Positions 1 through 53,357 of a stretch of DNA of 53,357 nucleotides are shown in pieces (the stretch's first letter is position 1; each line of letters opens with the position of its first letter). The stretch comes from a virus. The position numbers were made by a program, and so were the translations under genes. The notes under the pieces were generated by a model. The model saw only the letters and a list, made by a program, of their open reading frames with translations. It had not been told where the DNA came from and searched no databases. The stretch is from IMG/VR virus record IMGVR_UViG_3300028025_005064, positions 1-53,357 of that record; one strand, written 5' to 3'.

Positions 1-859
1 ACACAGTGTAGAGGTCTTTACCGCTACAAGCAAATAGTATATCACGCTTCATGTACTCTCCTGCCTCATCATTGTCTGAAAATACAATTATTGAATCAAA
101 ATATTTTTTCAATAACTTAAACTGAAAATCAGAAATCTTTGAGCCAAGTGTAGCAACAACATTGGGGAAACCAGCCTGATGAATGAACATTGCATCAATA
201 CTTCCTTCCACAACTATGCATGAATTATACTGTTTAGCATTTTGAATGTTAAATAAAACATTAGCTCTCTTAAAGCCTTTGTTGTACAAGTACCTTGGTT
301 CTTGCTCGCTCTTTATGGCACGACCAATAAAACCAACAGCTTTATACTGTGCATCCCTAACAGGGATTACAACTCTCTCTTTTGCTGCCGAATATCCAAC
401 TTCAAAATGTTCTAATATATTATACTCTAAGCCTCTCTCATAGAGAGTTAAGAGTTTTTGTAAATCTTCATCATTGGTATAGTCAATTTCAACATCAGAT
501 ATATTGAGTTGTTCTTCCTCAGCCTCTTCATAATTAAGTTCTCTATCAATATGATTCTGAAGAGCAACATGATCTAGCTTGATATCTTTACCAAAAGGTT
601 TTCCAGTAACTTGTTTATACAAGTGCCTGAAGTTACCTTTTTTACCGCAAGATGGATTAAAGCATTGCCATAAACCAGTCTTGATGTTGATATAAAACGC
701 TGGACTATGCAGATTTTTATGGAAAGGACAAAAGATATTTACTTCACTCATGCCCTCGCTTTGGACATGAATGTTGTAGTCATTAAATAAATCTCTAATG
801 TTCTTTTCGAGATTACTTGATGAAATGTAACTGGAATTTGAAAATGTTTGATTTCGCAT
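1..859 (-). CDS. DnaG-type DNA primase, N-terminal 286 codons (3' end beyond window)
   Basis: Makes RNA primers at the phage replication fork. The frame is open from an ATG at 859 to the window edge, so the C-terminus is missing. A CHC2-type zinc-binding domain lies at about residues 40-80 (CPFH at 44-47, then C66 and C71; the last pair is CFNPSC, spaced by four rather than the usual two). A Toprim domain follows: VVEGSIDAM at about 216-224 supplies the acidic EGxxD motif and SDNDEAGE at 261-268 the DxD-type metal site. It lies downstream of the DnaB-type helicase in the same operon, with one small gene between. Family assignment is firm; only the truncated end is unknown. Confidence 0.93.
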   Translation of the reverse strand, partial: MRNQTFSNSSYISSSNLEKNIRDLFNDYNIHVQSEGMSEVNIFCPFHKNLHSPAFYINIKTGLWQCFNPSCGKKGNFRHLYKQVTGKPFGKDIKLDHVALQNHIDRELNYEEAEEEQLNISDVEIDYTNDEDLQKLLTLYERGLEYNILEHFEVGYSAAKERVVIPVRDAQYKAVGFIGRAIKSEQEPRYLYNKGFKRANVLFNIQNAKQYNSCIVVEGSIDAMFIHQAGFPNVVATLGSKISDFQFKLLKKYFDSIIVFSDNDEAGEYMKRDILFACSGKDLYTV

Positions 860-1001
860 TATAATCTGTTACCAATTTTGTTTTAATAAAGTTTCCATGA
901 ACGGCTCTCCATTCATCTTCTATCCAAGGTCTTAGCCTTACAATAGTCTCAATATCTTGAGCCTCTCCATTAATGTATCTTTTGGGCATTATAGCTCCCA
1001 T
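813..1001 (-). CDS. Small protein of unknown function between helicase and primase
   Basis: A 62-codon frame that bridges the only gap between the helicase and primase genes, overlapping the helicase end by 13 bases and the primase start by 47 bases. The protein is mixed charge and begins MGAIMPKRYINGEA; a second Met at residue 5 is an alternative start. I recognise no domain. Its position inside a tightly packed replication operon and the lack of any other frame in the 130-base gap support it being real. The C-terminal third overlaps the primase in another frame, so its end is less certain in function than its start. Confidence 0.55.
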   Translation of the reverse strand: MGAIMPKRYINGEAQDIETIVRLRPWIEDEWRAVHGNFIKTKLVTDYNAKSNIFKFQLHFIK

Positions 1002-2206
1002 TCTTCATTCCACTTTCCTGTTTCAAGGTTCCATCTAAGATAGAAACCAAATTGTGTTGATCTTCTTACTTTTCGTGATACAACCTGAAAAACATCAGAG
1101 TTATATTCACGATGAATTGCTAATACTAAGTCGGCATCATAGGCCAACTGCTTACTCCATGCTACTTCTTCAAGTTCAGGTGGTCGCTCTGAGTGACCCT
1201 CATTCATTGTTACAGCAGCAACATCGATAATGGGGATACCATTCTTAACAGCCATACGCTTGAATGCTTTAGAAAGGTTCTTTGCCTTTTCTGTTTCATT
1301 CTTTGCGCCAGTCGCATCATCAAATAGACCGTGATAGTCAAGAATAACCATGTCCGGATGATACTGGTCAATCTTTGCTTGAACCATATTTTGGTCAGCA
1401 GATTCTAACCCCTCTGATGTCACCAAATAAATTGGATGCTTACCCTCAAATGTATTCTCAGCCCATACTGCATAGTCATCCACAATGCTTCTGTTGGCTT
1501 TTACAAGGTCTGTATTAGTAAAGTGCCCCTCGCCGTTATTTAAAAGCGTGTCCAGTCTCTGACCCTCCTGTTGTTTGTTCATTTCTAATGAAATAATCAA
1601 AGGTCGGTATCCTGCCCGCCATGCATTTACTGCAAATAAACGAGCAATAAAACTTTTACCAACGCCAGTCCAACCAAGAAGAACAACAAAGTCTCCCGGT
1701 TGCCAACCGCCGAAAGACTTATCAAGAACTTTAATTCCACTAGGTATTCCAGGAATATCTCTTGACTCTTCTAGTGATCTTCTTTTTAAATCGCTAGCTC
1801 TATCTTTCCACTCACTTACAAGGTCAGTATCCTTAAGACTACTGGAGAACTTATATAATTGAGATGTTGATTGCATGAGATATGCCATAGCCTCTTTAGG
1901 GCCCATATCCTTAAGCATATTATTGGCTTTAGAAATAATCTGCCGTGTTTGATACGACAAAGATTCTTTCTTTGCTTCTATTAAGTAATAACTTAATGGT
2001 TCAGGAGTATTGATAAACTCAAAGTCTGGATAGTGGTGTTTTACCGTATCCTTTGAAGGAGTCTTTTTATGCTCGTCATAATGTTGCACTACGAAGTTCC
2101 AAATGTCACGATGCTCAACAAAGACATTTTCAATGCCCTCATTAACCGCCTCAACATAGTTACCCGAATTAAGTAAAGAGTTAATAACTCTTATTTCATA
2201 ATTCAT
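989..2206 (-). CDS. DnaB-type replicative DNA helicase
   Basis: Hexameric RecA-fold helicase expected to unwind the phage fork and work with the adjacent primase. The 405-aa protein has a helical N-terminal region (about 1-130) and a RecA-like ATPase core. Walker A GWTGVGKS is at residues 178-185 and the Walker B strand VILD ends at D290. The segment IPSGIKVLDKSFGGWQPGD just before Walker A is typical of DnaB C-terminal domains. It is slightly shorter than bacterial DnaB (about 450-470 aa), as is common in phages. Its ATG overlaps the end of the preceding 102-aa gene by 11 bases, indicating translational coupling. Confidence 0.92.
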   Translation of the reverse strand: MNYEIRVINSLLNSGNYVEAVNEGIENVFVEHRDIWNFVVQHYDEHKKTPSKDTVKHHYPDFEFINTPEPLSYYLIEAKKESLSYQTRQIISKANNMLKDMGPKEAMAYLMQSTSQLYKFSSSLKDTDLVSEWKDRASDLKRRSLEESRDIPGIPSGIKVLDKSFGGWQPGDFVVLLGWTGVGKSFIARLFAVNAWRAGYRPLIISLEMNKQQEGQRLDTLLNNGEGHFTNTDLVKANRSIVDDYAVWAENTFEGKHPIYLVTSEGLESADQNMVQAKIDQYHPDMVILDYHGLFDDATGAKNETEKAKNLSKAFKRMAVKNGIPIIDVAAVTMNEGHSERPPELEEVAWSKQLAYDADLVLAIHREYNSDVFQVVSRKVRRSTQFGFYLRWNLETGKWNEEWEL

Positions 2207-2504
2207 TTTCCATTCGCTTTCTTGTTTCTTCTAATATTTCTTGGAATCTGTTATCAGACTTGTTGTTGAACTGCACTCTGTCTATATGTGTTTTAGATTC
2301 AATTGCAAAATCAAATACTAAAACCGGCCCTGTCTTCCCTTTGACAAAAGATTCAATAGCTTTAAACAATAGTTCTGATTCATAAAACTCAGATATTGCT
2401 TTGGCTACTGGTTCTTGTCTAGGGGAGTCAGGAATAAATAGCTTAGAGTGCTTTTTGCAACAATCCTGAAAGAATAGAATCGTCTGTTCTCCGGTTGCTT
2501 TCAT
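2196..2504 (-). CDS. Hypothetical protein upstream of helicase
   Basis: A 102-aa acidic/basic mixed protein beginning MKATGEQTILFF, with two adjacent Cys residues near position 15 and a charged C-terminus (EETRKRMENEL). No domain is recognised. It overlaps the WhiB-like gene by 62 bases and the helicase gene by 11 bases. There is no downstream Met that would shorten the long overlap without removing most of the protein. A helicase-loader role can be imagined from position only; the sequence does not show an AAA+ or other loader motif. Confidence 0.65.
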   Translation of the reverse strand: MKATGEQTILFFQDCCKKHSKLFIPDSPRQEPVAKAISEFYESELLFKAIESFVKGKTGPVLVFDFAIESKTHIDRVQFNNKSDNRFQEILEETRKRMENEL

Positions 2505-2739
2505 TTTCCCTCGTTGCTTCTTGCCAAGTGTGGACTAGGTAATCATACTCGGAGATACCGGCAATTACCCCAACAAAAGAGGTATTTTTTAAAGCAGTAA
2601 TTAGACATTCTTTTTTGACAGTACATCTTGAGCAGCCTTCTTTTGCATACTCAACTTCTTTAATGTCATAAGATAACCAACTACTTGCTTTGGCATCACC
2701 TGTGCAGATTGCTTTAGATCTCCAATTACTTTGCATCAT
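2443..2739 (-). CDS. WhiB-like Fe-S transcriptional regulator
   Basis: WhiB proteins bind a [4Fe-4S] cluster through four Cys residues and act with the housekeeping sigma factor in actinobacteria. The pattern is complete here: C12, then C36-x2-C39-x5-C45, followed by the G-rich turn GVIAGIS (57-63) that corresponds to the WhiB G[VI]WGG turn. Length (98 aa) is typical. It starts ATGATG overlapping the end of the preceding 65-aa gene. WhiB genes occur in many actinobacteriophages, where some reprogram host transcription; that role here is inference. This gene is the strongest host marker in the window. Confidence 0.9.
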   Translation of the reverse strand: MMQSNWRSKAICTGDAKASSWLSYDIKEVEYAKEGCSRCTVKKECLITALKNTSFVGVIAGISEYDYLVHTWQEATRENESNRRTDDSILSGLLQKAL

Positions 2740-2923
2740 CTAATTCTTGAAGCTTTGCCTCAATTTGCATATCAATGGAATCCCATAACTTCTTCCACGA
2801 AGCCTCATCATCCAACGATGGTGCCATTGTTTTAGCACCTGCGTCAAGACGAAGTGACTCGTAGTTTCCAAGGTTCTTGGTGATTCCAAGGGATGCCCAT
2901 ATTTCTACTTTTTCTTCACTCAT
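2726..2923 (-). CDS. Small conserved phage protein, unknown function
   Basis: A 65-aa acidic protein. Its first half (EIWASLGITKNLGNYESLR, about residues 7-25) matches a short motif, V/I-x-L-G-x-T-x-N-L-G-N-Y-E-S, that I have seen in small proteins of phages and integrative elements, where it is annotated only as hypothetical. No catalytic motif is visible. It overlaps the MerR-like gene end by 4 bases (ATGA type) and the WhiB-like gene start by 14 bases, so it sits in the early regulatory/replication operon. Confidence 0.75.
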   Translation of the reverse strand: MSEEKVEIWASLGITKNLGNYESLRLDAGAKTMAPSLDDEASWKKLWDSIDMQIEAKLQELDDAK

Positions 2924-3354
2924 AACTTTAACTTTACCTTTTCCTGTATTGTTTTAATTTTGGCATTGATGCCAATATTTTTTTCTTGTGTTGGTCTACC
3001 GGGTGTTCTATCATTAAAGAATTCAATCATTTCATAAACATCTGATTCTTCATAATAGCGCCAATTCTGGTAGCTCTTATACTTTTCACCAAATTTACTT
3101 GGCTCTGGTATTAGATTCTTTTTTTCATATTTTCTAATTGTGTCAGTTCTACGCTCAACAATTTTAGCAACTTCTCCAACAGTATATAGCCTGATTAGGA
3201 GAAGTTCTGACTGCTGATACGGAATTAAAATGTTTTCTCCATTATCAAGTCTTTCAGCATAAATTTTATTGCTATTTTTATTTACTTTCTTTAACTTAAC
3301 GATAGTATCAGAATAGCGATAAAACTTATTTAGGACTGGTTTTTTTGTAATCAT
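2920..3354 (-). CDS. MerR-like winged-HTH DNA-binding protein
   Basis: A 144-aa protein. Residues about 56-115 read as a MerR-type winged helix: YTVGEVAKIVERRTDTIRKY (helix-turn-helix), then NLIPEPSKFG and the RYYEESDVYEMIEFF second helix pair. The first 50 residues are a small basic beta-rich segment and the C-terminus is lysine-rich; there is no effector-binding domain of classic MerR activators. A DNA-binding or excisionase-like regulatory role is inferred. It overlaps the zinc-ribbon gene upstream by 29 bases. Confidence 0.8.
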   Translation of the reverse strand: MITKKPVLNKFYRYSDTIVKLKKVNKNSNKIYAERLDNGENILIPYQQSELLLIRLYTVGEVAKIVERRTDTIRKYEKKNLIPEPSKFGEKYKSYQNWRYYEESDVYEMIEFFNDRTPGRPTQEKNIGINAKIKTIQEKVKLKL

Positions 3355-3538
3355 TCCTTGCCCTCTTTCCTTGCTTTAGTTTCTCTAAAAATAATTCTAG
3401 TTTTGCAACTTCTATATCCTTAGTATCACCACACACAACGCATGTAACATCTACATAATAAGTTCCATTGGCATAGTAATCTGCACCAATAAACTTTTGC
3501 TGTCCACATTTAGAACATTGCAATCTTATGTTTCTCAT
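3326..3538 (-). CDS. Small zinc-ribbon protein
   Basis: A 70-aa protein with two CxxC knuckles, C8-x2-C11 and C33-x2-C36, separated by a short beta-rich stretch, the layout of a zinc ribbon. The C-terminal half is basic (KLKQGKRARNDYKK). Such phage proteins often bind nucleic acid or RNA polymerase, but nothing here selects among these. It lies 6 bases downstream of the metallophosphoesterase gene and overlaps the MerR-like gene by 29 bases. Confidence 0.75.
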   Translation of the reverse strand: MRNIRLQCSKCGQQKFIGADYYANGTYYVDVTCVVCGDTKDIEVAKLELFLEKLKQGKRARNDYKKTSPK

Positions 3539-3544
3539 AGAATT

Positions 3545-4711
3545 TTAATCAAGCCAGCATGTATATTCTGCTGTAACAATTCCTCTTTCTGGATGAACAA
3601 ACATCAACGGTTGAGATGCTTGACCGATAGCAGCAAGACTCTCCATAGCGTAAGTATTAGTTGACTCAGGGCTTCCTGAGATACGACACTGCACACTGTT
3701 AAATGTCATCTTAGTTGGGGTATGGAAATGACCAAAGTAAACATCATCAAATGGCTCTTCAATTGCTCCAACTTTCCATCCAAAGATTTTCTTTTGGAAT
3801 GAATAAAAAGTTGAAAGACTGCCAAATTGATCACCGTGAATAAGCAATGACTTATAGTTGCCAATTGTATCAATTGCGTACCAATTTCTTTCTCCACGAC
3901 CATCTGGGATGTGGAACTTAATACGCTTTTCATTCTCAAACATAAGTTGAAGAATTCTATAAAGCATACGATCGCCATTAGTTTCAGGATCATGGTCACG
4001 CCTTGCACGACCTCCAACCGAGCCATGATTACCAATTACACCAACAAATGTAACTGTCTCAAAATTCTCAAGCATTTTAGTAACAAAGTTCTTTAAAATT
4101 CTTGGTCCATCAACAGTAATTTGACGATATAAACCACCATCAATTAAAAATGATTGACCAGGGAAAATTAATTCTCCCTCAATAATGTCTCCTAATGCCC
4201 AAATATGCAAGTGCTTAACTGGGTGTTCTGCTCTTTGAATTTCTGTCAACTTAATAACAGTTTCTGCATACTGCTCAATTCTGCGCTCACATATTTCAGA
4301 GTTATAAGTAGGTGTTACCTTAGCAAGTTGCCAGTCTGCTAGAACAGCAACAGCAACTTCCTCAGAAGCCTTTCTCTTATCTTTTGCAGGAGTTGGAATG
4401 CGATCAATTTTATTGTCCGCAATGTCCTCTTTTACTGCACGATAAACGGCACTTGCAAGTTCAGTACTCTTGCCCTTAAGTTTTTCATACTCTTGCAAAA
4501 GCTTTGCATATGAAACCTTAAGTTCTGATTCATTTGTCGGTGTTTTCCCAACCACCGGATTTACAGGGATTTCCACAAATCCATTTTCTTTTCTAAATTT
4601 ACACAGACCCATTGAGTCAATAGACTTTCTACAACTTGCATCTGCGTATTTTTGGTTTTGTGTATTTGGTTCAAAGGTCTGATTACAGCCTTCTGCTCCA
4701 CATTCTTTCAT
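3545..4711 (-). CDS. Calcineurin-like metallophosphoesterase
   Basis: Two-metal phosphoesterase, 388 aa. Metal-binding motifs appear in order: D126-W-Q128 (in place of DxH), G174-D175 in WALGDIIEG, GNHG at 227-230, HGD at 292-294 and GHFH at 327-330. The N-terminus carries Cys residues at 4, 9 and 27 that may form a small zinc site. Phage members of this superfamily are usually annotated as SbcD-like nucleases or phosphatases; substrate is unknown. It is followed by the zinc-ribbon and MerR-like genes, in the replication half of the operon, which favours a DNA role. ATG start at 4711. Confidence 0.85.
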   Translation of the reverse strand: MKECGAEGCNQTFEPNTQNQKYADASCRKSIDSMGLCKFRKENGFVEIPVNPVVGKTPTNESELKVSYAKLLQEYEKLKGKSTELASAVYRAVKEDIADNKIDRIPTPAKDKRKASEEVAVAVLADWQLAKVTPTYNSEICERRIEQYAETVIKLTEIQRAEHPVKHLHIWALGDIIEGELIFPGQSFLIDGGLYRQITVDGPRILKNFVTKMLENFETVTFVGVIGNHGSVGGRARRDHDPETNGDRMLYRILQLMFENEKRIKFHIPDGRGERNWYAIDTIGNYKSLLIHGDQFGSLSTFYSFQKKIFGWKVGAIEEPFDDVYFGHFHTPTKMTFNSVQCRISGSPESTNTYAMESLAAIGQASQPLMFVHPERGIVTAEYTCWLD

Positions 4712-4752
4712 TCGGACTCCTTCGTAGTCTCGAATATCATACCATAGGAAAG

Positions 4753-5190
4753 TTAGATATTTGACCTTTTAAGTCTATTTTCTATGGGTTTATTTTGAGC
4801 ATGATTTCTCTTTTTAGTATGGGGTTTTGTATTCTTTACAGTCTCTCTCATCTTTGTTTTATGAGCAGCTGAGGACTTATGACCTTCTTTATGCAATGCA
4901 CTATGTTCTATATGAGTACATAAAAAAAGATTATCTAAACGATTGTCATCTTTAATTTCATTAATATGATGGACCGTTTCCCAAGGCTGCAAATAGCGTT
5001 GCACGTACTCTTCCATAACAAGTCTATGCTCATAAGCATAACCACGAATATTTTTTGGATGATCTGTTTTTAAGACTCTAACATAACCTTTATCATCAAT
5101 GTATTTTCCACCATTATAGTTTGCACTATCTTCGCCAGAAGGCGGTTTGTCTGACCAACTCACATCTTTACGCTGTGATGCAAGAGCCAA
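4753..5190 (-). CDS. HNH endonuclease (HNH_3 type)
   Basis: A 145-aa protein with the HNH fold: EHR at 54-56, the catalytic VHHIN at 73-77, DNRLDNL at 82-88 and later His residues at 93, 96 and 100. The C-terminus is long, basic and His/Lys-rich. Nothing ATG-like precedes the conserved region, so the start is probably TTG at 5190, two bases after the stop of the tail gene. It lies at the boundary between tail and replication genes. It could be a free-standing homing endonuclease or a packaging nuclease; its distance from any terminase gene makes the former more likely. Confidence 0.85.
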   Translation of the reverse strand: MALASQRKDVSWSDKPPSGEDSANYNGGKYIDDKGYVRVLKTDHPKNIRGYAYEHRLVMEEYVQRYLQPWETVHHINEIKDDNRLDNLFLCTHIEHSALHKEGHKSSAAHKTKMRETVKNTKPHTKKRNHAQNKPIENRLKRSNI

Positions 5191-5192
5191 GG

Positions 5193-5849
5193 TTATGCAA
5201 CTCCACCGATATCTTCAATATAGAATTGCATCAATGATGAATCTGATAAAGCCCAAGTGCATGGGTTAAGAGGGCTTGCTCCAGCAACTCTCTGAACCTC
5301 AACAAAAAATGACTCATTAACTTTCAATGCAGAGTAGATGGCAGTATAAGTCCCACCACCGAATGTAATGCCCGACCTATACATTGTATTAGCTGTAGTA
5401 ACATTTGCAAAAGCGGGGGTACCACTTGCAACATTTGTATATATTGCAGCACCCGAATTTAATGTAAAGGTTGTAATGGTATTGCCAGTGCTTGTGCCAT
5501 TACCTTTACAGAATCTAATTTGATAGTAACTATCCTCACCACCAGTGCTTGCTTGGGTGATGCCAGGAAGACTAAGATTCAGTCTATAATATCTTGTTGA
5601 GTCAAGTGTAACTCTATTGTCAATACCCCCGACTAAATCAAGAGAGGCTAATTTGACATTAGAAAATTCTGCTGAAACTGATGACCCATTTGTGATAACG
5701 GTGTTAGAAATTTTAAGAAGACCTTTGGGTTTATCTTCATTAGCAATCTTAACCTGCTCAATATTGGTCGAAATCTGATTTAGACGAACACTACTAATCG
5801 GGGTTAGATCTGTCCATGTAACAAGGGAGTAATTTGTATAATCAGCCAT
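5193..5849 (-). CDS. Distal tail/fibre-associated structural protein
   Basis: A 218-aa Ser/Thr/Asn-rich, beta-type protein starting MADYTNYSLVTWTDL. The N-terminal segment (TPISSVRLNQISTNIEQVK) resembles short helical adaptor segments at the start of fibre proteins; the rest looks like a jelly-roll-type virion domain. It has no cysteine-rich or catalytic motif. It lies 9 bases after the S74-type fibre gene, at the end of the tail gene run, which makes it a candidate receptor-facing protein. Function is inferred from position and composition only. Confidence 0.65.
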   Translation of the reverse strand: MADYTNYSLVTWTDLTPISSVRLNQISTNIEQVKIANEDKPKGLLKISNTVITNGSSVSAEFSNVKLASLDLVGGIDNRVTLDSTRYYRLNLSLPGITQASTGGEDSYYQIRFCKGNGTSTGNTITTFTLNSGAAIYTNVASGTPAFANVTTANTMYRSGITFGGGTYTAIYSALKVNESFFVEVQRVAGASPLNPCTWALSDSSLMQFYIEDIGGVA

Positions 5850-5858
5850 ATATATCTA

Positions 5859-7559
5859 TTATACACCCTCTAAGGCTTGTATTCTAGCCTTTAAATCGTC
5901 TATTTCTGCTTGCTGGTCTTGGCAAGTTTTTAATAAGTAGAATACCAAATATTCTTTTCTCAAGACATCAGGTCTACCTTGGTCGTCATAAACAAGCAAA
6001 TCTGACAAACCTAATTCATCGACATTTTCGGCAATAATACCAATTTGTAATTCTTTTTCTGGTTCATTTTCTAAATCGCAAAGATCATCATTATAATAAA
6101 AATTAACTATTTTAAGTTTTAAAAAGCTCTGAGAATCCAATGAAGCATCGGTTATACTATTTTTATATCGCAAAGATGAAACATTGGCACCGCAAAACAA
6201 AGTGCTATCACTATTTACATATACTGCCCTATTTGTCCCCGAAGGTGAAAGAGTTCTCTCATACAATGTAAAAGAAGTATTGGCTCTGAACATAACATCA
6301 CCTGCTGCAGTACCGCCTTTAGAACCAAAGTTGGTAAAAGAAGTATCTGTGCTATAGCATTTACCACCATACCTTAAGTTTCCAGTCATATCAATTCCTG
6401 TTCCGGTCAGAATACCAGTCATCGTGTCCCCGTCTACATTTACATAACGAGAGTCGTGTAAATGATCATCCGAAGCATAAGGATGCGAATGAGCATTTGC
6501 TTTGCCAGCAAGACTTGTAGCAATACTTGTTCCATTAAGGATTATTGTCGGTGTGAAAATTGCGCTTGATAATAATCTAGTACTATTTAATGAGCCATTT
6601 GCAGTTCCAGTTATCACTATACCAGGTTCTGCACCCATTACATCAACTTTTGAATAGTATTCACCAACACCAAAATTATAATCTTTTCTATAGGCCAGTA
6701 ATTGACCAGTAGCCTGTAGTTTGACATATTCACCATATGCGTCATCTGCAACAACATCACCAGCCACCAAGTCACCGCTATCAATAACCAAACCACCAAC
6801 AGTTCCAGCATCTAAATCTCCTCTGATAGTTACATTATTAAATTCAGCATTACCATTTGCGCTAATTCTAAACCCAGCAGACCCAGAAGAAAAACCATTA
6901 CTTTGAATTTCACTTGCATTAATATCAATACCACCAATGAAGCCATCAGTAGCATTTTGTGACTGTGGAGAAGTGTTATCGGGGAATCTCAAATCACCTT
7001 TTATTGTTAAAGTGCTTCCGTTCCAAGTAAAATTACTTCCTAAAGAAAAATATCCACCTATGTTTGCAAATATTGGCGTATTAGTATTTGCATAAACACC
7101 AGTTCCAGCAACCAAGTTTCCTCTAATCTGAATGTTATTAAAAATTCCAGTACCATTGCTGTAAATAGCCCATCCAGTTTGAGTTGTTGTATTGTTAATA
7201 AAGTTATTACTTCTAATAATATTATTAACTAATACAATATTAGAGGATAACTCATCTGCCGTAATTGTTCCTGCAATAATCTCTCTGGCAGAAATTGCGT
7301 TTGCTTGGATACGAATACCTTCAGGATTTAAAACCCTACCCTCAATAGTGTCAATAATAAAAGTTTTAAGAACATTTTTATTATTCTGCTGTCTTGCAGC
7401 CCTAGAAGTATCTCTAGCGTTTTCAGTAGCAATAAAATCAAACATTGAATATTTTGATGTATCAATTAGTGTAGAGGTAAGACCATCATGCTTATGCCCT
7501 TCAACTCTTTTAAAAGTTACTTGACCTTCACTTATTACAACATTAGATTTAGCAGCCAT
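5859..7559 (-). CDS. Tail fibre with C-terminal S74-type intramolecular chaperone
   Basis: A 566-aa fibre. The middle is made of repeated NAEFNNVTIRGDL-like and NATGIF/NNIQIRGNL-like units typical of trimeric beta-helical fibres, with a HSHPYASDDHLHDSRY segment near residue 365. The last about 110 residues match the peptidase S74 chaperone: SSLRYKNSI supplies the Ser and Lys five residues apart that cleave the chaperone off, and LQIGIIAENVDEL and the C-terminal coiled coil complete it. In this family the chaperone folds the trimer and then autocleaves. The gene overlaps the hub gene by one base and lies downstream of it. Confidence 0.85.
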   Translation of the reverse strand: MAAKSNVVISEGQVTFKRVEGHKHDGLTSTLIDTSKYSMFDFIATENARDTSRAARQQNNKNVLKTFIIDTIEGRVLNPEGIRIQANAISAREIIAGTITADELSSNIVLVNNIIRSNNFINNTTTQTGWAIYSNGTGIFNNIQIRGNLVAGTGVYANTNTPIFANIGGYFSLGSNFTWNGSTLTIKGDLRFPDNTSPQSQNATDGFIGGIDINASEIQSNGFSSGSAGFRISANGNAEFNNVTIRGDLDAGTVGGLVIDSGDLVAGDVVADDAYGEYVKLQATGQLLAYRKDYNFGVGEYYSKVDVMGAEPGIVITGTANGSLNSTRLLSSAIFTPTIILNGTSIATSLAGKANAHSHPYASDDHLHDSRYVNVDGDTMTGILTGTGIDMTGNLRYGGKCYSTDTSFTNFGSKGGTAAGDVMFRANTSFTLYERTLSPSGTNRAVYVNSDSTLFCGANVSSLRYKNSITDASLDSQSFLKLKIVNFYYNDDLCDLENEPEKELQIGIIAENVDELGLSDLLVYDDQGRPDVLRKEYLVFYLLKTCQDQQAEIDDLKARIQALEGV

Positions 7560-10500
7560 TAAACAACCTTCCTTAAAACAAGAGAATGAGATATAGACTC
7601 ACCATAAGAGAATTCTTGTGATGTAACCCAATACTCTCCATCAATTATATCAAATGCATCTAATGCACCAATCTTAATACGATCCCCAAGTTGAATTGTT
7701 GGGATTGCCATTATGCTGACATTGATAATAGGAACTGGTTCACTCATCTTTTCAATGATAAATTTAGCAATCTTGCTAGCATGCTCAAGTGATGTTATGT
7801 ATGGACTATCAATAGTTAATTCTTTTAATCCATATTTTCTTATATTCTCTTGGAGCAATTCTGTCTGTTCGCTCACCTGTTCAGTGCTTGAAACAACTGT
7901 GACTGGAATGCCAGAAATGGAGGTAAAATATTCCTTCTCACTGATTGGGTCTTTTCCTTGTGCGTAAACAATTGCACCATAGTCGTTCTCATCAGAAGCT
8001 GCGATAACTAATTTTGCACTATAACCACTATACTCAAACTTAAGAATATTGATTATATCTGGATTTTCATCATAAATACCGATAATAAAAGGTTGATTAA
8101 CACCAATTGCCGGAGATTTATCATAGTTAATCTGGAAATATCTTGCTTCTCTAACCTTTGTGTCGGCATCAAAGGCAAGAGCAGTCGTGTCAAACTGAGC
8201 TCTTTCAACCTCAAGAAATGATGTGTCAGTTTTAGATTTATATTTAATAATCTCAGTTTTAACTTCTGAACTCACAGTTTTGCTTAGTGCTAAATATCCA
8301 GTGTTAGAAAATATAGGGTCAGTTGTAGTAGATACAGGAATCAATGTATCGTCTAGTGTAATGTCAGATGTTAATTTTACAACTGCTAAAGTAGTAGGAC
8401 TAGGTGCAGTCCAAAGAGGTTGAGTACCTGAGTCAATATTTGCAACCGAACTAATTTTTACAACAACTTTATTAGTCTGCAATTGGCTAGTGTAATCACT
8501 ACCTATAATGTCTGATGAATCATTGATTGTATATTGGACATTTGCATGTTGATCAATTGATTCTTCAAAGAAACGATTATATGACTCATATCTGGCATAG
8601 CCTTCTTCATCGATATAGAAACGACCTAAATCTCCGAGAGTAATTGCATCAACTGCTTCTCTGATATGACCAATTCCTGAGTACAGGAATGGGAATGTTT
8701 GAGGAGTATCTACCTGTGATGAGATATATCTATTAAGAACCTCTGTAGCAGACAAAGTTTTTTTATAGATAGCAAATTCATCAAATATAAAATTACGGCC
8801 TGTTACGATTGGGACTTCTCCAGTTCCCGCAGTAAAAGAAGCACCTCGCCCCCCGATTGTAATATCACCGGTTTGTGTAACAATATTTCCAACAAGAGTT
8901 GTTTGCCCTTGCATTGAGCCATTTAGGTAATATTTTAATTTTTTATCATCAGTATTATATGTCGCAACAATATGATAAAAAGTATCATTAATTAGCTCAG
9001 ATGTTCCAGTTGCTGAATAAGTTCCGGAAGATGTTTTTATCTTAATACCATGTGATGAATTATCATTGAAATAAAACTCATACCCATTTGCTGGAGATGA
9101 ATTTGCCCATGTTGACAAGTACTCTCCTGAACCAGTTGTAAAATGACCGTCATAAAATTTAGCAATAAGTTCAATAGAGAAATCTTTTTCACTTATAGTA
9201 ATTGATGAATGGTTTGGAATTCTTACATAGCCATTATCAATTAATAGAATTCCACGATTATTTTCCTCAGTTGTAATGCTGTCAGCATAGGCTAACTGAA
9301 CATTGGAAGATAAAAAACCATCGTTTTGATGATGACTTAATGCGACATTACCAATGCTGTATGAACCAAGTGCTTCGTTGGAATTACGCCCCCCTAACCC
9401 ATCTCTTGCGACTACGGATCTAGCTTCAGAACTTGGCATAAGCGTATATGCTAAAGATGAATTCCCCCTGTAAAGACCGATAGAGAAGTTTGCATCGCCA
9501 GAGCCATGCCAAAATTCAACCCTTAAGCGATATGGGATACCGGCTTCTAGATTTAAAAAACTATTACCTCTAAAAGTGTAGGCTGAAAAGTCAGCAGAGG
9601 AAGTTGCATCGCTCCTAGTATCAATAATAAGTAAATCGTCTAAATAAACTCTTGCCCCGCCATTTGCAATCCTAAGCATTAAGTCTTGATTACCACTATT
9701 CAATGGCATGTAATAGCCATCAACAACTCCATTAAAGTATTTTGTAAAAGTCTCTGAGGTTAATATTGAAGTAAAAGTGTAGTTGCTATATGACAATGCG
9801 TGAACTGCTGAGCCGGGGTTCTCTGTTGTTAAAACTGTTTTGTCAGGTGTTGAAAAAGATTTGACACCTGCAATCTTTTCTTCAATAGAAAGATTCTTTT
9901 CAAGAACATCAACTTTTATATTCTTATACTCTTCTAACTTATCGCTTCTCATTCCCCAAAAGCGAGCTCTTAATCCCGGATCTAATGATGCAATAGATCC
10001 TGTCTTATCAATTGAGTTCTCACTAAATGAATAACTAGCAACTGCTCCATAATTAACACCGTCTTTTGAATAAGCGGATGTTTGTTTAAATTTACTCTTT
10101 GGGAAATTAGCTTGCATTAAAAGATTCAATACACCATTCCCTACAGTTGAGTTTTCAACAAGAAAGCCATTTGTTAAGTTTTTCTCAGAAAGAAACTTAG
10201 AAAAATCACTAGCTTTAATTGAAACAGTCATATCAGAAGTTGAAGATGTCCATTCGTCTACATAATATGTTCCCATATCTACATATTCATAAGGATCGAA
10301 TTGAACGATTGCGCTGTCAGCATGGGCTATTGGGTCAGAGTCGTAATATCCACGTTCTAAAAAACTTACCGTATTTGTGCCAGTTACGGTGTTACAAAGT
10401 ATAATTTCGCGGCTCTCGTTGTCTGGGTCAATGGTGACATAGAAAGAGCCTGACGGGCCTCCTGACGGGAATATAGCGGTATCTAGCACCGTCATTGAAG

Positions 10501-11452
10501 TTGCAGAATTAGAGATACTTTCTGTCAAATGGGTGTGAGAAAGAATGTCGTTTGTTTTCTTAATTCTCCAGCCAGTAGCAACTGTTACCTTCAAGTCTTT
10601 CTTCATATATTTGCCATAGCCAGTTGTTTGATTAAAAGCATTCCATTGCTTATCCGTATTATCTAATTTAATATTTACGCTAGGACTCTGTGTTCCACCA
10701 ATTGGGAGACTTGACTCATGTGTATCTCTTGACCTTGACACTGAGTAATCAATTACTTCATCTGTAATGTCAAGTTCATATATTGGTGCAATCTCATGGA
10801 TTCTTGCAACATCCGACCCATTTTTGGTAGAAATAACAGTAAAGATTATTTTGGCAGCATTATATGAGGCATTAGATGCGTTTGTAGACTTTAAATAAAA
10901 ATCTTTATAGTATTCATCTTCAGTAAGTGTTACTGTTTTATCAAGCAAATCAACAAAGGTAGCACTTTGAACACGGATTCTAAATTCTTTAATTTGACCT
11001 AAGCTTTCTGATGTTACAACTCTAACCTTATTTACTTTTCTTTCATCAAATGTAATTGTCAGAACTGGAGAAGAAGCAAAAACACCATTTGCTTGACTCT
11101 TAGTTTTTGACCACCAGCCAAACTCATAATCATCTTCCAGAACTGCCGGAGTTGCATGGAATCTTCCATCAGCTTTAATGACAGTTCCATCTTTTTCTTT
11201 AGCATCGCATACAGCCCAAGTGAAAGACTCTTGCTCATATCCATTCATTAATTGATTATTAGTAAAATAATAACCAACAGAACCTTTAGTGTTTACGGTG
11301 TGGACATCAGTATTGGTAATAACAACATTTGACAAGTGCCTACTGTCTAGTAAGTCAATTGTAATCTTTGGCTTTACTACCTGTGAATATCCAGAGATGG
11401 CTGAGCTGAAAAAGGTAGACAATGTTTTACCATATATGTCATTCTTTATCAT
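7559..11452 (-). CDS. Large tail hub/minor tail protein with PA14-like and LamG-like domains
   Basis: A 1297-aa protein following the two distal-tail-like genes, where the hub or tail-tip protein is expected. Residues about 490-670 look PA14-like: an RARFWGMRSDKL opening and repeated beta strands with a bound-ligand type loop (RVYLDDLLIIDTRSD). Residues about 745-910 look like a LamG/concanavalin-type lectin (SIELIAKFYDGHF, FYHIVATYNTDDKKLKYYLN, FDEFAIYKKTLS). Both folds commonly bind carbohydrate, so it may contact host glycans. The flanking parts are hub-like beta domains with Ser/Thr-rich loops. Domain names come from pattern recognition and are less certain than the tail role. Confidence 0.8.
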   Translation of the reverse strand: MIKNDIYGKTLSTFFSSAISGYSQVVKPKITIDLLDSRHLSNVVITNTDVHTVNTKGSVGYYFTNNQLMNGYEQESFTWAVCDAKEKDGTVIKADGRFHATPAVLEDDYEFGWWSKTKSQANGVFASSPVLTITFDERKVNKVRVVTSESLGQIKEFRIRVQSATFVDLLDKTVTLTEDEYYKDFYLKSTNASNASYNAAKIIFTVISTKNGSDVARIHEIAPIYELDITDEVIDYSVSRSRDTHESSLPIGGTQSPSVNIKLDNTDKQWNAFNQTTGYGKYMKKDLKVTVATGWRIKKTNDILSHTHLTESISNSATSMTVLDTAIFPSGGPSGSFYVTIDPDNESREIILCNTVTGTNTVSFLERGYYDSDPIAHADSAIVQFDPYEYVDMGTYYVDEWTSSTSDMTVSIKASDFSKFLSEKNLTNGFLVENSTVGNGVLNLLMQANFPKSKFKQTSAYSKDGVNYGAVASYSFSENSIDKTGSIASLDPGLRARFWGMRSDKLEEYKNIKVDVLEKNLSIEEKIAGVKSFSTPDKTVLTTENPGSAVHALSYSNYTFTSILTSETFTKYFNGVVDGYYMPLNSGNQDLMLRIANGGARVYLDDLLIIDTRSDATSSADFSAYTFRGNSFLNLEAGIPYRLRVEFWHGSGDANFSIGLYRGNSSLAYTLMPSSEARSVVARDGLGGRNSNEALGSYSIGNVALSHHQNDGFLSSNVQLAYADSITTEENNRGILLIDNGYVRIPNHSSITISEKDFSIELIAKFYDGHFTTGSGEYLSTWANSSPANGYEFYFNDNSSHGIKIKTSSGTYSATGTSELINDTFYHIVATYNTDDKKLKYYLNGSMQGQTTLVGNIVTQTGDITIGGRGASFTAGTGEVPIVTGRNFIFDEFAIYKKTLSATEVLNRYISSQVDTPQTFPFLYSGIGHIREAVDAITLGDLGRFYIDEEGYARYESYNRFFEESIDQHANVQYTINDSSDIIGSDYTSQLQTNKVVVKISSVANIDSGTQPLWTAPSPTTLAVVKLTSDITLDDTLIPVSTTTDPIFSNTGYLALSKTVSSEVKTEIIKYKSKTDTSFLEVERAQFDTTALAFDADTKVREARYFQINYDKSPAIGVNQPFIIGIYDENPDIINILKFEYSGYSAKLVIAASDENDYGAIVYAQGKDPISEKEYFTSISGIPVTVVSSTEQVSEQTELLQENIRKYGLKELTIDSPYITSLEHASKIAKFIIEKMSEPVPIINVSIMAIPTIQLGDRIKIGALDAFDIIDGEYWVTSQEFSYGESISHSLVLRKVV

Positions 11453-12447
11453 TATGCCTCTTCCAATGTCAAACTACAGTCAAAATAGTATACACCATCA
11501 GATAAATCTCTTCTTAACAGAGTTTCTGAATATGACCTCACAAATACATTATAAGTTGTCTCTGTGTAAGGAGTTAAGCCGTTTTGATCTTGATTAATGA
11601 CTTTAAGGACATGTACATCGGGGTCTTCTGAGACTGAAGAAATAAAGTCCCTTCCGTGTCTAGTATCAACTGTCTTCTCCATAAAGTTTGGCAAAAATCT
11701 CCATGACAATGAGAAAGTCTTTCTTCCCGACTCCGATGCTCTTTTATAATATCTATTTTTTCTATTATTCCAATTTCTATTTTCAATAAAAGATGGTGCT
11801 ATAGAAATATCAAATTCTCTATTATGATTTGTTAATGGCTTACCATCAAGAATTAAAAATGTTCTTATAGAAGAATAATCTATAAATGAAGGACTAAATC
11901 TCACTGGTGGATTAATATTGGCTTTAGAAACTAAACGAATTAAAGCTAAACCAAAAACAATTTCACCAGCAAGAAATGATGTAGATGTTGTAACACCGAC
12001 CACTGAACTACCATTAACAGTTTTAATGGCATTAATTTGCGCCGTTGTTGTTACTGCAATGTCAGCATGAGCCTTGGTGATTCTTGTCCCCGTCATCACA
12101 AGTAAAGAAACAATAGATACTGCAGAGGATGCCTTAGCAACCTTCATTGCAGATGTTGTAACGGATGTTTCCGAATCTAAATGAATTAAACTCTTTAATA
12201 CCTCTTGAGGAACAGCGTCAACAGTTGTTGTTATATCAATTGATGAACTTGCAAATGAAATTTTTGAACTAGAGAATGCGGATGATGATTGAATTTCTGA
12301 AGAAGATATCCCTGTTGCAATAGTAATTGCAGATGCTGTTACTGATGTTGAAAGATTATTAATAAAAGCGCTAGCAATAATTCCACCAATATAGAAGTCA
12401 ATATCTTTGGCTTGTGGTCCTATATTAAACTTTTCATCACCAGCCAT
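11452..12447 (-). CDS. Distal tail-like protein, long form with Ser/Thr-rich N-terminus
   Basis: A 331-aa protein. Its C-terminal about 135 residues (FSLSWRFLPNF, DTRHGRDFISS, RSYSETLLRRDLSDG, YYFDCSLTLEEA) are clearly paralogous to the next gene upstream. The N-terminal about 180 residues are a Ser/Thr/Ala-rich, low-complexity segment without recognised fold. Its position between the tape measure and the hub genes fits a distal tail or baseplate ring protein. It overlaps its neighbours by one base at each end. The extra N-terminal domain may be a surface-exposed extension. Confidence 0.75.
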   Translation of the reverse strand: MAGDEKFNIGPQAKDIDFYIGGIIASAFINNLSTSVTASAITIATGISSSEIQSSSAFSSSKISFASSSIDITTTVDAVPQEVLKSLIHLDSETSVTTSAMKVAKASSAVSIVSLLVMTGTRITKAHADIAVTTTAQINAIKTVNGSSVVGVTTSTSFLAGEIVFGLALIRLVSKANINPPVRFSPSFIDYSSIRTFLILDGKPLTNHNREFDISIAPSFIENRNWNNRKNRYYKRASESGRKTFSLSWRFLPNFMEKTVDTRHGRDFISSVSEDPDVHVLKVINQDQNGLTPYTETTYNVFVRSYSETLLRRDLSDGVYYFDCSLTLEEA

Positions 12448-12905
12448 TACTGCTCCTCCAATCCAAGGCTTACATCATAATAAGCACAATTAGTTTCTAA
12501 GTCTCTTCTTAGCAATCTTTCACTATATGAATTAATATAACATGTATATGCTCTATATTCATCATTTGGATCTAGTTTAATTAATAGATAAACAAGCCCT
12601 CTTGTCTGAGCTAGAGTATTTATATAATCACGACCTTTTCTGCCATCAGCGGTTTTATCTTGGAGAGTAGGGAGATATTTAAATGACAAAGAAAATGTTC
12701 TTTTATTCTTTTGTACATATCTTTTAATACGCCCTCTTGCCAATTCAACATCAGAGCCAGATTGATTTATTTCTGATGAAAATGTTCTGCCATGTTCTGT
12801 AATCTCACACCCCTGTTTTTGTAGCGCTGTAAGAGATTCAAACGGAGTTGCGCTAATTAAAACAAGATGGGTAAGCCCTGTTTGTTGGTTCTGAACAGCA
12901 ACCAT
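12447..12905 (-). CDS. Distal tail-like protein, short form
   Basis: A 152-aa protein directly downstream of the tape measure, where siphophages place the distal tail (Dit) protein. It has RTFSLSFKYLPTLQDKT, GRKGRDYINTL and NSYSERLLRRDLE, each with a counterpart in the next gene, showing a tandem duplication. It lacks the Ser/Thr-rich N-terminal extension of that paralogue. Dit identity is inferred from position and size; the sequence itself shows a beta-rich structural protein. Confidence 0.7.
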   Translation of the reverse strand: MVAVQNQQTGLTHLVLISATPFESLTALQKQGCEITEHGRTFSSEINQSGSDVELARGRIKRYVQKNKRTFSLSFKYLPTLQDKTADGRKGRDYINTLAQTRGLVYLLIKLDPNDEYRAYTCYINSYSERLLRRDLETNCAYYDVSLGLEEQ

Positions 12906-15900
12906 TAAAGACCTCTGTTCAAGCCGCTGTATGTAGAGATTGTTCTACTTTGCAATCCGGCATTCTTTTGATTTTGTGGTCCAACATTAATATTGTAATC
13001 TTTCATCATAGATTCAAACCATTGTTTTTCACCAATGAAGTTATCAACATAAATATGAACGGTTGATGAGGATGTTGTCTGAGGTTGTACAGGTCCGCTA
13101 TATGATGGAGTTTTAGGAGTGTTAAACCTCATGTCATTCATTGCCTGAAGAGCAGTAAGGCCAATATTTTTAACTGCGTTAGAATTAATTACATATTCTC
13201 CACCGTGAAGCATCGCAGGGAATCCTGCTGAACCAAATCCGGGGACTGCTCCACCATTTGCAAATCCGGGCATTAGACCGCCATTGCCCATGATTGAAGG
13301 GTTTAGATCTTTTACTTTACTCAAAATTCCAGTAAAAATATTACGCTTATAGAATAATCTTGCAATTTCATTCGGAGATAAATCTTCCCAATGGGCAGGG
13401 AGAGTATCAAATAATGAGTAATTCTTAATTCCAGAAACATTTTGACTTGCTGATTGAAAGTGAGCACCAGATGTTACATTGAGAGCTTTTGATAATCTTC
13501 TAAGGTAAGTTGCCCATTCTGCGCTGTCCGTTCCGTGAACACCACCAGGAATAACAGCACTTGGCGTTCCTTCTGGTCTAGATTCGTAATCAGCACGAGG
13601 GTATACTTTTCTGTCAATAAGCATTGCGACTTCATCACCCGCTCTGTCTCCTGCTGGTAAAATATCAAAGGAGCCAGTTGGAATTGTTAGACCTTTACCA
13701 GATTTAGGAGTTAGCCATGCATCAACTGCATACAGGTTTGAAAGGGAGCCGGGGTTTGCTTTCAATGTTTCCATCAAGTTGGCTACAATAACATAGCCTT
13801 CATTAAGACTTTCTCTTTGACCATGGCCAGCAACTAAATGATTTATAGCAAAGTGAATAGTATCTCGATAATAATCCATACCTTTTCCAATAATTTTATC
13901 GCCAATAACTTGATCTCCCCTATCTCTTGCCATCTGAAGGAATTGTTCTTTTACAGTTTTTTCTTCCAAAGCATATGGAATAGGATCTAAATCTCTCGCG
14001 GCAAAATTGTCCATGTGCATTTTGACATTCTTATTAACATCTCGAATATCAGGGAAGAATGTTTGGAAATTTGAAGTTGGACCTAATATTAAATTTCCAA
14101 ATTTATCTAGTTGTGGTTTGTGCGCAGTCTCATGAACTAAATATAAATCTTTAGGGTTGAATTGTCCAATCCCAGTACTCTTTAAGTCCTTCATAATGGA
14201 TGGGAACTTCTCGGTCACGTAAGACATATATTCACTAGGTGTTGATTGTTTTGGTTTTAGTCTTTTACCTAAACCAGCTAATCTATTAAATTCAAGACCA
14301 GCTTTCATATCGCCCTTAGTCATTGCATAAAGTAAAGCATCAACTTGAGTTGCAGCACCTTTTTCTTGAATGTTTGCAAAGATTGCATGGAAATAGTCAT
14401 TAGCAAGCTGCACAGCTTTTGGAGATTCAGGAGACATACCTGTAATTGCATAGGGGTTTCTAGGCACTGCTTTAACAAGAGGATATTTAGCTTTAAATTC
14501 CTTATCAACTCCAAATGCAACTTTTTCGCCAGCAACATTGTATATCTCTGCCATCTTGGTGTGAAGGAAGTCTGAGTAACTATCTTTTTTTGTTATTTGA
14601 CTATAAATAACTTTTTTAGGAGCTATTGGTGGTCTAAAGATTTCCAAAGCTGCACTTGGATTGGGGGTTCCAATATTTTTAATAGCAGGAGAAACTGATG
14701 GCTTTAATCCAGTTGGCAACTGGAAAGAATTTGTTGATGGATTAAAGACCATATCAAGAATATCGTCAGCTTTACCAGCCAACGGCTTTGATACAACTGG
14801 GCCTGCTTTTGGCAATGCTTTAAGACCACTACCCATATATCCATAGTTAGAGGCGAAAATAGTTGTTGGTCCAATTAGACTTAGCGCAGATGAAGCACCG
14901 CTTAATATTCTGGACTTAGTGCTTCTATTTTTATCCATTGCTCCTTCTAGGGAGAAATAGGCACCAGATATTGGAGCTCCCATTTCAACCATTGCCTTGG
15001 CATACCCAGCTCCTGCTCTTGTAAATGGAGCATTTAATCCGGATATTCCAGGAACAACTCTTTCAATATTGGGGTTAGTAGATCTATTGATAAGAGTCGC
15101 AGAGCCAGTCATTCCAGATCCGGTTTGTGAGCCATACATGTTGCTATAAAACTGATCTCTGGCAAAGTTTTTAGCAGCAACAAAAGGCTTTGCAACAGCA
15201 GATTTTATTTTACCAAAAATACTCTTCTTCTCTTCTTCTGCTTTTTCTTTAGCCATTAAACCAATGCGTTGCATTTCAAATGCAGATAAATAATCAGCTT
15301 TTCTAAAATCAGCAGCAGAAGCGACTTTTGGTTTTACCTTTCCTCCCTTGCCATAGGAATCAATCATTCCACCATTTTCAAAAGGCTTTGGTTGATATGT
15401 TCCTTGGTTGATATTCTGAAGCATTCCCCAACCGTATTTCTTAACGGCTGAATTTCTTACAACATATTCACCACCATGAAGGATTGCGGGAATTCCCTGC
15501 TGAACTGGGCCAGTGGTTGCTCCACCGTCACCATAAGGAATAGGACCACCCATCTCACGAAGCTTGTATCCGTTATACCCTTCTGATCTAGAGCCTTGTG
15601 TATATAAATTTCTAATAATTGCTAACGATGTTTTATTAGCAATATTTGAAAGTGTTGGGTATTTCTTAACAAAGTCTGCAAATACCACTAGCGCATTTTC
15701 ATTTGTTTTATTATTCTTAAGCATGGTAAATGCAGTTGCAAGGTTGTTAACAATAAACTGTCCATTTGCACCACGGTAATTACCCATCATTACCTGAGCC
15801 ATTCCTCTAGGAGTTACAATTCCACCTTTACCAACTTGCACAAGACCTGTTTCTGTTCCAGTGCCTCCACCAGTGCCTCCACCAGTGCCTCCACCAGTGC

Positions 15901-18900
15901 CTCCACCAGTGCCTCCACCAGTGCCTCCACCAGAGGATTCTCCTTCATTCTTTGCAACAAGGTCTTTATAGTCTCTATAAATCTTGAATAGTTCTGCAAA
16001 CTTAGTTGAAGACTCTCCAACGGCTGTGTTTAAAGTATCGGTAAGACCGATGTACTTTTGCTTCATCCCTTCAATTGAGGCATCAATGGTTGTTTGCCAC
16101 ACACCAGTCTCACCAAAAGGGTTATTCTTAGCAATAGTGTCAGCTATTGATGCAAGACTCGTAGTCAATGGACCTTGAGCGTCTACTCCAAGTGCTCCAA
16201 GTGCACCTGTAAATGTTCCAGCAAAACTACCGCCAGCAGATGTTCCATATTCATTTGCAGCAGTCTTTAATTTTTCTAGTTGTTCATTAAATTTATCAGC
16301 AGTTGTTGGAGGGAATTCAGTAATCTTCTTTGCCGCGTCTGTAAAGTTCTTGATCATGTCATCAAAATACTTAGTTGCAATTTCTTTTGCATTCTTGATT
16401 GAATCAACCAAATCTGCTTTTCTTTGGTCTGCTAATTCTTGATTTCTTGAAACTTCAAGATCTGCTATTTCTTTCTGAGAATCTACTTCAGACTTTCTTC
16501 CTTCAAGTGAAATTTGTCTTGCATCGTCAATACGACCTTCATAAATTGCAAGTTGATAGTTGCGCTGAGAGTTGAGTTGGTTGAGAGCTCTCTTCTCTTC
16601 CATCTCTCTTTTCTTATTTTCATATTCTTTTGTCTTAGTAAGTCTTTCTTCAGCCTTGGCAACCGTTTCAATTTTTGTAATTTGATCGTCATAAAGTTTA
16701 AGAGATGCTTCTTTTTGTGTTTTAAGACCTTCAGTAAGAGCAGTTACTGTGTCTGACATTATTGTTTTAATGCGGTCTTGGATATCGTTCTGTAATTCTT
16801 CCTTTAAAGATTTTGAGTAACCTGCTAACTTCTTTGCAAGCGCTTTACCACCCTTATCTGCACCTTCCTCAATACCAGTGCCAATATCATTAGCAATCTT
16901 TTCTTGCATTGATTTTGTATTAGGAACAGGAACTACTGGAGTAACCTTAACAGTCGCCTTGACAGACTTCATGCTTCGTGCTTTGTCAATATATTCCGCA
17001 GTTGCATCTAATGCCTGCGCAGCCTTTTTAAATACTCCTCCAACAAATGGGAGTTTGCCCATAGCTCCAATAACTTTGGAAATCATTTTTAATATTCCGG
17101 AGAACAGACCACCAAATGGTCCCATTAATCCAACAACAGTTTTTCCAATTCCATCAGCAATTTGACTGAAGCCTTTAGCAAAATTTCCTTTAAATAGATT
17201 AATAATTCCAGAAACAAAAGATATTACACCACGGATAACTGCAAGCAATGGCTTAAGAGCTTGCCCAACTCCACCACCTATTACACTCTTAAATAGCCAT
17301 CCAATAAGTTTAGCAATAAACTTAATAACATCTGCAAGAATATTGAATGCGGTAGCAATGACTTTAACAACCACACTACTACTGCTAGCGCCTCCTGTTA
17401 ATTCTCCGAAGAAATCAAGAATTGGTTGAATTGCACCTTTAACACCGTCAACAATAAGCCCCCATGCTTCTTGGAATGCTTTAATGCCAGGTGCAATTGC
17501 TTGTTTAAATTCTTTCCAGTTTTTTACAAGAATAATTATGATTGCAATAACAGCTGCAATTGCTGCACCTACTCCAGTGAACATTAAGAATCCACTGCCC
17601 ATGCTTGCGATGGCAGGGATTATTCCCATAATTGTTGAGCCAAGGCTTGCAAACATTGGACCAATTCTTGCAATGAGAGCCATTGGGTTCTTAAGAGCAG
17701 TCATTAAACCTGGCCCAACTTTTGCCAATGCTGAACCCATATCCTTAATGCCAGTAACTGGATTCTTTACAAAACTTGCAACACCTTCTACTGCCCTAAA
17801 GGTAGTCTTACCACCAAGAAATTTTGATCCAACTGCTTTTGTTGAGTCATAGGCTTTAGGAACAAAGTCTTTAACTTTGTCAGCAGCTACACCAACATTT
17901 AACTTAGTTGTCGCTAGTCTGCCCTTAAATCCACCACCCATAATTGTGTTAACGGTATCTTCATCAATTTTTTTACCTTTGAAGAATCTTTCCTTTATGA
18001 GTGTTCCTGTGCCAACACCACCAAGCTTTGTTGTTATACCCTTTGCTTCAAGTTCAAGTTTACGCATTGTTGCAACATGCTTACGCATTGCATTTTCTTC
18101 AGCAAGCAAAGCAAGAACTTGCTTATCTCTATTGAGAACCATTGCATAGAATTTTTCTAATGCAATTTTATTTGAATCAGTTAAATCTGCTCTAAGCAGT
18201 GCAATCCTGTCTGCATTAAATTTTTTAAGGCGAGCAAGTCCTCTTGCATTTTCCAATGATTCAACTCTTGCTGAGACAGCAGCAGCCTCTAAAGCTGCTT
18301 GTGCTTGTATTTTTCTCCAGTTAAGAATTCTTCCACCGACTTTTGTGCCATCGGCTGCAGTTGAACCTGCAGGATAACGATACATACCACCTGGACTAAT
18401 GCTTGGCATTGATGTTGGCATTGAAATAAATCTTCCACCGGCTCCAGAACCAGCAGCACCCCTGCCTCCAACGACTGTTGGTCCCAGACCAGCTCTTGGG
18501 ATTGGTCTACCACCAAGAAGTCTTTCAATTGTTCTACTGTATTTATCAGCATAAGCCGCTGCTGCTTTTTTAGCGACATCTGCCTCATGAGCAATTCTGT
18601 CTGCATCTGGTAAACTTAATTCAGCAGCAGTAAGTTTTCTTGGGACTGGCATGATAGGCATGTCAGGCATTCCTCCAGAAGTTTTAGCAGAAAACATTCC
18701 TTTAAACCCTGTTGCTGGAGAACTACCATCTCCTGTACGACTGAACATTCCAGAAGACATAAGATCTGCTGTCATAGCAGCCTCTCTTGAAGAATTTAAT
18801 TCAAGGACTGATTTTGATAATGCGATATTTGCAGTTGTTTGTTTCTGAAGAACGCCAGTTACTAAACCAATCTTCTCAGCAAACTTAGCTATTGGGCCGC

Positions 18901-21124
18901 CACCGCTAGCCATCTGTGAAATGAACGTTGCAAACTTACCACTTGTATTTACAACAGTATCGCCCATAACAGTAAGAGGCTTAGTTAAATTAAGCATCTT
19001 TGTATTTGCAGCGACCATTTCAACTGTCATTGTTTTTAGACCCGGCAGGAATCCAAATACAACTTTTGCAACGCTTCCAATTGCCAGTCTCATTTGACCG
19101 AATGCAAAAATTAATGGTCCAATCGCAGCAGTTGCAATACCAACCCCAACAACTAGTTTTGCTATAAATTCTTGAGTTGCAGGGGTAAGCCTTTTCCATG
19201 CATCATAAAGTTTTGATGCAACTTCTGCAATCTTTTCAATTCCTGGTCTAACTACTTTTATAATATCTGCAGCAAAACTCTTAAATGTATTTTTAACTCT
19301 TTGAATAGTTACATCTAATGAACCAAGTGCTGTTTCCAATTCTCGGTCAGCAACTTCTTGAGCATTTTTAACACCCGCAAGTTGAACATACATTGCCTTT
19401 CCTGCTTCAGTTGCAGTTTGTCCAATTAGGTCAATGCCTTCTTTTTGCGAAACATCTTTAATACCATCCGCAACGGCATCTCTTACTTTGATAGCCTCAT
19501 CAATTTGCGATTGCGTTACGCTCGCAGAAAAACCTTCAACTGCTTTGCCCGCTTGTGCGGTTGCAATTCTTGCGATAATTGCAATATCTTTGTATGATTT
19601 AATTAATGGTAATTGAGCATTCTTTGTTGCATTGGCACTAGTAATAGCATTATTGGCAAAACCTTGAAGTCTTGCATCAGCAGAATTAATTGATTTATTA
19701 GTATCTTTAAGAACAGAATCAAATTCAGCAAGTTGTTGAATTGGAAGCAACATTCTTGTTCCCTGTCTCTTACCAAAGACTTGTGAGAAGAATTGAAGGA
19801 TTCCCTCGTTGCCAGGACCCCCAGCTTCACTAAGTGCCTCATATGCTTCAATTAGAGCTTGAATTGCATCTAAGCCAGTTCCTCTTACTAATTTAAAGTG
19901 ATCTCCATACTTTTCTGTAAGACTTGCAAACATTTTTTCTGTCTTTACAGTTGGATTTATCAGGCTCTGCAAAGAGAACTTAATACCATTAGCAGAAGCA
20001 CCAACTTCAAGACCAGCAGCTTTCATAGGGGCAAGAAGACTTGCTGCTTCAGTCATTGACAAACCGAAAGTTGTTGCAGCAGATGCAACTTCAGGGAATG
20101 CTTTAGCAATGTCTTTCATGCTTAAGGCTGTTTGGTTTTCAATAATGTTAAAAAGATTTAATTGAGCGGTAGCCGCAGCAATTGCTCTTGTTTCAAACTG
20201 TTCTGCTGTTAGACCTTTAGACTCTCCGCTTTGCTCCATTGCTCGTCTTGCTTGGAAATACAAACTTTGGACAAGATCTTTTGCAGCGCCAATATCCATG
20301 CTACCAAGCTTTTCAGTCTTAGCAGTTAACTCAGTTATCTTTGAAATGCTATCTGCAGTCTGGATACCTAATTCAGCAAAGTCTGCAGCAAGACCAACGG
20401 TAAGGCTTTTTGCTATACCAAATTTATTACTTGTTGCTGAGAGTGATTTATCAAGTTGATTAAATCTATCAACCATTGTATTTAACTGTTCATTCTGAGC
20501 TTTTGTTCCTGTCCCCAGAACGCCCATCTTGCGAGCAGCAGCATCAAGATTTGGAGCAACACCTTCAAGAATTTTATTTAAACGAACAAACTCTTTATCA
20601 ACAGCAACAACCGCTTGCAGACCATAACGACCAAAAGCCATAATTGGTGTTGTAAGACCAATGATAAGACTTCTACCAACGAATTGTGCGTCTTTACCTA
20701 AACGCTTTTGTTCTTGTGAAACAGACTTTAAATCCTCAACCAAAGCACCGAGCTTAACGCTCTTGATTGCTTTTTGATAATTTTGCATATCTTTGATTCC
20801 GGCTCGTGAAAAAGCCGCAGAATGCCCGCTCGCAAGACTAAACTCTTTGCCAAGTCCAGCAATCTCTTTTTTAACTCTTCCCATTTCATTGGAAAGCACA
20901 ACCTGATTACGAGTTAACTGAGAAAGTGTTTTAGCATGGCTTTTAAGTGATGAGTCAGCAGAACCGACTGCTTGTGACAATGCTCGACTTCTTGCGTCAA
21001 GATTCTTCATTGGGTTAGATACGCTGTTAACCGCACGATTAAGCTGCGTCATTGCATTACTAAGTTTGTAGACTTCCTCTACACCCGTAGTAGCAATTCC
21101 TAATACAATATCTACATCACTCAT
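12905..21124 (-). CDS. Tape measure protein (2739 aa)
   Basis: Sets tail length and is ejected with DNA. The N-terminal about 450 residues are helical and match the phage tape-measure core (NQLDKSLSATSNKFGIA, GLSMTEAASLLAPMKAAG, VFGKRQGTRMLLPIQQL). Hydrophobic segments lie near residues 650-690 and 1190-1290, and a helical coiled coil rich in Lys/Glu near 1430-1560. A GGGT repeat is near 1731-1755. The motif LHGGEYV plus a following Asn-Ser-Ala-Val occurs twice (about 1880 and 2640). A non-tape-measure-like domain with HETAH at 2331-2335 lies between them. At about 1.5 angstrom per residue an all-helical protein would give a tail near 400 nm. Confidence 0.95.
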   Translation of the reverse strand: MSDVDIVLGIATTGVEEVYKLSNAMTQLNRAVNSVSNPMKNLDARSRALSQAVGSADSSLKSHAKTLSQLTRNQVVLSNEMGRVKKEIAGLGKEFSLASGHSAAFSRAGIKDMQNYQKAIKSVKLGALVEDLKSVSQEQKRLGKDAQFVGRSLIIGLTTPIMAFGRYGLQAVVAVDKEFVRLNKILEGVAPNLDAAARKMGVLGTGTKAQNEQLNTMVDRFNQLDKSLSATSNKFGIAKSLTVGLAADFAELGIQTADSISKITELTAKTEKLGSMDIGAAKDLVQSLYFQARRAMEQSGESKGLTAEQFETRAIAAATAQLNLFNIIENQTALSMKDIAKAFPEVASAATTFGLSMTEAASLLAPMKAAGLEVGASANGIKFSLQSLINPTVKTEKMFASLTEKYGDHFKLVRGTGLDAIQALIEAYEALSEAGGPGNEGILQFFSQVFGKRQGTRMLLPIQQLAEFDSVLKDTNKSINSADARLQGFANNAITSANATKNAQLPLIKSYKDIAIIARIATAQAGKAVEGFSASVTQSQIDEAIKVRDAVADGIKDVSQKEGIDLIGQTATEAGKAMYVQLAGVKNAQEVADRELETALGSLDVTIQRVKNTFKSFAADIIKVVRPGIEKIAEVASKLYDAWKRLTPATQEFIAKLVVGVGIATAAIGPLIFAFGQMRLAIGSVAKVVFGFLPGLKTMTVEMVAANTKMLNLTKPLTVMGDTVVNTSGKFATFISQMASGGGPIAKFAEKIGLVTGVLQKQTTANIALSKSVLELNSSREAAMTADLMSSGMFSRTGDGSSPATGFKGMFSAKTSGGMPDMPIMPVPRKLTAAELSLPDADRIAHEADVAKKAAAAYADKYSRTIERLLGGRPIPRAGLGPTVVGGRGAAGSGAGGRFISMPTSMPSISPGGMYRYPAGSTAADGTKVGGRILNWRKIQAQAALEAAAVSARVESLENARGLARLKKFNADRIALLRADLTDSNKIALEKFYAMVLNRDKQVLALLAEENAMRKHVATMRKLELEAKGITTKLGGVGTGTLIKERFFKGKKIDEDTVNTIMGGGFKGRLATTKLNVGVAADKVKDFVPKAYDSTKAVGSKFLGGKTTFRAVEGVASFVKNPVTGIKDMGSALAKVGPGLMTALKNPMALIARIGPMFASLGSTIMGIIPAIASMGSGFLMFTGVGAAIAAVIAIIIILVKNWKEFKQAIAPGIKAFQEAWGLIVDGVKGAIQPILDFFGELTGGASSSSVVVKVIATAFNILADVIKFIAKLIGWLFKSVIGGGVGQALKPLLAVIRGVISFVSGIINLFKGNFAKGFSQIADGIGKTVVGLMGPFGGLFSGILKMISKVIGAMGKLPFVGGVFKKAAQALDATAEYIDKARSMKSVKATVKVTPVVPVPNTKSMQEKIANDIGTGIEEGADKGGKALAKKLAGYSKSLKEELQNDIQDRIKTIMSDTVTALTEGLKTQKEASLKLYDDQITKIETVAKAEERLTKTKEYENKKREMEEKRALNQLNSQRNYQLAIYEGRIDDARQISLEGRKSEVDSQKEIADLEVSRNQELADQRKADLVDSIKNAKEIATKYFDDMIKNFTDAAKKITEFPPTTADKFNEQLEKLKTAANEYGTSAGGSFAGTFTGALGALGVDAQGPLTTSLASIADTIAKNNPFGETGVWQTTIDASIEGMKQKYIGLTDTLNTAVGESSTKFAELFKIYRDYKDLVAKNEGESSGGGTGGGTGGGTGGGTGGGTGGGTGTETGLVQVGKGGIVTPRGMAQVMMGNYRGANGQFIVNNLATAFTMLKNNKTNENALVVFADFVKKYPTLSNIANKTSLAIIRNLYTQGSRSEGYNGYKLREMGGPIPYGDGGATTGPVQQGIPAILHGGEYVVRNSAVKKYGWGMLQNINQGTYQPKPFENGGMIDSYGKGGKVKPKVASAADFRKADYLSAFEMQRIGLMAKEKAEEEKKSIFGKIKSAVAKPFVAAKNFARDQFYSNMYGSQTGSGMTGSATLINRSTNPNIERVVPGISGLNAPFTRAGAGYAKAMVEMGAPISGAYFSLEGAMDKNRSTKSRILSGASSALSLIGPTTIFASNYGYMGSGLKALPKAGPVVSKPLAGKADDILDMVFNPSTNSFQLPTGLKPSVSPAIKNIGTPNPSAALEIFRPPIAPKKVIYSQITKKDSYSDFLHTKMAEIYNVAGEKVAFGVDKEFKAKYPLVKAVPRNPYAITGMSPESPKAVQLANDYFHAIFANIQEKGAATQVDALLYAMTKGDMKAGLEFNRLAGLGKRLKPKQSTPSEYMSYVTEKFPSIMKDLKSTGIGQFNPKDLYLVHETAHKPQLDKFGNLILGPTSNFQTFFPDIRDVNKNVKMHMDNFAARDLDPIPYALEEKTVKEQFLQMARDRGDQVIGDKIIGKGMDYYRDTIHFAINHLVAGHGQRESLNEGYVIVANLMETLKANPGSLSNLYAVDAWLTPKSGKGLTIPTGSFDILPAGDRAGDEVAMLIDRKVYPRADYESRPEGTPSAVIPGGVHGTDSAEWATYLRRLSKALNVTSGAHFQSASQNVSGIKNYSLFDTLPAHWEDLSPNEIARLFYKRNIFTGILSKVKDLNPSIMGNGGLMPGFANGGAVPGFGSAGFPAMLHGGEYVINSNAVKNIGLTALQAMNDMRFNTPKTPSYSGPVQPQTTSSSTVHIYVDNFIGEKQWFESMMKDYNINVGPQNQKNAGLQSRTISTYSGLNRGL
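15861..15932 (-). repeat. 12-bp tandem repeat, six copies, inside tape measure gene
   Basis: The plus-strand unit gtgcctccacca is repeated six times without change, encoding six GGGT units in the tape measure protein. Exact identity of all copies points to recent expansion by slippage. It forms a flexible linker between the helical part and the C-terminal domains. Confidence 0.97.
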
Positions 21125-21172
21125 TAATTAGCACCTCTTAAATTATCCCATTTTAATCTGCAAAACGCAATG

Positions 21173-21819
21173 TTATTCTTCAATAGTTTCAAATCCGAGA
21201 GATATTGGAAGCGAACCATAGTTAGAACTGTTAATGTATGGAGCTTCTTCTTCCGGCATAGGGTCGTACCAATCATCACTAAAGTCAACTTCACCACCGA
21301 AAGCAACTGCTGACGCTTTAATTGACTTTGTATATTCATTTCCACATGCCCGATATAACAGGAATAACTCATGCAAAAGCAATGAGTCTTCCAGTTCTTC
21401 TAGGCTTTTCCAAGCACCGATTTGTACGAATATTTCTGATTCGTATTTGAGTAGGGGGAGGTCATCCCAAGCGATTGGTTCGCCTGTGCCTCCAGACTCC
21501 CCCTCTACTGGTTTGGGTCGCCACCCATAGCAACTGACATGAGCTCTTGGAACGAGCGCAAGTCAAGTGCGTCTTCCAATGCTTCATCATCAGCAGCAAG
21601 TTCTGGGTCTACCTTCTTAAGAGCAATCTTTGCCGCAGCAACCATCTTATCAATATCCTCATCTGAGAGTGAACCTTCATCAGTTGACTTCATATCGTTT
21701 GCAACCTTCATAAATTCTCTAAGTGAGCGAATTGTAAGAGGCTTAATAGATCTTGTCTTTCCGTCTGCGAATACAATATCCGTACCCTTGTGCATATCAA
21801 CATTTTTGCCGTTAGCCAT
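21173..21819 (-). CDS. Tail assembly chaperone, -1 frameshift product (GT-type)
   Basis: About 215 aa, made by starting at 21819 and slipping -1 at 21511-21517, so base 21511 is read twice, then continuing to the stop at 21173. The shared N-terminus equals the short chaperone; the unique C-terminal part begins PVEGESGGTGEPIAWDDLP and is acidic. The 0-frame stops at 21505, yet the -1 frame is open across the gap up to the tape measure gene. Siphophages such as lambda make G and GT this way to load the tape measure. Order (tube, chaperones, tape measure) is canonical. The efficiency of slipping is not visible. Confidence 0.88.
21505..21819 (-). CDS. Tail assembly chaperone, short form (G-type)
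   Basis: A 104-aa acidic helical protein. The ATG at 21819 (MANGKNVDMHKG) is preferred to upstream starts because AGGAAA lies at proper distance before it and upstream residues look like untranslated sequence. It binds the N-terminal part of the tape measure in the lambda paradigm. It ends at 21505 just past a CCCAAAC slippery site that gives the longer form. The C-terminal half is typical for these proteins (EALEDALDLRSFQELMSVA). Confidence 0.88.
   Translation of the reverse strand: MANGKNVDMHKGTDIVFADGKTRSIKPLTIRSLREFMKVANDMKSTDEGSLSDEDIDKMVAAAKIALKKVDPELAADDEALEDALDLRSFQELMSVAMGGDPNQ
21511..21517 (-). promoter_or_regulatory. -1 ribosomal frameshift slippery heptamer CCCAAAC
   Basis: On the coding strand the 0-frame reads GAC CCA AAC CAG TAG, giving C CCA AAC, a perfect X XXY YYZ heptamer, two codons before the stop. 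A -1 slip re-pairs as CCC AAA and enters the open frame of the second chaperone. A GGGGGAG tract a few bases downstream could act as a Shine-Dalgarno-like stimulator in some systems, but it lies 3' here and its role is unknown. Confidence 0.88.
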
Positions 21820-21853
21820 TTTGTAATTTCCTACCTTTGTGTATATACAGAGA

Positions 21854-21890
21854 AATCCCCTGTGCAGTATATGATACCACACAGGGGATT
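21854..21890 (-). terminator. Strong hairpin between tail tube and chaperone genes
   Basis: An 11-bp perfect stem (AATCCCCTGTG with CACAGGGGATT), with a nested GTAT/ATAC hairpin in the loop. It lies 43 bases past the tail tube stop and before the chaperone ribosome site. The trailing U-tract is poor in the leftward direction, so it is more likely an attenuator or 3'-end protector for tube mRNA than a full terminator. Confidence 0.7.
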
Positions 21891-21933
21891 GCCCAAGTAC
21901 TAATTTTAAATGTTATTTGTTAAGCGTTATTTA

Positions 21934-22533
21934 TTAAGCTGGCTTCTGGTCAATAATCTTGCCGTACTCGTATCCAGTATCATCAGATGCTGGGAGAACA
22001 CGGAATGAAACTGCGAAGACTGTTGCCTCTGCTCGCTTCATGCTGATTGTTGAAGATTCCATCGAAATAGCTCTCTTTGTTCTAAACTTACGTGTGTAAG
22101 TCGTTGAAGCGGTTGAGTTTGGCGCATTTCCTTCAATCTGAACTGCTTTTTCGAATGGGTAAACATTCTGACCACCAAACTTGAATGTTGTGGTGTTTGT
22201 ACCGTCAAGGTTGTTAACAATATCAGAAGCTGTTGAGTCAGAGTTTGCAACTGTTGAGTTGTAACTCCATGCTACAGCAAGGTTCTCCAATGTGCCTTCA
22301 GCCATAGTCGTCTTGACCATAACCTTAACCTTCGACTGGATGACTTTTGCAGCGTCACCGAACTGGTCAACCTCAATGTCAACCATATCTGGTTGCCATG
22401 AAATTTCTACTCCACCTTGCGTGTATCCCACATGGCGGAGGGCATCGAAATCGGATCCAGTCATTGTCAAGTTGGATGTTCCAACTCTTACGACTGCTTC
22501 ACCTACGACTATATTTGCGGCTGTTGTTGCCAT
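21934..22533 (-). CDS. Major tail tube protein
   Basis: A 199-aa beta-rich protein starting MATTAANIVVGEAVVRVG. The segments GVEISWQPDMVDIEVDQFGD and FRVLPASDDTGYEYGKI fit the phage tail-tube family, in which the tube ring forms by a beta-sandwich. It lies immediately before the frameshifted chaperones and the tape measure, as usual. A strong hairpin after its stop is in keeping with high expression. Length is in the usual range for tube proteins (about 150-250 aa). Confidence 0.85.
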   Translation of the reverse strand: MATTAANIVVGEAVVRVGTSNLTMTGSDFDALRHVGYTQGGVEISWQPDMVDIEVDQFGDAAKVIQSKVKVMVKTTMAEGTLENLAVAWSYNSTVANSDSTASDIVNNLDGTNTTTFKFGGQNVYPFEKAVQIEGNAPNSTASTTYTRKFRTKRAISMESSTISMKRAEATVFAVSFRVLPASDDTGYEYGKIIDQKPA

Positions 22534-22549
22534 TTTAGATTCCTCCTAG

Positions 22550-22744
22550 TTATTCGAGAAAAAAGATTTTCTTTCCTCTTTTGTCACGCCATTTAGCGAT
22601 CTTTTGTACATGCAACGGGTTAACTTCCTCTTTTTTATTACCAATTCCCAAGCCTTTTTGCCATTCAAACTCGTAAGATTTAGCGCCCATTTTAACGGTA
22701 TACCCTTCGGCCTTACCAATGTATGTAATAGTAGTATACTTCAT
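22550..22744 (-). CDS. Small conserved phage protein before tail tube gene
   Basis: A 64-aa basic protein (MKYTTITYIGKAEGYTV). A short N-terminal beta strand with a following FEWQKG loop resembles small head-tail-region proteins of siphophages that are annotated as hypothetical. It lies between the tail terminator and tube genes, 16 bases upstream of the latter, on the same strand, with a plausible ribosome site. Function is unknown. Confidence 0.7.
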   Translation of the reverse strand: MKYTTITYIGKAEGYTVKMGAKSYEFEWQKGLGIGNKKEEVNPLHVQKIAKWRDKRGKKIFFLE

Positions 22745-22766
22745 ATCTTATTAGCATACCACAAAT

Positions 22767-23183
22767 TTAAAGACTTGTTGAGAATATGCGAAAATCTAAG
22801 TCCATCTGGTACCAGCCTTCTTTTTCAAGAGGTTCAATCAAACTAGAACCCAAAAACACAGAGGATTTGAAGCGATGATTGGCACTTGTAATACCACCAG
22901 ACTGCTGAACACTGTCCCCATGACCTAATAAATAAATTATTCTTTCTGCTAATTTAAAGAGTCTATCAACATCGCTATCATACAAAGAATACCTGACCAA
23001 ATCGTTCCTATTCCAAAACGCCTCTACTGACGGGATTGAAGGACTAAAGAAGTAAACAACAAAAGGAGGGGACTCAGTTCCATATCCGATAACTGGGAAG
23101 AAGTTCATGGTCTTCCCGGCAATACTTTGAAGAGTTGCATCATTCTTTAAAAATGTATTTACATCATAAACGCTTATTGTCAT
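22767..23183 (-). CDS. Tail terminator/tail completion protein candidate
   Basis: A 138-aa protein in the position of the tail terminator (lambda gpU-like), between the head-tail completion genes and the tube gene. The pattern of an N-terminal helix, PPFVVYFFSPS strand and the D-rich helix VDRLFKLAERIIYLLG, then a final strand with YQMDLDFRIFS, matches tail-terminator folds. Start ATG at 23183 overlaps the end of the previous gene by four bases. Assignment rests on position and secondary structure pattern. Confidence 0.72.
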   Translation of the reverse strand: MTISVYDVNTFLKNDATLQSIAGKTMNFFPVIGYGTESPPFVVYFFSPSIPSVEAFWNRNDLVRYSLYDSDVDRLFKLAERIIYLLGHGDSVQQSGGITSANHRFKSSVFLGSSLIEPLEKEGWYQMDLDFRIFSTSL

Positions 23184-23716
23184 TTCGCTCTACTCCTAAC
23201 TCTTGGCAAATCAATTATGCCAGTTGCCCCGCCTCTTGGACCAAAGCCAAAACGACCCAATGCATATTCCAAGTTCTTAATAATCTGCTCTTTGGCATCT
23301 CTCTTGAGTTCATCTTCATGCCCCAGCATTCTCGGAATTTTTGCATCCCATAATGCGGATGGATAAGGGGGGACAGATTCTTTTCTTAATTTCATACGAT
23401 AATCGCCTTTTGCTTTTACAGAATAAGATTTACGACCTTTAAGAAATACTGAGGCTGCAATGTATGCATCACCACCAGCAGATGTCTTTGCAGTCTTTGT
23501 TGGCGTTATTGTCAATTTATAACCTAATTTACCAGATGCGGCAATAGTGTATTCCAGATATTGTGATGCGGGATATTTTTTATAAAGTTTTTGACCAAGA
23601 TTATTTGCTGTACGAAACAAAGCTGATTGCTGGGCGGAAGCAACTCTGTTTGGGAAAGTATCAATTTTATTTATAACGGCTTCCATCTGCTTAGTCGCAT
23701 TAGAATTAATAGTCAT
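23180..23716 (-). CDS. HK97 gp10-like/minor tail completion protein
   Basis: A 178-aa basic protein starting MTINSNATKQMEAV at 23716; an alternative ATG at 23725 (MLKMTINSN) overlaps the preceding stop. Helical N-terminus with AQQSALFRTANNLGQKLYKKYP, then beta strands, resembles the HK97 gp10-type completion family that helps join tail to head. A Gly/Arg-rich C-terminus (GFGPRGGATG) is typical. It sits between a stopper-type and a terminator-type gene, and overlaps the latter by four bases. Confidence 0.7.
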   Translation of the reverse strand: MTINSNATKQMEAVINKIDTFPNRVASAQQSALFRTANNLGQKLYKKYPASQYLEYTIAASGKLGYKLTITPTKTAKTSAGGDAYIAASVFLKGRKSYSVKAKGDYRMKLRKESVPPYPSALWDAKIPRMLGHEDELKRDAKEQIIKNLEYALGRFGFGPRGGATGIIDLPRVRSRAK

Positions 23717-23717
23717 T

Positions 23718-24092
23718 TTAAGCATTTTCAACAACCCTTCTTGCACCAACGATTAAATGATGAAGTCTTCCACCAAAGCCCATTTGCTTACGGATGCTTA
23801 TTATTTCCAATGGACCAGTTTCAATTACATTTCCATAACGATCTTTTACATTTAAAATTCTATTATTGTAAGAGATAAAACCAGAGTCTTGATAAGAAAT
23901 GTAAAACTTATATTCTTCAATGTTTTCAATATATGGCTCAATTCTTCTTTCGCTGACTCCTGACTGGTAAGAGGCAGGGATAGTCGCTGTTTTTGTAAAT
24001 GTTATTGTTTTTTGACCGGCAGCATTTGTATCAGTTATTTTTTGATAAACATCAACCGTGTGTACAAACCTTAGATATGTTTTTGCTGCCAT
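23718..24092 (-). CDS. Head-closure/stopper-type protein
   Basis: A 124-aa beta-rich protein. HTVDVYQKITDTNAAGQKT at the N-terminus, SERRIEPYIENIEEYKFY in the middle and YNNRILNVKDRYGNV near the end fit the phage head-tail joining family (SPP1 gp16-like). It lies directly after the connector gene (one-base overlap) and before the gp10-like gene, the canonical order. Expected to close the connector pore after packaging and bind the tail. Confidence 0.75.
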   Translation of the reverse strand: MAAKTYLRFVHTVDVYQKITDTNAAGQKTITFTKTATIPASYQSGVSERRIEPYIENIEEYKFYISYQDSGFISYNNRILNVKDRYGNVIETGPLEIISIRKQMGFGGRLHHLIVGARRVVENA

Positions 24093-25003
24093 TAGACCAC
24101 ATAATCCATCACAAACAGTGTGTAATCCATAAGCAAGATATCTGCTTCAATGTTTCCTGTTGATTCATAGAAGTTCTGATTCATATACAACGAGATTGCA
24201 TCCATGTCAGCTCTATAAATTCCGTGATTACGATATTCAGAGTCATTATTCATAATATCGGCAACAAGAAGTTGAGCAGCCTGCTTGACATTATCGGGAA
24301 CATATCTCCAGCCATAATCTCCAGTTACTTTATAAATAGAGTCATTATTAAATTTTCCAATAAGAAATGTGTTCTCTAAACTATTAGACTTTTTAAATCT
24401 AATGTTCCAGCTTGTATCAAAGCCAAAACCTTGCTTTACTTTTTCAATATTTGATGTATTCTCTCCGTAGAGAATAAACTCATCATCAGTTCCGGGGTCT
24501 TGTACAACATCAGTCATTGTTGAGATAGGTAATGGTAATCTAAGGCTCGAAAAACCGTTGCCATTTATAGAGATTGAAAGATCCTGATAGAAGTCAAAGG
24601 ACTGTCCACAGAATGTATTAATTATGTTCCTGACCCTCTTGTTCAGAGCTTCAAAATTGTTGGCAAATGTATCCTCAAGTTCTGGATAAAGGTCAAAAAA
24701 CTCTGAGGCCGTCAAGTAGGGGGTATAGACATTTATATAGTCAGATTGGGTATAGGAAACACCAGATACCGTATAGGTAAAATCAACCCTGTGCTTGCCT
24801 GCTGAATTTAAAATATAGATTCCCGAGCTTCTCTGCCCAAAGGTAATTGTATAGACCCCTGTGCCCGTTCTAGTGGCGCTGGATGGACCTGAGACTAAAT
24901 CCCCAAACTCATGATACAGCGATACCGATACCAGATTGGATGTTGGGTCACTTGGCAGGGTTAGTGTAAGGGTTTTAGATGTATTGATTTTTACTTCATC
25001 CAT
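24092..25003 (-). CDS. Head-tail connector (adaptor) with N-terminal Ig-like domain
   Basis: A 303-aa protein. Residues about 1-95 are a beta domain of BppU/Ig type (SKTLTLTLPSDPTSNLVSVSL, KHRVDFTYTVSG). From about residue 95 the helical adaptor begins: TASEFFDLYPELEDTF, KRVRNIINTFCGQSF, then RYVPDNVKQAAQLLVADIM, the usual connector pattern. It is the first of the head-completion genes, separated from the capsid gene by the 14-kb accessory block. The extra N-terminal domain may sit outside the connector ring. Confidence 0.78.
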   Translation of the reverse strand: MDEVKINTSKTLTLTLPSDPTSNLVSVSLYHEFGDLVSGPSSATRTGTGVYTITFGQRSSGIYILNSAGKHRVDFTYTVSGVSYTQSDYINVYTPYLTASEFFDLYPELEDTFANNFEALNKRVRNIINTFCGQSFDFYQDLSISINGNGFSSLRLPLPISTMTDVVQDPGTDDEFILYGENTSNIEKVKQGFGFDTSWNIRFKKSNSLENTFLIGKFNNDSIYKVTGDYGWRYVPDNVKQAAQLLVADIMNNDSEYRNHGIYRADMDAISLYMNQNFYESTGNIEADILLMDYTLFVMDYVV

Positions 25004-25044
25004 TATGCTTTAATTATACAGCATATAGGTTTAGTTGGTAAATC

Positions 25045-25335
25045 TCAAAACTGCCAAAAATGTTTAAGGATAGAAAGACTGGCTAGAATTACCCAAGCAA
25101 CATTAAAAAGGATGATTGTTGGGAGGGTCTTGCGGGTTGATGTCCAGATGAGGGCAACGCTTGAAATAATGGCAAAGATATACAACCACCAGAACTGCTT
25201 GCCAAGAAGAAGACCCGGAAAGATAATTGCAATCTTTGTCGTAAAACCCCATGCTTCTACTGAGTTAACTTTTGTCCAGTAAGAACGACTACTCATCGTT
25301 TTTATGGCTTCAATTATTTTTTTAAAAAATTCCAT
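25045..25335 (-). CDS. Small integral membrane protein
   Basis: A 96-aa protein with a basic amphipathic N-terminus and three hydrophobic segments at about 30-45 (IAIIFPGLLLG), 49-63 (WWLYIFAIISSVALIW) and 73-92 (TIILFNVAWVILASLSIL). No family recognised. Its first codons overlap the end of the 270-aa gene by 22 bases, with GGAA about ten bases upstream of the ATG. It is the last gene of the accessory block. A lysis or uptake role is possible, but the gene lies far from the endolysin cluster. Confidence 0.7.
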   Translation of the reverse strand: MEFFKKIIEAIKTMSSRSYWTKVNSVEAWGFTTKIAIIFPGLLLGKQFWWLYIFAIISSVALIWTSTRKTLPTIILFNVAWVILASLSILKHFWQF

Positions 25336-26126
25336 CTCTTAGATTCCTTTTCTAGCATTTCTGCATCATTATCTCTTTGTTTTTTTCTATAATATATTCT
25401 AGTGTTTGTTGCAGGTATTGAGCTATCTCCTAATCCAGAATTTTGTACAAATTTGTACATAGACTCATTACCCCAAACTATTCTCTTAGTATTATCATTC
25501 CTTCTCACGGGAATTAAATGTTGCAGAGGTGTTCCTGCTGGAATTGTGAATTCCTTGTCTGTCTTGATGTTAAGCACAATATGTATTTGGTTATAGAAAT
25601 CTGTATGAATCAGCCCTGGGACAATTTCATAATTGGGGTTTGGCTCATGCAATAAAGGTAAAGCCATTAGCGAAACTCCTTTGGGCGTTCTGTACCTCCA
25701 AGGAGAAACTAGCTTGATATATTGGCTTTCAGGAAGTTTTTTCAAATTCTCCATTGGGCATCCCGATGCTGATGCAGCGCTAAATCCATTGATTGAAAAA
25801 TTTCCTTCTGGGAACTGATTCATCGGGTCAATTCTTGCTTCAAAATTTTTTCCAGTTATGTCAGGTCTAACAGTCACATTTGACCATGAAGGAATGATAA
25901 TTCCAAAACTAACTAAATCATATGTCCCCTCGCACGAGCGAAGAGTCCCTTTATCCTTGGGGAGATTTTTCCACCACGAAGGTAGCTTCCCATTTGCAAC
26001 ATATGGAGGTATTTCAATCAACCTATTGTCTTGGGGGACAATAACTATTTCACCCCTTTTGGGGGTAGGCATATCCTGCCTATACTTTGCAATTCTATAT
26101 TTGAATTTGTCTGAGCGATTCAGCAT
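25314..26126 (-). CDS. Conserved phage protein next to halogenase, unknown function
   Basis: A 270-aa protein when started at the ATG at 26126, which has AAAGG seven bases upstream; an upstream in-frame ATG at 26201 would lengthen the overlap with the halogenase gene to 107 bases. Features seen: PSWWKNLP near the N-terminus, an isolated Cys before a hydrophobic strand (LRSCEGTYDLVSFGIIIPSW), a SPWRYRTPKGVSLMALPL strand, PGLIHTDFYNQIHIVLN, and GTPLQHLIPVRR near the end. I recall this motif set in hypothetical proteins of marine phages that carry a halogenase and a prolyl hydroxylase, but cannot confirm it here. The fold looks like a double-stranded beta-helix. Possible partner of the halogenase. 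Confidence 0.75.
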   Translation of the reverse strand: MLNRSDKFKYRIAKYRQDMPTPKRGEIVIVPQDNRLIEIPPYVANGKLPSWWKNLPKDKGTLRSCEGTYDLVSFGIIIPSWSNVTVRPDITGKNFEARIDPMNQFPEGNFSINGFSAASASGCPMENLKKLPESQYIKLVSPWRYRTPKGVSLMALPLLHEPNPNYEIVPGLIHTDFYNQIHIVLNIKTDKEFTIPAGTPLQHLIPVRRNDNTKRIVWGNESMYKFVQNSGLGDSSIPATNTRIYYRKKQRDNDAEMLEKESKRWNFLKK

Positions 26127-27555
26127 GGTCAACCTTTGCGTGAGCTGTTTGTTTAAGTTTAGCATCAGAAACGATTCTCTTGACCATTTCTTCTGAACCA
26201 AAAGAACTTATCATATCTTCAGCTGCTTTTGCTGATAAAACTTTTTGACCTTGGGCTACATGATAGAAATGAGGTATAAGAAACATCTCATAGTTATTAC
26301 CAGATATATCATAAGGGTAAGGCGGTCTTTCCTGCCAAAGATCTAGTAGTTCCAAGAGATAGTCCGGTTTCTTCATGACCTGTTGCTGCCTCCACATTGC
26401 GCTATCTGTTCTGTCAGAAATGTAGTGCAATGAAATCATTGCCAAAATATTTTCCATCATTATATTCATTTTTTTATTATATGACTTTTGCATATGTGTT
26501 GAGCCATGATTGTAATTACCTAAGTTCTGCATCAAGCACCTTACTTGCTGAATGGTTGAACCGATTGAAGATGCCTCAATTGGCTCAACAAAAGCACCAG
26601 CTAGACCGACTACAACACAGTTTTTTACCCAAAACTCTTTAACATGACCGGGTTCAAATTTTATACTTCTTGCAGGGTTCACTTCAAAACCCAGAAGGTC
26701 TGATACTTCTTTTATAGCCTGATCTTCTGTGCAATGATTTGAAGAATAGACATACCCATTTCCTCTACGATCTTGTGTTGGGATTTCCCAGACCCAGCCA
26801 TTACTGAGCGCCCTTGCTCTTGTGTATGGTCGTATCTCTCCAGATGGATCAGACTCTGTAGGGAAAGCTATGGCAGAATCCATTTGCAAATAGTCTTTGA
26901 ACGAATTCCATTGAACATCGGATACTGCTGATATCAATAGTCTCTTCATCCCTGTTGCATCAATCCAGAAATCTGACTCAACCGTTAGTAAAGAATCAGT
27001 CATAACAGAATCAATACATCCATTTTCTGGGTTTAAATTTACCTTAATAACTTCTGCATCCGTTATTGAAATATTTCTATATAAACATATACTTGTTAAA
27101 TAATTATTTAATGCAAAAGTATCGAAATGAAATTGATTAGTTGATTCATGAGGGTCATTAGCATTAACTTTGTTCTCAATCAATGATCTTGACCCGGTAT
27201 TTTCTGTTATTGTTTTATTGTCTTTAATTAAACCATTGTATAAAGAGTAGTAGCCAAAAGGCTCTTCTACTTCAACCCTAGACACGCTGTGAATGTAATC
27301 TGGAGTATGGTTAGTCCAATTTTCAAACCGAATTCCGTACTTATGTGTAGCTCTTGTTTGAACAATTAATTCACCAACAGGTATGTCACATAATTGCATA
27401 AAAGAACGCCAATGTTCTGTTGACCCTTCACCAACTCCGATAATACCAATTTTAGATGATGAGATAATATTAATTTCAAATTTTGGAAAAGCTTTTCTAA
27501 GAATCAAAGCTGAAATCATACCAGCAGTACCGCTACCAACAATAGTGACTTTCAA
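26095..27555 (-). CDS. Flavin-dependent tryptophan-halogenase-like enzyme
   Basis: A 486-aa flavoprotein. It carries the FAD dinucleotide motif GSGTAG at 7-12, GVGEGSTEHW at 40-49, and WVWEIP at 254-259, the WxWxIP hallmark of the family. K72 in THKYGIRFENW aligns with the catalytic lysine of PrnA-type halogenases (K79), and EPIEASSI near 324-331 matches the conserved EPLEST loop, with Ala at the Ser position. Members oxidise halide with reduced FAD to make HOCl or HOBr that reacts at the lysine. A viral member (VirX1) from a cyanophage is known to iodinate small molecules. No flavin reductase is in view. The start codon is TTG at 27555, four bases after the previous stop. Confidence 0.88.
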   Translation of the reverse strand: MKVTIVGSGTAGMISALILRKAFPKFEINIISSSKIGIIGVGEGSTEHWRSFMQLCDIPVGELIVQTRATHKYGIRFENWTNHTPDYIHSVSRVEVEEPFGYYSLYNGLIKDNKTITENTGSRSLIENKVNANDPHESTNQFHFDTFALNNYLTSICLYRNISITDAEVIKVNLNPENGCIDSVMTDSLLTVESDFWIDATGMKRLLISAVSDVQWNSFKDYLQMDSAIAFPTESDPSGEIRPYTRARALSNGWVWEIPTQDRRGNGYVYSSNHCTEDQAIKEVSDLLGFEVNPARSIKFEPGHVKEFWVKNCVVVGLAGAFVEPIEASSIGSTIQQVRCLMQNLGNYNHGSTHMQKSYNKKMNIMMENILAMISLHYISDRTDSAMWRQQQVMKKPDYLLELLDLWQERPPYPYDISGNNYEMFLIPHFYHVAQGQKVLSAKAAEDMISSFGSEEMVKRIVSDAKLKQTAHAKVDHAESLRQIQI

Positions 27556-27558
27556 GAT

Positions 27559-28617
27559 TTACTTCATTTCTTCCAATAGACTTAGCAACTTCAATACAGT
27601 GCTAGAATCCTTATTAATGTTTGTTTCAAAATATTGCTTCAAAAACTCTGGTGTAAATACATTTAAATCATTTTCAATATATATTTGATATAGCGCATTT
27701 TCAATACGATTTTTATAACTCGTACTGGAAAAGGATGAGAATTCGTTCTTCCTTGGGTGGTTAGTAAACAGCTGATAAAGACTCTTATACTTGCATTTAT
27801 TTTTAAAATAAATCTTTAACAACTCTGGTGTTTCTATATTTTCGTCAAAAGAATAGACCTGTCTTGTTTCTCCTTGGAGATATCGTGAAACTCTCATATC
27901 AACTTGCTCATCAACTACTTGAGTCATCACTTCCTCTGGAATCTGCAATTCCTCTAAGAAATCATGAGCAACTTTGGAGATTTGTTCTTGATTATTAAAT
28001 GGCTCTTTATGAGACTCTGACCATTCGTATATAGCTTTTATAGCACCCGATAGTGTTCTAGCTCCTGTATTGATAGATTGGGAATCAGGGTTGGGGTTCT
28101 CAGTGTTGTTCGTAAAAATACAAAGAAGATGACCAATGCCACCAACATCTAGGACATTGAAAATATTGGTTACAGCAATAGGGTTTCTTGTCGAATAAAA
28201 TGGTATAGACCCAAATTTATTATAATCACACCTAACAAAGTCTTCCGGAAGAGAAGCGTCTTGCTGTATATAATTTTGTTTTTCCGGAATTTCTATTGAT
28301 TTCATAAAAGAATACATAATCAACTTATCTTGCTTTGGTCTATCAAATAATTCTTCATATTTCTCATATGAACAATTTTGGAAATAAACTTTATTTGAAC
28401 CAGATAAGTAAATATAATTTTGATAACCAAGATGAGTTACACGGAATGCAATCAATGTCCCAGCATCTGTGCTGAATAAATCATATTCACTAGGATCAAC
28501 ATCAATAAGACCTGAAGATACATTGAATTTCAATAAAACTTCACCAGTCTCTTCAGTCAAGTAATAATGCATATATAGTGCTGGGTTTAATTCAGAAATA
28601 TTTCTCATGTAAACCAT
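27559..28617 (-). CDS. Hypothetical protein in the halogenase/hydroxylase block
   Basis: A 352-aa AT-rich gene product that I do not recognise. N-terminal part is beta-rich (GEVLLKFNVSSGLIDVD, GTLIAFRVTHLGYQNYIYL), followed by helical segments with charged repeats (FNNQEQISKVAHDFLEELQ, TPELLKIYFKNKCKY, TPEFLKQYFETN). The two TPE-LLK/FLK-YF segments look like an internal repeat. It overlaps the hydroxylase by 13 bases if begun at 28617, or by an ATGA of four bases if begun at 28608. Its place between two oxidative enzymes suggests a substrate or partner protein, by position only. Confidence 0.7.
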   Translation of the reverse strand: MVYMRNISELNPALYMHYYLTEETGEVLLKFNVSSGLIDVDPSEYDLFSTDAGTLIAFRVTHLGYQNYIYLSGSNKVYFQNCSYEKYEELFDRPKQDKLIMYSFMKSIEIPEKQNYIQQDASLPEDFVRCDYNKFGSIPFYSTRNPIAVTNIFNVLDVGGIGHLLCIFTNNTENPNPDSQSINTGARTLSGAIKAIYEWSESHKEPFNNQEQISKVAHDFLEELQIPEEVMTQVVDEQVDMRVSRYLQGETRQVYSFDENIETPELLKIYFKNKCKYKSLYQLFTNHPRKNEFSSFSSTSYKNRIENALYQIYIENDLNVFTPEFLKQYFETNINKDSSTVLKLLSLLEEMK

Positions 28618-29198
28618 GTTACCAGACTATATTTAGTTCCGCTTACCACTGGGTGAGCAATATGAGTGTAAGGAAAATTCGATGGGAATAGGACTAAAGA
28701 ATTTGTTTCCAATTTTATCCTTAAGTCGAAGTAAGGAAATTCAAGTTCTCCGCCTTCATCAGCTGCCCCAAAGCATGCTACTAAACTTAAAATTCTCTCA
28801 TTGCTTGAACCGTGGTCGTGATGTGCATGGTATTGAGCATTGCTTTCATACTTAAGTAGATTAAATGGCTCGGCTGCTTTCAACTGAAGATCAAATGATT
28901 CACGATAATCCCATATGCATTTATCAATATCATAAAATAATGCCATTGCATCTTTTGAGATATCCTCTAAATCTTCAGATATCTCATTTCTCAGTAATTC
29001 ACTAAAGTTAGATTCAACAGATGTTCTATACTCATTATCTGAACGCTCTGAACCCTCGCCAGTAAAAGACTTATCCCATGTTATATATGGCCAAGTTCGC
29101 TGTGTTTCTTTTTCAAATTTTGAAATAAAATCCTTAATATCAAAAGAGTCTTTATAAACCCATATACAAGGAGCTTTTTCATATTTTTCAATATACAT
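28605..29198 (-). CDS. 2-oxoglutarate/Fe(II) prolyl-4-hydroxylase-like enzyme
   Basis: A 197-aa double-stranded beta-helix oxygenase. Iron ligands are H126 and D128 (in AQYHAHHDHG) and H179 in the segment YTHIAHPVVSGTKYSL; K189 is ten residues after H179, where P4H enzymes hold the 2-oxoglutarate-binding Lys/Arg. The strand pattern LSLVACFGAADEGGELEFPYF is a standard P4H core. Such enzymes hydroxylate Pro (or other residues) on proteins, using O2 and 2-oxoglutarate. Phages often carry one near fibre genes; a structural-protein substrate here is inference. It overlaps neighbours on both sides. Confidence 0.85.
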   Translation of the reverse strand: MYIEKYEKAPCIWVYKDSFDIKDFISKFEKETQRTWPYITWDKSFTGEGSERSDNEYRTSVESNFSELLRNEISEDLEDISKDAMALFYDIDKCIWDYRESFDLQLKAAEPFNLLKYESNAQYHAHHDHGSSNERILSLVACFGAADEGGELEFPYFDLRIKLETNSLVLFPSNFPYTHIAHPVVSGTKYSLVTWFT

Positions 29199-29589
29199 TA
29201 TATCTAAATTCTTTCATTACAGTGTTGTTGATTACAATTTTTGCAATCTTTTTTCCAACTTCTTTTTCTTCAAAAAGAAATTTTATTCTATTTTTTTCAA
29301 TCAATATTGCTTCATGACACTTATTATCAATCAATAATTTGCAATTTTTGTTAAAAGATACAAAGTCGTTAATATAGTTTACATTTTGATGAAAATTGTT
29401 TTCAACATTTTCTTTATATGATACATCATTAAATTCAGGTATTTCTAAAATTTGTGTTATATTTCTGTCAAAAAATAAACCCTCAGAGCCTTCAAAGTCT
29501 CCAATATTTATTGGCAAAAAAGAATATTTTGCAATACAGCTTGCTTCATCTAAGTTTTTTTCTGATGGGCAATAAATGACCCTTCTCAT
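29188..29589 (-). CDS. Hypothetical AT-rich protein in modification block
   Basis: A 133-aa protein, rich in Asn, Ile, Lys and Phe, with several single Cys residues and no motif I recognise. Base composition is visibly more AT-rich than the surrounding structural genes, suggesting separate acquisition. It overlaps the hydroxylase start by 11 bases and follows the 75-aa gene by two bases, so translation is likely coupled with both. Confidence 0.65.
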   Translation of the reverse strand: MRRVIYCPSEKNLDEASCIAKYSFLPINIGDFEGSEGLFFDRNITQILEIPEFNDVSYKENVENNFHQNVNYINDFVSFNKNCKLLIDNKCHEAILIEKNRIKFLFEEKEVGKKIAKIVINNTVMKEFRYNVY

Positions 29590-29591
29590 TT

Positions 29592-29819
29592 TTACAGACT
29601 TTCTATTTTTGCAATTAAAGTATTAAGTTTATTATATGTAATATACATACGATTCTCATTGCTTGGGGCAATTGCGTCTTCTAGGTCAAGAATCTTAGTT
29701 AAGTCATAACTATCAGGGTCATGCCCCGCTATCAATAACATTTGATATAGCTCCATTTCAGCACCAATTTTGGCTGATTCAAGCAATGCTTTTTTTTGCT
29801 CGTTAGTAATCGTAAACAT
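29592..29819 (-). CDS. Small helical protein downstream of glycine-rich adhesin
   Basis: A 75-aa acidic helical protein starting MFTITNEQKKALLESAKIG. AEMELYQMLLIAGHDPDSYD and a short C-terminal helix dominate. It has the look of small phage chaperone or regulatory proteins, but no family is recognised. A strong AAGGAGAAA ribosome site precedes the ATG. It is 8 bases after the large glycine-rich gene; an assembly-chaperone role for that protein is conceivable. Confidence 0.68.
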   Translation of the reverse strand: MFTITNEQKKALLESAKIGAEMELYQMLLIAGHDPDSYDLTKILDLEDAIAPSNENRMYITYNKLNTLIAKIESL

Positions 29820-29827
29820 TTTTCTCC

Positions 29828-31501
29828 TTATTGGTTTAATATGGTGTAAACTGCACCTGAAGAACCAGTACCACTTACAGGGTTAGCACCACCGCTCGCA
29901 CTGGTTGTTACTCCAGATAAAGCTGCTTCTGTAATGATAATTATACCACCACCACCACCTGCTTGACCAGCAGTTCCCGCAGTTGTTGATCCGTTAGTTC
30001 CAGCAGTTGTTGAAAAGTTTGATCCAGCACTGCCAGCACTGCCAGCTGGACCTCCAACACCTCCAGGATAAGACCTTGTTATAGCATGAGCCTGAGTCCC
30101 TGCTTGTCTGCGATTTCCATTTCCATGATAGCCATATAAGTCATGTCTTCCTCTATGAGCAACGGCATGACCATGATAATGGACTGCTGGCTCATGTGCA
30201 CCTTTGTAGTGATATGCGGGGAGATGATATGGGCCAGATGCGTGATGATCAGCTTCAGCATAGTGATTATGACCAACAGGGGCAGAAGTATGTACATAAG
30301 TATGCGCAACCGCCCCGTCATGACCTAACGTGTTACCAGCAGTATGGTTTACATTATTAACTGCATAAAAAACCGATGTAGGGGGTACAGGTGCGTGACT
30401 GGTTGATGCTCCTCCAAAATGAGGAGAACTTCCATGATGACTGTTGGCAGGATGAACTGGAGTTGCGTCATGCGCTGTATAGGTCCATGACCCATGTGCG
30501 TGGTCTAGTGAATGTTCAGTAACATGAGGACCTCTAGGGAGGGCAGGAGTCCCGTAATGAATGGTTGCGTTATCTCCACCTCTCGTATAAGATGCATGAG
30601 TATTTGCAGCATGATAAATACTTGCACTAGGGGAGGATGACCCTGCCGACCCATTAGCGCCATTTGTTGCCCCAGTGCCTGTCGCTGATGCCCCAGCCCC
30701 TGTTCCTGTTGCAGAAGACCCCCCTGCAGTGCTATTACTTCCTTCTGAGCGAACAACTCCTGTTCCACTGATGTTCTTTGCAACAATTACTACTACTGGA
30801 CCACCTCTTGCTCCTGCCCCCGCAGATGCAGCAGGGGGTGTCGATCCAGCAGATGCGGCAGGGATTGCTATTCCCGCAGACCCATTAGTTCCATTTGTCC
30901 CTCTATTTCCCGGACCGCCGGGATACCCAGCATTTTGAGAAGGCAAACTTCCTGCTTGCCCTGTCCATGTTGAGGGAGATTCAGTTGCTCCAGTGCCATT
31001 AGCACCTGGAGTTAATGTCCCAGCAACCCCCGGAGTAACGGTGCCAAGGCTACCATTCCCCCCACCAGCGCCTCCGGTAAAAGAAAGGAATGATCCAGAT
31101 GTATTGACATGCCCTGCTCTTAGAATATTCTCAATATCGGAAACCACGCTTGCGGGCACTTGTGATGCTGTATACACTCCACCAGAAGCAGTTCCTCCAA
31201 TTGAATTGGTTACGCTTGTTGCAATATTAGCTGTCCCAGCAACTGTAGCAGTTGATACAGAAACCCCTGATGCGACACCTATTGAGCCATTGACAGTTAG
31301 TGTATTTTTTACAAAAACTTTAAAACCATTTGTATTAAGATGAACTCCATTGTTAATTGTTAAGTTACTGTAATACATGTCTCTAGTAAGAGATGTGTTG
31401 GAAGCAATTATTACGGTTCCGTCAGACCCCGTTCCATAAACTGAATCATTACCAATTCTTTGAACTTTTGCGGGTGAGTTAAATCTTTCTAATGCGCCCA
31501 T
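29828..31501 (-). CDS. Large glycine-rich adhesin-like protein with His-rich section
   Basis: A 557-aa virion-type protein. The N-terminal about 90 residues (YGTGSDGTVIIASNTSLT, NLTINNGVHLNTNGFKVFVKN) are paralogous to the next gene upstream. Glycine-rich blocks follow (FTGGAGGGNG, AGYPGGPGNRG, GGAGPAG-type). A section at about residues 300-475 carries roughly 30 His, many in HxH arrangement (HYHGH, HNH, HAH). The end GGIIIITEAALSGV resembles the partner protein. Gly-rich domains of this style form the receptor-binding tips of phage S16-type adhesins. HxH metal sites occur in T4 gp37. Both are analogies, not proof. Confidence 0.78.
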   Translation of the reverse strand: MGALERFNSPAKVQRIGNDSVYGTGSDGTVIIASNTSLTRDMYYSNLTINNGVHLNTNGFKVFVKNTLTVNGSIGVASGVSVSTATVAGTANIATSVTNSIGGTASGGVYTASQVPASVVSDIENILRAGHVNTSGSFLSFTGGAGGGNGSLGTVTPGVAGTLTPGANGTGATESPSTWTGQAGSLPSQNAGYPGGPGNRGTNGTNGSAGIAIPAASAGSTPPAASAGAGARGGPVVVIVAKNISGTGVVRSEGSNSTAGGSSATGTGAGASATGTGATNGANGSAGSSSPSASIYHAANTHASYTRGGDNATIHYGTPALPRGPHVTEHSLDHAHGSWTYTAHDATPVHPANSHHGSSPHFGGASTSHAPVPPTSVFYAVNNVNHTAGNTLGHDGAVAHTYVHTSAPVGHNHYAEADHHASGPYHLPAYHYKGAHEPAVHYHGHAVAHRGRHDLYGYHGNGNRRQAGTQAHAITRSYPGGVGGPAGSAGSAGSNFSTTAGTNGSTTAGTAGQAGGGGGIIIITEAALSGVTTSASGGANPVSGTGSSGAVYTILNQ

Positions 31502-31502
31502 A

Positions 31503-32234
31503 TTATACCAATTGAGAGTATATCACTGAACCATTGACACAACTTGTTCCGCCTGTTACATCAGTTGTGATTCCAGTTGGTAAGGCTGAATGGGTTGAAA
31601 CAACAATGATTACTCCACCTCCTCCTCCACCGCCACCAGTTAATCCAGAGGCTTTAAAATAAGAAGTTGCGGTTGGGGAAATATAACGAGCAGCGATAAT
31701 AATAACTCCACCTCCCGGACCTCCAGAACCACCTGCACCCCCTCTTAAAAAGAGTGGTGTTGTGTTGCTTGCGTTAATGACATATCCTTTTACAGATTGG
31801 GTTGGTTGGTACCAGAATCCACTTGTCGTTGTTTTATCGCCTGTACCGCCTTGTGCGACTGTTGGTGGAGTTGCAGTCTGTGTTGCACTGTTTCCTCCAA
31901 GGCTATTTGTAACCGCAGTATTAGTAGCACCACCACCCGCAATAGAGCCAGTGCCTGAAAAACCAGTCGTCATCGTATAGTTGTTGGCTGTACCTACTCC
32001 AATAGTAGAGTTAGATGCAAGAGTTAAAATATTCTTTACAAAGACTCTATAACCCGCAGTGTTTAAAACAACATTGGAGTCAACAGTAAGATTATAATAA
32101 AATTTGTCGGAGGTTAAAGTTGTGTTTGCAGAGATAGTTACTGTTCCATCAGAGCCAGTGCCATAGGTTGAGTCTGGGGCATCAATGAATGATGAGAAAG
32201 CATTTGCGGAAGGAAATCGAGATATACCGGCCAT
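31503..32234 (-). CDS. Glycine-rich adhesin-like protein, short paralogue
   Basis: A 243-aa protein sharing the N-terminal domain of the 557-aa neighbour (YGTGSDGTVTISANTTLT, VVLNTAGYRVFVKNILTL) and a Gly-rich C-terminal block with GGAGGSGGPGG and a GGGGGGG run before VIIVVS. It lacks the His-rich insert. It ends one base before the longer gene begins, so the pair arose by tandem duplication with domain loss or gain. The glycine run suggests a polyglycine-II bundle or a surface loop in a virion fibre tip. Confidence 0.78.
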   Translation of the reverse strand: MAGISRFPSANAFSSFIDAPDSTYGTGSDGTVTISANTTLTSDKFYYNLTVDSNVVLNTAGYRVFVKNILTLASNSTIGVGTANNYTMTTGFSGTGSIAGGGATNTAVTNSLGGNSATQTATPPTVAQGGTGDKTTTSGFWYQPTQSVKGYVINASNTTPLFLRGGAGGSGGPGGGVIIIAARYISPTATSYFKASGLTGGGGGGGGVIIVVSTHSALPTGITTDVTGGTSCVNGSVIYSQLV

Positions 32235-32593
32235 TACGACTCCTCAACTCCAAAAATAGTTACATTCAATGCAGAGTTTGCAGAACATAAAAATGTAATC
32301 TGATCGCTAGTTGTGTTGCTTGCAGTATTTCCATTGTTAATTAAAACCATTGAACAGTTAAAAGCAAGAGTTTCATTAGCATTAACTGTTATATTACTTA
32401 ATATATCATGCGTATTGGCTTCGGCAACATTAAGAGGCTTTAAACGAATGGTTGCAGTTCTTGAAGACGCTGTTGTATTTGTGATTAGAATTTGTTTAAC
32501 AATTGTAGTTGTGTTTAGAGGTACAGTATAAGCAACAGCAGTAACTGTTGATATCTGAGTTGGACCAGCCAACCTTTTTTGACTAATTGGCAT
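32234..32593 (-). CDS. Small beta-rich virion protein
   Basis: A 119-aa Ser/Thr/Asn-rich beta protein. The segment TVNANETLAFNCSMVL matches TVNANETVSYDAGIVL in the 110-aa protein encoded at 38319-38651, so the two are paralogues. The first 20 residues (MPISQKRLAGPTQIS) differ. The family resembles small Ig-like or decoration-type beta-sandwich proteins. It overlaps the adhesin gene by one base and follows a fibre gene. A capsid- or fibre-associated role is inferred. Confidence 0.7.
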   Translation of the reverse strand: MPISQKRLAGPTQISTVTAVAYTVPLNTTTIVKQILITNTTASSRTATIRLKPLNVAEANTHDILSNITVNANETLAFNCSMVLINNGNTASNTTSDQITFLCSANSALNVTIFGVEES

Positions 32594-33351
32594 TATATAA
32601 CCTCCATATAGAACTTGATCATGTTGTCACGAACAGTATTTCTATTTACCCATGAACTACCATTATATTCTAAAACTTGTCCTGATGCTGGAGTTGTGAT
32701 AGAAACATCGTGAAGCTCATCTATTTCATACCCATTTTGAGTTGCTACATAGATAATTCCATTGTTTGTTGCACGAACAACGACTCCAATAAAAACAAGG
32801 TGTTCAGGAGCAGATGGCTTTGTTTTTGTAAATGCCCCATCCTCTGCAAGCCATAGAACATCGCCAGCCGTATACCCAACAGATAGGTCAATTCCGTCTA
32901 CATAGCCCCGAGTGACAACAGGACCGTTTTCAGAAGATGCAATCGATGAAGCGACTAATCCTACTGTTTTGGATGATGTAACATCAGAGTCATTGTCTGC
33001 TCTTTTTACGGTTGCATGATCTCCCGTTGCTCCAAAAAGGTAAACAACAGTTCCAGCCGTAAGCGTTGTTGCCTCGGCATTACGAACATATGTTGCCGTT
33101 GAAGAATATTGATTAACCCAGTTAGTACCATTATAAACAAGAGATTCATACTCCAATGGAGATGTAATTACCACATCGCTAAGACCATCAAGATTTATAG
33201 AACCAGCAGTGCCAAACTCCACAATTGCGTTGGATCCGTTTTTGTAAAAAATCTTTCCATCGGCATAGTTCAGCCCCAGTTCACCATATTCAAGCGAACC
33301 GGGGACTGCGGAGGTCGTACCTGAGTTTTTTATTTTAATGGTGTTAGCCAT
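32593..33351 (-). CDS. Tail fibre-like protein with N-terminal adaptor repeat
   Basis: A 252-aa protein. Its N-terminus (MANTIKIKNSGTTSAVPGSL, then YGELGLNYADGKIFYKNG) is shared with the next gene upstream and is typical of short fibre attachment domains. The rest has repeated VNQYSS/VNRNTV-like beta strands (GLSDVVITSPLEYESLVYN and LHDVSITTPASGQVLEYN are internal repeats). It is cotranscribed with the longer fibre, 12 bases downstream. Likely trimeric. Confidence 0.75.
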   Translation of the reverse strand: MANTIKIKNSGTTSAVPGSLEYGELGLNYADGKIFYKNGSNAIVEFGTAGSINLDGLSDVVITSPLEYESLVYNGTNWVNQYSSTATYVRNAEATTLTAGTVVYLFGATGDHATVKRADNDSDVTSSKTVGLVASSIASSENGPVVTRGYVDGIDLSVGYTAGDVLWLAEDGAFTKTKPSAPEHLVFIGVVVRATNNGIIYVATQNGYEIDELHDVSITTPASGQVLEYNGSSWVNRNTVRDNMIKFYMEVI

Positions 33352-33363
33352 TACTTCCTCCTA

Positions 33364-34452
33364 CTAGAAAGTACCGCCATCTACTGTATCAGACCACGAA
33401 GGTACGCCTGCTACAACCTTAAGGAACTGACCTGCTGAACCAATCCCAAGTTTTGCAAGGGTATTAGTAGCCGATGAGTAAACCAAGTCACCAGTTGTGT
33501 AAGAGCTAAGACCAGTACCACCGTAGGCTGCTCCAATGGCTGTGCCATTCCATACACCAGTCACAATAGTGCCAAGTGTGGTCAAACTTGAGTTTGTGAT
33601 TCCTGACCCCAAAGTGGTATTTGAAAGAACCGAAGTTCCAGCGATTTCGTAAACTTTTCCTGCAAGAAGGTTGAAATCTTCTGAAGAAGTCCATGCGTCA
33701 GTTGCGTCAACCCAATTAAGGGTCTTATCTGTTGCACCCTTGATTGTGAAACCGGCACCGTCTGCAGTTGTGTCTGTTGGTGTAGCAACATTTGCAAGAA
33801 CAATATTCTTATCCTCAACAGTTAGAGTTGCGGTGTTAAGAGTTGTTGTATTACCATTAACAACAAGATCTCCAGTAATTGTAAGAGTGTTAGAGATTGT
33901 AACATCAGCTGGAAGGCTAATTGTTACCGCTCCAACACCCGAGTTAGAAACTGCAACTTGATTTGCAGTGCCAGTAAGACCAGTGACAAGATTTGTCGCT
34001 CTGTCACTAACTTGAGAAGCGGTGATTGAAATGGCTGTGTTTGAGGCAGCGGTTAAACGACCGTCAGCCTGAACAGTGAAAGTACCGACTGTACCAGCAC
34101 CACCATAAGAGCCAGCCGTTACTGCTGTGTTTACAAGAGTAACGCCAGCAATTGCATTATCAACATAAAGTTTTGTTGTAGCATGAGTATTTGCTGTTGG
34201 AGTTGGAACAAGAACAAGACCATTAAATGTCTTATTTCCAGTTACTGTCTGGACTCCCGAAAGCGTAAGATATGCTCCTGCACCAGCAACTGCCTCAACA
34301 GTTGTAGCAGTTCCACCCGCTCCGCCTGTTCCCTTACCATAGTAAAGAACATCGTCTACTTCGTTATATGCAAGTTCTGCATTTTCCAGAGAGGCCGGTG
34401 CACCAGCTGCTCCACCAGAAGCCCTTCTTTTGATTCTAATTGTATTAGCCAT
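33364..34452 (-). CDS. Tail fibre protein, long form
   Basis: A 362-aa protein. The ATG at 34452 is chosen because GGAGG lies upstream, it gives MANTIRIKRRASGG, matching the next paralogue, and the previous gene stops at 34454. The N-terminal region (GAPASLENAELAYNEVDDVLYYG) is the adaptor, followed by VTGNKTFNGLVLVPTPTAN, the repeated domain found in many fibres, and a long beta-helical stretch of Asn/Thr/Val-rich strands (TVEDKNIVLANVATPTDTT). C-terminal portion VWNGTAIGAAYGGTG is the typical fibre linker. Function: host or surface attachment, by family. Confidence 0.82.
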   Translation of the reverse strand: MANTIRIKRRASGGAAGAPASLENAELAYNEVDDVLYYGKGTGGAGGTATTVEAVAGAGAYLTLSGVQTVTGNKTFNGLVLVPTPTANTHATTKLYVDNAIAGVTLVNTAVTAGSYGGAGTVGTFTVQADGRLTAASNTAISITASQVSDRATNLVTGLTGTANQVAVSNSGVGAVTISLPADVTISNTLTITGDLVVNGNTTTLNTATLTVEDKNIVLANVATPTDTTADGAGFTIKGATDKTLNWVDATDAWTSSEDFNLLAGKVYEIAGTSVLSNTTLGSGITNSSLTTLGTIVTGVWNGTAIGAAYGGTGLSSYTTGDLVYSSATNTLAKLGIGSAGQFLKVVAGVPSWSDTVDGGTF

Positions 34453-34453
34453 T

Positions 34454-34729
34454 TTAGTAATTACCTCCATCAAGTAATGTATTTGCGATTGAGTGAGCAT
34501 GGTCTGCTCTACTTGCAACCTCAAGAACTCCGCTATTTGCGGATCTTGCTATATCCAATGGCGATGCATTGGATAATGTTAAAATTCTTTCTAGTGTTAC
34601 TGTTGTTGGAGCGCCAACAATGGTTGTTATATCACCATTCTGAACGCTCAATATACTTGCATCACCACTAGACACAGATAAATTTGTTATATCACCAGTA
34701 TTAACCTGTAAGATTGTTGTATCAGCCAC
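34454..34729 (-). CDS. Small fibre-associated protein with repeated VSSGD strands
   Basis: A 91-aa protein: three short VNTGDITN, VSSGDASI, VQNGDITT repeats, then a Thr/Ser-rich stretch and ADHAHSIANTLLDGGNY at the end. The repeats suggest a short beta-helix or adaptor. The end motif (ADHAH) occurs in fibre domains. It overlaps the BppU-like gene by 8 bases and ends two bases before the fibre start, so the three genes are likely translated together. Confidence 0.68.
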   Translation of the reverse strand: MADTTILQVNTGDITNLSVSSGDASILSVQNGDITTIVGAPTTVTLERILTLSNASPLDIARSANSGVLEVASRADHAHSIANTLLDGGNY

Positions 34730-35057
34730 GACTTACCTGACCTGACAATGTAACTTTACCTGTCATTAAAGTTGTTACGTATGAACCATTTGTTTCTTCA
34801 AAGTCATAAAAATAAGTTCCGGGTTCTATTGCAGATGTAGCACCTGAAGAAAGAGACATTGTTACAAGACCATTTACCGCACTCGTAACGGCAACGGTAA
34901 AAGAAAGAACTACGGAATCAGATGAGCGAGATTTGCGCATCTGAGCCGTATAAGTTCTTCCTGTGATATTTGTATTAACATTTGCACTATCTCTAATCCG
35001 AACTTCGTGCGTGTAACTATCACCTTTGTAAATTGCAATATTTCTTTCTGCAGCCAT
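34722..35057 (-). CDS. BppU-like N-terminal-domain (Ig-like) structural protein
   Basis: A 111-aa beta-sandwich protein. RNIAIYKGDSYTHEVRIRDSANV and the later EPGTYFYDFEETNGSYVTTL are the family signature of the BppU-type baseplate N-terminal domain, which attaches receptor-binding proteins to baseplates of Gram-positive phages. Here it stands alone without the fibre portion, so it may serve as an adaptor for the downstream fibre. It lies two bases after the 31-aa cysteine-rich peptide. ATG at 35057. Confidence 0.78.
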   Translation of the reverse strand: MAAERNIAIYKGDSYTHEVRIRDSANVNTNITGRTYTAQMRKSRSSDSVVLSFTVAVTSAVNGLVTMSLSSGATSAIEPGTYFYDFEETNGSYVTTLMTGKVTLSGQVSRG

Positions 35058-35059
35058 CG

Positions 35060-35155
35060 TTAGCAGTCACAAGTCTCACAACCACAGCTGCACTGTTCAA
35101 TACAGTCGCAACCGCATTCGCAAGATTTGTTTCTTCCTTTATTCAAATCTTCCAT
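35060..35155 (-). CDS. 31-aa cysteine-rich, metallothionein-like peptide
   Basis: A frame too short for usual gene callers. Begins ATG at 35155, which overlaps the endolysin stop (TAATG), and ends TAA at 35060, two bases before the next gene. It encodes MEDLNKGRNKSCECGCDC with nine Cys in all, in CxC and CxxC arrangements, ending CGCETCDC. The compact fit between two genes argues for translation. Nine Cys of 31 residues suggest a zinc, copper or iron-sulfur binding peptide, or a disulfide-bonded secreted one; it has no signal peptide. Not a classic metallothionein family by any motif I can name. Confidence 0.8.
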   Translation of the reverse strand: MEDLNKGRNKSCECGCDCIEQCSCGCETCDC

Positions 35156-35685
35156 TATGCATCCGGCTTTGGCAAGGCTCTCCATGCTGCTTCAAATTTA
35201 GCAGCATCTTTTGCCATTTCTGGAGAAAGTTCTACATGCAACCACTGGCCGCCAAATGAACCAGCATTATCATCTTTGGTAAAAATTTTTACCCCAGCCT
35301 CATTTTCTCCTCTTGAGCAGCGAAATCCTCTTCCATACCCTTGCACTTTATCTTTAACATTAGTATCAAAAGCATAGTCATGGATTTCTTCAATTCCTAA
35401 TTCTTTAGTATGAGCAAGGAACCAATTCCACATTTCAACTCCTGTCTTACGATCTGGATAACCTAAGTCAACAGCAGCGCCAGTTGCATGAACAGACATC
35501 CACTTCTCCATACCCGGATCTCCCATCTTCTTACCTTCTGTATGAGAGTTTCTCATCAGCCTGGCAACATAGATCCCCATATTGGTTGCTTTCCATCTTT
35601 TATTGCAAAGTTCAGCGAGTTTTTGAGTTCCAGGCTGTGCTTTTTTTCCGTCAAAACTTGGGTAATAGCTATACTTTCTTGGCAT
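35155..35685 (-). CDS. M15-type peptidase endolysin
   Basis: A 176-aa zinc peptidase of the VanY/Ply500-like class. Zinc ligands are H66 and D73 in the SVHATGAAVDLG motif and H150 in WLHVEL; the Gln-Trp-Leu-His segment replaces the more common Glu-x-x-His arrangement. The enzyme cleaves peptide stems of peptidoglycan during lysis. The start is not signal-bearing, so a holin must release it. It overlaps the 62-aa holin-like gene upstream by one base, and the Cys-rich peptide downstream by one base, so lysis genes are coupled. Confidence 0.88.
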   Translation of the reverse strand: MPRKYSYYPSFDGKKAQPGTQKLAELCNKRWKATNMGIYVARLMRNSHTEGKKMGDPGMEKWMSVHATGAAVDLGYPDRKTGVEMWNWFLAHTKELGIEEIHDYAFDTNVKDKVQGYGRGFRCSRGENEAGVKIFTKDDNAGSFGGQWLHVELSPEMAKDAAKFEAAWRALPKPDA

Positions 35686-35873
35686 TATTTTGTCTTCCCA
35701 AATGCCGAATCATTAGGATTCAGATAGCGCATAATGACAGGAAGGGCAGCAGCCCATAATGCATTTGCAGCCATTTTTACATCACCAGTTGATGCGTATA
35801 CAGCAACAGCAGCTCCCAATACGCTTCTTGCGTAGGATGCAGCCATTGCCTTTTGTGCTTCAGTAATTTTCAT
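35685..35873 (-). CDS. Holin-like small membrane protein (62 aa)
   Basis: Start taken at the ATG at 35873 (MKITEAQKAM) because AGGAG sits seven bases upstream. One or two hydrophobic segments lie at about 13-28 (RSVLGAAVAVYA) and 36-48 (ALWAAALPVIM); the charged end NPNDSAFGKTK follows. The pattern resembles holin-candidate proteins of phages from marine and freshwater actinobacteria (segments AALPVIMRYLNPND). The one-base overlap with the endolysin gene supports a lysis role. Not proven a holin. Confidence 0.72.
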   Translation of the reverse strand: MKITEAQKAMAASYARSVLGAAVAVYASTGDVKMAANALWAAALPVIMRYLNPNDSAFGKTK

Positions 35874-35916
35874 ATATATCTCCTTTTGTGGATAACCACT
35901 ATAAGTCAATTATACC

Positions 35917-36165
35917 TTAGATGTCTTTTTGAGGCTGACTTTTAGGACCATTAAAGATTTCATCAATCTCTTCAAGATCAAGTTTCCCGTCATTAAGGAA
36001 AGCTTTAGCCAAGCCCTCTACAACTTTAGCAACTCCACCAATTCCAGCCATCAGTACAGCTTGGGGTAGATTAACTCCGGCAATAGACCCAGCTCCAATC
36101 ACTCCAAGACCCGATGCGCCAAATACGGCAAGTATTCTTAATAAGATATTTTTTGTATTATTCAT
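35917..36165 (-). CDS. Small membrane protein, holin candidate (82 aa)
   Basis: A hydrophobic helix at about 7-30 (LLRILAVFGASGLGVIGAGS), a second at about 33-56 (LPQAVLMAGIGGVAKVVEG), then a charged tail with DGKLDLEEIDEIF that reads as an EF-hand-like acidic stretch. Class II-like two-helix layout. It sits between the 56-aa and 62-aa membrane proteins in the lysis group; the triplet may include a holin and its antagonist. Confidence 0.72.
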   Translation of the reverse strand: MNNTKNILLRILAVFGASGLGVIGAGSIAGVNLPQAVLMAGIGGVAKVVEGLAKAFLNDGKLDLEEIDEIFNGPKSQPQKDI

Positions 36166-36336
36166 TTAGTCTTCATCCTTTTTAATTAAAACACCAAACA
36201 TGTGAACAACAAATGCAGTTATTGTCAACCACAATCCATAAGTTTGAGTTTTGCCAGATAATGTAATTAAAACAATTACACCTCCAGATAATGTCCATGC
36301 CAAAGCATGGAGTTCTTTTAATATTTTTTTAAACAT
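36166..36336 (-). CDS. Small membrane protein, 56 aa, lysis group
   Basis: Found by reading the gap before the secreted protein. ATG at 36336 overlaps the stop of that gene (TAATG), preceded by AAGGAGAAA, a strong ribosome site. Two hydrophobic segments (about 12-27, LAWTLSGGVIVLITL; and 33-50, GLWLTITAFVVHMFGVLI), basic N-terminus and charged C-terminus. It stops at 36166, next to the following gene start. A two-helix holin or antiholin layout; no family identity. Confidence 0.75.
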   Translation of the reverse strand: MFKKILKELHALAWTLSGGVIVLITLSGKTQTYGLWLTITAFVVHMFGVLIKKDED

Positions 36337-38294
36337 TATTTTCTCCTTGATCGGCTACTACCCCGATCTGTGTTACCAGAACCACCGCCTCCCGATGGTC
36401 CACCAGCACCTCCACCCGATGGGGCAGAACTGCCTCCAGAGGGCATAGGAGCCGTTGTAATCATTGTTAAAGTAGTTGTTACAGCAATGAGTGCTCTTCT
36501 TGCTTTTACATCTATTCCAGAGCCTGTAGGAACATAATCATCAAGACCTTCTCCGAAAATGTCAATCTCTCCCTCAAAGGCTTCTTTAATTTCACTTGGG
36601 GCATCGGTAAGTGTTTCAACAAGAGCAGATTCTTCTGCTGGAGTAAGGTTCTCAACAGCAATTTCTTGAAAGATTTCTGTAGCCTGATCTGCGTCAATAC
36701 TTTCCAAAACCTTTGCACTTGTAGCAAGGTCGGTTGCTTGGTCTTCTGTAACACCAAGTTCCAAAACACTGTCAACAGCATTAGACACCTGTTCTTCAGA
36801 AACAGAGTCTGACTCCAAGATTCCAACAACCGCTTCAAATTGTTCATCTGATAATGGAGTATCCAATACAGAGTCAATAACTGATGCAAATTTCTCATCC
36901 GAGATTGGCTCATCGAAAATAGAATCAAGGGCAGCAGAAAATTGTTCTTCAGATAACGGCTCAGAAAAGACTGCATCGACAGCAGCTTCAAATTGGTCTG
37001 CACTTAGTTGAGATGTATTGTCAAAGACAGCTTCCACTGCAGCAGAGAAGTTTTCGTCAGACATAGGCCCATCAAACACTGAATCAATAACTGTAGAAAA
37101 CTGCGAATCAGTTAAATCTTGACCAAGAAGAGAATTAACCACTGCCGTGAGTTCTTCAGAAGTTTCAGCATCTGCTACTAAGTCATCAACAGCATTTGCA
37201 AGGTTTGCATTAGTTATAGGTGCATCGAAAATATCATCAACCGTTGCGTCTATAGTTTCTTGAACCTCTTGGGGAACTTCAATTGTTGGCGTTGGGTCTT
37301 CAGGAATTTCAACAGGTGTTGTATCTATTTCTGGAGTAGAAACTGGAGTTTGGTCCAACTCGGGAATTGAAACAGTGGTGTTTTCTGCTGGAAGCGTTTC
37401 AACAGGAGGGGGGACTACTTCTTCAACAGTCGTTGTAGTCGGTTCAGTTTCAGGTGCTATAGTTGTAGTCGATGAAGTTGTTGTTGTGCTTGTGGTTGTC
37501 GTGGTTGACGATGTTGTGGTGGTTGTACTGGTAGTCGTAGTAGTAGCTACAGGTGTTGCACGAACTGTGAATGTTTCAATCGTTGATGAATACACACCAA
37601 GTGTGTCGTTATCTGCACGAACTCTAAACTGATATTCAGTACCGTTTTCAAGGTTGTAGACAACAGCCCATGTATTAGTTGATGAAATAGCACGAGATGT
37701 TTGCCAGTTATCATCGGTAAAGAAAATTGCATATCTCTCTACAGGGGCATAACCTTCTCCACCTTCTGGGGCATCCCATGAAAGAGCAACCCGACCTTCA
37801 TACGCATAAGCCCGGAGATTTGTTGGGGTTCTCATCCCCAATGGAGGCAAGGTAGTAGTTGTTGAAGTAGTGGTTGAAGTAGTGGTTGTTGTGCTTGAAG
37901 TCGTAGTTGATGGAACCACTGTTGGCACAGAGTCAGTCTCTATTGTGTAAGAATTTCCATACCATCTATTGGAATCACCACAGCAAACACTTGTGCGAAG
38001 ACGATAGGTTCCGGTTTCTAAAACATTATATGAAATGTACGAATCTAAACCGTAATAGTCATCGTTTACAGCTAAAACCGTATTAGAACTGTCGTACAGC
38101 CATAACTGACTATCAATACCATACTGCTGTGCGTATGTCCTTAAAGTGAATGTTGTTCCGGCTTCAAGTTCAAAATAAAAATCATTAGCACCTTGTGTAC
38201 TGAATGATTCGGCTTTTACAGGGGATGCAAAAATAGAAATAAAAATTAAAGGTATTAATACCCAAGAACCTTTTTTAAATCTTAATTGTCTCAC
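36336..38294 (-). CDS. Secreted, Thr-rich protein with FN3 and acidic repeats
   Basis: A 652-aa protein beginning at a GTG (38294; a TAG lies immediately upstream). A signal peptide is clear: basic start, hydrophobic core (VLIPLIFISIFA) and cut after ASPVKA at residue 28. Next a PPC-like or jelly-roll domain (30-125), a Thr/Ser stalk, an FN3-like domain (about 155-245, LSWDAPEGGEGYAPVERY), a longer Thr stalk, then about eight acidic about-20-aa repeats (SEEQFSAALDSIFDEP type, 345-560), and a Gly/Ser-rich basic tail. Resembles secreted host cell-surface proteins of actinobacteria. Placed directly upstream of lysis genes. Confidence 0.8.
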   Translation of the reverse strand: MRQLRFKKGSWVLIPLIFISIFASPVKAESFSTQGANDFYFELEAGTTFTLRTYAQQYGIDSQLWLYDSSNTVLAVNDDYYGLDSYISYNVLETGTYRLRTSVCCGDSNRWYGNSYTIETDSVPTVVPSTTTSSTTTTTSTTTSTTTTLPPLGMRTPTNLRAYAYEGRVALSWDAPEGGEGYAPVERYAIFFTDDNWQTSRAISSTNTWAVVYNLENGTEYQFRVRADNDTLGVYSSTIETFTVRATPVATTTTTSTTTTTSSTTTTTSTTTTSSTTTIAPETEPTTTTVEEVVPPPVETLPAENTTVSIPELDQTPVSTPEIDTTPVEIPEDPTPTIEVPQEVQETIDATVDDIFDAPITNANLANAVDDLVADAETSEELTAVVNSLLGQDLTDSQFSTVIDSVFDGPMSDENFSAAVEAVFDNTSQLSADQFEAAVDAVFSEPLSEEQFSAALDSIFDEPISDEKFASVIDSVLDTPLSDEQFEAVVGILESDSVSEEQVSNAVDSVLELGVTEDQATDLATSAKVLESIDADQATEIFQEIAVENLTPAEESALVETLTDAPSEIKEAFEGEIDIFGEGLDDYVPTGSGIDVKARRALIAVTTTLTMITTAPMPSGGSSAPSGGGAGGPSGGGGSGNTDRGSSRSRRK

Positions 38295-38318
38295 CTAACA
38301 ATAATACTAGATTATGAG

Positions 38319-38651
38319 TTAAGCGGAATACTCAACACCACTAATCGTAAAAGTACACTTATTATCAGCATTTACTACATAAATTTTTTGCTCAGCGCTA
38401 AGAACAATTCCTGCGTCATAAGAAACAGTTTCATTTGCATTAACAGTAAATGTTTTAAGAATTGCATTATTATTTCCCGGAGTCCCAGCAGACGATAGAA
38501 GATGAATATCACATGTTGCAGCAGTTCCAGTAACATTACAAATGTTAATATTTCTAACTATTGAATAACTTCCTGCAGTGTTAGAAACTGTGTAGACATT
38601 TGAAGCGGTGTCATTACCGATATATAAATTTTTTGGCAGTAAGTTAGCCAT
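38319..38651 (-). CDS. Small beta-rich virion protein, paralogue of 119-aa protein
   Basis: A 110-aa Ser/Thr/Asn-rich protein. The segment LKTFTVNANETVSYDAGIVL aligns with LSNITVNANETLAFNCSMVL of the protein at 32234-32593. CDIHLLSSAG and the Cys near residue 40 are further landmarks. Likely a beta-sandwich attached to fibre or capsid. It overlaps the 116-aa structural gene by one base. Confidence 0.7.
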   Translation of the reverse strand: MANLLPKNLYIGNDTASNVYTVSNTAGSYSIVRNINICNVTGTAATCDIHLLSSAGTPGNNNAILKTFTVNANETVSYDAGIVLSAEQKIYVVNADNKCTFTISGVEYSA

Positions 38652-39001
38652 TAGACCCCCATCCAGTAAAGGATTTGACCATCAAAAACGGTCGTGTTCA
38701 TTGATTGAACAGCAGTTGCGTCTAGAACATGATCAACAGTTGAGCCAGCAGCGTGTGGCAATGCAACTGTACCGTCATAACCTCTTGATACAACAGTAAA
38801 AGCATTTGAGATTCTTGACGAAACTAAAATTTTTTCTTCATCAGCAGTAGCTCTTCCTATGACTATAACGAACGGATTTGTATCGCCAGTTGGGAATGTA
38901 GAGCCATCAGATACACTAAAAGAAGTAGATGAGTTTGAAATATTTGCACTTAGAGTCTGGACAATAACAGCCCCAGAAATCTCTCTTCTTTCAATTCCCA
39001 T
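38651..39001 (-). CDS. Structural protein with tail-hub-like beta domain
   Basis: A 116-aa protein. NISNSSTSFSVSDGSTFPTG, then EEKILVSSRISNAFTVVSRGY and AAGSTVDHVLDATAVQS, form a beta domain also seen within the hub protein here (ESISNSATSMTVLDTAIFPSG, SFLERGYYDSDPIAHAD). So a tail-type domain is reused as a single gene near the capsid. Role as head or tail decoration is inferred. Confidence 0.72.
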   Translation of the reverse strand: MGIERREISGAVIVQTLSANISNSSTSFSVSDGSTFPTGDTNPFVIVIGRATADEEKILVSSRISNAFTVVSRGYDGTVALPHAAGSTVDHVLDATAVQSMNTTVFDGQILYWMGV

Positions 39002-39012
39002 ATGAACTCCTA

Positions 39013-39393
39013 TTAGTCAATTGTGATGTCTAAGTCACCAGTTGCAATTCTTAATGTGTCGCCAGCATCAAGAGATTTGTTTGCGGTTAATGTTCCATGA
39101 ATAAGCATGTTTCCACCAGTGCTGTTGTCAAGAACAGCAACTGCGACTACGGTGCATGCAGGCATTCCAGTAAAGTCTAGGTTGCTTGAATTAGCTGTAG
39201 CACCACCTGTTGAAGCAGCCCATGCTCCTGCAATTCGAGCATAGGAGCCTCCTGTAACTTCTGTGCCTGCCGAAGAATCGGTTGGGGCAACGGTGTACAA
39301 CGCAACATATGTTGTTGGCATTGTATATGCTGTTGTTCCTAGAACATGATCTAGAACTTTGTTTTCAGCGTAGTTTGTAAGGCTTCCTGCCAT
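39013..39393 (-). CDS. Conserved phage structural protein (fibre/decoration-type)
   Basis: A 126-aa protein beginning MAGSLTNYAENKVLDHVLG, with LYTVAPTDSSAGTEVTGGSY and ANKSLDAGDTLRIATGDL. This start and the GTLTANKSL-type strand recur widely in phage virion proteins annotated as tail fibre or head decoration. It follows the 104-aa protein by two bases. Exact function unknown. Confidence 0.78.
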   Translation of the reverse strand: MAGSLTNYAENKVLDHVLGTTAYTMPTTYVALYTVAPTDSSAGTEVTGGSYARIAGAWAASTGGATANSSNLDFTGMPACTVVAVAVLDNSTGGNMLIHGTLTANKSLDAGDTLRIATGDLDITID

Positions 39394-39395
39394 AA

Positions 39396-39710
39396 TTAAT
39401 CCTCCTTAGAATTAAGATAATCCTCAAGCTCTAATTGGTTTGGAGCTCTAAAATTGTCAAGAGTTAAAAGGAAGTCTGCTTGATCTTCCGAAACTTCTTT
39501 TATATTGTCTTCTCTTGTGAAAGAAATATCCCCTGATACATAAGATGCACCAGACTCAAAGATGATTACTTTTAAACCAGTTGCTGTAGGAGTATCTTTC
39601 TTTTCTGCTTTTGGTTTTGCTGCAGCCTTTTTTGCTGTAGCTTTTTTTACAGGATTGCTTTCTGCTTTTGCAGAAGTTACGTCTGTGCTTTTAATAACAT
39701 TGTCACTCAT
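39396..39710 (-). CDS. Hypothetical protein with Lys/Ala-rich N-terminus
   Basis: A 104-aa protein. Residues about 13-40 are a Lys/Ala-rich disordered tail (KKATAKKAAAKPKAEKK); the C-terminal half has beta strands (GLKVIIFESGASYVSGDISF) and an acidic helix (DQADFLLTLDNF). The first gene after the capsid gene in transcription order, separated from it by a GC-rich hairpin. The basic tail could bind DNA or a negatively charged capsid face. No family recognised. Confidence 0.65.
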   Translation of the reverse strand: MSDNVIKSTDVTSAKAESNPVKKATAKKAAAKPKAEKKDTPTATGLKVIIFESGASYVSGDISFTREDNIKEVSEDQADFLLTLDNFRAPNQLELEDYLNSKED

Positions 39711-39746
39711 AGTTAATAGATTACCATATCCTTATATAAAATGCGA

Positions 39747-39772
39747 GAAGGAGGGGAATTAACCCCTCCTTC
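39747..39772 (-). terminator. Perfect hairpin after major capsid gene
   Basis: A 10-bp stem GAAGGAGGGG paired with CCCCTCCTTC around a six-base loop, 25 bases past the capsid stop. The following leftward sequence TCGCATTTTATA has a short T stretch, so partial termination or 3'-end protection is plausible. The tail tube gene has a similar arrangement. Confidence 0.75.
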
Positions 39773-39796
39773 CACAGAAATTTTATTTTCTAAATG

Positions 39797-40828
39797 TTAG
39801 AGGCTACGAAGCTTAACATTCTTGCCGATTACATACGAATCTGCGTTTTCAATGTTGTTACCAACACGCATAAACTGAGTATACTCAATTGTGTCGCTCT
39901 TTGGCTTGAACTGACGATAAACTGTAATATCACGGTGGATACCAATGATACGGTTGTTAGGGAATGTCAATTCAATGTGACCATGGGAACCGGCTGTACC
40001 TGAGTAATCGCCCGTAACGGTTTCTGGCATAAGTGGAACTTCCACCAATGGGATACCGAATGGAGAGATACCAGTTGAACCAGGACCACCATTCATACGC
40101 ATTGAACCTTGCAAGAACGCCATGTCACCTGCTAATGAGCCTGGTGATGGTGCGCCTGCAGTTGCGGCTGTAGCGGAGTTTGGATTGCCCAAGCTGTAGA
40201 TTGTGTCCTGAACAACACCTGAACCAGAGAAGAACTTCAGTTCATTTCTGCGCTGAAGGTACTTGGTTGGCATGTTGCGAAGGATACGGTCGTAAGTAGC
40301 TCTTGAAACCTGATTACCAGCTTCATCAACTGTACGGCCATTGGCTTTTGCAAGCTTAATGAAACCATCGACAGCCTTGATAAGGCCATTGTTTGAAGAT
40401 GTATTACCATTGATGAACAAATCGTCAAGGTCGTTAGCTGTTTGACGAGCCATAACCTGTGCGATGTGGTCTTCAAGGGAAGCGCCTTCAATGTTGTCCT
40501 CAAGTGACTCTGTTGATACGGACCAATCAAGACGCAACTTAACGGTGCTGATTGATACCTTGCTGAAGGTGACGGCTGCATTTGTGCCGTCATCTGTTGC
40601 CTCGGTTGCCTTTGAAAGCAAACGAGTTCCAACGGAAACCTTATCGATTTCCATTTGTGGAGTACGCATGCGAACGACTCTTGCGTTCTGCATTAATACT
40701 GATTGGTCAATGACGAAATCAAGGAAACGATTCGACTGGGCTGGCTTTAACAGACCACCAGAATCATTACCAACAACACCTGTTGTTACTTCATTAGCCT
40801 TTGAAAGAATTTCTTCTTGTGATGCCAT
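39797..40828 (-). CDS. Major capsid protein (HK97-type fold)
   Basis: A 343-aa protein after the protease/scaffold gene. The N-terminus has QSNRFLDFVIDQSVLMQNARVVRM, typical of phage capsid families; the P-domain has LEDHIAQVMARQTANDLDDLFING; the C-terminal end GIHRDITVYRQFKPKSDTIEYTQFMRVG is the A-domain signature. ATG at 40828 has an AGGAGGAATATA ribosome site, the strongest in the block. A GC-rich hairpin follows the gene. The start region lacks a long delta domain, which fits the separate scaffold part carried on the protease fusion. Confidence 0.9.
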   Translation of the reverse strand: MASQEEILSKANEVTTGVVGNDSGGLLKPAQSNRFLDFVIDQSVLMQNARVVRMRTPQMEIDKVSVGTRLLSKATEATDDGTNAAVTFSKVSISTVKLRLDWSVSTESLEDNIEGASLEDHIAQVMARQTANDLDDLFINGNTSSNNGLIKAVDGFIKLAKANGRTVDEAGNQVSRATYDRILRNMPTKYLQRRNELKFFSGSGVVQDTIYSLGNPNSATAATAGAPSPGSLAGDMAFLQGSMRMNGGPGSTGISPFGIPLVEVPLMPETVTGDYSGTAGSHGHIELTFPNNRIIGIHRDITVYRQFKPKSDTIEYTQFMRVGNNIENADSYVIGKNVKLRSL

Positions 40829-40843
40829 ATTATATTCCTCCTC

Positions 40844-42406
40844 TTATGACTCGTAACCAAGGGCGCTGATAACGCTCTGTGGTAAATATACGTTGTTCCA
40901 TACTGACTTTGGAGCAGACTTGGCAATTGCCTCGTCTTCTTCATCGTCTTCTGGGTCAACACTCTTTTTGATAGCTCCAGCGTCAGCAAACTTGCTAACT
41001 TGCTCTTCTGTCTCAGAGAGAGCTTTTTCTGCGGCTTCTAATTTTTCTTGAAGTTCAGCAGTGCTGGCTTCAAAACCCTTTGTAATATTGTCGATCTTAT
41101 CGTTTAGCGATGCCTCAACTTCTTCCTTAATGGAAGTAGCGAAGTTAGCCAACTTATCGTCAACAACAGCACTCAGAGCATCTTTAAGGACTTCAATATC
41201 CATATGTTCCTCCTGTGTGTTTTCATTAACTTCAACTATATCTGTTGTTGAAGCATTTTCTTGAACATCTGGAACAAGCCAATTGACTAATCTCTTCAAA
41301 AGAGATAGCCTATTTATTTCTTGTTCATTCATGTCTAAGACCATATCACAGTTTACATCATTTTGCAATAAAATATCCTGTGTTTCAATTAATTCTGTAT
41401 CTTCTACAGATTTATTTGCAATCATTTCATCTTTTTCCTTTTTCTTTTTCTGGGGTTGTGTTGGAGTTTTAAAACTTCCTTGTGTTGGATTTTTAATTCC
41501 CGCACCCATATTCCCAGATGTGACTTCACCTTCTTTCTTCATACCTTTCTCTTTAGTATTCTGATAGCGTTCAAGAAGTCTGCGACCTTTTGCAGCAAGT
41601 TCTGCTGCATCTTGTGCGTTCTGTGGTACTGGTTCTCCCCAAGCTGCTGCAGAGAGAGCAAGCCTTGTAGGTCTACCTTTTGGATCTTTCATTGGACCAG
41701 ATGGATTTGTAAAAAAGCGTGTAAGGAATGAGCCTTTTCTACGCATTTTCTCTGGCGTATCTGCTGCACCTCGGACTCCGGGCTTGAGATTTGCGCCCTC
41801 AGTCTCCTTGAAGTGTCTACGACCTGCAGCAGTCAGACCACCTTTAGGGTCTTTGAGAGGTTGCTTTGCTTTTTCAAAATCAATATCTTCAAGAACATCC
41901 AAAATATAGTCAAGATTGCCATCAATATCCATTTTGATAATATCAACAATTGCAAGTGCATTTGCGGGGTTATCAACTAAACTCAACTCACCAAGCGTAT
42001 ATTTTTTAATAATATTAACTGGTCGGCCTCTAAACATTTTTTCTGTAGACTCAGCCTTTTCCATAATTTTTCCACCAATGGAAAATGCTTGAAGAGTTCC
42101 ATCAAGGATTTTTTCCCAAGTATCTTGGGCACCCTTTGAAATATAAGCACTTACTTTAATAGCCTTATATTTTTCACCATCTTCAGATTCAATTTCAACT
42201 GGTTCATAACTAATAGCTTTACCTACGGCAATGGGGTGATGCATTTCTCTAATATTTCCACCCCAATTTTTGAAGGCCTCTAAAGAAGCACTAAACTCAA
42301 CAATATCGCCAGATTTATCAATGTTGTCAGCAGTAGCAATACCACTAACAATTCTTTCTTCTCTTTTGATCATGTCAATAGGGAAAGATAAATTAAAGTT
42401 TTCCAT
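40844..42406 (-). CDS. Prohead protease fused to DUF6321-like insert and scaffold coiled coil
   Basis: A 520-aa protein starting at ATG 42406 (GAGGTGATT upstream). Residues 1-155 are an HK97-type prohead protease: H56/H57, S109 in LQAFSIGG and the LGELSLVDNPAN motif around E140. Residues about 185-282 (LTAAGRRHFKETEGANLKPG, then RPTRLALSAAAWGEPVP and AAKGRRLLERY) match a conserved phage domain I believe is named DUF6321. About 420-495 is a coiled coil like a scaffold or delta domain. The protease trims scaffold in maturation. The insert between these parts is unusual. Confidence 0.82.
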   Translation of the reverse strand: MENFNLSFPIDMIKREERIVSGIATADNIDKSGDIVEFSASLEAFKNWGGNIREMHHPIAVGKAISYEPVEIESEDGEKYKAIKVSAYISKGAQDTWEKILDGTLQAFSIGGKIMEKAESTEKMFRGRPVNIIKKYTLGELSLVDNPANALAIVDIIKMDIDGNLDYILDVLEDIDFEKAKQPLKDPKGGLTAAGRRHFKETEGANLKPGVRGAADTPEKMRRKGSFLTRFFTNPSGPMKDPKGRPTRLALSAAAWGEPVPQNAQDAAELAAKGRRLLERYQNTKEKGMKKEGEVTSGNMGAGIKNPTQGSFKTPTQPQKKKKEKDEMIANKSVEDTELIETQDILLQNDVNCDMVLDMNEQEINRLSLLKRLVNWLVPDVQENASTTDIVEVNENTQEEHMDIEVLKDALSAVVDDKLANFATSIKEEVEASLNDKIDNITKGFEASTAELQEKLEAAEKALSETEEQVSKFADAGAIKKSVDPEDDEEDEAIAKSAPKSVWNNVYLPQSVISALGYES

Positions 42407-42448
42407 AATCACCTCGTAATCTTAAATTATACACCATTAATTATATAA

Positions 42449-42712
42449 TTAGCCAAAAGCCATTACAGCTAATGTTACATTCGCTGTTACTACTTCAATT
42501 GTCGTATAGTCGCCATCTATTTTTACATAACCACCACCACTGTTGATTGCCGGAGCAAGAATAGTTAATGGTCCTCCGTTTAATTTTACAATTGCATTTG
42601 TAGTTGCATGTGTATTAAGAATTCGGATAGAATCCGTATGTCTTCCTATACTTACAGCGCCATCAGCGCTGGTTAGTGCTGTATTCGAAAATACTAAAGT
42701 ACCCTCACTCAT
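42449..42712 (-). CDS. Small structural beta protein between portal and protease
   Basis: An 87-aa Ala/Thr/Ile-rich beta protein. ATG at 42712 is taken because AAGGAG lies nine bases upstream; the further upstream TTG at 42727 lies in the portal frame. It overlaps the portal end by eight bases. The segment TDSIRILNTHATTNAIVKLNGG resembles small capsid-decoration or spike-type proteins, but no family is recognised. Position suits a head component. Confidence 0.65.
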   Translation of the reverse strand: MSEGTLVFSNTALTSADGAVSIGRHTDSIRILNTHATTNAIVKLNGGPLTILAPAINSGGGYVKIDGDYTTIEVVTANVTLAVMAFG

Positions 42713-44339
42713 TTGTTTCTCCTTCAAATACCTTAACGGTATCTATATTGTCGCCAGAGTCTTGACTCTGACCTCTTTCTTTTTGATCTCCACTGCCTTG
42801 AACACCCGTTGGTGTTGAGCCAGCATCTGATCTAGACTTTGGTGGAATTGATGAAGCATTATTAGAATTGCCAACTGGCGCTCCTGCTCCTTCTTTTTTA
42901 ACTTTTGTAGGAAAAGGAAGGACTTCATCGCCATCTTTACGTTCTGGCAATCCAACCTTGGTTCTAACTTCATTTGGAGAAATAACTTCAGTTCTAAGAT
43001 ATCTATCGTAGATTCTTGACTCCATATCTTCATCCATAAGATCAATCTTGTTAAGTTTAAATTGCAGAAGGTCTGTAAACTCTTTTACTAGGCGATTGAG
43101 TTTCTTTTCAATAACTGCTTGATCTGGTCCAATCACCTGCATCTTGAATGTCTTGTCAGCATCTCTTGATACGGCCAAGTTTGCGTTATCGTAAACACCG
43201 ACTTTTGGAGCAGGAACTCTGTTCGCTACAAGTATTTCATCACGGTTTGATTTACGATACTTGTCAAAAGAAGAATCCTGAATTCCGGCTTCTAATTTTT
43301 CAAACTTAATATCAGTATCAGAACCGATAGAAGCAGGAAGAGGAATAATCAAAGTACCGTGGTTACGACCTTTAACTTCGTTTCTAAAATAATTAACAAG
43401 TTCTTGCTTTGAGCGCTGACTTATCTTTGCGCCTTTTAGAATGATTGCATAACGGGGAATTGCTTTGTTCTCGAAATAATCAATGTTGTATTCCTTAGCA
43501 AACTTGTCTCCGATTATTGCTGCGGCAGCAGAAACAGCTGCAGGGATTCCGTAATAAGTATTGTTTGGTGAATACATTTTGAAATGAATAATCTCATTGG
43601 GGCTTGGGTCCATGTTAATTGGGTCTTCCATCCCCAAGTCTTGAAAGTTTCTAAAGAATACAGCTTGAATCTTATTACTTCTAGAAATCTGTACAAAACC
43701 ATCTCTTTTTCTACGAACTCTTACCATTGTTCCAGGGATATGACCGATATACCCAATCTTCCCAGAATTATTGCGACCAATTTCTAGATAACCGTTCCCA
43801 ATTGTAAGAACATCTTGCCAAACACGAACCATTGTCTCAATCAAAGTCTCTTCAATATTAAGATCCTCAAAAGCGTCATCAAGTTCTTCTTTGAGATCTT
43901 GCATCTGTCTTCTCATTCTCTCAAGTTTTACTTTGTCATCTTGAACTCTTTCAATCTTCCTTTTAGCCTTCAAAGTTTCTTGGAATTCATAACCTAGACC
44001 AACGGTATTCATTACACGGGCATTAATAGCCGCATAATGAATAGAACTTTGATCATAAAGATGTGCAAGATTATCTAAATCATAAGGAGGATTGATAATG
44101 TCCCATAGTGAATATCCGTTAACAACAAGAGGATCAATATATTTACTTGCTGTACCGTCTTCGCCTTCATACTTCTTTTGAAGTCTTTGCGCTTTCCTCT
44201 TCATTCTTGGAGAAAGTGAAGACATTTTAACTGATAAGAATGGATCTGTTACTTTCTTTTCTGCATCAAAAGCGCTGTACGAGATATCGTCAAACTCTAC
44301 TTCAACTTGTTCATCTTGAACGACTTCCATTTTTTGCAT
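42705..44339 (-). CDS. Portal protein
   Basis: A 544-aa portal of the HK97/PBSX-type. Landmarks: DQSSIHYAAINARVMNTVGLG near 95-115, a helical stem LQDLKEELDDAFEDLNIEETL, GNGYLEIGRNNSGKIGY, HFKMYSPNNTYYGIPAAVSAA and DEILVANRVPAPKVGVYD. The C-terminal crown helices end in a Ser/Pro/Gly-rich tail (about 480-530). It overlaps the small upstream gene by one base (TAATG) and begins the head gene run. The large terminase that would usually precede it is not in this window. Confidence 0.92.
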   Translation of the reverse strand: MQKMEVVQDEQVEVEFDDISYSAFDAEKKVTDPFLSVKMSSLSPRMKRKAQRLQKKYEGEDGTASKYIDPLVVNGYSLWDIINPPYDLDNLAHLYDQSSIHYAAINARVMNTVGLGYEFQETLKAKRKIERVQDDKVKLERMRRQMQDLKEELDDAFEDLNIEETLIETMVRVWQDVLTIGNGYLEIGRNNSGKIGYIGHIPGTMVRVRRKRDGFVQISRSNKIQAVFFRNFQDLGMEDPINMDPSPNEIIHFKMYSPNNTYYGIPAAVSAAAAIIGDKFAKEYNIDYFENKAIPRYAIILKGAKISQRSKQELVNYFRNEVKGRNHGTLIIPLPASIGSDTDIKFEKLEAGIQDSSFDKYRKSNRDEILVANRVPAPKVGVYDNANLAVSRDADKTFKMQVIGPDQAVIEKKLNRLVKEFTDLLQFKLNKIDLMDEDMESRIYDRYLRTEVISPNEVRTKVGLPERKDGDEVLPFPTKVKKEGAGAPVGNSNNASSIPPKSRSDAGSTPTGVQGSGDQKERGQSQDSGDNIDTVKVFEGETNE

Positions 44340-44677
44340 TAAATTGACCTCTGATGAGCGAAATATGCATCATACATATCTTCGTATGGGTCTGCAATTA
44401 AACCATTGGAAAGTCTTTCAGCTTGATCATCTCTTTCTGAAGAAGAAATTTTCCTTGCTCCAGCAATCCATCGGATAGTTCCTTCGTTAGTTCCAGTCCA
44501 ATATTTGGCAGCCTGTGAAACACTTTTTTCAACCTTTGGATCATTCATTAGCCCTTCTGCGGAAAGAACTCCATCACCATCAGACAAAGGAAGACCGTCT
44601 GGAAGAATCCAAATACAAACACCATAGGCTCTTTCAGGAACCCAGATTTTCTTATTTTTAATAATGTCAGAACTCAT
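44339..44677 (-). CDS. Hypothetical protein before portal gene
   Basis: A 112-aa acidic protein: WVPERAYGVCIWILPDGLPLSDGDGVLSAEG near the N-terminus, then KSVSQAAKYWTGTNEG and an acidic C-terminus. I recall similar proteins just before portal genes of actinobacteriophages, annotated hypothetical, but no fold is named. Ends with a one-base overlap with the portal. It may serve in packaging or portal assembly. Confidence 0.7.
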   Translation of the reverse strand: MSSDIIKNKKIWVPERAYGVCIWILPDGLPLSDGDGVLSAEGLMNDPKVEKSVSQAAKYWTGTNEGTIRWIAGARKISSSERDDQAERLSNGLIADPYEDMYDAYFAHQRSI

Positions 44678-44739
44678 ATAGTTACAATTCTACATCACTT
44701 TCTTTAAATTATCTACACACTAGCGACAGTTTTATGTGA

Positions 44740-46812
44740 TTAATGAACAATGTTGTCTTTAATAAGTTTGATTTCGCAACTATCTGTTGTGCAATAGCTT
44801 TCTCCAACTGCGTCAGCAGCCATTCCTGCATATACACCTTCAAAGTCAATCGGGAATAATTTCATCTCACCATCGTTGATATATTCATCTTCAGTAATTT
44901 GAGTGTAGGGCATTTGTGGATAAGTAAAGTTTCCAGAAGGTAGGAATGAAACAGTCTTTAATTGACCATCATACATATGAAGAACTGTCCCAACATGCTT
45001 TTGCTCAGTTTCCGAATCAAAAGATATTGTTACAGAAACAGAATTATCTGACCAATATCTCTGAGCAACAGAGGCAATCGCCATCTTTTCAAAGATAGTT
45101 ACATCACGCTCTGCTCTTTCAGCATCAGATTTAATTGGGAAAAATACAACAGATGTTGTATCTGGAGATTCAGATGCAGGCTCAACACGATAATTAGCCA
45201 TTTTAAAAAGAGGGAGCATTGGATCATCATTACTAAACCGAATAGCTCTAAGGAAATATTTTCCTCCTGGTGTCCAATGAACCCCTGGGGATTCTCCGGC
45301 AAGGATTGAAACTGTCCCCGATGGTTTAACAGTTGTCATCTTGATTGATTCACGAATACCAAACCATTCAGAATAAATATTGTCATATCTTTTAACTGTT
45401 TCATAACCATTGTCCATCCACTCACGAAGAACTGGAATCCCGTTAATATCAGCAAAATTAGCAATACCAGACATTGATGCACCAATACGGCGATTTCTCT
45501 GCATGATTGCATTTGTCTTTTCCCAATGGGTTGGAAGAAGAGTTACAGTCTTCGCATAGAGATATGCAAATTTCAAAGTACGCTTATAGTCTTCAAGTGA
45601 CTCATGACGATTTAAATAAGTCTCAACAAGCGTACAGCACTCATAGGACTCAAGTGACTGCTCTGCACAAGGGTTGTATCCAGCAACACGCCAGTCTTTA
45701 TTATTTGGCGGATCAATTAGTCGGCCATACTTACGAGACATATCCATCCAAATAACCCCAGGTTCTCCATTTAGAGCAATACCATCAACAATATTTGAGA
45801 TATCAGCACCAACAGATGTCTCAATAGAGTTATTACTCATCCAACCCCAGCCAGGGTTTTCAGAATCATAAGAATTTCTTTCAGGAAATTTTTCAGCGTT
45901 TTTAAGATTTAAAAATTCTTCCGTATTGCGACCAATAAAAAGTTCTGCTGAACGGCGAACATTCCCTGAGACAACACAGACCCCGATAAGATTTCCAATA
46001 TCAGCAATATCAACGGCGCTAATTTTTTGACCAGCACGACCATCAAACATCTTTTTAATAGCTTTGTGCAGTTTAATTAATGGCTCCGGCCCAGAAGCAG
46101 TTCCACCAAATGTCGCAATCGGAGAACCATACGGTCTAATTAAAGAATAATCAAATTCAATTGTATTCTGTTCTGGCTTAAGATAAGAATTAATCAAATC
46201 CCCAGTAGCTCTTGCCCAACTTTCACGATCATCAGCAATGACATCAGTAGTTACTGTTGTTTTAGGCTGATAGATTATAAAATCTTTATCTGAACCCTTG
46301 TCGTCAAATCCAACACCAATTCCAAGCATTGAGGCTTCCATTAAGAAAGAGAACGGCTCTGCCGGATTGTCTTTACTCATTTCAGATGTAGAAACAAATG
46401 CACAGTTCTGCAGAGCAGCGGAATTCTTGTGAACATTTACAAGAGGAGTTCCCATAATCCAAAGTCCACGCCCCGGCGGTGTCCACTTAAGGTTAAATAA
46501 ACGATCAAATGCTTCTTTTGCACTTGCTTGGGCTTTTACCCCATTCCAAGGAAGACGATTTTTTTTGCAATGGTCTTTCTGAAGTGAATACATACCATTG
46601 ATGACACGCTCACATACATCTGCCCATGTTTCTTTTGTTCCATCGGTTTTCTTACGAGAGTAAGTACGAAGAAAAGTAATTTCTCCAACCGAGTTGCCAG
46701 CAGCATCTCGATAACCAAATGGTGGTTTTTGACTTCTATAAGAGGAAATAAAATCCTCGCTAAGTCTGAAAGAAAAGAAAGATGTATCTTCTTTTGGTGT
46801 GTTTAAAATCAT
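44740..46812 (-). CDS. nrdJ: Class II (B12-dependent) ribonucleotide reductase
   Basis: Makes deoxynucleoside triphosphates from NTPs with adenosylcobalamin, so it works with or without oxygen. 690 aa, near the length of the monomeric Lactobacillus leichmannii enzyme. Landmarks: NCAFVST with C137 (redox pair), NPCAEQ with C382 as the thiyl radical site, C393 eleven residues after it, matching the C408/C419 spacing. The end has C-x4-C (CTTDSC), the swinging-arm pair. PSGTVSILAGESPGVHW matches the phosphate loop. It precedes the portal block. Phage class II reductases are common in marine phages. Confidence 0.93.
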   Translation of the reverse strand: MILNTPKEDTSFFSFRLSEDFISSYRSQKPPFGYRDAAGNSVGEITFLRTYSRKKTDGTKETWADVCERVINGMYSLQKDHCKKNRLPWNGVKAQASAKEAFDRLFNLKWTPPGRGLWIMGTPLVNVHKNSAALQNCAFVSTSEMSKDNPAEPFSFLMEASMLGIGVGFDDKGSDKDFIIYQPKTTVTTDVIADDRESWARATGDLINSYLKPEQNTIEFDYSLIRPYGSPIATFGGTASGPEPLIKLHKAIKKMFDGRAGQKISAVDIADIGNLIGVCVVSGNVRRSAELFIGRNTEEFLNLKNAEKFPERNSYDSENPGWGWMSNNSIETSVGADISNIVDGIALNGEPGVIWMDMSRKYGRLIDPPNNKDWRVAGYNPCAEQSLESYECCTLVETYLNRHESLEDYKRTLKFAYLYAKTVTLLPTHWEKTNAIMQRNRRIGASMSGIANFADINGIPVLREWMDNGYETVKRYDNIYSEWFGIRESIKMTTVKPSGTVSILAGESPGVHWTPGGKYFLRAIRFSNDDPMLPLFKMANYRVEPASESPDTTSVVFFPIKSDAERAERDVTIFEKMAIASVAQRYWSDNSVSVTISFDSETEQKHVGTVLHMYDGQLKTVSFLPSGNFTYPQMPYTQITEDEYINDGEMKLFPIDFEGVYAGMAADAVGESYCTTDSCEIKLIKDNIVH

Positions 46813-46882
46813 TGTAACTCCTAAATATGCGTATATCTATGCTATCAAAGACAGGACATCACTGAACTAATTAATACTAAGG

Positions 46883-47896
46883 TCAGTTAAATGTTTTTTT
46901 GTAATCTTCGTAACGAAGGAGTATCTTATCAGCGACTGCACCCCAAGACCACTCTGAATGAATAGTTCTTGCGGATTTTAATGCAAAGTCGGCAATCTCT
47001 TGATATTCATTAACAACATTTTTCATAGCATTAAGAAGTTCATCAAAATTAGGGGAAGCCCAATATCCGGTGTCATCATTATAAACATGATCATGCCAAT
47101 CAGCTTTGATCATTGTTGCAGAAATTGGGATTCCCAATTGTGCATAATCTGTACATCCAGTTGCATTTGTAATGATTGTAGGTAAACCTGTAGCCATTGC
47201 CTCTAGTGGAATTAGACCAAAACCTTCACCACTTGTTGGATAAACCATACAATGGCATTTGTGATATAAACGAATTAAGTCATGTATTTCAAAAACAGCT
47301 GGTATGCCAATAATCTGAGGATGATTAACTGCAGGAACTAAACTTCCATTAATGTAAACTTCTGCATGGCAATAGTTATTGTATTTAAGAATTAACTGAT
47401 AATCTAAATCATCTTCATATAATTCTAGAAAAGCATCAACAACAAGCTGTGCATTTTTTCTCTTAGAGTCTCCACCAACATGTAGGAAATTAAACTTTCC
47501 AGTCAATTCTCTTTCAAAGATTTCCCAATCTGGAGAAACACCATGGGGGATTACATGAATATTTGTATGCACATTATTCTGAATATATACATCCTTAACA
47601 AAGTTTGATGTTGTCCAGATTTCATCACATTGACTCATGTTATATAACCAAGATTTAGGAACTTTTGTAGATTCCCAAGGAGTATAGCCAATAGTGTATT
47701 TATTTTTTAATTGATAATAATGAGGATTACAGAAATTTATATGATAATCAAGCTCTTCTCTGTTATAAAAAACAGCAGTTTGTTTTTCTTGCAAAGCTTT
47801 AATTGTATTTATCCCAGCGTTGTAGTAGCCTTGGCTATACCAAAGCTCACCTGATTCATCTAGATTATTGAGGCTGAACCAGCTTATTTTATTCAT
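46883..47896 (-). CDS. GT4-type glycosyltransferase
   Basis: A 337-aa GT-B enzyme. The retaining EX7E motif appears as SEGFGLIPLEAMATG near residues 226-240; the upstream HVGGDSKRKNAQLVVDAF loop binds the donor. NIHVIPHGVSPDWE starts the C-terminal Rossmann domain. It could glycosylate phage DNA, a virion protein, or a host surface. No DNA-hypermodification genes are adjacent apart from the DUF1599-type protein in the other operon. A virion target is also plausible, given the fibre-rich genome. Confidence 0.88.
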   Translation of the reverse strand: MNKISWFSLNNLDESGELWYSQGYYNAGINTIKALQEKQTAVFYNREELDYHINFCNPHYYQLKNKYTIGYTPWESTKVPKSWLYNMSQCDEIWTTSNFVKDVYIQNNVHTNIHVIPHGVSPDWEIFERELTGKFNFLHVGGDSKRKNAQLVVDAFLELYEDDLDYQLILKYNNYCHAEVYINGSLVPAVNHPQIIGIPAVFEIHDLIRLYHKCHCMVYPTSGEGFGLIPLEAMATGLPTIITNATGCTDYAQLGIPISATMIKADWHDHVYNDDTGYWASPNFDELLNAMKNVVNEYQEIADFALKSARTIHSEWSWGAVADKILLRYEDYKKTFN

Positions 47897-47902
47897 TAGT
47901 CC

Positions 47903-48139
47903 TTAGAAATTTTGATCATTAACATTAGTGTCTAAACACTTTACACCTTTTGCCATCAAAGCGAGGGCTGTTTCTTCAGAAATTTCACAAGTTATTGGGC
48001 GATCGCTAAACATGCATCTCGTAGCTCCCAAATAAAAGTCATCAAAATGGAAAATTGTTATATGCTCAGGGTCAACAATAATAGCAGGGCCATAGTCGTC
48101 AGACTCAACAACCGCAATTATTTCCATACTATCAATCAT
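47903..48139 (-). CDS. Small acidic hypothetical protein, first leftward gene
   Basis: A 78-aa acidic protein starting MIDSMEIIAVVESDDYGPAI, with AGGAG directly before the ATG at 48139. Its beta-strand-rich core (IVDPEHITIFHFDDFYLG) is followed by an acidic helix. It is the first gene of the leftward operon next to the repeat-containing divergent region. No family recognised; it may be a small regulatory or structural protein. Confidence 0.7.
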   Translation of the reverse strand: MIDSMEIIAVVESDDYGPAIIVDPEHITIFHFDDFYLGATRCMFSDRPITCEISEETALALMAKGVKCLDTNVNDQNF

Positions 48140-48151
48140 ATCACTCCTAGT

Positions 48152-48178
48152 AATCTAAGCAATCTAAGTAATCTATAT
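48152..48178. repeat. 9-bp tandem array A (three units)
   Basis: Units aatctaagc, aatctaagt, aatctatat in direct succession. The third is degenerate. Located 13 bases upstream of the first leftward start, so it lies close to that gene's ribosome site or promoter. Confidence 0.85.
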
Positions 48179-48193
48179 ACTCAATATATATTA

Positions 48194-48229
48194 AGCATAT
48201 ATAGCATACTAAGCATACTAAGCATACTA
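48194..48229. repeat. 9-bp tandem array B (four units) with palindrome
   Basis: Units agcatatat, then agcatacta three times without change, in perfect phase. The last unit leads into CATACTAGTATG, a 12-bp perfect palindrome at 48223-48234. Iteron-like arrangement suggests a binding site for a replication or regulatory protein. Confidence 0.88.
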
Positions 48230-48236
48230 GTATGGG

Positions 48237-48271
48237 GAAGCGCTGTTACGCTTCAGCGTACACTTTTTTTT
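48237..48271 (+). terminator. Hairpin followed by T-run upstream of thyX
   Basis: Stem GAAGCG/CGCTTC around the six-base loop CTGTTA (48237-48254), then nine bases and a run of eight T (48264-48271). The gap between stem and T-run is longer than in a standard terminator, so it may act as a leader attenuator or a transcript barrier between the two operons. Confidence 0.5.
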
Positions 48272-48339
48272 AAGAGAATGTCGGAAGAAAATGCATTTTT
48301 TTCAAAGATTTTTCTTGGAGTCTCTGCTACGCTGTCAAT

Positions 48340-49038
48340 ATGGATTATAAGAATACAGTATTTGATGTTCTAGATCACGGAGAAATTGAACTTCTTGATG
48401 TAATGGGCAATGATTTGTCAGTGGTTAATGCAGCAAAGGTTTCATTCGCTGCGCAAGTAAAAGAGATTGATGAAGCCTCTGTTGGGCTTATCAATTACCT
48501 TATGAAGAATAAGCATGCAACACCTTTTGAGCATGTAATTTTTAAATTTAGAGTTAAAGCCCCAATTTTTGTAACAAGAGAATGGATGAGGCATAGGTGG
48601 TCATCATTCAATGAGATGAGCATGAGATATCATGTTCCACCAGTTATTGATTACTATATTCCAGCATCCAATAATATTCGTAAGCAAGTTGGTAAGCCCG
48701 GAGCCTATTCTTTTGAACAGATTGATGATTTAGAACTTAAATCATTGGTAACTAGGAGAATGCAAGAGGTTATTGGCTATGCAGATCTTGTGTACAGAGA
48801 CTTATTGGATTTAGGAGTAGCAAAAGAAATTGCTAGATGTGTACTTCCTGTTTCTCAATATACAGAGTTTATTTGGACAGTTAATGCTCGAAGTTTGATT
48901 AATTTTATTTCATTGAGGAATGAATCAAATGCTCAATACGAGATTCAAGAGTATGCAACAATCATTGAAGCGTATTTTGCACAAATTATGCCTATAACCC
49001 ATAGTGCCTTTATTGGTGCAGATAGGGTTGCGATTTGA
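48340..49038 (+). CDS. thyX: Flavin-dependent thymidylate synthase
   Basis: Methylates dUMP to dTMP with FAD, NADPH and methylene-tetrahydrofolate. 232 aa. The ThyX signature RHRx7S is at R84-H85-R86 to S94 (RHRWSSFNEMS), followed by MRYH. FKFRVKAPIFVTREW precedes it, and ARCVLPVSQYTEFIW holds the other conserved region. It is the first rightward gene after the divergent region. It pairs functionally with the class II reductase in the other operon. Many actinobacteriophages carry ThyX. Confidence 0.95.
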   Translation: MDYKNTVFDVLDHGEIELLDVMGNDLSVVNAAKVSFAAQVKEIDEASVGLINYLMKNKHATPFEHVIFKFRVKAPIFVTREWMRHRWSSFNEMSMRYHVPPVIDYYIPASNNIRKQVGKPGAYSFEQIDDLELKSLVTRRMQEVIGYADLVYRDLLDLGVAKEIARCVLPVSQYTEFIWTVNARSLINFISLRNESNAQYEIQEYATIIEAYFAQIMPITHSAFIGADRVAI

Positions 49039-49220
49039 TGAAACAGTTATTGTTTTATATTGGATGGACTTTTGTTTCATCATTATTTCTAAAAACTGGT
49101 GTTCAAATTATTCTTGACAAGGATATTGGGTATTCTGGTCCAATATTTGTTAATATATTTTTACAAATGGCTGTTATTTTTCCAATTGCCTCTTCTGTTT
49201 CAAGCCTAAAAAATAGATGA
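49038..49220 (+). CDS. Small membrane protein after thyX
   Basis: A 60-aa protein beginning at the ATG at 49038, overlapping the thyX stop (TGATG). Two hydrophobic helices, about 4-21 (LLFYIGWTFVSSLFL) and 34-53 (IFVNIFLQMAVIFPIASSV), separated by a short charged loop. No family. Coupled to the next gene by an ATGA overlap. Confidence 0.75.
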   Translation: MKQLLFYIGWTFVSSLFLKTGVQIILDKDIGYSGPIFVNIFLQMAVIFPIASSVSSLKNR

Positions 49221-49495
49221 AGATATCTGCATACTCAGACTATGGAGATTTTAATGATATTGAAACCTTGTCTATAACAATTAAAGCAATTCCATTTGAA
49301 GGAGATTTAGTCCCCGCATTTGTTATTACATCACCTGATGATGACTACACAATCACACTTGATGAAGTACACTGTTTAATGGATGGTATAGAAATTGCTC
49401 AAAAAAAGATTGATGGTATCATTAATTTTATATTGCAAACAAAGGTTTTTAACCAAGAGGAGGATGAAGATGTTGATGGGGAGAGTGATTCCTGA
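49217..49495 (+). CDS. Hypothetical acidic protein
   Basis: A 92-aa acidic protein: beta strands in the first half (ISAYSDYGDFNDIETLSITI) then an alpha helix (HCLMDGIEIAQKKIDGIINF) and an acidic tail EEDEDVDGESDS. Start ATG at 49217 overlaps the preceding stop; its end overlaps the next gene by 26 bases. No function recognised; the regular alternation suggests a small alpha/beta fold. Confidence 0.7.
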   Translation: MKISAYSDYGDFNDIETLSITIKAIPFEGDLVPAFVITSPDDDYTITLDEVHCLMDGIEIAQKKIDGIINFILQTKVFNQEEDEDVDGESDS

Positions 49496-49757
49496 TTTTC
49501 CGTACCCAGTTAAGATATGTCCATATTGCAATAAGCAACTAGTAGTGGTGAATGCAATCCACTGGCAGGGAGATCAATATCAGTTTAAAGCTGTCTATTT
49601 AGACCCAAATCCTGTATGCCCGGTTTATGATGAAGAAGCTATGCAGGCTTATGCAAGGATCTATTATTCATCAGAAGATGCTTTTGCTTATTTTAGAGAT
49701 ATCCAAATTCCAGTTCAGAGATGGTCTAGGGATGAACTTTATTCCGTGTATCAATAA
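49470..49757 (+). CDS. Zinc-ribbon-like small protein
   Basis: A 95-aa protein. The ATG at 49470 is preferred because GAGGAGG ends seven bases upstream; in-frame starts further upstream would read through the preceding coding region. A C-x2-C pair (CPYC) near residue 16 and a single Cys near 50 suggest a partial zinc site. Aromatic-rich C-terminus (WSRDELYSVYQ). Its start lies inside the upstream gene, indicating coupling. Confidence 0.65.
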   Translation: MLMGRVIPDFPYPVKICPYCNKQLVVVNAIHWQGDQYQFKAVYLDPNPVCPVYDEEAMQAYARIYYSSEDAFAYFRDIQIPVQRWSRDELYSVYQ

Positions 49758-49781
49758 AAATAATGGTATAATTGGTTTGTT

Positions 49782-50636
49782 ATGACTGTAAAAATCTCAT
49801 CAGAAAATGATTTAGAATCAATTGATGAAGAGATTCTTGAAGAGACTTTAAAATCCCTAAAAGAGTGGTTTAAAGAGAAATGGGTTGATATCTCAAGGCC
49901 AAAAGCCGGTGGTGGTTTTGAACCATGTGGTCGTGAAGACGCAAGTACTGGTAAATATCCAAAGTGTGTCCCAGCCTCAAGAGCAGCAAGAATGACACCA
50001 GAACAGATTGCATCAGCTGTTCGCAGAAAAAGAACAGCCGAGTCAACGCAGACAAGAGATGGCAAGAAGCCAATCAATGTTTCAACAGATAAGGAAAAAA
50101 TTGAAAAAGCAAATGTTCCAACAAATCCTGCTCTATATGCTAGAGTTAAGGCTGAGGCTAAAGCTAAATTTGATGTCTATCCATCTGCTTATGCAAATGC
50201 ATGGCTAGTTCGTGAATATAAAAAAAGAGGAGGAGGTTACAGAGTGACAAAAGAAAATGTTGAAAAGGTTGCTGAAGACCTTTCAGAAGATGAAGCAGCA
50301 CTTGCGGATGCGTTGGTAACAATTGCATCCAACTATGGGAAATTCAATGAAGATGAAACTGGGATTTGGGCTGGCTATGATAGCCCAGAAGAAAATGAAG
50401 TTAAAAGCATTGGAGTTAAGTGCTCAAATTGTGTCCTATATGAAGGCGAGGGTATTTGTAAAATTATTGCCCAAGAAGTGGAAGAAGAAGGAAAATGCAG
50501 ATTTGCTGTAATTCCGGATGGAGTCGTAAAGCCAGAAATGGATGATGAATACGAAGAAGAGGATGATGCAGAAGAAGATTCAGTGTCTAACCTCATCTCT
50601 ATGATTAGAGATTTATTAAATAATAAGGAGAAATAA
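49782..50636 (+). CDS. Protein with conserved phage modules (DUF5872-like) and Cys site
   Basis: A 284-aa protein. Residues about 28-80 hold WFKEKWVDISRPKAGGGFEP, CGR and YPKCVPASRAARMTPEQ, a module I believe is named DUF5872. Residues about 115-150 have NPALYARVKAEAKAKFDVYP then YANAWLVREYKKRGGG, a second module of many phage proteins. Two Cys in SIGVKCSNCVLY and two more further on may bind metal. The C-terminus is acidic. The same class of module partner, DUF6321-like, lies in the prohead protease here. Function unknown; it may be a DNA-associated virion protein. Confidence 0.75.
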   Translation: MTVKISSENDLESIDEEILEETLKSLKEWFKEKWVDISRPKAGGGFEPCGREDASTGKYPKCVPASRAARMTPEQIASAVRRKRTAESTQTRDGKKPINVSTDKEKIEKANVPTNPALYARVKAEAKAKFDVYPSAYANAWLVREYKKRGGGYRVTKENVEKVAEDLSEDEAALADALVTIASNYGKFNEDETGIWAGYDSPEENEVKSIGVKCSNCVLYEGEGICKIIAQEVEEEGKCRFAVIPDGVVKPEMDDEYEEEDDAEEDSVSNLISMIRDLLNNKEK

Positions 50637-50637
50637 T

Positions 50638-51021
50638 ATGAAATATACAAATATGGAAAAAATGATTGAAGATAACACTGCAATGAAGAATTGGCATGAG
50701 AACATGGCAAAAGCTTCGGCAGAGGCAATGCAAGATCATATCAAGGCAGCTGCTTGGCATAACTCGCAGTCGGATCTTCTCAAGGCGATGATGAACGAAG
50801 TTCCTCTTGACCCAGAAAAGAAGGTAACTTCAATTCCAATGGCTGGTTCAGCACCTACCCCGACATCGGGTGCAGGAAAGACTGCTCCAACTAAAGAAGT
50901 TGCCCTTGACCCAGAAAATGTTAAGAAATCAGAGTTGATTGCAGTTCTTAAAGACCACGCAAATCAAATTGGTAATCTTGATGCTGATATTGATGCAATT
51001 GCTAATTTTTTGATGAAGTAA
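50638..51021 (+). CDS. Hypothetical protein with helical ends and Pro/Thr linker
   Basis: A 127-aa protein: N-terminal helix (MKNWHENMAKASAEAMQD), central low-complexity linker (SAPTPTSGAGKTAPTKEV) and C-terminal helix (LIAVLKDHANQIGNLDADID). Two similar PLDPE/ALDPE segments flank the linker. Precedes the 63-aa membrane protein by one base. The layout fits a small assembly or regulatory protein; nothing specific is recognised. Confidence 0.68.
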   Translation: MKYTNMEKMIEDNTAMKNWHENMAKASAEAMQDHIKAAAWHNSQSDLLKAMMNEVPLDPEKKVTSIPMAGSAPTPTSGAGKTAPTKEVALDPENVKKSELIAVLKDHANQIGNLDADIDAIANFLMK

Positions 51022-51022
51022 T

Positions 51023-51214
51023 ATGGATACCAGCATTATTGTAGCGCTGGTTGCAGGAATTTTTTCTGTACTAGTAACTCTTATACAGAAAACACGTAAA
51101 GAGAATAAATCAGATCACAATATGGTCTATAACTCTCTACAAGACCTCAAAGATGATGTCCGAAGTGTTGGAGATAAAATAGACGGTCATATTGACTGGC
51201 ATTTAAAAAAGTAA
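51023..51214 (+). CDS. Small membrane-anchored coiled-coil protein
   Basis: A 63-aa protein: one N-terminal transmembrane helix (IIVALVAGIFSVLVTLI, about 4-21), a basic turn, then a helix with heptad-like pattern (LQDLKDDVRSVGDKIDGHID) ending WHLKK. I recall this layout and ending in many actinobacteriophage proteins, usually hypothetical. A lysis-related or membrane-tether role has been guessed for such proteins. One base after the previous stop. Confidence 0.8.
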   Translation: MDTSIIVALVAGIFSVLVTLIQKTRKENKSDHNMVYNSLQDLKDDVRSVGDKIDGHIDWHLKK

Positions 51215-51224
51215 AAACAGATTT

Positions 51225-51285
51225 GTAGAGCGCCTTTGGGTAGTGATATTTCGAAAGATTATCATTATGTGCAAGGGCGCTTTAC
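51225..51285 (+). ncRNA. Structured hairpin RNA element in intergenic region
   Basis: Two nested stems: a 13-bp basal stem (51225-51237 with 51273-51285, two G-U pairs, core AGCGCC/GGCGCT) and a 7-bp apical stem (AGTGATA with TATCATT, 51242-51248 and 51260-51266) with an 11-base loop. A U-rich tail TTATTTCC follows. It may terminate the upstream unit or act as an RNA element. The remainder of 51215-51358 holds a promoter and no gene. Confidence 0.6.
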
Positions 51286-51322
51286 TTATTTCCAAAAACA
51301 GACCACAAAATAGAAAATGACC

Positions 51323-51331
51323 TGCTATGAT
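51323..51331 (+). promoter_or_regulatory. Extended -10 promoter candidate
   Basis: TGCTATGAT matches TGnTATAAT with one mismatch in the hexamer. It lies 28 bases upstream of the ATG at 51359, and an AAGGAAG ribosome site follows at proper distance. No convincing -35 hexamer is seen, which suits an extended -10 type. Confidence 0.55.
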
Positions 51332-51358
51332 GATTGAAAACCATAGAAAGGAAGCATT

Positions 51359-51781
51359 ATGCTTGACGCACAACAGGAAAAAGTCCTTACAGGAATGATT
51401 CCATCGGGTACATCCGGTGAAGAACTGAGAGTCGCTTATTCAATAATTACAGGAATTAGAGATGATAAAAATCTTTCACAGATTATTACATACTATTCAC
51501 TAGACAGCGAAACAGCTTTGAAATGGTATAACTTCTTTTCTTTTGACTCTAGAGCAATATCTTCGACAGTCCGGCGTGGTCGTAAAGGTAAAGATTTAAT
51601 TGGCTATGTCAAGTCCAATGTTGGCAAAACTGTTACCCCAAAGTCAATTGTTGAAGAATTAGGAATTTCACTCCCTACTTTCTATAACTTCTACAACGCA
51701 AACAGAGGGTTTTTTAAAAAAATTAAAAGAGGAGAATTTGAGATTGTTGATCCAAATCTTGAAAGGAGTATTTCAAAATGA
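51359..51781 (+). CDS. Putative HTH DNA-binding protein
   Basis: A 140-aa protein. The C-terminal half holds GKTVTPKSIVEELGISLPTFYNFYNANRGFF, which reads as a helix-turn-helix with a wing (KIKRGEFEIVDP). The N-terminal half is helical with GEELRVAYSIITGI. It begins a new transcription unit after the structured RNA and extended -10 promoter. Likely a regulator of early or middle genes; no defined family. It overlaps the next gene by ATGA. Confidence 0.68.
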   Translation: MLDAQQEKVLTGMIPSGTSGEELRVAYSIITGIRDDKNLSQIITYYSLDSETALKWYNFFSFDSRAISSTVRRGRKGKDLIGYVKSNVGKTVTPKSIVEELGISLPTFYNFYNANRGFFKKIKRGEFEIVDPNLERSISK

Positions 51782-52488
51782 AAACTTTATTCCAAGAATG
51801 TCTTGATGTTTCAAATGAAAATTATCAAGATTGGGATACCGCAGCTAAGAATTGTGTAGATACTATCTTTAATTTTTCTGATCAGTGTGGAAATAAACAT
51901 ATGCTAGATGTTGTTAATGATGTTGATTTTTATGTAAAAGATAATCCACACTTAATACCTGCAGCACTGTTAAACAATTCTGGTCATTCTCAATATACTG
52001 AGTTTCTTAAGTCTTTAATTGATTACTATATTCATAGTGGAATGAATGCCATTGATCCAGCTGAAATGAGATTTTCTGCAACTCAAAGTGATCTTGAAGA
52101 CTCTATTCAGATTCATCAAGCATGGTTTTTACTAGCATCTCATTCTGCAATATCTCTTTTTAGTCGTCTTATAGAAGACCCAGCGTATTCACAGTTTGTT
52201 AATACAATGATGAGCAAGAGCTTAGTCACTGCAACTGTTATCAAGAAACAGCATGATTATGGCCCTGAAAACATTGCAAAATTCGGCATGTGGGGACTGA
52301 TTGTAAGACTTCATGACAAGATTGCTAGACTTGATAATTTATTATCAACTAAGCGTAAAGGATTTAACTCTGTCTCAGATGAGACTATCTATGACACTTT
52401 ACTTGATGTTGTAGGATACTCAACAGTTGCTTTATTGTGGATTAATAATTGGTTTCTATTACCAATGAAGGTGGATAAAAATGATTGA
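51778..52488 (+). CDS. DUF1599/Nmad1-type nucleotide modification-associated protein
   Basis: A 236-aa protein. The C-terminal part (IKKQHDYGPENIAKFG, then MWGLIVRLHDKIARLDNLL and TIYDTLLDVVGYSTVALLW) is the DUF1599 signature, a family linked to nucleotide modification in phages. The N-terminal about 110 residues are helical with no recognised domain. Next to ThyX and in a genome with a class II reductase, it suggests management or hypermodification of pyrimidine nucleotides. The exact reaction is not known. Confidence 0.85.
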   Translation: MKTLFQECLDVSNENYQDWDTAAKNCVDTIFNFSDQCGNKHMLDVVNDVDFYVKDNPHLIPAALLNNSGHSQYTEFLKSLIDYYIHSGMNAIDPAEMRFSATQSDLEDSIQIHQAWFLLASHSAISLFSRLIEDPAYSQFVNTMMSKSLVTATVIKKQHDYGPENIAKFGMWGLIVRLHDKIARLDNLLSTKRKGFNSVSDETIYDTLLDVVGYSTVALLWINNWFLLPMKVDKND

Positions 52489-52558
52489 TTTTGCATTTGG
52501 ATTTGTTATTGCATCAGGAATGGCATTTATTTTTTTTATTAGGAATTGGAAAAAATGA
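52481..52558 (+). CDS. 25-aa membrane peptide between DUF1599 and Ntn-hydrolase genes
   Basis: A frame too short for usual gene callers: ATG at 52481 overlaps the previous stop (ATGATTGA), the stop overlaps the next start (AAATGACAACA). GGTGG lies six bases upstream. The peptide is almost entirely hydrophobic (FAFGFVIASGMAFIFFI) with a basic end RNWKK. Coupled on both sides, hence likely translated. It may be a single-span membrane peptide; function unknown. Confidence 0.65.
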   Translation: MIDFAFGFVIASGMAFIFFIRNWKK

Positions 52559-53160
52559 CAACAATTGTAGGTATACAAGGAAATGGTTACTCAATTATAT
52601 GCACAGATTCAAGGGTTTCATCTTTTGACGAAGGTGGAATGGCTTATCAAATTACAACACTTGGAACTGGTACATCAAAGGTAGCGCAGAATGGTCGCTA
52701 TCTTCTTGGGGCTGCCGGTGATGTCAGAGCTATTAATATCCTTCATCATGTTTTTGTACCTCCAGTCCCTCCTTTTACAGAGGGTGGAGTAAAATTAGAC
52801 CATTTTATCACTCAGAAATTTATTCCGGCACTAAGAAACTGTTTTGAAAATACAGGATATGCAATGCCTGATAATGATGATAAAAGTCATATTGCCGAGC
52901 ATTCTTCACAGATTCTTGTTGTTGTAAATGGTACTATATACATTATTGATGGTGATTATTCTTGGACTTCTGATAAGACCGGGATATATGCAATCGGTAC
53001 AGGTTCATCTTACGCTTTAGGTGCCTTATATTCTTTGACAAATGGAAAAGAAATGACATCTGCAAAAGCAAGGTCTGCAATTAATAAGGCATTATCTATT
53101 GCATCAAAGTTTGATCCTTACACTGGAGCACCATTTCAAACTTTTGTACAGGAGCAATAA
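52555..53160 (+). CDS. Proteasome-beta/HslV-like Ntn hydrolase
   Basis: A 201-aa protein. Starting at the ATG at 52555, removal of Met leaves Thr1: TTIVGIQGNGYSIICTDSR places D17 exactly where proteasome beta subunits hold their conserved Asp. SKVAQNGRYLLGAAGD supplies a Lys near 41 (K33 equivalent, with an insert) and the G-rich turn. GIYAIGTGSSYALGALYSL matches the conserved GSGS-Y-AL-G region. No alpha subunit or ATPase is nearby. Phage proteases of this type are rarely noted; function could be self or host protein cleavage. The start at 52546 would block the N-terminal Thr. Confidence 0.82.
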   Translation: MTTIVGIQGNGYSIICTDSRVSSFDEGGMAYQITTLGTGTSKVAQNGRYLLGAAGDVRAINILHHVFVPPVPPFTEGGVKLDHFITQKFIPALRNCFENTGYAMPDNDDKSHIAEHSSQILVVVNGTIYIIDGDYSWTSDKTGIYAIGTGSSYALGALYSLTNGKEMTSAKARSAINKALSIASKFDPYTGAPFQTFVQEQ

Positions 53161-53342
53161 TGGCAGTTTATGAATATAAATGTATTTCAGGGCATCCAGA
53201 CCATGTAGTGACAGAAATAAGAAGCATTAAAGAAGAACAGAAAATAATTTGCTGTCCCATTTGCGGAGATGCGCTTAAACAAGTTTATTCAGCACCCCTG
53301 ATGCAATTAAAGGGAACTGGTTTTTATCGGAATAACCGATGA
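53160..53342 (+). CDS. FmdB-like zinc-ribbon protein
   Basis: A 60-aa protein of the FmdB type: MAVYEYKC start, then CCPICGD and the ending APLMQLKGTGFYRNN, the family's typical tail. The first knuckle here is a single Cys followed by HPDH (no CxxC), so one zinc ligand set is altered or uses His. FmdB-like proteins are common in phages and bacteria, mostly as presumed regulators; function is not established. One-base overlap with the previous stop (TAATG). Confidence 0.85.
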   Translation: MAVYEYKCISGHPDHVVTEIRSIKEEQKIICCPICGDALKQVYSAPLMQLKGTGFYRNNR

Positions 53343-53357
53343 TGTATAATATATATT

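Follow-up and report, generated by a model that had tools for sequence, protein, structure and literature searches.

Why should a tailed phage carry genes for a halogenase and an oxygenase among the genes of its virion, and on what might the two enzymes act? The question is raised by a 53,357-base IMG/VR record (the window, the whole stretch that was analysed), whose genes lie on the minus strand and include those for the portal, head protease, major head protein (MCP), tail fibres, head-tail adaptor, tail tip and a tape measure of 2739 residues. In the direction of transcription, the fibre genes 33364-34524 and 32593-33351 and the gene 32234-32593 are followed by H1, H2, A, B, C, D, E, F and G and then by the adaptor gene 24092-25003. 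Genes adjoining this cassette match the tail fibre (phrog_9729) and L-shaped tail fibre assembly (phrog_3304) families. A sequence-only reading of the DNA had drawn the seven genes A to G inside a structural gene cluster; all seven are present on the minus strand, at the coordinates given below, and they do lie among structural genes.

Gene E (26095-27555, minus strand; 486 residues) matches the Pfam family Trp_halogenase (PF04820, 5.1e-99) and the PHROG family phrog_2928 (2.1e-103). It contains the FAD-binding motif G7xG9xxG12 and the motif W254-V-W-E-I-P259 (WxWxIP); among 59 distinct relatives, 97-100% keep G7/G9/G12, K72, W254, E257-I258-P259 and E327. In a PDB sequence search K72 and E327 align with the catalytic Lys and Glu motifs of solved halogenases; these alignments stop near residue 391-440, the C-terminal part of E being the least comparable. 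The hallmarks from which a halogenase had first been recognised (FAD motif, WxWxIP and catalytic Lys) prove nearly invariant among the 59 relatives, and by its motifs E is a flavin-dependent halogenase of the tryptophan type. The same search matched E (2.8e-39) to VirX1 of cyanophage Syn10 (PDB 6QGM), the viral halogenase named in the sequence-only reading and likewise a phage-encoded flavin-dependent enzyme; E is, however, much closer to halogenases of other uncultured phages. Gene C (28605-29198, minus strand; 197 residues) matches PF13640 (2.9e-12), and its best PDB match is a bacterial P4H (1.8e-6). The iron ligands H126, D128 and H179 are kept in 93-97% of 92 sequences and position 189 (K189) is Lys or Arg in six aligned homologues, so that the four P4H ligands previously assigned to C stand. 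The name prolyl hydroxylase stands in part: C is a 2OG/Fe(II) oxygenase of the P4H-like superfamily, whereas the ‘prolyl’ specificity is not established.

A scan seeded by the halogenase recovered 80 viral loci at 41-74% identity. Over 81 loci, relatives were found of F in 77, C in 75, H1/H2 in 70, B (29188-29589, minus strand; 133 residues, with no Pfam family matched) in 67, the small conserved gene A (29592-29819, minus strand; 75 residues) in 64, mostly between H2 and B or C, G (25045-25335, minus strand; a conserved hydrophobic protein of 96 residues) in 46 and D (27559-28617, minus strand; 352 residues) in 35, and the gene order is the same in most lineages. Because counts seeded by the halogenase would be circular, the search was then seeded by H1 alone. 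The halogenase was present in 62 of 76 newly fetched loci (best 80 matches kept), the other 14 all ending before the halogenase position; with divergent H1 seeds it was present in 58 of 62 newly fetched loci (again the best 80 matches kept), and the four remaining contigs also end before that position. Every locus with enough contig thus carries a halogenase (62/62 and 58/58, in two scans that overlap in contigs), usually together with the 2OG enzyme and F, and no informative H1-H2 locus without one was seen among the best 80 matches of either scan. In two loci (L014 and L018) H1/H2, E and F are present and a 2OG gene was not detected nearby. F and D, used as single-protein queries against viral contigs, gave almost no hits, which reflects search patterns that need near-exact peptides and not a lack of homologues.

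This coupling does not simply follow from genome relatedness, because about 55 distinct cassettes (halogenases under 90% identical) lie in differing flanks and the genes stay adjacent despite rearranged order. Among the 51 cassettes with at least four flanking genes, 49% of pairs have no common flanking gene family; in rearranged lineages B-C-E-C-F precedes 32234-H1-H2, or the two parts lie on convergent strands, with the genes still side by side. Two phages have two cassettes each. In the halogenase tree all E proteins from loci bearing H fall in one clade (support 100/99). Inside this clade only L062 and L066 have long flanks but no H; they carry C, a divergent F and a cassette-clade E, and H1/H2 were not found in them. 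When bacterial genomes were scanned with the halogenase, four MAG contigs were recovered, and the two that have cassette genes are probably binned phage. The check for co-conservation suggested by the sequence-only reading therefore returned strong linkage, with catalytic residues that are nearly invariant by alignment.

The linkage is specific to part of the locus. Loci of the fibre gene 33364 with room downstream comprise 11 with both H and E, 13 with neither, none with H only and two with E only, E lying at the contig end in both of the latter; this neighbouring fibre gene is not coupled to the cassette. In phages whose major head protein is at least 83% identical to that of the window the cassette is often absent, and 15 related records, the longest of 93.8 kb, gave neither H1 nor a halogenase in a profile search. 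In nine loci (on seven contigs) another adhesin, also Gly-rich but with 0-1% His, occupies the slot, flanked as in the window by the MCP, fibre and 32593 genes on one side and by 24092 onward on the other; in two of these phages most genes of either flank are about 40-92% identical to those of the window. None of the nine loci has E, C or F. A relative of D is present in most of them, and we take D to be tied to the locus and not to halogenation because it also stands beside the alternative adhesin without the enzymes. The three uncharacterised genes first counted in the run do exist, but D is the least specific of them.

The same slot is exchanged allele by allele. In phage pairs the backbones are 89-100% identical, yet the H2-A-B-C-E-F blocks are only 26-67% identical. 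Between the window and 3300042400_000421, MCP, 32234, H1, 24092, 23718 and 22767 are 98-100% identical, whereas H2 is 39%, B 33%, C 50%, E 59% and F 54% identical, the range over H2, A, B, C, D, E and F being 28-59%; DNA similarity above 90% ends at the H1/H2 boundary and returns around the end of F. Conversely, 3300042400_000421 and 3300042402_002687 are 90-100% identical over H2-A-B-C-D-E-F, whereas their tail genes are only 43-63% alike. The swap recurs in further pairs (c592/c1449, c2687/c405 and c2067/c2524). Over 12 phages, E identity follows that of H2, B and C (Spearman 0.57-0.62) and not that of the tail genes (-0.05 to -0.11). B tracks H2 (0.71) and C (0.77) most closely, and the correlation of F with E is weak (0.16). 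G, at the outer edge of the swapped block, is 84-100% identical in the close pairs compared, and the identity pattern of H1 follows the backbone and not the enzymes. Judged by these identities, H2, and not H1, is the matched partner of the enzymes, and H2 is named over H1 as the candidate target because it is exchanged together with them. The unit first drawn as 25314-29819 ends at F as proposed, but it starts further upstream and reaches to H2.

Exchange of this kind takes place between conserved neighbours, with H1 bounding it on one side and, on the other, either G or the end of F. Genes that lie side by side move together for mechanical reasons, and recombination in conserved flanks can exchange them even if they do not act on each other. 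The enzymes might then be selfish or generally useful genes that hitchhike at a recombination hot spot, unlinked to H2. We consider this highly unlikely: it leaves unexplained why H1/H2 are never seen without E in an informative locus, why E, C and F are missing with the alternative adhesin in the same slot, and why the genes stay together where their order has changed. We favour a functional link over mere co-exchange on account of these alternative-adhesin loci and rearranged gene orders.

Published phage halogenases raise another option. The prnA (T4-GC 212) tryptophan halogenases of Kyanoviridae (P-SSM2, S-H38) are 35-38% identical to E and that of HTVC008M is 30% identical, and several of this set (P-SSM2, S-H38, HTVC008M) have 2OG oxygenase genes nearby. 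FDHs act mostly on small molecules, a small-molecule pathway has been proposed for a cyanophage cluster that joins a halogenase to several 2OG enzymes and additional biosynthetic genes (PMC7824862), and antibiotic protection has been suggested for prnA of cyanomyoviruses (PMC2984593). The cassette could likewise make a small halogenated and hydroxylated molecule, an antibiotic or signal acting on the host or on competing phages, its adjacency to fibre genes being incidental. However, no further biosynthetic gene (carbamoyl transferase, methyltransferase or ligase) was recognised here, the enzymes follow a single type of adhesin (occurring with H, missing beside the other adhesin and exchanged along with H2 alleles), and the Kyanoviridae halogenases examined lie outside the cassette clade and have no relatives of H, A, B, D or F nearby. 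We regard a small-molecule product as unlikely.

H2 is thus the proposed substrate. H1 (31503-32234, minus strand; 243 residues) is a Gly-rich paralogue of the H2 scaffold, with 30 homologues 44-62% identical to it and no sequence match in 50,697 phage records. H2 (29828-31501, minus strand) joins a conserved Gly-rich scaffold to a His/Tyr/Pro-rich insert of highly variable length and sequence (about residues 297-459 in the window). A His-rich insert is present in nearly all of the 81 H2 proteins, with 15% His inside it and 0.7% outside. At least six consecutive G-x-x triplets occur in 50 of 62 dereplicated H2s, and in the inserts N-P (225 versus 80) and P-G (178 versus 118) are over-represented, as is H-N-P. 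In an AlphaFold model of an H2 homologue (L070, 344 residues) the scaffold is mostly confident and the insert (223-296) is disordered, with pLDDT below 50. From its neighbours, its composition and its replacement by another Gly-rich adhesin, H2 is probably a tail fibre tip or adhesin, and would be a virion protein. The gp38 tail-fibre adhesins of T-even-like phages (S16, PP01) have a polyglycine-rich scaffold with variable tip loops, and the alternative adhesin at window-type loci looks similar to them by eye. H2 differs in that its profile has no match in PDB and its model none in Foldseek; in a second fold comparison, with six chains only, the few hits were weak and were beta-helix proteins (best Z 6.4). 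We know of no modifying enzymes for gp38.

Several ideas about the insert were discarded. An iron-binding HxH tip, as suggested for certain tail fibres, gains no support from the His spacing, since the H2 inserts show no excess of HxH (560 versus 626 expected); the His residues as such may bind metal. No long template repeat of a diversity-generating retroelement lies near H2. Pro content does not serve to signal the presence of the 2OG enzyme: it is low where C is missing (3.5% versus a mean of 5.4%), but two such loci are too few. Tyr or Trp cannot be a universal obligate target, since some inserts contain neither (L159), and in such H2s His or scaffold residues would be needed instead. It speaks against modification of the insert that none of the residue types known to be preferred by halogenases occurs in every insert.

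Directly after E lies F (25314-26162, minus strand). It had been drawn as 25314-26201; the gene is real, but that TTG start lies deep inside the halogenase gene, and F homologues begin about 40-50 nt before the halogenase stop. Members of the family match dUTPase (to 7.6e-10) and, distantly, DUF6065 (16 of 46 members, best 5.8e-5, the window F itself giving none), a domain for which no paper was found in the open-access literature. The predicted structure (pLDDT 88) superposes as a monomer on dUTPases with Z 10.4 (4.7 Å over 128 residues) and Z 10.1 (2.8 Å over 117), and by this model F has a dUTPase fold. Motif 3 of dUTPases (G-x-x-D-x-D-Y) mostly reads P-G-V-V-[HN]-T-D-Y in F, the first Asp being replaced by His or Asn, and the catalytic Asp seems to be absent. 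We take F to be a putative binding partner of E or H2.

We propose, with a probability of roughly 0.6, that the genes A, B, C, E and F, together with that of the phage adhesin H2, make up a cassette for modifying this adhesin after translation, and that the enzymes would act on the H2 insert. H2 would be made as a Gly-rich scaffold with a long, flexible and allele-specific insert, rich in His and also containing Tyr, Trp, Phe, Asn and Pro. C would hydroxylate H2, plausibly at Pro within the N-P and P-G pairs that are over-represented, and E would halogenate aromatic side chains (Tyr/Trp/His), using oxygen, halide and FADH2 from a host flavin reductase, while F would putatively bind the substrate or serve E and H2 as an adaptor. 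Once modified, the tips would be assembled beside the constant H1 and the neighbouring fibre proteins, and might change host binding or resistance to proteolysis. A virion protein as target had been raised by the sequence-only reading; the idea now has much support and the protein can be named as H2, while its modification is something that we infer. VirX1 has an open active site and accepts broad substrates (PMC8407142), and flavin halogenases acting on peptides or proteins exist: ChlH and a marine leader-guided RiPP brominase, of E's enzyme family, have ribosomal peptide substrates (PMC12518702, PMC10286304), although these belong to RiPP biosynthetic clusters and the substrate proposed here is a phage structural protein.

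The fit between enzymes and adhesin would be accounted for equally well if the enzymes altered the receptor of H2 on the host surface, for instance to block superinfection, since adhesin and enzymes would then have to match and be exchanged together. Seroconversion-type modules of other phages act through receptor modification and offer a precedent, and the small hydrophobic protein G and uncharacterised genes lie close by. However, no transferase or transporter was recognised in the cassette, the genes sit in a structural gene cluster and not with early or lysogeny genes, and the finding of a P4H-like enzyme alongside a collagen-like, His/Tyr-rich protein suggests that protein as the target; we consider receptor modification quite unlikely. 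The linkage data favour modification of H2 over a receptor target, a small-molecule product and hitchhiking alike.

Parts of this picture are already known, namely viral halogenases (VirX1), halogenase and 2OG genes in cyanophages, peptide halogenases and viral collagen-modifying hydroxylases. The last are found in the Mimivirus L230 system, in which the virus encodes both collagens and enzymes that modify them, a lysyl hydroxylase among these (PMC9546862, PMC5802723); it differs in belonging to a giant virus, in combining lysyl hydroxylation with glycosylation, in having no halogenase and in not moving as a unit with an adhesin. In the open-access literature we found no halogenase cassette that is both matched to a phage adhesin and exchanged with it. 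The data suggest a virus that chemically decorates its own docking protein, which with halogens we did not find reported.

To our knowledge, the natural substrates proposed so far for phage halogenases are antibiotic-like molecules. Here the genome names a specific candidate substrate for such an enzyme, and the alternative adhesin allele supplies a built-in negative control, with matched and mismatched enzyme-adhesin pairs existing in nature. If the proposal is true, halogenation would join the known viral protein modifications, the travelling of halogenase and 2OG genes with fibre genes would be accounted for, and the phages would be a source of natural protein halogenases with allele-specific substrates. 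A bolder version, to which we give a little less than even odds, is that phages diversify attachment by swapping an adhesin along with matched enzymes that halogenate and hydroxylate its His/Tyr/Pro-rich tip, which would be the first halogenated virion protein. The host-recognition code of these phages could then, just as tentatively, be partly post-translational, in spirit like the halogenated Gly/His-rich structural proteins of marine organisms.

The adhesin-halogenase cassette can be carried more than once by a single phage: it is present twice in contig 3300021376_000077 (loci L005 and L030), and two such cassettes are likewise found per single phage contig at L127/L128 (3300042545_001591, 3300042291_001557). 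The largest version of H2 encountered, the Gly/His-rich putative adhesin, has 1042 aa (L138, 3300042296_000700). Only two long-flanked loci, L062 and L066, have an in-clade halogenase without H1 or H2; both retain a 2OG gene and a divergent form of the dUTPase-fold gene F, together with several unlabelled genes of roughly 190-250 aa each.

Cassette genes also occur in contigs filed as Actinomycetota (L164, RHAS01000028.1) and Gammaproteobacteria (L165, PBNR01000003.1) MAGs, both of which look like binned phage contigs. In a contig filed as a Verrucomicrobia MAG (L167, NHDJ01000130.1), the gene for a further Gly-rich protein (34%) is followed within a few kb by a pair of halogenase genes and four of 2OG type, a possible parallel case of enzymes beside an unrelated adhesin.

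Elsewhere, the window encodes a B12-dependent ribonucleotide reductase and ThyX (44740-46812 and 48340-49038) and, for a phage, a proteasome-subunit-like protein (52546-53160; PF00227, 5e-8). Gene D (window 27559-28617; also L241, L273 and L378) is kept next to the alternative, His-poor adhesin where the enzymes are absent, and may be a fibre assembly factor.
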